Shown piece after piece: positions 1-24,891 of a stretch of 24,891 bases of DNA. How positions within the stretch are numbered: position 1 is the stretch's first letter; every line of letters starts with the position of its first letter. Below the pieces are notes generated by a model. It saw only the letters and a list, made by a program, of their open reading frames with translations. It had not been told where the DNA came from and ran no database searches. Source of the DNA: a virus; IMG/VR virus record IMGVR_UViG_3300042691_019438, positions 1-24,891 of that record. One strand, 5' to 3'. The position numbers and the translations under genes were made by a program.

Positions 1-154
1 AAGTGAGCCACTGCCCCCGTCCCATCGTCGCCAGGGTGTTGTCCACCTGCGTTACGCCTGGGGGCTGCCCACCGTCAGCCAAATAGACGCCGTAGGGCGC
101 GGCGTCGGCTGGCGGCGGGGTGTGTATCGCTTTTGATACGGTGTGTAGCGTCAT
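1..154 (-). CDS. Partial hypothetical protein, N-terminal 51 residues
   Basis: An ATG at 154-152 overlaps the TGA stop of the upstream 137-residue gene (ATGA), and the frame stays open to the left window edge, giving a protein that begins MTLHTVSKAIHTPPP and runs on through PYGVYLADGG. The overlap implies translational coupling and membership of the same leftward operon. The visible residues show no recognised domain; a Pro-rich stretch is followed by a sequence that could be beta-structured. Its place at the distal end of the virion operon suggests another accessory or structural protein, but this is inference. The C-terminus lies outside the window. Confidence 0.6.
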   Translation of the reverse strand, partial: MTLHTVSKAIHTPPPADAAPYGVYLADGGQPPGVTQVDNTLATMGRGQWLT

Positions 155-564
155 TCAGGGCTTGCCAGCATCGCCAAAGCCTTCTCAACAAACTCTTTCG
201 TCTCGTCGGCGTGCCATGAGTATTGAGTCTCCCAGTCGCGTACCCTGACGAACTGCAACATCTCTTCGCGGCTGTCCTTCCAGATAATGTCTTTGTGCAA
301 CTGGTCGCGAAGTTCTTCGATGTCTTTGAACGAACAGCACGCCTGCAACGAATCGCATCCTGAGCATGAACCCCACCCGAAGATGAGCAGCCCATATCGG
401 CCGCCATCTCTCAAGATCAGCCTGCTATCTCCTTGATAATCGCCGTCGTCCACCTGGAGCAGGATTTCGTATCCAAAAGACTCCAGCAACGGCCTGTAGT
501 CGCCAGGGCCGCCCCAGCCAAATTCTTCTTCTAGGTCTGGGTATACGTCTCTGATTGCCTTCAT
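151..564 (-). CDS. Conserved phage protein of unknown function, 137 aa
   Basis: I chose the ATG at 564-562 because an AAGGA Shine-Dalgarno lies 8-9 nt upstream and the RtcB gene stops just 4 nt before; the open frame extends further upstream but only through RtcB coding sequence. The protein begins MKAIRDVYPDLEEEFGWG and contains an aromatic and Cys-rich core around residues 50-80 (LLIFGWGSCSGCDSLQACC), then an amphipathic charged C-terminal half. I recall small orphans with a similar GWGSCSGCD core from other phages, but no function is known to me. The cysteine cluster could bind metal. It is followed by an ATGA-coupled partial gene. Confidence 0.8.
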   Translation of the reverse strand: MKAIRDVYPDLEEEFGWGGPGDYRPLLESFGYEILLQVDDGDYQGDSRLILRDGGRYGLLIFGWGSCSGCDSLQACCSFKDIEELRDQLHKDIIWKDSREEMLQFVRVRDWETQYSWHADETKEFVEKALAMLASPE

Positions 565-568
565 AAAT

Positions 569-1738
569 TCAGTCCTTGTATGGATCAACTTCGCCAGCGC
601 CGGCCATCGCCACGCCGATTGGCCTGAGCGTATGCAGGATGGCAATTGTGTCGCCGTGATGGCCCAGCACTTCCGGCAGTCGCTTGTAGGCACCGGGAGC
701 CTCGTCGGCACCGCCGCCACGCAACTCTACGCCTTGCTCCCTCAACCTGTCTGTAGCTGCCTTCCAGTCGATCTTCGGCTCTCGCACGCAGACGCCGTTC
801 TTCCACTTGCCTTTCGCTTCCATGCGGCCCATCACGCGGCCAGCCCCGTGAACGGTTGAGAAGAATGAGTTCCGCGACCGCTCGCCGTCTCGCCCCTCCA
901 CGATCACTGCGTCGTCCCCCATGCTGCCGCCGATGAATCCCTGCTGGCCCGGAAACGCAGGCGTCGCCCCCTTCCGAGTGACGAGCCACTCTTCGCCGAA
1001 GTGCTGCTCCTTCCACGCGAAGTTGTGGTGGTTGTGGACTTCCTTTTCGGCCTTCGCCCCAAGGATGGCAAGGACGCGGGCGACAACCCACTCCCGGCCG
1101 GCGTAGGCATACTCGCCCGCCACCTCCATCGCAGACAGGTACTCGGCGGCCAGCGGTGTGCCGAGAGGTATAGAGGCCGGGATCGCGTCCATCGAATCGT
1201 CCTTGCTTCCTGCCTGCTCAAGGAAGTAAGTCGCGGTCTTGTGCCCAAAGCCGCGAGAGCCGAAATGAACTCCGACCCACAGCCGCCCATCGGCCCGGTC
1301 TTCAAACAGGTCAACGTAGTGGTTGCCGCTCCCGACCGTCCCAAGCTGATTCTTCGCCAATTGCAGAAGGGATCGCTGAAACGGCGATGGGCTGTTTGCA
1401 ATCCGATCAAAGACATGGTGGTCGGCGACCGGCTCGTTGTTGGCCCTGCCGACGCCAAACGAAATCTTGGCGACGACTTCATCCATCACAGCCGAAACAT
1501 CTACGTCCTTCGCGAGAAGGTCCGTCTGGGCCGCAAGGTTGCCGCAGGCGATGTCATAGCCGACGCCGGCTGGCATGACGTGCGTTCGGCTTGCTACCAC
1601 ACCTCCGATGGGCATGCCGTATCCCTTGTGGTGGTCGGCGCAGAGAACGCCGCGAGACCCACCACCAGACACAGACAGGCATCGGTCCAACTGCTGAATC
1701 GAAGCATCTTCAGCGGGGCCAAAAACTACGACCGCCAT
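569..1738 (-). CDS. rtcB: RtcB-type RNA-splicing ligase
   Basis: RtcB proteins join RNA 2',3'-cyclic phosphate or 3'-phosphate ends to 5'-OH ends in a GTP- and Mn-dependent reaction through a guanylylated histidine. The 389-residue product is close to the usual bacterial length of about 400. Visible family motifs, in order: GVGYDIACGN with D62 and the metal-type C65; GSGNH at 136-140; HFGSRGFGH at 158-166; HNHHNF at 235-240; RKGATPAFPGQQG at 255-267; GGSMG; and HGAGR at 297-301, where H297 matches the nucleophile. The C-terminal DEAPGAYKRLPEVL block is also typical. The ATG at 1738 has AAGGA 9 nt upstream and a hairpin in its leader. In a phage, a likely role is repairing RNAs cut by host defence nucleases; that role is inference. 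Confidence 0.95.
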   Translation of the reverse strand: MAVVVFGPAEDASIQQLDRCLSVSGGGSRGVLCADHHKGYGMPIGGVVASRTHVMPAGVGYDIACGNLAAQTDLLAKDVDVSAVMDEVVAKISFGVGRANNEPVADHHVFDRIANSPSPFQRSLLQLAKNQLGTVGSGNHYVDLFEDRADGRLWVGVHFGSRGFGHKTATYFLEQAGSKDDSMDAIPASIPLGTPLAAEYLSAMEVAGEYAYAGREWVVARVLAILGAKAEKEVHNHHNFAWKEQHFGEEWLVTRKGATPAFPGQQGFIGGSMGDDAVIVEGRDGERSRNSFFSTVHGAGRVMGRMEAKGKWKNGVCVREPKIDWKAATDRLREQGVELRGGGADEAPGAYKRLPEVLGHHGDTIAILHTLRPIGVAMAGAGEVDPYKD

Positions 1739-1753
1739 GTCGCACCATCCTTT

Positions 1754-1772
1754 CGGGTAGTCATTCTACCCG
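1754..1772 (-). promoter_or_regulatory. Perfect stem-loop in the leader of the rtcB gene
   Basis: On the minus strand CGGGTAG, a 5-nt loop AATGA, and CTACCCG form a perfect 7-bp hairpin in the 55-nt gap between the 135-residue gene and rtcB, just upstream of the rtcB Shine-Dalgarno. No U-tract follows, so it is not a classic terminator. A TAGAAT that could act as a -10 element overlaps the left arm, but no good -35 is present. It may be an operator, an RNA processing site or an mRNA stabiliser. Confidence 0.45.
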
Positions 1773-1793
1773 GCTGGCAAATAGGTGCCACGC

Positions 1794-2201
1794 TCATTCA
1801 GACGCGCGCTGCGCTACTCTGTGGGTGTAAAGACACTCAGCCGGCGGCAGCACTTCCCACGCCGACGACCGCGACAAATCGACCCCGCAGTCAATCGAAC
1901 GCTGCCACACCTCGCCGTCTACGACTGCCTGTAAAACCATCGTCCAGCCATTTGGCCGACCATAGGTGTCAATGCGCATCCGGCTCCGCATCGTGGCTGG
2001 CAGCCCTTGGATTGGCGATGCTGGCTGATCTGTCGGCCGATCCGCGAGGCCGTCAGGCGCAGTCAACGTGGACGGCGGCTCGCTGTGCGTCCAGAGCATC
2101 TGGTAATACGCACCATGCGCAAGCAGGTAGGACTCCTGCTGCGAAACAACTCCCGGCCATAACGCAACGACTGCCGCGTCAATTTGTTCCAGTGCCGTCA
2201 T
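1794..2201 (-). CDS. Hypothetical protein, 135 aa
   Basis: The ATG at 2201-2199 overlaps the stop of the LamG-domain gene (ATGA), so the two are probably translated together. The product begins MTALEQIDAAVVALWPG and contains a Pro/Asp-rich linker at about residues 45-65 (GLADRPTDQPASPIQG) and a Trp-rich second half (RPNGWTMVLQAVVDGEVWQRS). I recognise no family. Coupling to the LamG protein suggests a partner in the same virion structure, such as an adaptor or chaperone for a surface fibre; this is inference only. Confidence 0.7.
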   Translation of the reverse strand: MTALEQIDAAVVALWPGVVSQQESYLLAHGAYYQMLWTHSEPPSTLTAPDGLADRPTDQPASPIQGLPATMRSRMRIDTYGRPNGWTMVLQAVVDGEVWQRSIDCGVDLSRSSAWEVLPPAECLYTHRVAQRASE

Positions 2202-2950
2202 GCGATGTCGATGCCTGCGCCGTTGTTGAAAACAAGGTCAAGTTCGGCGTCCGTCAGCGCCCGAGTCCACTTGCAGACCTCGTCGATATTGCCGCTGAAA
2301 TAATTTGCGCCGGTCCCCCTGCGGCCAATGTTGACCGGGCTGTTTGGATTATTCCACGTTGCGCCACCTGCCCGCGTAACGGAAGAGGTCGCACGGAATC
2401 CGGTTGCCGTGTAAAGCCCGAGTTCCATAACGGCCGAGTTTTGCGCATGTCTCAGCCACACAAAATGCCATGCGTTTTGCGTGATAGAGGCGTCACTGCC
2501 AATCGCCGACGAAAACAGCTGCGAACCTCCTGCAAACGGCTGGAGCTGAACAGACCTAGTGTTCGCTGTTGAAGCGTTTATAAAAAACCCACGCAAGTTG
2601 GTCGTATTGCTGTTGTCGTTGCCGATGATCCAGCTTGTTTGCACGCTCAAAGACACATTGAACCAAAACGACAGCGTGTAAGCCGTCTCGCCAAAGTCCA
2701 TCGCAGTGCTGTAGGGGATACTTAGCCATTCCGTATTCGCAGCGACGAACTGCCTTGCGTTCCCCCTGATGCCTGTGGTGGAAAGGACGCTGTTATTTGA
2801 TGTCGCGTGGTTTCCGTTTCCGCTTGCGTCCAGAGCCGTCACGTCGCCGGAGGTGGCCTCCTCGTTCATCCGCAGGTACATGGCGAGGCCATTGCGCAGG
2901 GCATTTCCGCCGCTGGCTCGCGGGCGCAGGAGTCGGGGGCTAAGTGGCAT
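2198..2950 (-). CDS. LamG/concanavalin A-like domain protein, probable virion surface protein
   Basis: The 250-residue protein shows the hallmarks of a laminin-G-like jelly-roll: LRMNEEATSGDVTALDASGNGNHA (about 26-49), a FVAANTEWLSIPYS strand pair, AYTLSFWFNVS (about 90-100), WIIGNDNS, WHFVWLRH (about 162-169) and the closing pattern NYFSGNIDEVCKWTRALTDAEL (about 215-236). These domains bind carbohydrate or other ligands and in phages occur on fibres and decoration proteins. No signal peptide is seen. The ATG at 2950 lacks a strong SD, so an internal Met (residue 24 or 28) is an alternative start. It is coupled to the downstream 135-residue gene. A receptor- or surface-binding role is inferred from the fold and operon position. 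Confidence 0.85.
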   Translation of the reverse strand: MPLSPRLLRPRASGGNALRNGLAMYLRMNEEATSGDVTALDASGNGNHATSNNSVLSTTGIRGNARQFVAANTEWLSIPYSTAMDFGETAYTLSFWFNVSLSVQTSWIIGNDNSNTTNLRGFFINASTANTRSVQLQPFAGGSQLFSSAIGSDASITQNAWHFVWLRHAQNSAVMELGLYTATGFRATSSVTRAGGATWNNPNSPVNIGRRGTGANYFSGNIDEVCKWTRALTDAELDLVFNNGAGIDIA

Positions 2951-2983
2951 GGGCGCGTCGCTACTGTAGGGATGTATGGTCGC

Positions 2984-3310
2984 TCAGCCTTTGAGCATCG
3001 CCGTCATCGCGCAGGTCGTTCCGCCAGTGATGACGGGGACCACGTACGGGACGGCAAAGCAGGCGTCTGGGATGTTGATGCAGCCCACGGTCACGGCCGA
3101 GGTGACGGCATTTCCGTCAGCGTAAATCTGCGTTGGCGTGACGTTCGGCTGGATGGTGCCGTGCCAGTTGATCCGGGTGGCGCCTCCGGTATTGGCCACC
3201 ATCACCACGCCACCGGCAAAGGGGCCGAACGGGATGTTGCCAGCCGTAGTGGCTGCTGTGGAATTGGCCGTGATGACCACGGACGAAAAGTGCCGTGCGA
3301 TATCGTTCAT
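2984..3310 (-). CDS. Small hydrophobic beta-rich virion-type protein, 108 aa
   Basis: The ATG at 3310 overlaps the TGA of the 178-residue gene (ATGA). The sequence is rich in Thr, Val, Ala and Gly with few charges (SSVVITANSTAATTAGNIPFGPF, NVTPTQIYADGNAVTSAVTV), a composition common in small phage decoration, stopper or fibre-tip proteins. There is no membrane-length hydrophobic segment and no signal peptide. It precedes the LamG gene and may be part of the same appendage. The family is not recognised. Confidence 0.7.
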   Translation of the reverse strand: MNDIARHFSSVVITANSTAATTAGNIPFGPFAGGVVMVANTGGATRINWHGTIQPNVTPTQIYADGNAVTSAVTVGCINIPDACFAVPYVVPVITGGTTCAMTAMLKG

Positions 3311-3843
3311 GTCCTTCCCTTCACCTTGTAGGCTCGCTTGTCAATGATCTTCTCGCGCAGGTCGCGCTTATTCGCTGTGGGATTGGCCTTCAGCTCACGC
3401 CGCATCTCGTCGCGGATGATGCTCTCAGACAGCACCTTCCTTTCCGGCGGAGCGGGGCCAGGGTCGTAGTTCACGCTGCCGCTCACCGCCATCCGACGCT
3501 TCTTCGCAACCCGCAGAACGTCATCGCCGCTCGTCACCCAGGCAGCTGGATCGCGCCAGCCACGCTTGTCTGCGATTCCGGCACAGTAGTATTTCCCCGA
3601 GGGGTTGATCCCGGCCTGCTTGGCCTCACGGACCATGTATTGGGCCTGGAGCTTGGGGAGGGCGTCCAGCTGCTGGTTGTTCTGCCTGCCCTCCAAGAAT
3701 GCCCTGTCTGACCCCTTGGTGCCGGGGGCGATCTGAAGCGCGCACATGGCGGCCCACCGCTCGGTCTGGCCGTCAGCGATCATCTTCTTGTAGTGGGCCT
3801 GCACCTCAGAGCGGGCGCTGGCGATTTCAAACGGGAGTTCCAT
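3307..3843 (-). CDS. Hypothetical charged protein downstream of the portal, 178 aa
   Basis: The gene lies 6 nt after the portal stop and is ATGA-coupled to the next gene. The protein is mostly helical by composition (IASARSEVQAHYKKMIADGQTERWAAM) with a basic C-terminal third (RRELKANPTANKRDLREKIIDKRAYKVKGRT), and a central KYYCAGIADKRGWRDPAAWV segment. The MELPFEIASA start is the only Met near the beginning. Position directly after the portal would suit a head-completion or scaffolding accessory protein, but I see no diagnostic motif. Confidence 0.75.
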   Translation of the reverse strand: MELPFEIASARSEVQAHYKKMIADGQTERWAAMCALQIAPGTKGSDRAFLEGRQNNQQLDALPKLQAQYMVREAKQAGINPSGKYYCAGIADKRGWRDPAAWVTSGDDVLRVAKKRRMAVSGSVNYDPGPAPPERKVLSESIIRDEMRRELKANPTANKRDLREKIIDKRAYKVKGRT

Positions 3844-3849
3844 ATAAGA

Positions 3850-5832
3850 CTATTGGGCGGGAGGGGGCTGGTCGGGGCCGGGCGGTTGTTCAGGCGGCGG
3901 GGGCGGAGGAGGAGGGACCATAAACTCGGCCACATCCATCTGGTTGGTCTTGCCCCAGAGCGTCATCAGGCCGTTGAACAGGTCGGGCTGGCCAGCCTGC
4001 AACATCCCCTGGGCCACTGGCATGGCGATCTGGAGGAAGTTGTTCAGGTTCTCGGTCTTGGTGGCGATGTTCGGCTTCCGTGCAGACCCGGCTTCGACGC
4101 GGTACGAATACTCGCGGACGATGTTCTCCGGGTTCTCATTCTGAACGTGCATGCCCCATGCCTGGGCGGCCATGGGACCGAGGAGCGGCTCAACGTCTTG
4201 TGGGTAAATCAGCCACCGGGCCAGCAGGGCTTCCTTGCGAGCGACCTCAGAGAGAGCGTCTTCCAGGGTGTTGGCGTAATCGTCCGGCCTGACAGAAATC
4301 TGCTCGCTCTTCACGGCGGCTTCTGCAGCACTTCTGAAGGAACTCCTGGTCATACCGTAAATGAGTTCGGTCAAACCGACTCGGCGGTCGAAGAGGTTCG
4401 TCACCTCGGCAATGATCTGGTACATGTCCTGAGTCACCCCAGGCATCTGGAAGACCGAGATCACATCGTTCACCGAGCGACCGACAGCTTCGGAGATTTC
4501 AACAATGTTGAATCCACCTTCATTCCGCTCCAGAATCTTGGCCTTGAGGTCTGGGTCTGCGGCCTTAGCCACGCCGATCAGCGTCTGGGAGGAGGTGGCA
4601 ATGCGAGTCGCCAGGAACGACATCGCCCAATTAATGAAGCGAAGCTCCCCGATCCCAGGCTTGATGATGCTCACCGGCCATGAGTAGCCGGGCTGACCGT
4701 GCCACGCGAGCAGAGTGAACGGCCACCCGTGAGGTTCGGCCCAGAATGGAATCGGCCACTGGGACCGCATGAACAGCTCTTGCGGGACTCCCGTCTCGTC
4801 CACTTCTTCTTGGAGAAGAGCAGGTGGACAGTTCAGCGGGAAGTCCACGCCTTCGGCAACGACGATGTAGCAGTTCGGCCCGAGGGCATCGAACTTCCCC
4901 TGGAGGGACTTGTCCGCGTCCTTCAGGCGATCACCAAAGCCGGTCTTGGAGTAAATCTCCCAGTAGCAGATCAGGTCGTTCGTCTTGCCACTCTTCTTCT
5001 TGTACTCGTAGCCCCTGGTCGCTTCATCCGCCCGTGAGGAGTAGGACTCAATGTGCCCCTTCAAATCCTCTCGGGTCAGACCAAATTCAGCCGCGACCTC
5101 GTCAATGGGCCTGACCCTGCGGCGGGCGGCCCACCGGATGTCCTCAAACTCATCGGCATCCGGATCCCAGACAAGGTTGTCAATGGAGTCGTAGAAGCTG
5201 CCGGCCAGTTTGATCGTCGCACCAGGAGGCTGGTACAGCTCATGCCACCAGACACCAGCGCCCTTAATGAACGCCTCGTCCACCACCTTGCGGGAGTGCT
5301 TCTTCAGATCCAGTTCATTGGGCGTGTAGTTCAGGTAGTCCTGCAACAGGCTTGCAATAACCTTCCGCCGCTCGTAAAGGAACTGCTGCTGCTGCACGCC
5401 CTGCTCGTACATCTGCATGCCTGGATCGGGCATCATCACCGGCTGACCATCCGGCCCGATCACCGGACCCTCCGGCCCCATCTGCGGGACGGGAGGCTGG
5501 GGCATGATCCCGAGGAGCGCCGGCCCGATCACCGGGTATTCCTTCGGGGTCACCGTCCGCTGGGGATTGCGGTGATGGATCACCGAGCCAAAGAGACGCA
5601 CGGCCTCCCAGACACGGTTCACAACCATCCGGAAGGGCGGAGGATCGATGCCCTTGTTGTAGCCCCGCTCACCCCGGGCAGTCTCGTTGCCCCACATGGC
5701 ATCCGGGTCCGAGGAATAGAACCCGAGGGCTTCCTTGGCGTCCCGGCTGAAGACCTCCTTGTGCTTTTCGCCCTGCTTGATGACCTCAAGCCATCGCTTG
5801 GCAATCGGGCGCAGCGGATTCTCTTCAGACAT
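3850..5832 (-). CDS. Phage portal protein
   Basis: At 660 residues it has the size and layout of a portal: it forms the dodecameric ring at the head vertex through which DNA enters. It begins MSEENPLRPIAKRWLEVIKQGEK and has WGNETARGERGYNKGIDPPPFRMVVNRVW (about 46-75), a Pro-rich insertion near 112-145, a VVDEAFIKGAGVWWHELYQP segment, LVWDPDADEFEDIRWAARRR, the helical FINWAMSFLATRIATSSQTL, and a tail ending in eight consecutive prolines plus a PEQPPGPDQPPPAQ extension. GGGAG lies 7 nt before the ATG at 5832. Its position two genes after the terminase supports the call; similarity was judged by eye. Confidence 0.85.
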   Translation of the reverse strand: MSEENPLRPIAKRWLEVIKQGEKHKEVFSRDAKEALGFYSSDPDAMWGNETARGERGYNKGIDPPPFRMVVNRVWEAVRLFGSVIHHRNPQRTVTPKEYPVIGPALLGIMPQPPVPQMGPEGPVIGPDGQPVMMPDPGMQMYEQGVQQQQFLYERRKVIASLLQDYLNYTPNELDLKKHSRKVVDEAFIKGAGVWWHELYQPPGATIKLAGSFYDSIDNLVWDPDADEFEDIRWAARRRVRPIDEVAAEFGLTREDLKGHIESYSSRADEATRGYEYKKKSGKTNDLICYWEIYSKTGFGDRLKDADKSLQGKFDALGPNCYIVVAEGVDFPLNCPPALLQEEVDETGVPQELFMRSQWPIPFWAEPHGWPFTLLAWHGQPGYSWPVSIIKPGIGELRFINWAMSFLATRIATSSQTLIGVAKAADPDLKAKILERNEGGFNIVEISEAVGRSVNDVISVFQMPGVTQDMYQIIAEVTNLFDRRVGLTELIYGMTRSSFRSAAEAAVKSEQISVRPDDYANTLEDALSEVARKEALLARWLIYPQDVEPLLGPMAAQAWGMHVQNENPENIVREYSYRVEAGSARKPNIATKTENLNNFLQIAMPVAQGMLQAGQPDLFNGLMTLWGKTNQMDVAEFMVPPPPPPPPEQPPGPDQPPPAQ

Positions 5833-5862
5833 GCACAGTCTCCCTACTGTCTATTGCCCGTT

Positions 5863-6180
5863 TCAGGGCTTCTTGGGGGACAGGGCGGCCAGCTTCTTTT
5901 CCAGCATGGAAACCCGCTCGGAAAGGATGGCCACAGCCGGATCCTTGGCCCGATGCTCCCACAGGCCGTACCGCTTCCATTCGGGGAACTCATTGACCCC
6001 CTCGTCCGTCACATGGTGGACGGAGGGCTTCACCACCACCCCCAGCTCGCCGGCCATGGCAAACAGCGTCAGGGTGCGAGAACCGGCCTTGCAGACAATC
6101 GCAGGGCATGGGTCGGCATTCTCATGGGCATAGAACAGCACAATCTCACCGACATCAGCCTTGGGCATCTCGTAGCTCAT
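5863..6180 (-). CDS. Small protein between terminase and portal, 105 aa
   Basis: I chose the ATG at 6180-6178 because it overlaps the terminase TGA (ATGA); the longer open frame upstream lies inside terminase coding sequence. The product begins MSYEMPKADVGEIVLFYAHENADP, has a beta-type core (PAIVCKAGSRTLTLFAMAG), a WKRYGLWEH motif, and ends in a predicted coiled coil (AVAILSERVSMLEKKLAAL). The family is not recognised. A beta domain plus C-terminal coiled coil between terminase and portal might suit a packaging or head-decoration partner; this is inference. Confidence 0.75.
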   Translation of the reverse strand: MSYEMPKADVGEIVLFYAHENADPCPAIVCKAGSRTLTLFAMAGELGVVVKPSVHHVTDEGVNEFPEWKRYGLWEHRAKDPAVAILSERVSMLEKKLAALSPKKP

Positions 6181-8735
6181 CGCTTTATCTTTCCAGTGGG
6201 GGACAAAAATATGCACGGATCTTCGGACGTTCGCTCTCTCGCCAATCGGTCGGCTCGCCACTTCACCCACCACGGCTCCTTGCCTGGGCGGTTGGGCGGC
6301 TTGTGGTACTTGGGCTCATGGGCACAGGCGTACTCCAAACATTGGGCCGCATGGACTTCACCTCGCGTCTGCGGCTCGTCAGTCACGTACACCTGTCCGT
6401 TGACTGTGGTCGTTTTCTTGCGATACCGCTTCAGCTCGCGGACGAGGTTCGGGCACGCACCCTCCAAGATTTTGAGCTTGGTGGTCCCGTCTCCACGCAC
6501 ATGGAGCATCTGTCGGACGAGGGCCGTTCTTGCCGGGATGTCATCTGATCCAGGAATAAACTGATGCCCCGAAATGGCGAATTTGATCTTCCGCTTCTTC
6601 AGCTCTTCGGAATACAGCTCATGCGGCAGCCGACCGGAGCCCAGGTCTCTGAGGGCGCCGCCGTGCATGTCCATGATCGCGGCGTAGATGTACTGATCCT
6701 GGGCCTTCTGCGCGAACTGCTCGCCCCAGATCAACGCATTGCAGTTGCGGATGTATAGCTCGTCGTAGATCAGCAGGAACTTCTCGTCGGGAGGGACTGC
6801 GGCGAATAGGGTGGCCATCACCGCATGCCCAGGGTCAATTGCGACGTACCGCGTCCAGTCTGGCGGAACCTGTCGATCTGGAAGCTGCGAGCGATCCAGC
6901 ATGTGGACCGACGCATTGAACGTCGGGTACATGAGGGTGGATTCGGTGGTGAACTCGCCCTCGGCCCGCATCCGTAGTTCGTCTTGCCCAAGAGCAGACC
7001 AGCGTTCGATGTTCTTCTGTCGCTCTTCGGCATCGATATGGGCGTTGTCCAAGAAGCGAAGGACGAACTTCTTAATGATGGGATTTTTGACTCCCTCCTC
7101 CTCCGCCCGGTCGGCACGCTCGCACAGACCAAGGAGAGCGTCATTCTTGGACCACGGCATGGCAGACCAAACGAAGCGGCCCTTGCGATCTGAGAGCCGG
7201 GCCTGCATTTCGCCCACCCACCGCTCCGACGAAATATCCTCGTCTATGTGGACCAAATCGGCCTGAAAGCCTTGCGGAGGTTCGCCTTCTGAGGAGAAGC
7301 AGTAGATCGTCCATCCGTTCGTCAGCTCGGCCTTGTTCAGATAGCCGGCGTTCTTCTGCACCCAGGAGATGTCTTTGATCATTCTTGGAGGAATGAGCGG
7401 TGGAGCAGGCTTGGATTCTTTGAGGCGGTCGGCGTCCTTCGACGGATTGAAGGCACGCCACTGCTTGGTCTCAGCGTCTTTGATGATGCGGAACGCCCCG
7501 GCCTTAAACAGCATCGGATAGACAACCATTCCGATGTGGGTCCACCCCTTGCCGATGATGACGAGGTTGCCGCCTTCCTTCGGATACTTGTTGTGCGGAT
7601 CTTGTCCCGTAGCAGCGCGAGCATCTTCAATGAACGTGCAGGCACTCTTGCCGCTGTTGTGGTTCGGCAGGCCGGCAATGATGTAGTTGTGCGTGTCCGG
7701 AACCTCAAAGTCCCACACTGAGCCTTGCCCGAGGTGTTTATAGGCGGTAATATACAGATGTTCATTACCACCTTCAGGGGCATCAAATGGGACGGCACAA
7801 CAAGATCGACTGGCCAGTGGAGCAAATGCGGCAGTGGTACGAGGTGGAGCGCAAAACAGTGGCCGAGATAGGGCAACTGCTGGGCCGCAGTGCCAAGGTT
7901 GTGAATAAGGCGTGCAAACGCTACGGCCTTCAGATGCGTCGGCGGGGCCCAAAGGATGGTCCAGAGCATCCATGCTGGAAGGGCGGCCGGGTTCTAGACA
8001 AGGCAGGGTACATACTGCTGCACCAGCCTGAACATCCCGACTCCAATAGTAATGGCTATATCCGCGAGCATCGCTTGGTGGCAGAGAAAATGCTTGGTCG
8101 CCGCCTGCTACCAACTGAGGTTGTTCATCACAGGAATGATGTTCCGGACGACAATAGGCCCGAAAACCTTCAGGTGTTTGACACCAACGGAGATCACCTT
8201 CGGGAGACTCTTGCCGGCAAGTGCCCAAAGTGGACGCCTGAAGGTCGGCAACGCATTCTGGAGTCAGTACGTCGCGGAGGGCGGTCCACTTCCCGTCGCC
8301 GGAAAGAACCAAGTGATTCAGCGTGCAGCGAAGCTCGCCACCATTGCTCAGGACAAACGCATAGAGGGGCTCTATGGCCTTAATGAAAGGCTTGTTGGCC
8401 CGGGACTTGATCCTTTCCCCGCCCCAGAGCGAGTCCACCCAGAAGGGCCCGTCGATCTCGCTCACCTTTTGCTCCACTCGCCGCACCGGATCCCACACCA
8501 CCTGATCGCCGGCCAGACAACGGTTTCCACCGATGACCAGCCGCTCCGATGCCGTGCAGGCGTGGAACTCTTCCTGCCTTGGCATGGGGATCCACAGACG
8601 AAGTGCTTCCAGCCGGCGTTCAGCCAGTTCGGCCTGAACGTCCTTCATCTGCGTCAGGGCGTGCTGTGTCAGCCCGCCAATCGGCGCGTCCGGCTTAGGC
8701 GGAGGCGGTATCTTCGGATGCTTTCGCACGCTCAT
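6177..8735 (-). CDS. terL: Terminase large subunit interrupted by an intein
   Basis: This is the ATPase and nuclease motor that packages phage DNA. The 852-residue precursor contains a 288-residue intein at residues 73-360, so the mature protein would be 564 residues. The joined exteins rebuild a Walker A (GGNR, then SGKS). Walker B is seen as LVHIDED at 494-500, and the RNase H-like nuclease as YVAIDPGH at 630-637 with IMDMHGG at 687-693. The ATG at 8735 lies within the preceding small zinc-finger gene (41-nt overlap) and has only a weak SD. The stop overlaps the start of the 105-residue gene. Loss of splicing would destroy the ATP site, so the intein should be active. Confidence 0.95.
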   Translation of the reverse strand: MSVRKHPKIPPPPKPDAPIGGLTQHALTQMKDVQAELAERRLEALRLWIPMPRQEEFHACTASERLVIGGNRCLAGDQVVWDPVRRVEQKVSEIDGPFWVDSLWGGERIKSRANKPFIKAIEPLYAFVLSNGGELRCTLNHLVLSGDGKWTALRDVLTPECVADLQASTLGTCRQESPEGDLRWCQTPEGFRAYCRPEHHSCDEQPQLVAGGDQAFSLPPSDARGYSHYYWSRDVQAGAAVCTLPCLEPGRPSSMDALDHPLGPADASEGRSVCTPYSQPWHCGPAVALSRPLFCAPPRTTAAFAPLASRSCCAVPFDAPEGGNEHLYITAYKHLGQGSVWDFEVPDTHNYIIAGLPNHNSGKSACTFIEDARAATGQDPHNKYPKEGGNLVIIGKGWTHIGMVVYPMLFKAGAFRIIKDAETKQWRAFNPSKDADRLKESKPAPPLIPPRMIKDISWVQKNAGYLNKAELTNGWTIYCFSSEGEPPQGFQADLVHIDEDISSERWVGEMQARLSDRKGRFVWSAMPWSKNDALLGLCERADRAEEEGVKNPIIKKFVLRFLDNAHIDAEERQKNIERWSALGQDELRMRAEGEFTTESTLMYPTFNASVHMLDRSQLPDRQVPPDWTRYVAIDPGHAVMATLFAAVPPDEKFLLIYDELYIRNCNALIWGEQFAQKAQDQYIYAAIMDMHGGALRDLGSGRLPHELYSEELKKRKIKFAISGHQFIPGSDDIPARTALVRQMLHVRGDGTTKLKILEGACPNLVRELKRYRKKTTTVNGQVYVTDEPQTRGEVHAAQCLEYACAHEPKYHKPPNRPGKEPWWVKWRADRLARERTSEDPCIFLSPTGKIKR
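7725..7753 (+). promoter_or_regulatory. Candidate promoter for the antisense HNH gene
   Basis: On the plus strand TTGCCC (7725-7730) and TAATAT (7748-7753) are separated by exactly 17 nt and lie 33 nt before the HNH start codon. Each hexamer matches the sigma-70 consensus at four of six positions. The site lies inside the codons for the C-terminal splicing blocks of the intein on the other strand. Moderate-quality prediction; host sigma specificity is unknown. Confidence 0.4.
7787..8383 (+). CDS. HNH homing endonuclease, encoded antisense within the terminase intein
   Basis: The 198-residue protein has an N-terminal helix-turn-helix-like segment (VEQMRQWYEVERKTVAEIGQ and following, about 11-47) and a clear HNH nuclease domain: YIREHRLVAEKMLGRRLL with H95, EVVHHRND with H114/H115, DNRPENLQVF with N123 and N127, and NGDH with H137. 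A typical LAGKCPKWTPEGRQRILESVR tail follows. The SD is AGGGG, 6 nt before the ATG. The last 35 or so residues run antisense to intein block B and look non-homologous, so the functional protein may once have ended near residue 163. The enzyme probably cuts intein-free terminase genes to spread the intein; this role is inferred from HNH homing enzymes generally. Confidence 0.9.
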   Translation: MGRHNKIDWPVEQMRQWYEVERKTVAEIGQLLGRSAKVVNKACKRYGLQMRRRGPKDGPEHPCWKGGRVLDKAGYILLHQPEHPDSNSNGYIREHRLVAEKMLGRRLLPTEVVHHRNDVPDDNRPENLQVFDTNGDHLRETLAGKCPKWTPEGRQRILESVRRGGRSTSRRRKEPSDSACSEARHHCSGQTHRGALWP

Positions 8736-8907
8736 TCATCTGGGATACGGACATGGACTGCCACTCACCGCACCAGTCCTTCCCCTCCGTGATCGGGTGG
8801 GAGTCCTGGCGATCCAGCTGGACGGTCGGCGGATACCGGCGACACAGCCCCTGGATCCTCTTGGAGATCGGCTCCCACCAACGGCAGGTTCGGCACACTC
8901 TGTCCAT
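8695..8907 (-). CDS. Small putative zinc-binding protein upstream of terminase, 70 aa
   Basis: The ATG at 8907-8905 has GAGG 6-7 nt upstream; a TTG at 8919 is possible but less likely. The protein starts MDRVCRTCRWWEP and has the Cys pattern CRTC, then LCRRYPP, then HPITEGKDWCGEWQ, a four-cysteine (plus His) arrangement that looks like a small zinc-binding protein. It overlaps the preceding 212-residue gene by 143 nt in another frame and the terminase start by 41 nt, so it is well embedded in the packaging operon. Its function is unknown; a small packaging or DNA-binding role is possible. Confidence 0.75.
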   Translation of the reverse strand: MDRVCRTCRWWEPISKRIQGLCRRYPPTVQLDRQDSHPITEGKDWCGEWQSMSVSQMNERAKASEDTASA

Positions 8908-9403
8908 CGACAACCTCAACTTTCTGCATAGACATGGCCGCCTCCAGCACTTGGCGTCGGAGTTCGGCCTCTAGTTCTTCTTCGCTCATCAGTTCCAGCG
9001 GCTTCTTCGCCCCGCCCATCGCGGTGTTCCCCACCACCAGTCGCATGAGCGAATCCAGCATCTTGGTGCGAAACGCCCCTCCGGCAGGCGAGTCGTAGTA
9101 CTGCTTCATGAATACGTTCGCGTACCCACGCACCCCACCGAAGTACTCCATCACCACCTCCAGCAGTTCGGAGGAGTGAGGGATGTTCGCCCCACCAAGA
9201 CGAGCCGAGGAGATGAACAGATCGACTGCCCCGCGTTCGATCTCCTCCAGCTTCTTGTTCGTCTTCTTCTTGCGGGCCGTCCGCTCTTTCTTGTTGCGGC
9301 ACTTCCGGCAACGGGCGTGGAAGCCATCCTTGGACTTGTGGAAGAACTGCGTGGTGGCCGGGAGCGATGCCCCGCAGCCTATGCACACCTTCAGGTCGGA
9401 CAC
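8765..9403 (-). CDS. Zinc-ribbon protein, possible small terminase or packaging accessory, 212 aa
   Basis: The N-terminus has a CxxC...CxxC zinc ribbon (CIGCGASLPATTQFF...CRKCRNKK, about 7-36), followed by a strongly basic stretch (KKERTARKKKTNKKLEEIERG) and a helical body (LLEVVMEYFGGVRGYANVFMKQYY; RTKMLDSLMRLVVGN; MSEEELEAELRRQVLEAAMSMQKVEVVD). The zinc ribbon plus helical oligomer-like region just before terL would fit a small-terminase-like DNA recognition protein, but the family is not recognised. The last 45 or so residues (SVPNLPLVGADLQEDPGAVSPV onward) are read out of frame over the 70-residue gene and look like non-conserved run-on. The start at 9403 overlaps the glycosyltransferase stop by 13 nt. 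Confidence 0.75.
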   Translation of the reverse strand: MSDLKVCIGCGASLPATTQFFHKSKDGFHARCRKCRNKKERTARKKKTNKKLEEIERGAVDLFISSARLGGANIPHSSELLEVVMEYFGGVRGYANVFMKQYYDSPAGGAFRTKMLDSLMRLVVGNTAMGGAKKPLELMSEEELEAELRRQVLEAAMSMQKVEVVDGQSVPNLPLVGADLQEDPGAVSPVSADRPAGSPGLPPDHGGEGLVR

Positions 9404-10293
9404 GCGGGGCCTTCCAGCTTGTCGAACTTCTTCAGCAGATCCTTCGGGCCTTCGATGCTGACGATCTTAGTGTCCTGCGTGACGTTCGCCTGGAAGCTGT
9501 CCTTCATCTTCTGGGCGATGTGCTTGGCGTCGATGAACTGCGGCTTTGGCACAGCCTTGGGCTTGTAGTGGGCAGCCCATGACGACCACGCACAGAACAC
9601 TGGGTTGTAGCCCAGCTTCTGCGTGCCGACGAGCGATAGGTCGCGGGTCATCGTCACATCTTCAGTCGATGCCTTGGCAGCGGCGTACTTGTCGGCCCAC
9701 TCGTAATAGAACCACGGCTTGTCGGCCTCAGTCTTCGGCTCCGTCAGCTCAAACGCCCGCATGTCGTACATGATCAGGCCGGTCGGAAGAGCCGCGCACT
9801 CCTGAATGCCAGCCATCTTGGCGGCGGTGTGACGGTCGTACATCTCCAGCTGGAAGTCGGGATTCGGATGATCTGACTGCATGGCCTGCCAGCGGAACAC
9901 GTACACGCACTCATGCGGCGGCGGGCCACAGTACGGGGCACCCACAACCACAGGCCCCTTGTGGTAATGCTTCACAAGGAAGTCGAACGCCTCGTCAAAG
10001 AACGGCTTGGCTTCCGGATCGGTCCCGATCATCAGGTCTGGCTTCATGTCCGAGTCGATCATCACCAAGACATCGCACCCACGCTGGCGAGCCTCCAGCA
10101 CCGACCGATTGCGGCTCATGGTGATGGGCGTGTCCGCGATGTTCCAGATGTGAATCTGCGAGACGCGCTCGTCATGGGACAAGCGGGACACAAGCGGGAC
10201 CATCCACTCTCGGATGTCCGGCACTTCCGAAGAAATGCCGCCGTTGCCGCCGTAGGAGAAGGTGCAGAAACCGACGCTGAACTTCTGGATCAT
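9391..10293 (-). CDS. GT-A fold glycosyltransferase
   Basis: The 300-residue protein has the order expected of family-2-like glycosyltransferases: an N-terminal strand (FSVGFCTFSYGG), TPITMSRNRSVLEARQRGCDVLVMIDSDMKPD (about 55-86) with the metal- and nucleotide-sugar-binding DxD at D80/D82, VVVGAPYCGPP, an acceptor region (CAALPTGLIMYDMRAFE), and PWFYYEWADKYAAAKASTEDVTM with the Glu-Asp catalytic-type pair. GAGG lies 6 nt before the ATG at 10293, and a good promoter candidate sits in the gap upstream. It probably adds a sugar to a virion protein or to a host or DNA target; the acceptor is unknown. No membrane anchor is visible. Confidence 0.85.
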   Translation of the reverse strand: MIQKFSVGFCTFSYGGNGGISSEVPDIREWMVPLVSRLSHDERVSQIHIWNIADTPITMSRNRSVLEARQRGCDVLVMIDSDMKPDLMIGTDPEAKPFFDEAFDFLVKHYHKGPVVVGAPYCGPPPHECVYVFRWQAMQSDHPNPDFQLEMYDRHTAAKMAGIQECAALPTGLIMYDMRAFELTEPKTEADKPWFYYEWADKYAAAKASTEDVTMTRDLSLVGTQKLGYNPVFCAWSSWAAHYKPKAVPKPQFIDAKHIAQKMKDSFQANVTQDTKIVSIEGPKDLLKKFDKLEGPACPT

Positions 10294-10317
10294 GCAACAC
10301 CTCGGGGGATGGTGTGT

Positions 10318-10346
10318 AAATTAGTGCATAGGTGAACAGAAGTCAA
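10318..10346 (-). promoter_or_regulatory. Candidate sigma-70-type promoter before the glycosyltransferase gene
   Basis: On the minus strand TTGACT (10346-10341), a 17-nt spacer, and TAATTT (10323-10318) lie in the 53-nt gap between the 285-residue gene and the glycosyltransferase. It is one of the few gaps in the late operon, so internal initiation here would give separate expression of glycosyltransferase, terminase and portal. The -35 is five of six to consensus; the -10 is weaker. Confidence 0.45.
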
Positions 10347-11204
10347 CTAAAAGATATATCCACGCTGTGCGAGGCGTTGCCGTTCCGGGGTAAGCGGCCG
10401 TCCGATAGCGTCCGGTGTTATGTCTCCGTACGCGATCCCGACTTGGGCCCCGGGAGCCTGCGATGCGAGTCGGCCAATCATGGCGTCGTAGCCGAGAGGG
10501 TTCTGCCAACCGCCTTTGACCATATCGCCGGCCTGACTCCACAGCTGGCCCAGGTCACGTTGCGGTGGCGGGCCTCGGTATCCGCTGCCAACCGCCTCCG
10601 CAAACGGCGAGCGGGCGGCGTTGATCGACTGAACGAACGCATCCCGCTGGGCGAAGGCCTGCGACGGATCCATCTGCCCGCCCATGGGGCCGTAAGTTGT
10701 CCCAGTGAATGGCGAAGGCCGCATGTCCGGTGGCATGTTGGCGAAGTTGCCGGGACCACCACCGGGGGTGTAGGACGGTGGTGCAGCAAATACGCCAGTA
10801 GGCCAGCCGCCAACACGCGGGCCTTGGCTCGGGATCGGCACGTTAGGCGTAAATCGCCCGTCCCTGTCGTACGCACCACCCGGGTTGTACGGCGTTCCCT
10901 GCGGAGGCTTGGCTTGGGCGCGGCTCGTAGACGGCGTAGTCCACTGTGTTCCATTCCACCTCATGCCCGCCGAGCGGCTAGGATTGCGGGGAGGAGCGTA
11001 GGCCGACATGTTCGTCGGGGATCCTCCCGCGCTAGCCTGATTGCCCTGGTACGGCGAGACACGCCCACCGCTTACCACAACAGAGTTGCGGCTGTTGGGT
11101 GTCGGGAGGGGCATTGACTGCGGCGGCAGCGGATCGGCCAAACGAAACGGCTCTCTGGCCTGACCAGACTGCGGCGCACCAGCAGGGCGGTAGATGCTCG
11201 TCAT
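10347..11204 (-). CDS. Pro/Gly/Ser-rich low-complexity virion-type protein, 285 aa
   Basis: The protein is dominated by Pro, Gly, Ser, Gln and Asn with few hydrophobic residues until the C-terminal third, so most of it is probably disordered (NSVVVSGGRVSPYQGNQ, YTPGGGPGNFANMPPDMRP). The last 90 residues (SQAFAQRDAFVQSINAARSPFAEAV ... GDMVKGGWQNPLGYDAMIGRLA) are more helical and may be the structured part. The ATG at 11204 overlaps the stop of the 44-residue gene (ATGA). It sits between the capsid genes and the glycosyltransferase, so a head-associated role is possible. The family is not recognised. Confidence 0.8.
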   Translation of the reverse strand: MTSIYRPAGAPQSGQAREPFRLADPLPPQSMPLPTPNSRNSVVVSGGRVSPYQGNQASAGGSPTNMSAYAPPRNPSRSAGMRWNGTQWTTPSTSRAQAKPPQGTPYNPGGAYDRDGRFTPNVPIPSQGPRVGGWPTGVFAAPPSYTPGGGPGNFANMPPDMRPSPFTGTTYGPMGGQMDPSQAFAQRDAFVQSINAARSPFAEAVGSGYRGPPPQRDLGQLWSQAGDMVKGGWQNPLGYDAMIGRLASQAPGAQVGIAYGDITPDAIGRPLTPERQRLAQRGYIF

Positions 11205-11335
11205 TCTTCCCTCTCCGTTCCCATGCCAGTGTTCAGGATCATTCTCAGCTTCTCCATGTCCACGTACGGGTTCTCCGCACGGGCCTCGGCAATCAGCTGA
11301 CGCAGGAAGTCAAGGTTTTGGATTGCTGGGTCCAT
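11201..11335 (-). CDS. Small helical protein, 44 aa
   Basis: An ATG at 11335-11333 opens a 44-residue frame that ends in a TGA overlapping the ATG of the 285-residue gene (ATGA), the same coupling seen throughout the operon. The product begins MDPAIQNLDFLRQLIAEARA and continues as a single amphipathic, acidic helix ending GTEREE. It fills the only gap between the 197- and 285-residue genes. The coupling, coding-like composition and helix make it a probable real gene; the function is unknown. Confidence 0.7.
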   Translation of the reverse strand: MDPAIQNLDFLRQLIAEARAENPYVDMEKLRMILNTGMGTEREE

Positions 11336-11340
11336 ATATG

Positions 11341-11373
11341 GAAACAGCCGGCGAGGTTTCCCCCGTCCGGCTG
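11341..11373 (-). terminator. Possible terminator or attenuator hairpin after the capsid block
   Basis: On the minus strand CAGCCGG (11373-11367) and CCGGCTG (11351-11345) can form a 7-bp stem around a 15-nt loop, followed by TTTC. It lies just after the 197-residue gene and before the 44-residue gene. The U-tract is short, so partial termination, lowering expression of genes after the abundant capsid proteins, is more likely than a full stop. Confidence 0.4.
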
Positions 11374-11397
11374 CCCCCGATCCCCGTTAGGGAAAAA

Positions 11398-11991
11398 TCA
11401 CCCGACGTTGGTCCGAACGAGAGCCAAGACAGCCGCGCCGGTGGTCGTACCGGCCGAGCAGGCATAACCGATCACGCCAAGGCTGGCGTTGTCGGAGCCC
11501 GTCGTCGCAGCACCGATACCGCTCGGAGTCACGCGGCCCGCAGTCGTAGCGCCAGTCGTCGCAGCCGTGATGGCCGCAAGCCGGTCGCCCACCGCAATCG
11601 CCGTGCCCGAGAGAGCAGCCGACACTTCGGTCGGGCCGTCCACGGTCACCCAGAACACATCGTTCGCCACCACGCCAGCAGCCGGGAGGTACTCGTCCAC
11701 CACGCCAACAAGCTCGTTGTTAGCGACGGCCGTGTAACCATCGACAGCCGAGAACACAGCCGTGCCGGCCGTGCCCGAGGCGAACCGCACCACCCGCTTC
11801 GGAAGCAGGGCGCCGCCCGACGTATTGCGGACGGCAACGCACTTCTTCACCCGGTTGCTACGAATCTTGCCGGTCGTCGGATCAACGTCCGGAAACACCT
11901 TTACAACACCCACCCAGCCAGTGCCGTCCGTAGCGGACGAGACGCCAAGCGTCTGACCCAGGCTGAAGGGCGGATCAACGTACAGACTCAT
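11398..11991 (-). CDS. Probable capsid decoration-type protein, 197 aa
   Basis: The gene directly follows the major capsid gene (gap 26 nt; AGGAG upstream of the ATG). The product is rich in Ala, Gly, Thr and Val with a regular beta pattern: KKCVAVRNTSGGALLPKRVVRF, VANNELVGVVDEYLPAAGVVANDVFWVTVDGPTEV, AIAVGDRLAAI, SLGVIGYACSAGTTTGAAVLALV. This layout, short beta strands with conserved Gly turns, resembles small phage head proteins encoded after the capsid. Function by position and composition only; it could also be a minor capsid or fibre-base protein. Confidence 0.75.
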   Translation of the reverse strand: MSLYVDPPFSLGQTLGVSSATDGTGWVGVVKVFPDVDPTTGKIRSNRVKKCVAVRNTSGGALLPKRVVRFASGTAGTAVFSAVDGYTAVANNELVGVVDEYLPAAGVVANDVFWVTVDGPTEVSAALSGTAIAVGDRLAAITAATTGATTAGRVTPSGIGAATTGSDNASLGVIGYACSAGTTTGAAVLALVRTNVG

Positions 11992-12017
11992 CTCTCTGGT
12001 TCTCCTGAGACCTTGGA

Positions 12018-13130
12018 TTAGGCAACGAGCTTAAAGAAGTTACGCGGCGACTTGAACTTAAGGTTACCGAGGGTGCTTACAACGTACCTGTACTGTTGAG
12101 TAAGCTCGTCGTAAAAGGGCCCCTCGCTCACCATCAGCTGGTTCTCCATGCAGAGAAGCTCAATGTTACCAACCGCAAGGCCGTAGCCGGTGTTGGCGGG
12201 CACCGAGTTCTCCGACGAAACTTCAACGCCGTCGAACTCAAACACATCCGTGAAGCCGTAGCTACGCAGACCGTTGGTACGACTGACAATCACACGCTCC
12301 TTGGCATCCAGCGTGTTGAGGAAGTCAATGAACAACCGGCGGTCCAGAAGGACCATGTCCACCTGATCTTCCTTCGTATCGTTCCGGCGGGTCTGGTGAA
12401 TCGCCTCACGCAGAGCCTTGGCACAGTTGTCCTTCCAGGTGCTGGCACCGAAGTGGGAGCTGTCCGCGTTCACCACAATGGGCGAGAAGAAATCAAATTC
12501 CGGATCGACCTTGCCCGAGGGCCACATCGACACGCCATCGGCCGAGCCGCCGTACGCACCCAGCACCGTCGAAAGACCGGCGTAGGTGTCGTTCGGATAG
12601 AAGAACGGATCGGCCGCGTTAGCCGAGCGAGCCGTAGCACCAGCAGCCGTGGAGTCAATCGTCTGGGTCGCACCCATGAACGATTCGATGCCGTGGAACC
12701 GAAGCTCGTTGCCCGGGGCGTAACCATCCTGAACCCATTCACGGGCGAGGTACTGCTCCATGGAGGTGAGCAGACGGCTCGCCATTTTGCCTGCGACATT
12801 GACCAGGGCCTGGGCCGAGCGATTCTCAAGCATTTCCTTCTTGTAGATCGCGTCGGTCACCTGCGCGCCACGGTACTCAAGCTCCAGCTTCTTCCAGAGG
12901 TTCTCTCTGCTGAAGTTGCGAGGAGTCTCACCGTTGTTACCGGACGGATTGTGATTCCGGTACTGGATTTCCCAGTCGAAGCCACGGCCGCTCATGTTGG
13001 TCCGGATCTGACCGGCACCTTCCAAAGCAGCGAAGAACTTGTACTTCCGCAACGACGCAATCTCTTCCTCACGGAGATGATTGGTGATCGTCGTTGCAAT
13101 AGAACGTGCCCAGTCAGTCGAACTAGCCAT
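12018..13130 (-). CDS. Major capsid protein
   Basis: The 370-residue protein begins MASSTDWARSIATTITNHLREEE and has the expected single, well-folded, aromatic-rich composition of a shell protein. It has a helix-rich central part (YKKEMLENRSAQALVNVAGKMASRLLTSMEQYLAREWVQDGY), a loop-rich middle with a DPFFYPNDTYAGLST segment, and closing strands with FTDVFEFDGVEVSSENS, GYGLAVGNIELLCMENQLMVSEGPFYDE and YVVSTLGNLKFKSPRNFFKLVA. The length and the position directly after the scaffold-like gene (TAATG overlap; GGAG 7 nt upstream) support a capsid with an HK97-type fold, though I cannot confirm the fold from the sequence alone. Confidence 0.85.
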   Translation of the reverse strand: MASSTDWARSIATTITNHLREEEIASLRKYKFFAALEGAGQIRTNMSGRGFDWEIQYRNHNPSGNNGETPRNFSRENLWKKLELEYRGAQVTDAIYKKEMLENRSAQALVNVAGKMASRLLTSMEQYLAREWVQDGYAPGNELRFHGIESFMGATQTIDSTAAGATARSANAADPFFYPNDTYAGLSTVLGAYGGSADGVSMWPSGKVDPEFDFFSPIVVNADSSHFGASTWKDNCAKALREAIHQTRRNDTKEDQVDMVLLDRRLFIDFLNTLDAKERVIVSRTNGLRSYGFTDVFEFDGVEVSSENSVPANTGYGLAVGNIELLCMENQLMVSEGPFYDELTQQYRYVVSTLGNLKFKSPRNFFKLVA

Positions 13131-14140
13131 TAGATAACTCCATCGTTAACGAGTTGGCCGCGAAGCCGCTCTTCAAAACTCATCCGCTGGCGAGGTGCCC
13201 GCGGCTCAGTGGTTCCTGCACTACGGTTCGGGGTACGAGTGGCACGTTCCCGAAGGAACTGCATGTTGGCCTGGGCCACTGGGTCGGCCGGCTGCGCTGG
13301 CTGGGGCGCGACAGCCCCGGCCGGACCCTGCGCCACATTCGGAGCCTGCATCTGCTGATACCGCAGATTCAACAGGTCACGCTGCAGCATGCCGGTGGCG
13401 TACTTCCAGCGAGCGTCGGCGCCCTGGATGCCAAACTGGGCGGCCTCATTGATGTAGGCCTGGATCGCCTGACCCTCTTGGCTGATCTGGCCGTTCTGGT
13501 CATAGAGCCAGTCGGCGTTCTGCGACTCCAAGTCCTGAACGTAGTTCTGGGTCTTGTACTGGGTCAGGTGCTGCTCAACCAGCTCCTTCGCCTTCTGCAT
13601 CGCCACATCTTCGATGAAGGGCTTCAGCGTGGTCTCGGGATCCGTGACGAACTTACGGGCGAAGTTCGCGGTGTAGTCCTGGTACTGACGAAGAGCCTCG
13701 CGAGCATGCAGCGGGGCATTGGGGTCGATGACCTCTTTGCCAGTCTGCGGATCGCGGATGATGTAGGACTTAAAGCTCTCGTCGATCTGAGGAGGCGACC
13801 ACCATCGCTTCTTCTCTTCAGGCTTTGGCTCTTGGGCCTTGGCCTGAGCGGCACGCCACGCCTCGTAGTCCTTCTGGTTACGCAGGTATTCAGTCGCGTA
13901 TGGGATCACGCTTTGGTACTGCGCCAGCTGACGCTGGGCTTCAGCGAAACCCTGACGCGACTGATACAGATCGCGGGCGATGTCCAGATCGTCGCGGCCC
14001 TGATACTCGGGGAGCTGCTTAAAGGCAGACCAGGGAGTATCGAACCCGCCGCTTGCTTGGGGAGCGCTTTGCGGCGCAGCCTCGGGAGCTGCGGTCTCCG
14101 GTGCGGACTGTTCGATTTCTGGGAGCGTTTCGTCTGACAT
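13130..14140 (-). CDS. Probable capsid scaffolding protein
   Basis: The protein has the usual scaffold traits: an acidic, Ala/Pro-rich start (MSDETLPEIEQSAPETAAPEAAPQ), a long charged helical middle (EYQGRDDLDIARDLYQSRQGFAEAQRQLAQYQSV; FARKFVTDPETTLKPFIEDVAMQKAKELVEQHLTQYKTQ), a Gln-rich part, a Pro/Ala linker (APQPAQPADPVAQ) and a basic tail (RAPRQRMSFEERLRGQL) of the sort that binds capsid subunits. It is directly upstream of the capsid gene with a TAATG overlap. I chose the ATG at 14140 (336 aa); a GTG at 14146 with GAGG 6 nt upstream is equally plausible and adds two residues. No protease motif is visible. Confidence 0.8.
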   Translation of the reverse strand: MSDETLPEIEQSAPETAAPEAAPQSAPQASGGFDTPWSAFKQLPEYQGRDDLDIARDLYQSRQGFAEAQRQLAQYQSVIPYATEYLRNQKDYEAWRAAQAKAQEPKPEEKKRWWSPPQIDESFKSYIIRDPQTGKEVIDPNAPLHAREALRQYQDYTANFARKFVTDPETTLKPFIEDVAMQKAKELVEQHLTQYKTQNYVQDLESQNADWLYDQNGQISQEGQAIQAYINEAAQFGIQGADARWKYATGMLQRDLLNLRYQQMQAPNVAQGPAGAVAPQPAQPADPVAQANMQFLRERATRTPNRSAGTTEPRAPRQRMSFEERLRGQLVNDGVI

Positions 14141-14221
14141 GATCACCTAGTGCCTCGGGGGAAGGGCCTCTAGGAAGATGAATGGGCTAGATAAGGCTCC
14201 CGTGTTCCACTTGGATGTGAA

Positions 14222-14959
14222 CTATTCTTCGCCCACCGCCGCCCCAGCTGCTATCGGCGCCATGATCCCGTACTTGCGAAGAATGCGGATGGAGTCTTCG
14301 GTGCCGGGGTAGAACACGTAGTTGTCTGCGTTGCCGCGATAGGCATGCCCAGGTATGCCCGCACCGAAGAGCATTTCTGACGCCCTTCGCTGGCCTCGGA
14401 TGCTGGGCGGGTCTAGCGCCGTGCCGCCTGCTAACGTGTTGTAAAACATGGCGCCATCGGCATCTGGCGACTCAATTAGGTCGTCCACAAGCGTTGAGTC
14501 TACGGCCCGCATTTTTTCCAGAACTTCGGGCTGCTGTGCATAGACCGGAACGTCGTATTCCATCAGCGAATCTCGCGGGACGCCGATCTCCAGCTCATAC
14601 GTCCTGCCGCGAGGGAACTCTCTCTGAAGTCGGCTCGCCTGCTGTCGCACATCCGGCGCTAGACCGATGGCGCGGCGGTACTTTGCATGCCACTGCGGAT
14701 CGTTCGGCTCTGCCCGCAGCCCATCGCGGACCTGCCGCATCTGGTCTGCCAGTATCTTGCGGCGCAGGTAGGAAGTGTGCTGGCGATACCAGTTGCCAAC
14801 GCCTTCTTTGTCCGAAGCGTAAAACCCAAACCCCTCATCCAGCGGCCCCTCGCCCTTGCCGACCATCGACATGTCCACGCGGTCCCAGTCATACGGGCTT
14901 CCATGGAATGCCCTGATGACACCACGCACTGCATCGCCGTATTGGTCTAGCTTGCCCAT
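14222..14959 (-). CDS. ADP-ribosyltransferase-like protein (polyvalent-protein ART type)
   Basis: I chose the ATG at 14959 because GGTGA precedes it and the previous gene ends 5 nt earlier. The 245-residue product begins MGKLDQYGDAVRGVIRAFHGSPYDWDRVD, where the HGSPxDxDR pattern followed by GKGEG and GFGFYASDKEG (about 34-54) matches the N-terminal half of ART domains in phage polyvalent proteins. The C-terminal NYVFYPGTEDSIRILRKYG is the usual closing block of that family. Such enzymes transfer ADP-ribose from NAD to a target; they are sometimes packaged and injected. The exact target, and whether it is active, cannot be read here. The first residues repeat a DQYG(E/D)A motif from the 215-residue protein. 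Confidence 0.8.
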   Translation of the reverse strand: MGKLDQYGDAVRGVIRAFHGSPYDWDRVDMSMVGKGEGPLDEGFGFYASDKEGVGNWYRQHTSYLRRKILADQMRQVRDGLRAEPNDPQWHAKYRRAIGLAPDVRQQASRLQREFPRGRTYELEIGVPRDSLMEYDVPVYAQQPEVLEKMRAVDSTLVDDLIESPDADGAMFYNTLAGGTALDPPSIRGQRRASEMLFGAGIPGHAYRGNADNYVFYPGTEDSIRILRKYGIMAPIAAGAAVGEE

Positions 14960-14963
14960 CGCT

Positions 14964-15239
14964 TCACCATTTTTCGCGATCCGCCCAATAGGCCGCAGAC
15001 ATCTTCCCCTTGGCGATGTTCTCTGCGTGACGGGCTTTGAATGCTTCTCGTCTGCTGCGGTAGGCCTCGGATTCGCCTTCCTTCTCAGGGGAGCCTTGCA
15101 CGCCTTGCTGTCCAAAGCGGATGAGCTTCTCCTTGTCACCGACCTTGGCTAACACCATGTGCGACTTCTCGGGATGCCCCGGAGTTCGCACGGGCCTGTT
15201 GGGGATCAGCTTCCGAATCTTGTCACCCTCGCTGTCCAC
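14964..15239 (-). CDS. Small conserved basic protein, 91 aa, GTG start
   Basis: The GTG at 15239-15237 is preceded at 7-8 nt by GGAGG, so it is the start; the longer frame upstream overlaps the 51-residue gene. The protein begins (M)DSEGDKIRKLIPNRPVRTPGHPEK and continues SHMVLAKVGDKEKLIRFGQQGVQGSPEKEGE, then a basic helical tail (YRSRREAFKARHAENIAKGKMSAAYWADREKW). I have seen HMVLAKVGDKEKLIRFGQQGV-type sequences in other phage proteins of unknown function. The first ten residues after the start repeat those of the upstream 51-residue protein. Its role in the virion operon is unknown. Confidence 0.8.
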   Translation of the reverse strand: MDSEGDKIRKLIPNRPVRTPGHPEKSHMVLAKVGDKEKLIRFGQQGVQGSPEKEGESEAYRSRREAFKARHAENIAKGKMSAAYWADREKW

Positions 15240-15378
15240 TGACTTTCCTCCATTGCTTCGGGTCGGGGTAGTCCTTGTCTCCAGGCTTGGCCGGCGGTTC
15301 CCCGCGGGCACGCTTGGCGTGGATGTTGTCCCACAGACCACGCTTGAGCTTGCGGATCTTGTCGCCTTCGGAGTCCAT
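15223..15378 (-). CDS. Small basic protein, 51 aa, sharing its N-terminus with the next gene
   Basis: The ATG at 15378-15376 overlaps the stop of the 523-residue gene (TGATG). It reads 51 residues starting MDSEGDKIRKLKRGLWDNIHAK and ending KQWRKVSGQRG, with a TGA that lies 15 nt inside the following GTG-started gene. The motif DSEGDKIRKL matches the start of the next protein but six of the ten codons differ synonymously, which argues for selection on the peptide. Basic, Pro-rich and unstructured in composition; the function is unknown. Confidence 0.7.
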   Translation of the reverse strand: MDSEGDKIRKLKRGLWDNIHAKRARGEPPAKPGDKDYPDPKQWRKVSGQRG

Positions 15379-16949
15379 CACTCACCTTCCTGCATGAGAA
15401 GCGGGGCAAGGACGGAGGCACCTACGCCAGATTCAATGAGGCGGCGGCGCATTTCGTCGGACATGATGTAGCGTTTTCCGGGAACGCCACGCCGTTCAGC
15501 CATCTTCCCAGCCGCATCCTGCGCGTCCCTAAGCTCATACACACGGTCGTAGGCGTTCGCCCTCGCTGACTGCTCTTCTGCAAGCCGCATTAATTCTGGC
15601 ATCCGTTTGCCGGCGGCCACTGAGGCGTCGGCCGCAGACATCCCGGCTCGCTGCAACCGGACGGCGAGGGCGGCGTGCAAGACACCTGCGGCGTCCTTTG
15701 TCTGATCTGGATGCAGCGAGTAGGAGTACTCCAGCCGGTTGTAAGCCTGCGTCGGATCGATCTCAAAAGCCGGCGCTGGGCCTGTTCGCGGAAACTCGTC
15801 CTTAAATATCTTTTCTGCGAAATGACGAGGCTCTGCGACGAGATTGCCGCCATCGTATGGCAGCTCGTACCGGATGACTTCACCCGCATTGGCTGGCGTG
15901 TCATCGACCAGTCCGCCCATCTTGCGGCCAAGTCGCTCAAGCTCGGAAGGGATTACCTTGCCATAGCGATGCTGCGCATGCTCCAGCGGCATGCCGACTG
16001 ATCGGGCGATTGCTTCCGGCGATGCGATCTCAATCGCCCGCTTTCCGGAGCGAGCAGCCTCCAGGGCCAAGCGCTTGATGTCCAGTTCGACCTGCGCCTG
16101 CTGCATGTCGTAACGCGCGGGCGCGGGCCTGCCCGACTCCTCAGCCTTAATAGCATCGTTCAGCACATCGCTCTGGCTCTCCAGCAGCCTGAGCGCGTCA
16201 CCGTGCGTTGCCATTCGCATGTGCGACACAGCATCCCGGCCGGCGACCTGCTGCACCTGCGGCGATGCGTCCCACGGCTTTGGGTAGTCCGGATGCCAGT
16301 GATGCCCTGGCGTCCTCCCAAAGTTGGGCTGCATGAACACCAGCTCGGTGTAGTCCTTCGCTCCGTGGCCCGCATAGTCATGGAACCGCGTTGGGCCGTG
16401 GGCTTCCGTGGCTCCAAGGCCTCTGATTTCACGCCCCGCATAGTCTGCGCCAGGGTTCGCGTACCAATTGCGATACGCCTCTAGCGGGCCGGCGTCATCA
16501 TCGCTGACCTCCCAGCGATTCCGCCAATCGGGATGCTCACGCACCGCCGCCATGCCTTGACCCAACGTGTCAAAGCCAAGGTAGTCGTTTTCGCGCATCA
16601 CCTGCAGCGCTGGATTGCGAATCTCATCAGGAATATGCCTTGGCTTCGGTGCTTCCAGTCGTAGCTCTCTGGTCGTATACACCGGGCTGCGTTCTTGGAC
16701 GCGGGCCAGGAGTTCCGACTTAGGGACCACATCCCGGCCGGCGATGACCGAATCCAAGTCCGTCGCCTTCAGCTCCCAGCCAGGGACGCCGTCCTTGTAT
16801 CGCTTCAGGAGTCCGGGGAGTTCTTGGGCGCGGACGTTCTCCGGCATAGCCTCAATGGCACGCTCCAGGCGGGAGTAGATCCCTGGCCCGGGGTTGTATG
16901 TCAGGAGGCCAGCGATCACCCGGCCGGCGTTATCGACTGGATTCGCCAT
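15378..16949 (-). CDS. Polyvalent-protein-like virion protein, 523 aa
   Basis: This protein carries sequence reminiscent of domains in phage polyvalent proteins: IYSRLERAIEAMPENVRAQELPGLLKRYKDGVPGWELKATDLDSVIAGRDVVPKSELLARVQE (about 24-87), then DYTELVFMQPNF, HHWHPDYPKPWD, VSHMRMATHGD, a long helical ALKR-like block (DIKRLALEAARSGKRAIEIASPEAI) and YGKVIPSELERLGRKMGG. It ends in ordinary helices and RYIMSDEMRRRLIES. It is coupled by TGATG to the 51-residue gene and lies 3 nt after the 215-residue gene. Such proteins are usually packaged and injected; this is inferred from family context. It could be a remnant of a larger fused polyprotein. Confidence 0.75.
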   Translation of the reverse strand: MANPVDNAGRVIAGLLTYNPGPGIYSRLERAIEAMPENVRAQELPGLLKRYKDGVPGWELKATDLDSVIAGRDVVPKSELLARVQERSPVYTTRELRLEAPKPRHIPDEIRNPALQVMRENDYLGFDTLGQGMAAVREHPDWRNRWEVSDDDAGPLEAYRNWYANPGADYAGREIRGLGATEAHGPTRFHDYAGHGAKDYTELVFMQPNFGRTPGHHWHPDYPKPWDASPQVQQVAGRDAVSHMRMATHGDALRLLESQSDVLNDAIKAEESGRPAPARYDMQQAQVELDIKRLALEAARSGKRAIEIASPEAIARSVGMPLEHAQHRYGKVIPSELERLGRKMGGLVDDTPANAGEVIRYELPYDGGNLVAEPRHFAEKIFKDEFPRTGPAPAFEIDPTQAYNRLEYSYSLHPDQTKDAAGVLHAALAVRLQRAGMSAADASVAAGKRMPELMRLAEEQSARANAYDRVYELRDAQDAAGKMAERRGVPGKRYIMSDEMRRRLIESGVGASVLAPLLMQEGE

Positions 16950-16952
16950 CCG

Positions 16953-17600
16953 TCACCTCGGTGCCATGCGCAGCTGGCGGATCGCTTCGCCGTACTGATC
17001 CATGCCTCTGACTGCTGGGCTGGCCATACGCATCGCCTTACCAGCTGCTTTGAATGGGAGAGGGATTGGAAGATAGGTCTCTGGATCCGTGAGAACATCC
17101 AGGGCGACGATGTTGCCTGGATGAATCCCCAGCCGCTCGGCGTCCTTCCGCCAATCGTCCTCTTGGTAGGGAGTCCCGGCAGCCATTGAGGGCATGACCA
17201 CGGAGAGCGGAGCGCGGGCGGCAAGCTCGGCCGCCTTCCATCCGTCACCTGCGGAATACGCTTGGGCAGCTTTGATCAGCGTGTCCCGGGGACGCATGGT
17301 GGTTTCAAACAGCCCGCTGTACACATTGCCGGCCACCGTTCCGGCAGTGTCATAAGCCTTGCCGAGATCCGCCCCATAGTCCGTGTTCGGATTGGAGTAC
17401 ATGGTGTCCATGACCATGGCCATGCGAGCCTCACGCGGGTCGATCTCGCGCCCGTCAACCGGGATCGGAGACTGAAGCCCCCGCAATGCACGGTAGGTCT
17501 TGGAAGCTACGATCTGGTCGTATTCGGCCTGCCTGCGTTGCCGGTCGGCATCCAGCTGCTCGTCAGTCCCGCCGAAGTACTGCGCCCAAGTATCCGCCAT
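16953..17600 (-). CDS. Virion operon protein of unknown function, 215 aa
   Basis: I chose the ATG at 17600 because it overlaps the TGA of a small upstream frame (TGATG); an ATG at 17612 is also possible (219 aa). The product begins MADTWAQYFGGTDEQLDADRQRRQAEYDQIVASKTYR, then YSNPNTDYGADLGKAYDTAGTVAGNVYSGLF, an alternating helix and loop region (AAELAARAPLSVVMPSMAAGTPYQEDD) and the tail PLPFKAAGKAMRMASPAVRGMDQYGEAIRQLRMAPR. The tail's DQYGEAIR motif recurs near the start of the ART-like protein. Weakly amphipathic helices could contact membrane or DNA. The family is not recognised. Confidence 0.75.
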   Translation of the reverse strand: MADTWAQYFGGTDEQLDADRQRRQAEYDQIVASKTYRALRGLQSPIPVDGREIDPREARMAMVMDTMYSNPNTDYGADLGKAYDTAGTVAGNVYSGLFETTMRPRDTLIKAAQAYSAGDGWKAAELAARAPLSVVMPSMAAGTPYQEDDWRKDAERLGIHPGNIVALDVLTDPETYLPIPLPFKAAGKAMRMASPAVRGMDQYGEAIRQLRMAPR

Positions 17601-17686
17601 CAGCGCATCCACTCCTCGGGTTCAATGTCCAGATCATCGTCATCCAAGACGAATGCTCCCGCCGGGGAAGCGAACCGTCTTATCAT
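17600..17686 (-). CDS. Tiny acidic ORF, 28 aa, inside the coiled-coil gene's end
   Basis: An ATG at 17686-17684, in the +1 frame relative to the 90-residue gene, reads MIRRFASPAGAFVLDDDDLD and ends IEPEEWMR with TGA overlapping the next ATG (TGATG). The coupling and strongly acidic end suggest a possible real small gene, but the SD is not well spaced, so it is tentative. It may simply be the route by which ribosomes reach the next gene. Confidence 0.35.
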   Translation of the reverse strand: MIRRFASPAGAFVLDDDDLDIEPEEWMR

Positions 17687-17912
17687 CCCCCAGCCGGCGG
17701 ATCATGGCATCGACCTTCATCCGCTCGGTCTCCTGCCGCATGCGCTCCATCTCCTTCTCATGCTCCATCCGTCTCATCTCACGGAACTGGGCGACACGGG
17801 AATCATTCTCCCGCTGGATGGAGGCTTCGACCTCATTGCCCATCTGGCTGTGGAGGTCACCAAGCTGAGAATTCTGGCCGGCGACGATGCTTTGAATTGG
17901 TGCGTATGCCAT
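17640..17912 (-). CDS. Coiled-coil protein, 90 aa
   Basis: The ATG at 17912-17910 has GGGAG 7-8 nt upstream; the longer upstream frame begins with poor sequence. The product begins MAYAPIQSIVAGQNSQLGDLHSQMGNEVEASIQRENDSR and then forms an uninterrupted charged coiled coil (FREMRRMEHEKEMERMRQETERMKVDAMIRRLGDD, about residues 43-77), ending FPGGSIRLG. It is likely oligomeric and may bridge virion proteins. No family is recognised. Confidence 0.75.
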   Translation of the reverse strand: MAYAPIQSIVAGQNSQLGDLHSQMGNEVEASIQRENDSRVAQFREMRRMEHEKEMERMRQETERMKVDAMIRRLGDDKTVRFPGGSIRLG

Positions 17913-17923
17913 GGAAGTTCTCC

Positions 17924-18391
17924 CTATGTACCAGTGGCCTCTTTGCCCCATTTTCCGACCGGGCATTCACTATCAGCCCAAGAGAGCTTGGAGACGTACT
18001 GCTTGTTACGAACGACGGGGCAGCCGCACTTGGTGCAGGCGTTATTTTTGAGGAACTCACAGCCGAGGCAGATGTCGTGCCGGCGGATGATCTCGGCGTC
18101 CGAAGCCACCGGCATCCCGGCCGCGACGTGCTTGGCAGACGCGACGGCGAAGTTCTTGACCTTGGTCAAGAATGAAGGGGCGTCGGTTCGGGTGAGGTCG
18201 GGGACTGGCTCGGGCAGCTTAGGCGCGTGCGGGACCAATCCCGGCTTCGGCTCTCGCGGGTAGACAGGGTGCGTCTCGTCCACCGTGATCTGGTCGCCGT
18301 CCTCACTGACGAGGCACGCACGCACCTCGTCCAGCGTGTATCCACGCTGGCGGCACCGGGCCTCAAATAGCTGGCGGTGGCCGGAGATCAT
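17924..18391 (-). CDS. Zinc-ribbon protein with DUF6171-like C-terminus, 155 aa
   Basis: The ATG at 18391-18389 overlaps the TGA of the Cys-rich gene (ATGA); a longer upstream frame exists but is inside that gene. The N-terminal part has RQRGYTLDEVRACLVSEDGDQITVDETHP, common in phage small proteins. A Pro-rich linker (about 45-70) leads to the metal site CLGCEFLKNNACTKCGCPV with C108, C111, C119, C122 and C124 and a further C143 in SECPVGKW. The resemblance to DUF6171-like zinc ribbons is from memory. Its coupling to the Cys-rich gene suggests the two cooperate; how is unknown. Confidence 0.75.
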   Translation of the reverse strand: MISGHRQLFEARCRQRGYTLDEVRACLVSEDGDQITVDETHPVYPREPKPGLVPHAPKLPEPVPDLTRTDAPSFLTKVKNFAVASAKHVAAGMPVASDAEIIRRHDICLGCEFLKNNACTKCGCPVVRNKQYVSKLSWADSECPVGKWGKEATGT

Positions 18392-19749
18392 GGGAACGGA
18401 TTCCCTACAAGCACGCGAACACACTCACCGTCCACGCACACGCACTCGTACGGGACGCCATAATCCAGGGCCGCCTGCGGGCATGGATTTTCCTCGTCGC
18501 ACGCCCCGCCGCACGGGACGCATTTGAGGTATTCGCCTCCATAATAAGGATCAGCCATTGCCACGTTCGCAAACGGGCACACGCACTCTTCGCTGATTTC
18601 CGTAGCGTCAGCGTTGAACTCCTCGGTTGGGAGCGGGTCTAGCGAAGCGTCGTACACGATAACCCCATCGCAGTAGAGGCACATGCTTCCGCTTTCAGGG
18701 ATTCCAACTTCCGCCTCGCACTCCACCTCCTGCGGAAAGCATGTAACTCCATCGCTTGAGGTGTACGCGGAAATCGTCCCACGACTTACCGTCCACGGCG
18801 CGTAATTGCCAACCGTAAAGCCCCTGCTCTGGAACGCATCTGACAAGGCACCAGTTGCAAAAGCCTGCATGGCAGCGATGAGCGCGTCCGCGTCAAGCTC
18901 GTAAATGTCGAAACAGCAAGCGCAGGCGTTGTATGCCACCTGGCAGCCGTAGTAGGTGGTGTTGACGAAATAACACGGCTCGCCGCACTGTCCATCCACG
19001 CACACGCACCCTTCGGGGCACGGATTCTCTTCGTCGCACGAGCCGGAGCATCCCGCGCACGGCTCGTCCGCGCACGTCTGCCCTGGACGATGAACGCCGC
19101 AGCAGTCCTCAGCGCCAACGCCGTCCGTGCATACGTCGTAGGTGTATGGGCCGACGCATGGGTAGGCCGGATTGCCTTCCACCGTGATAGGGAAGCCGTC
19201 AGACTCCAGCTGTGTTCCAGACGTATCCACGCTTCCGCAACAAGTCGCAGTAATGCGAAACCCTACGACCTCAAGGCGACCCCAGATCCCATTCGGGATA
19301 TCAAATTCCGGATAAGACACTAGCACGGCAGTTGGCGTATTGGCGCATATGTATCCGTTTGAGGTGAGGGTTGCGCCGAGCGCGGTGGCCTTTTCCTCCA
19401 TCTCTGCTGTCTTTGCCGCGATACCGGCAAGCCACGCCGCCTCGTCGGCATAGTCAAACGTCGGAAATGGTTCGCTGTAAAATCCGCTGTAGAGTTGCGG
19501 AGTATTGCTGCAGGTGCAGCAAGCCCCACCAGACACGCACTGCCCATCCACACACTCGCAGCCTTCGGGGCACGGGTTTTCCTCATCGCACGGGCCTGAG
19601 CATTCCTCACACGGCTCCGCCTGACAGGCGCCCCCGCAGCAGTACTGGCCCGCCTGACAGCAAACCCCCGTGGACCCGCCGCAGCAGCACTTGCCCTGCT
19701 GCCCCTCGGTGCAGTTCACCCCGCCACAGCAACACTGACAGCACGCCAC
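18388..19749 (-). CDS. Extremely cysteine-rich repeat protein, 453 aa, first gene of the late operon
   Basis: I chose the GTG at 19749-19747, 7 nt after GGAG. By my count 57 of 453 residues are Cys. The N-terminus is a dense Cys/Gly knot (MACCQCCCGGVNCTEG, then CCCGGSTGVCC and YCCGGAC). Three copies of a CDEENPCP...CVDG(Q/E)C module occur at about 54-71, 238-255 and 417-443; the first two are each preceded by EPC..CSG.. and are nearly identical over about 27 residues. Between them lie ordinary domains with aromatic and acidic sequence. No signal peptide is seen. It could be a disulfide- or metal-stabilised virion appendage; reducing cytoplasm makes metal binding likely during assembly. The family is not recognised. 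Confidence 0.85.
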   Translation of the reverse strand: MACCQCCCGGVNCTEGQQGKCCCGGSTGVCCQAGQYCCGGACQAEPCEECSGPCDEENPCPEGCECVDGQCVSGGACCTCSNTPQLYSGFYSEPFPTFDYADEAAWLAGIAAKTAEMEEKATALGATLTSNGYICANTPTAVLVSYPEFDIPNGIWGRLEVVGFRITATCCGSVDTSGTQLESDGFPITVEGNPAYPCVGPYTYDVCTDGVGAEDCCGVHRPGQTCADEPCAGCSGSCDEENPCPEGCVCVDGQCGEPCYFVNTTYYGCQVAYNACACCFDIYELDADALIAAMQAFATGALSDAFQSRGFTVGNYAPWTVSRGTISAYTSSDGVTCFPQEVECEAEVGIPESGSMCLYCDGVIVYDASLDPLPTEEFNADATEISEECVCPFANVAMADPYYGGEYLKCVPCGGACDEENPCPQAALDYGVPYECVCVDGECVRVLVGNPFP

Positions 19750-20009
19750 AGAATCGCTCCAGAAGGCCGATCAGTAGACAAGTGTCCAGACGGCGACAGG
19801 GGCGTGGATAAGGGCTGAGAAAGCGAGCCAGGGGCTCAGGCGACAGAGGGGCGACACGGGGAAAAGGGCTGAAAACCACGTGGGGGACGAAGGGGTGAAA
19901 AAAGTCGGGAGGGGAATTGACATGATCCGTTCGACGCGCCGGGGGGGGCTCGGGGGGTGTCGTTGTCGGTGTCGCGGGATTCTGTGGCCGGTCGTAACCC
20001 GTTGCCATT

Positions 20010-20039
20010 GCTAGACTTAGGCTAGACTCCGGGTCTACC
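20010..20039. repeat. Short direct repeat GCTAGACT with an inverted half-site
   Basis: GCTAGACT occurs at 20010-20017 and again at 20021-20028, with starts 11 bp apart (one helical turn). GGGTCTACC at 20031-20039 carries the inverted TAGAC half-site. Phased half-sites such as these are usual for a dimeric or tandem regulator. It lies 15 bp from the palindrome. No protein is known to bind it. Confidence 0.45.
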
Positions 20040-20053
20040 AACCCCGGCCGGGC

Positions 20054-20077
20054 CTTATTGAGACCAGTCTCAATAAG
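20054..20077. promoter_or_regulatory. 24-bp perfect palindrome, operator-like
   Basis: CTTATTGAGAC and GTCTCAATAAG form an 11-bp perfect inverted repeat around a central CA. The site lies about 300 bp upstream of the late operon start, between it and the terminator of the opposing unit, where a regulator controlling the late operon would be expected. It could equally be a recombination or replication-initiator site. Confidence 0.6.
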
Positions 20078-20242
20078 CGTTTCCCCCGGGAAAAACGGGG
20101 GTTGTGCATTGGCCCCCCGCCCTCTCGTTCCCCCGGTTCCGGGTCCGTCCCGGCGGGTCTCTTGCAACCCTATTGCATCATGCCAATGGACACTTGGGAT
20201 ATGAGAATACTATACCCCTGTACACTACCCTGGCTGCGCATG

Positions 20243-20279
20243 AAAAAGCCCCGCCGGGCTTGGCTTCCCGGCGGGGCTT
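20243..20279 (-). terminator. Strong leftward intrinsic terminator
   Basis: A 13-bp perfect GC-rich stem (AAGCCCCGCCGGG at 20246-20258 with CCCGGCGGGGCTT at 20267-20279) and 8-nt loop is followed, on the minus strand, by TTTTT (20247-20243). It lies 10 nt beyond the stop of the 288-residue minus gene, so that gene is transcriptionally separate from the late operon starting about 490 bp further on. No U-tract is present for the plus strand. Confidence 0.9.
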
Positions 20280-20289
20280 GTGGCCTACT

Positions 20290-21156
20290 TCACTCCCGGA
20301 TTGATCGCCACTCCGTTCCATCCCCCTGGGTAGCTGGAACCCCTGCCATCGGAATAGGCTGGCGGATGAAAGCCCGGGGCTTGTCTCTCCCGAGGATGGC
20401 CATTCTTGCCATAGACTGCCCAATGGCGGTCTCGTCTAGTTTCGCGGCCCGAGTCTTCCCTATGGCACGGTTTGCAAGTGTGCCAGCATAGGGAATGTGG
20501 GGCTTCCCCCGCGGGCCGGTTTCCGTTTCCTGCGGGAGTGGATCGAACGTGATAAGGGTACGGGCTCCCGGGAAGTACAACGGTTTCCCGGTTTCCCGGC
20601 CAAACCCATAACGGGCCCGTCCCGCGAAACCCGTAGCCCGTACGCGATACTTCACCGGGGCTGGCTTTCCCTTTACGGGCTTTCTACGGGCTTTCCGTTG
20701 CCGATCCGATATGTAGACCAGCCCCTCCCGCGTTGCCGTTTCCATGGCGACCATCATGGCCAGCGGGGTCGGCTGGCGGGAATCGTCCGACATTCCCCGG
20801 AACGGGCTTTTGTTGCGTCCTTCCTCGCTTTCACGGCTCCCGGGATCGGTCAAGGCTTTCCGGGCCGCGGCACGCTCACCACGCTTCCGGAGCGTATCGG
20901 TTTCCGTATCACCGGCCCAATTTTTCATTCTCCACTTCCGGGCCGTCCTAAAGACGTAGTGCAGCGGGGACATTCCTTCCGGGATGGTTCCGGTCATTAC
21001 GTCCATGATGATTCGGGAGCGGACTTCGTCCCGAGCTTCCGGGGACAATTCCATAGGGCTATCGGGGCCGCTCCACTTCCTTATATAGCTTGCAAGAATG
21101 GCCAGAATCTGGCTCCACAGTTCTTCGGACCACGTGGCGGGATTGTTGGCGTTCAT
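20290..21156 (-). CDS. Hypothetical basic protein, possible regulator, 288 aa
   Basis: AGGAGG lies 8 nt before the ATG at 21156 and a good promoter lies about 50 bp further, so expression is probably strong. The product begins MNANNPATWSEELWSQILAILASYIRKWSG and has an N-terminal helical part with EVRSRIIMDVMTGTIPEGMSPLHYVFRTARKWRMKNWAG (about 44-81), faintly like sigma-70 region 2 but not diagnostic. It then has long basic stretches (DRQRKARRKPVKGKPAPVKYRVRATG). It is the only minus-strand gene in the control region, is terminated by its own terminator, and may regulate the divergent units. The sequence is unusually rich in CCCG/CGGG words compared with its neighbours. Confidence 0.75.
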   Translation of the reverse strand: MNANNPATWSEELWSQILAILASYIRKWSGPDSPMELSPEARDEVRSRIIMDVMTGTIPEGMSPLHYVFRTARKWRMKNWAGDTETDTLRKRGERAAARKALTDPGSRESEEGRNKSPFRGMSDDSRQPTPLAMMVAMETATREGLVYISDRQRKARRKPVKGKPAPVKYRVRATGFAGRARYGFGRETGKPLYFPGARTLITFDPLPQETETGPRGKPHIPYAGTLANRAIGKTRAAKLDETAIGQSMARMAILGRDKPRAFIRQPIPMAGVPATQGDGTEWRSIRE

Positions 21157-21207
21157 TGTTCTAACCTCCTAAGTGATACCCCCGGGCTACTGGCCGGGAG
21201 TTACTCA

Positions 21208-21236
21208 TTTATATCGGCCCGAAAAAATATTTTCAA
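21208..21236 (-). promoter_or_regulatory. Sigma-70-type promoter for the 288-aa minus gene
   Basis: On the minus strand TTGAAA (21236-21231) and TATAAA (21213-21208) are spaced by 17 nt; each hexamer matches the consensus at five of six. Transcription would start near 21200, about 45 nt before the ATG. This is the best promoter seen in the window and supports a host-RNA-polymerase early gene. Confidence 0.7.
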
Positions 21237-21250
21237 TAGCATTCCCGGAA

Positions 21251-21284
21251 TTGTTCCGGTCACAGTCCGTTATATATCGTCCGA
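21251..21284 (+). repeat. Direct repeat copy 1 (promoter-operator-like)
   Basis: This 34-bp element is repeated at 21399-21432 with four mismatches, all in one block. The conserved parts are TTGTTCCG and the 22 bp at 21263-21284 that contain GTTATATATCGTCCGA. TTGTTC with TATATC at 16-nt spacing could be a rightward promoter. It is immediately followed by a dyad: TCGTCCG at 21277-21283 with CGGACGA at 21294-21300. Confidence 0.65.
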
Positions 21285-21310
21285 ACGACACAACGGACGA
21301 ACGACCGTAT

Positions 21311-21337
21311 CACGGTTTTTCGTTTGTTGTAACCGTG
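21311..21337. promoter_or_regulatory. Dyad CACGGTT/AACCGTG
   Basis: CACGGTT (21311-21317) and AACCGTG (21331-21337) form a perfect 7-bp inverted repeat around 13 nt, between the two direct repeats. It may be an operator or an RNA hairpin in the leader. Confidence 0.4.
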
Positions 21338-21398
21338 CGGATTCGCATTCCTGCCCTGAGTTATGCGAGCAGCGGGCGTTCCGAAAATCTTTCGGGAT

Positions 21399-21432
21399 TT
21401 GTTCCGTCGCCAGTCCGTTATATATCGTCCGA
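21399..21432 (+). repeat. Direct repeat copy 2 (promoter-operator-like)
   Basis: This copy lies exactly 148 bp after copy 1 and is likewise followed by a dyad, CGTCCGA (21426-21432), a 5-nt gap, then TCGGACG (21438-21444). The same TTGTTC/TATATC spacing is kept. Its 3' end is about 70 bp upstream of the first plus-strand gene, so it is the likelier direct promoter; copy 1 may add control. Confidence 0.65.
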
Positions 21433-21503
21433 TTCATTCGGACGGTACGACGGGAGTAAGCGTATTTACTCTCCGCGTATGCGGGCAGTTAAAGGAGGTT
21501 CCA

Positions 21504-22055
21504 ATGTACCAGCCCGAACGGCTGGAACGCTGGAAGATGCCGGACAGTTACTTCGGTGCCGAATGGCCGGAGTACTACTCCTCTGGTGTCGGGCGTTCCA
21601 GGGATTCGGACTGCCTGGAGGAATCTAACTTCCATGCCATGCTGGCAGCCCTTGGGGGTGAATCGGACACGGTTCGCTGTGTCCGTGAGTCTCACTGGGC
21701 AGTCGGCTGGGTGGAGTGGATTGCTATCCATGAGTCCGATGAAAAGGCTCTGCGGACAGCCGATGGGCTGCGGCAGAAGCTGGACGATTACCCCATCTTG
21801 GATGAGTCAGACTTCTCCGAGCGGGAGGACGAGGAATGCGCGCGAGTCTGGTCTGACTGCTATACGGCCAGCGAGCGCGTGAGGTATCTGCGGGACCACT
21901 GCCGCATCCGCCGTCCGGACTTTATCCCGGAGCGGGTTGGCGATGTCCCCACGTTTCATTCCGGTGCCGGCTTCCGTGATCTACGGGCAGCCGTGAATGG
22001 TGACTGGCATGCGGCGGCGAATCTGCTGCCGTGTCCCAACGAGATCATCTACTAA
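21504..22055 (+). CDS. Conserved phage/plasmid orphan, 183 aa
   Basis: The ATG at 21504 follows AAAGGAGG at 5 nt, so the longer open frame upstream was rejected. The protein begins MYQPERLERWKMPDSYFGAEWPEYYSSGVGRSRDSDCLEESNFHAML, then has RESHWAVGWVEWIAIHESD (about 71-90) and a DDYPILDESDFSEREDEE block. I have seen similar HWAVGWVEWI...DYPVLDESD sequences in phage and mobile-element proteins of unknown function. It is the first gene of the rightward unit and probably early; an anti-defence role is conceivable but unsupported. Confidence 0.8.
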   Translation: MYQPERLERWKMPDSYFGAEWPEYYSSGVGRSRDSDCLEESNFHAMLAALGGESDTVRCVRESHWAVGWVEWIAIHESDEKALRTADGLRQKLDDYPILDESDFSEREDEECARVWSDCYTASERVRYLRDHCRIRRPDFIPERVGDVPTFHSGAGFRDLRAAVNGDWHAAANLLPCPNEIIY

Positions 22056-22323
22056 CGGGATTCGATCCCGGGCAGGTGGTTGCGGCAATCGGGCGAACGC
22101 CCAAGTAAGTCCGAATGCTGCCTGCCCGGGTTCGGTTGCCGTTTCTACGGTGTCCGAATAGCCCCCTCTGGGCAAAACGCATTCGACGGAGTGCGTAGTC
22201 AACGCGGGAAGAGCCGCCACCGCCCGTGCTAGCCGTCACGGTGGCCTGCAATCCAACCGTTCACCCAGAGGGGGCTATTCGGCTGCCGTTCGGTAGTCGG
22301 TTTCTCTAACGATGAGGTGCTAC
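22056..22323 (+). ncRNA. Structured intergenic region with two long hairpins, candidate RNA element
   Basis: Between two plus-strand genes lie several perfect inverted repeats. CGGGAT/ATCCCG at 22056-22070 follows the stop codon directly. CCCGGGCAGG (22067-22076) pairs with CCTGCCCGGG (22121-22130), enclosing a GGGC-GAAC-GCCC hairpin at 22091-22102. A 19-bp arm at 22154-22172 pairs perfectly with 22264-22282 over a 91-nt loop, inside which a 7-bp GCCACCG/CGGTGGC hairpin lies. No ORF is supported in either direction. It may be a regulatory leader of the Gp88-like gene, a structured phage RNA, or a mobile inverted repeat. Confidence 0.6.
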
Positions 22324-23208
22324 ATGGCTTACCATGTCGCCCGCATCGTCCAGGATGGCGAAGGAAACGCCAAGATTCGCCACGGGATGCAGGACTATAA
22401 GGTCTGCACCGTGTCTCTCCTGGCGTCCGATGCCTCGGGGTACAACATGTGCCCCAAGGCATACCCCATCACGCGGTTCCGTGAACTGCGTGCTACGGGT
22501 TGGACGCTGGAAGCTATACGCGAGGATGCCCAGAGCAAAGACTTAGCGCTCTGCTCTGTGCCCTGTGTCACCTCCCAATCTGGGCAGGGTGCCATTGGTG
22601 ATGTGCCCGAGATTCGGGCCAATCTCACCCGCTGGTACGTGGAGAATCGCGAGGAGTTTCGCGCTCATCTGCTGGACGAGTTGCGGGGCTATGTGCGACG
22701 GGCAGGGGATTCGGTTGTCGCCTGCCGTCCCAATCTGGATTCCGATGCTCCCTGGGAGCGGACGATTCCAGAGATGTTTGATCTGCCTATCCGGTACTGG
22801 GACTACACCAAAGTCTCCAAGCGGCTCGGCAAGGTTCCGGCGAACTACCACCTGACCTATTCGGTCAGTGAGGCTACGACGGCAGAAGACTGGCAGCGGG
22901 TCTACGACACTGGGAGTTCTATCTCCGTGGTCTTTGACTCGGAGTGGATGCCGCGCGGCAAGCAGCAGTACCACCGCTTCGGTCGCCTGCCCAAGTGGTA
23001 CACCGACCCAAACGGGTATCGGTGGCGTGTTGTCGATGGGGACAGGACCGATCTGCGGTTCCTGGATCCTGCCGGCGTCTGCGTCGGGCTGCGGTTGAAG
23101 GGCCGCAAGTGGGAACGCTGGTTCGCCCGGTGGTCTGGCTTTGCGGTCAGGTTGCCCCGTGCGTTACGGGGCGTGATCGGGAACATTCATCCGGCGAATG
23201 CCGCGTGA
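22324..23208 (+). CDS. Gp88-like conserved phage protein
   Basis: I chose the ATG at 22324 because GAGGTG precedes it, in the same form as the downstream genes. The 294-residue protein starts MAYHVARIVQDGEGNAKIRHGMQDYKVCTVSLLASDASGYNMCPKA, then has a long helical segment with ENREEFRAHLL, and the block RYWDYTKVSKRLGKVPANYHLTYSVSEATTAED (about 158-190), then SVVFDSEWMPRGK and VVDGDRTDLRFLDPAGVCVGLRLKGRKW (about 235-262). These ordered pieces (GNAK..., YDYTK, ANYHLTYS.SE, VVFD, DGD..D.RF.DP..V.VGL..KG) match my memory of the mycobacteriophage gp88/DUF7227-type family. Its biochemical role is unknown to me. Confidence 0.85.
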   Translation: MAYHVARIVQDGEGNAKIRHGMQDYKVCTVSLLASDASGYNMCPKAYPITRFRELRATGWTLEAIREDAQSKDLALCSVPCVTSQSGQGAIGDVPEIRANLTRWYVENREEFRAHLLDELRGYVRRAGDSVVACRPNLDSDAPWERTIPEMFDLPIRYWDYTKVSKRLGKVPANYHLTYSVSEATTAEDWQRVYDTGSSISVVFDSEWMPRGKQQYHRFGRLPKWYTDPNGYRWRVVDGDRTDLRFLDPAGVCVGLRLKGRKWERWFARWSGFAVRLPRALRGVIGNIHPANAA

Positions 23209-23216
23209 GGTGTGAC

Positions 23217-23444
23217 ATGGAGCGAATTGTGATTGCACGCTGGGAATCGCGGCGTGGCAAGGACTGGGTGGAGGTGTACGAACAGTGCATCGATCACTTG
23301 CCCGTAGGGTACGGCTACAACTGCCGCGGTGGCGGCGGGTGGATGGGACCAGTTCCAAGGGAGCTGGCATTGGAAACCATCCAGAAAAAGATGGCGGCAG
23401 GTGTTTTCTGCTCCCAGAAATCCCCTATGCGAAAGGTGGTGTGA
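23217..23444 (+). CDS. Small accessory protein, 75 aa
   Basis: The start at 23217 has a GAGGTG SD in the shared junction cassette. The protein begins MERIVIARWESRRGKDWVEVYEQCIDHLP and has a Gly-rich middle (YGYNCRGGGGWMG) and a basic helical end (LETIQKKMAAGVFCSQKSPMRKVV). Similar ARWESKRGKYWVEL-type sequences occur in mobile-element orphans as I recall. The longer upstream frame overlaps the Gp88-like gene and was rejected. The function is unknown. Confidence 0.8.
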   Translation: MERIVIARWESRRGKDWVEVYEQCIDHLPVGYGYNCRGGGGWMGPVPRELALETIQKKMAAGVFCSQKSPMRKVV

Positions 23445-23445
23445 C

Positions 23446-23673
23446 ATGACAAGTCTGACAGGCAGGCTAGTGCGTGCGGCAGACGATCTGCGTGAACTGC
23501 GGATCGATCTGCACAACCTCGCTCTCTTGCTCTTGCAGGACGATGCCGGGCTGTCTGCGGAGTCGCATGCCCTTCTGGATCAAGTGTTTCTGCGGGTAGG
23601 TGGGCTGGCTGATATCAACGCCCGCGAGCGTAACGACGGGCGGTTTTACATTCCCCCAATGGCGAAGGTGTGA
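23446..23673 (+). CDS. Small helical accessory protein, 75 aa
   Basis: It starts at the cassette ATG 23446, one base after the preceding TGA. The protein is helical: MTSLTGRLVRAADDLRELRIDLHNLALLLLQDDAGL, then SAESHALLDQVFLRVGGLADINARERND, ending FYIPPMAKV. The length is exactly that of the preceding gene (228 bp) but the sequences are not obviously related. No family is recognised; likely a small host-interaction or regulatory protein by context. Confidence 0.8.
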   Translation: MTSLTGRLVRAADDLRELRIDLHNLALLLLQDDAGLSAESHALLDQVFLRVGGLADINARERNDGRFYIPPMAKV

Positions 23674-23674
23674 C

Positions 23675-23821
23675 ATGTGCGTGATTCTGGCAGGAGCCCC
23701 CTGGGAGGGGTTCAAGGTCTACGGGCCGTTCAGTGACGGCATAGAGGCGGAGCAATACCAGAGCGAGCGTCTGTATGCCTGCGATTTCTGGTGGATTATG
23801 CCATTAGCAAAAGAGGTGTGA
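23675..23821 (+). CDS. Small accessory protein, 48 aa
   Basis: It starts at the cassette ATG 23675 with GAAGGTG upstream. The sequence MCVILAGAPWEGFKVYGPFSDGIEAEQYQSERLYACDFWWIMPLAKEV has the beta-alpha-beta layout of small phage domains (a strand, a GPFS..EAE helix, a WWIMPL strand). The function is unknown. The longer open frame upstream lies in the preceding gene. Confidence 0.75.
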   Translation: MCVILAGAPWEGFKVYGPFSDGIEAEQYQSERLYACDFWWIMPLAKEV

Positions 23822-23822
23822 C

Positions 23823-24074
23823 ATGCGAAGGCTGGACGACGATCCGCTGCACTGGCGGTACGGGATCACACTGCGTGGCCTGTGGCTTGCCTCCAATGGG
23901 CGTTGGATGCGGGATGGCTCACACCCATCCGTGCAGTACTGGCCCACTATGGAACAGGCGCGGGCGTGGCGTGAAAGACACATGCCCGGCGAGCTAGGGG
24001 CGTGGGCCGAGGCCATCGGGGTTTTCCAAGGCGGCGTCGATGTGACTGCCGCAGTTCATAACGGGGAGGTGTGA
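23823..24074 (+). CDS. Small accessory protein, 83 aa
   Basis: It starts at the cassette ATG 23823. The product is Trp- and Arg-rich (MRRLDDDPLHWRYGITLRGLWLASNGRWMRDGSH) with a helix (TMEQARAWRERHMP) and a closing GAWAEAIGVFQGGVDVTAAVHNGEV. It resembles small phage orphans only in composition. The function is unknown. Confidence 0.75.
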   Translation: MRRLDDDPLHWRYGITLRGLWLASNGRWMRDGSHPSVQYWPTMEQARAWRERHMPGELGAWAEAIGVFQGGVDVTAAVHNGEV

Positions 24075-24075
24075 C

Positions 24076-24354
24076 ATGGTGGCAATCACCAGCAAGTATC
24101 ACGGGCCGACGAATACACGCGGCTCATGTGTTCGGGCTACAGCTAACGGCCACATGGTGACAGTGCCATGGGCCAGCGAGCTAGACAGCGAATTCAATCA
24201 TCGGAGGGCATGCCGCCAGCTCTGCGACAAGCTGGGCTGGGATGCGGATCGGTTCTACGGCGGTGCGATGGACGATGGACGATGGGCCTGGGTGCCCGTC
24301 TTCCCATACGAATGGGAGCAGCGACAGAAGGAGGAGAGCAATGCCAACACCTGA
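24076..24354 (+). CDS. Conserved small orphan, 92 aa
   Basis: It starts at the cassette ATG 24076. The sequence MVAITSKYHGPTNTRGSCVRATANGHMVTVPW, ELDSEFNHRRACRQLCDKLGWDADRFYGGAMDDGRWAWVPVF follows a pattern I recall from conserved small proteins in phages and mobile elements (KYHGPTNTRGSR...; VP; H..A...LC.K.GW...GG). The family has no function I know. The next gene starts inside its last codons. Confidence 0.8.
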   Translation: MVAITSKYHGPTNTRGSCVRATANGHMVTVPWASELDSEFNHRRACRQLCDKLGWDADRFYGGAMDDGRWAWVPVFPYEWEQRQKEESNANT

Positions 24355-24778
24355 ATTCACCGAGCAGCAGATTGCCATTGCCCTGTGCCAGAACCGCCAT
24401 TCTGTGGAGGTTCAATGCGGGGTGCTGAGTTTGCGTGTGCGTTTTGAGCAGGACGATATCCAAGACCCCCCCGACTATCCGTACACCCATGAGCAGAGGC
24501 ACAACTTTGCCCATGATTTGTGGGGTTGGTGGGGCCTGGTTCTGTCCGTGCATGTGGGCGAGCGCTGCGTGGGCGATCACGCGGCCAGCCTGTGGCAGAT
24601 CGATTGCGTTGACCCCTGCATGCGGGACGCCTCGCACCTAGCCGAGATCGCTAACGGCTTGGTGGCAGAGGCCGATGTCCTGAAGCTGCTCCGGCATTTG
24701 CGTGCAGATGTCATGCACGCCGTGGACGATTGGCTAGAAGCAAAAGCGGAGGCCCCCAATGCAATGCCCGCTCTGTGA
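24341..24778 (+). CDS. Hypothetical protein, 145 aa
   Basis: The ATG at 24341 has GGAGGAG upstream and overlaps the end of the preceding gene by 14 nt. The protein begins MPTPEFTEQQIAIALCQNRHSVEVQCGVLSLRVRFEQDDI, has an aromatic HDLWGWWGLVLSVHVGERCVG segment (about 60-80) and a helical C-terminus (LAEIANGLVAEADVLKLLRHLRADVMHAVDDWLEAKAE). The family is not recognised. The upstream part of the open frame lies inside the preceding gene and was rejected. Confidence 0.75.
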   Translation: MPTPEFTEQQIAIALCQNRHSVEVQCGVLSLRVRFEQDDIQDPPDYPYTHEQRHNFAHDLWGWWGLVLSVHVGERCVGDHAASLWQIDCVDPCMRDASHLAEIANGLVAEADVLKLLRHLRADVMHAVDDWLEAKAEAPNAMPAL

Positions 24779-24891
24779 ATGCGAAGAGGTGTCGTTTGCC
24801 GGTGTCTTGGGTGACGTAGGTCATGCGAGATGCCGAGATTGCGGTATAGTGTACACGTTTACACCGGAGGAATGCGATGAGTGCGACGGAT
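24759..24891 (+). CDS. Partial zinc-ribbon-like protein, N-terminal 44 residues
   Basis: The ATG at 24759 has GGAGG six nt upstream and overlaps the preceding gene's end; the frame is open to the right window edge. It reads MQCPLCECEEVSFAGVLGDV, then HARCRDCGIVYTF and PEECDECDG, with two CxxC pairs typical of a zinc ribbon. It is cut off by the edge. A GGAGG and an ATG at 24877 could start a second gene in another frame just before the edge. Confidence 0.6.
   Translation, partial: MQCPLCECEEVSFAGVLGDVGHARCRDCGIVYTFTPEECDECDG

Follow-up and report, generated by a model that had tools for sequence, protein, structure and literature searches.

The window, a stretch of 24,891 nucleotides of viral DNA (IMG/VR record IMGVR_UViG_3300042691_019438), carries on its minus strand an open reading frame (6177..8735, 852 aa) that matches the terminase large subunit (terL, PHROG E 2.1e-10) and is colinear with intein-less terL, with up to 84% identity. 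The Walker A motif of this precursor is split by an intein (7656..8519, minus strand) of 288 residues, which runs from Cys1 to Asn288 (precursor residues 73-360), with the junctions ...RLVIGGNR/CLAGDQ...GLPNHN/SGKSACT... (slashes mark the predicted splice sites). The C-terminal end of the N-extein (8520..8735, minus strand) was placed by alignment with the empty site, and the C-extein (6177..7655, minus strand) starts with the SGKS of Walker A and contains the nuclease domain further downstream. Relatives have the exact empty site (GGNR.SGKS), so that the insertion is precise and in frame and the extein can be restored, giving a predicted 564 aa once spliced. As terL is one contiguous ORF and not two, a fractured gene with a split intein was ruled out. 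The gene adjoining terL (8765-9403, minus strand), in a position that would suit a small terminase subunit, resembles endonuclease VII at its N-terminus (PHROG E 2.9e-8); an RtcB-like RNA ligase gene is found at 569-1738 (minus strand; PHROG tRNA splicing ligase, E 1.3e-68).

Intein blocks A, B, F and G are all present, with Cys1, a TxxH motif in block B (TLNH, 8313-8324, minus strand, intein 66-69), VWDFEV in block F, the penultimate His and terminal Asn (His287-Asn288) and Ser at position +1, and the residues C1, H69, D270, V273, H287 and N288 are invariant across 46 inteins. This bears out the claim of the initial annotation that a splicing-competent intein interrupts the terminase P-loop, splicing itself being inferred. 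The single sequence of the window remains below the Pfam Intein_splicing threshold (E 9.6e-4); the family profile matches intein structures (E 3e-19). In the predicted model of the sense intein, the ends are confident and pLDDT drops below 50 at residues 127-210 and 228-251; its best Foldseek match is the NpuDnaB intein (E 2.5e-6), and all 17 matches with E up to 0.001 are inteins, consistent with a HINT fold. The N-terminal splicing part (8268..8519, minus strand, intein 1-84, blocks A and B) is under sense-frame constraint and is modelled with pLDDT >90, and the C-terminal splicing part (7656..7799, minus strand, intein 241-288) holds blocks F and G. Between them lies a sense linker (7800..8267, minus strand, intein 85-240), which is open, unconserved in protein sequence, largely predicted to be disordered and deletable, in that a natural allele of a related intein does without it. 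The sense frame thus has no endonuclease domain between blocks B and F, as had been proposed, and the intein does not qualify as a canonical large intein.

In that place, on the plus strand, lies an HNH_3 homing-endonuclease gene (7787..8383, 198 aa; Pfam HNH_3 E 6.5e-9, PHROG HNH E 3.5e-29), whose product has N-terminal HTH-like helices, an HNH core and a C-terminal tail that overlaps intein block B. A complete antisense gene with a Shine-Dalgarno sequence had been described here; the gene stands, while the Shine-Dalgarno-like AGGGG (7776-7780, plus strand, 6 nt 5′ of the ATG) is weak in the window and stronger in close relatives, which have AGGAG or AAGGAG at the same start, and 7787 is the start used by the family. 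Matches of at least 5 nt to the anti-Shine-Dalgarno complement precede 34 of 71 nested genes, compared to about 12 in shuffles. The promoter scan recognised no promoter for the HNH gene. The HNH model had no significant solved relative by Foldseek, only insignificant HTH matches, and a profile search with the HNH protein reached I-HmuI (1u3e) at E 0.23 only. In all 55 aligned members the HNH motif residues are intact (H95, H114, H115, N123, N127 and H137 being invariant), as expected of an HNH_3 domain, so that a frameshifted or inactive HNH across relatives, which would have refuted the initial annotation, was not encountered.

The recurrence of this arrangement was examined among viral contigs, which were searched with the HNH protein alone and then with an HNH alignment; the best 80 of 491 relatives were kept, ranked by HNH similarity alone and not picked for an open opposite frame. 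In each of these 80 loci, the HNH gene lies antisense inside a long opposite-strand ORF. The ORFs whose translations were inspected contain intein blocks and terminase features, and all ten of those tested match terminase families. Not all loci were checked by eye, and the test for the C-terminal intein motif was automatic; it was passed by 68 of 76 non-redundant places, all in one constant register, and it missed L016, L149 and L153, whose translations look like inteins, while rejecting free-standing copies. A search with the splicing domain returned 80 loci, comprising 50 inteins with the antisense HNH, 29 mini-inteins of 130-148 aa, one truncated case and no sense endonuclease at the site, the other result that would have refuted the initial annotation. 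The insertion site is mostly Walker A, even among terminases with exteins down to 14% identity, and prophage-like MAG contigs (L180-L182) are also carriers. Outside terminases, an antisense-HNH intein occurs in Walker A of a strawberry-notch-like helicase of Polaromonas sp. CG9_12 (L184:3-8324) and, on a virus contig, in a primase-helicase resembling DnaG/Toprim/MCM (L240:2285-5983). We rejected L010, L118 and L126 as broken HNH genes, since these genes just stop earlier; a partial, decayed HNH copy was seen only in L252.

Two further observations concern the relatives. Free-standing HNH homologues occur 3′ of terL (L005:2429-2920, L047:7232-7600, L056:5009-5428, L070 and L073), in most cases beside a terL without an intein, and could possibly be intron-less homing or collaborative homing partners. 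In L024 (2-3583, plus strand), terL contains a second intein near precursor residue 799 (HAAQ/CFDD...GN/CLEYA), which is conventional and has LAGLIDADG-like motifs in frame; hence, both architectures coexist in one gene.

Natural alleles bear on the mobility of the element. In nearly every 100-nt bin around the site, the terL flanks of L017, with the intein, and of L033, without it, match at 97-100%, and the two differ by the 864-bp intein at the exact splice junction; a similar whole-intein presence and absence is seen for L019 compared to L067 and L065. On the extein tree, six presence changes are required, at least four of them on well-supported branches. At the DNA level, the intein of the window shares 90.5% identity with that of L017, where the terL bins are mostly 65-92% identical, and only 69.7% with that of L024, where terL is mostly 79-98% identical. 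These mismatches imply that inteins have been exchanged between diverged phages. For Pectobacterium phage Ymer and Pseudoalteromonas phage PHS3, the exteins are 14% identical, the splice domain 53% and the HNH 50%. Taken together, the extein tree and the allele pairs fit an HNH-driven spread into empty alleles, as far as can be judged in the absence of cleavage data.

The same alleles could be read differently, with the HNH gene as an independent selfish gene that is harboured silently in mini-inteins, homes into HNH-less inteins and moves the intein only passively. Over 6.7 kb, L135 and L201 share 99.5-99.97% identity and differ solely by an in-frame stretch of 522 nt, absent in L201, which corresponds to most of the HNH gene and leaves a mini-intein; whether this reflects gain or loss is unsettled. 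The 29 mini-inteins without HNH among the 80 splicing-domain relatives and the free-standing homologues beside intein-less terL genes would suit such a gene as well. However, whole inteins are present or absent at the exact splice junction (L017/L033, L019/L067), the register and position are the same throughout, and HNH divergence follows that of the splicing domain after correction for the extein (partial rho 0.54). We therefore regard a merely harboured gene as unlikely, although the HNH could home into mini-inteins instead of carrying the intein into empty terL, since both kinds of pair exist. HNH nucleases also often adjoin terminase genes and are able to aid packaging (PMC11855218), so that the gene might be a packaging accessory nuclease of the HK97 gp74 type, embedded near terL by happenstance. 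This very improbable reading was rejected because the nested HNH is absent from close intein-less relatives (extein identity up to 84%; 97-100% DNA identity for L017/L033), because L201 does without most of it, and because it also occurs in inteins of the strawberry-notch helicase and the primase-helicase.

We then looked for selection on the two frames of the mobile intein. The HNH gene overlaps the intein by 199 codons (intein 46-245), with codon position 1 opposite position 1. The initial annotation had the intein frame open opposite the HNH gene over about 150 codons; the openness was confirmed and the length was not, about 155 of the 199 codons being constrained for HNH. Across 68 non-redundant nested HNH genes, the sense frame contains no stops, compared to 314.7 expected when synonymous codons are shuffled within each gene with protein and codon usage unchanged. 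This set had been pre-filtered for an open ORF with the motif; the unfiltered best 80 HNH loci are also all open. The other two antisense registers of the nested genes contain on average 8.5 and 4.8 stops, free-standing HNH homologues contain 39 stops in the equivalent register compared to 48.8 expected, and GC3 among nested cases goes down to 0.28. For the window alone, the same shuffle gives a probability of 0.06 for zero stops, which cannot reject chance openness, so that the evidence for the open frame comes from the family. A codon-position profile was made from 18 close relatives of identical intein length, leaving out L125 and L137, whose equal length is coincidental. The highest variability falls on sense position 3 in intein 1-84 and 241-288, and on HNH position 3 (equivalent to sense position 2) in intein 96-245 (0.436 vs. 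0.142 and 0.121). This implies that the splicing domain is constrained on one strand and the endonuclease on the other, the linker being mainly kept open, in agreement with the confident ends and low-pLDDT middle of the sense model. Judged from these codon patterns, both frames are maintained by selection.

These patterns also bear on the readings in which the HNH protein matters little. The geometry permits an antisense transcript that mainly regulates terL as an antisense RNA, the protein being secondary, yet the substitutions follow HNH codons and all 55 aligned members retain the HNH motif residues unchanged; as an RNA role needs neither, we rejected this scarcely credible reading. That the overlap is merely a GC-rich antisense ORF or a passive one with an unconstrained sense frame, as the window alone would allow, is contradicted by the stop counts in the 68 cases at GC3 down to 0.28, in the other registers and in the free-standing control, as well as by the HNH-frame constraint, and can be dismissed as next to impossible.

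Carriers among cultured phages were found in nine records, namely Pseudoalteromonas phage PHS3, seven Pectobacterium phages and Dickeya phage Setonix. The sequences of Ymer, Sabo and PHS3 were inspected throughout; for the others, the assignment depends on the HNH match. In PHS3, terL is annotated as truncated, beside an 'HNH endonuclease'; the Ymer terL is labelled 'hypothetical protein', and the annotation table of Ymer lists no other large terminase subunit. Viable phages with terL broken in Walker A imply splicing, which remains an inference. The HNH gene of Ymer is on the same strand as the replication genes; an annotated LAGLIDADG homing endonuclease is found beside a helicase gene in the same phage (L102:30024-30875).

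In summary, the locus is very probably a mobile terminase Walker A intein, with a homing endonuclease gene placed in reverse orientation in the slot between blocks B and F, opposite an unstructured linker; splicing, cleavage and early expression are inferred. The central proposal of the initial annotation, a separate opposite-strand endonuclease gene in the usual slot, gains support from its recurrence, from selection at the codon level, from pairs with and without the element and from cultured phages. Sequence comparison alone establishes the two-strand architecture, its recurrence, the selection on both frames, the empty sites, the horizontal exchange and the HNH-deleted alleles. Translation of the late terL message would run through without a break, with the middle of the intein yielding a meaningless, probably unstructured linker, and the flanking HINT domain would excise itself and restore TerL, as inferred from the sequence, the predicted fold and essentiality. 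The opposite strand would yield the HTH-HNH_3 protein, which may nick or cut the intein-less Walker A DNA of a co-infecting phage and thereby cause both intein and HNH to be copied into the empty terL as one unit. Protein splicing, DNA cleavage, the target site and a separate timing of the two products are all inferred, and nicking instead of full cleavage is possible for HNH enzymes of the HTH-HNH_3 kind. Early expression, as the initial annotation proposed, could plausibly explain the reverse-strand placement, in the absence of a recognised promoter and of expression data. More broadly, we consider it likely that a reverse-strand endonuclease defines a second, widespread type of mobile intein, found across many diverged terminases as well as two or more other P-loop enzymes. 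Production of the endonuclease would there be independent of the host protein, and selection would keep open a sense frame that is otherwise meaningless and lies opposite a functional gene.

The searchable literature, which did not cover a 2025 preprint (bioRxiv 10.1101/2025.01.02.630785), yielded no account of inteins with an antisense endonuclease gene. Cited by the authors of PMC11855218, this preprint is, by its title, on actinobacteriophage inteins with 'non-canonical architecture'; it possibly covers overlapping frames in phage inteins and represents a risk of prior art. The arrangement contradicts the textbook rule that the endonuclease of an intein belongs to the precursor, and illustrates how endonuclease and host protein could be produced at different times and levels. 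As a natural example of long dual coding in sense and antisense, with selection quantified on each strand, it is unusually clean, and the gain, loss and exchange of inteins can be tested with it in cultured phages (Pseudoalteromonas PHS3 and the Pectobacterium Ymer group). Annotators currently overlook it, as the terL entries of PHS3 and Ymer illustrate.

The endonuclease of inteins is usually in frame and part of the precursor protein. Canonical large inteins (mostly LAGLIDADG, such as the second intein of L024) share with the window the HINT domain, the endonuclease position between blocks B and F, the precise insertion in a conserved motif and the mobile distribution, whereas the endonuclease of the window is a separate protein from the opposite strand and its sense frame is a disordered linker. 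Fractured genes, reportedly described by Dassa et al. in 2009, are said to have split inteins with a free endonuclease gene between the halves, and so also place a separate endonuclease gene at the endonuclease position of the intein; in the window, however, host gene and intein form a contiguous precursor that is translated through the reverse-strand gene. In nuclear rDNA group I introns, endonuclease genes on the complementary strand are known, likewise inside a splicing element, but these RNA introns need no translation, whereas the antisense region of the window must stay open as sense coding. The nearest published relatives in the searchable literature are the ShiLan-type 'hidden HNH' insertions in phage DNA methylases, in which the HNH gene lies wholly inside the insertion in a different frame, apparently of the same strand, and in which no splicing domain was identified (PMC11855218). 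A methylase ORF of Cylindrospermopsis phage Cr-LKS3 (L276:1956-3806, OM373202.1), with a related HNH in another frame of the same strand, is such a ShiLan-like hidden HNH in a cyanophage. Like these, the window has an HNH gene that overlaps an open host frame and a mobile distribution; unlike them, its HNH gene is antisense and lies within a real intein, and with an opposite-strand HNH and a splicing domain it is not a member of the ShiLan type.
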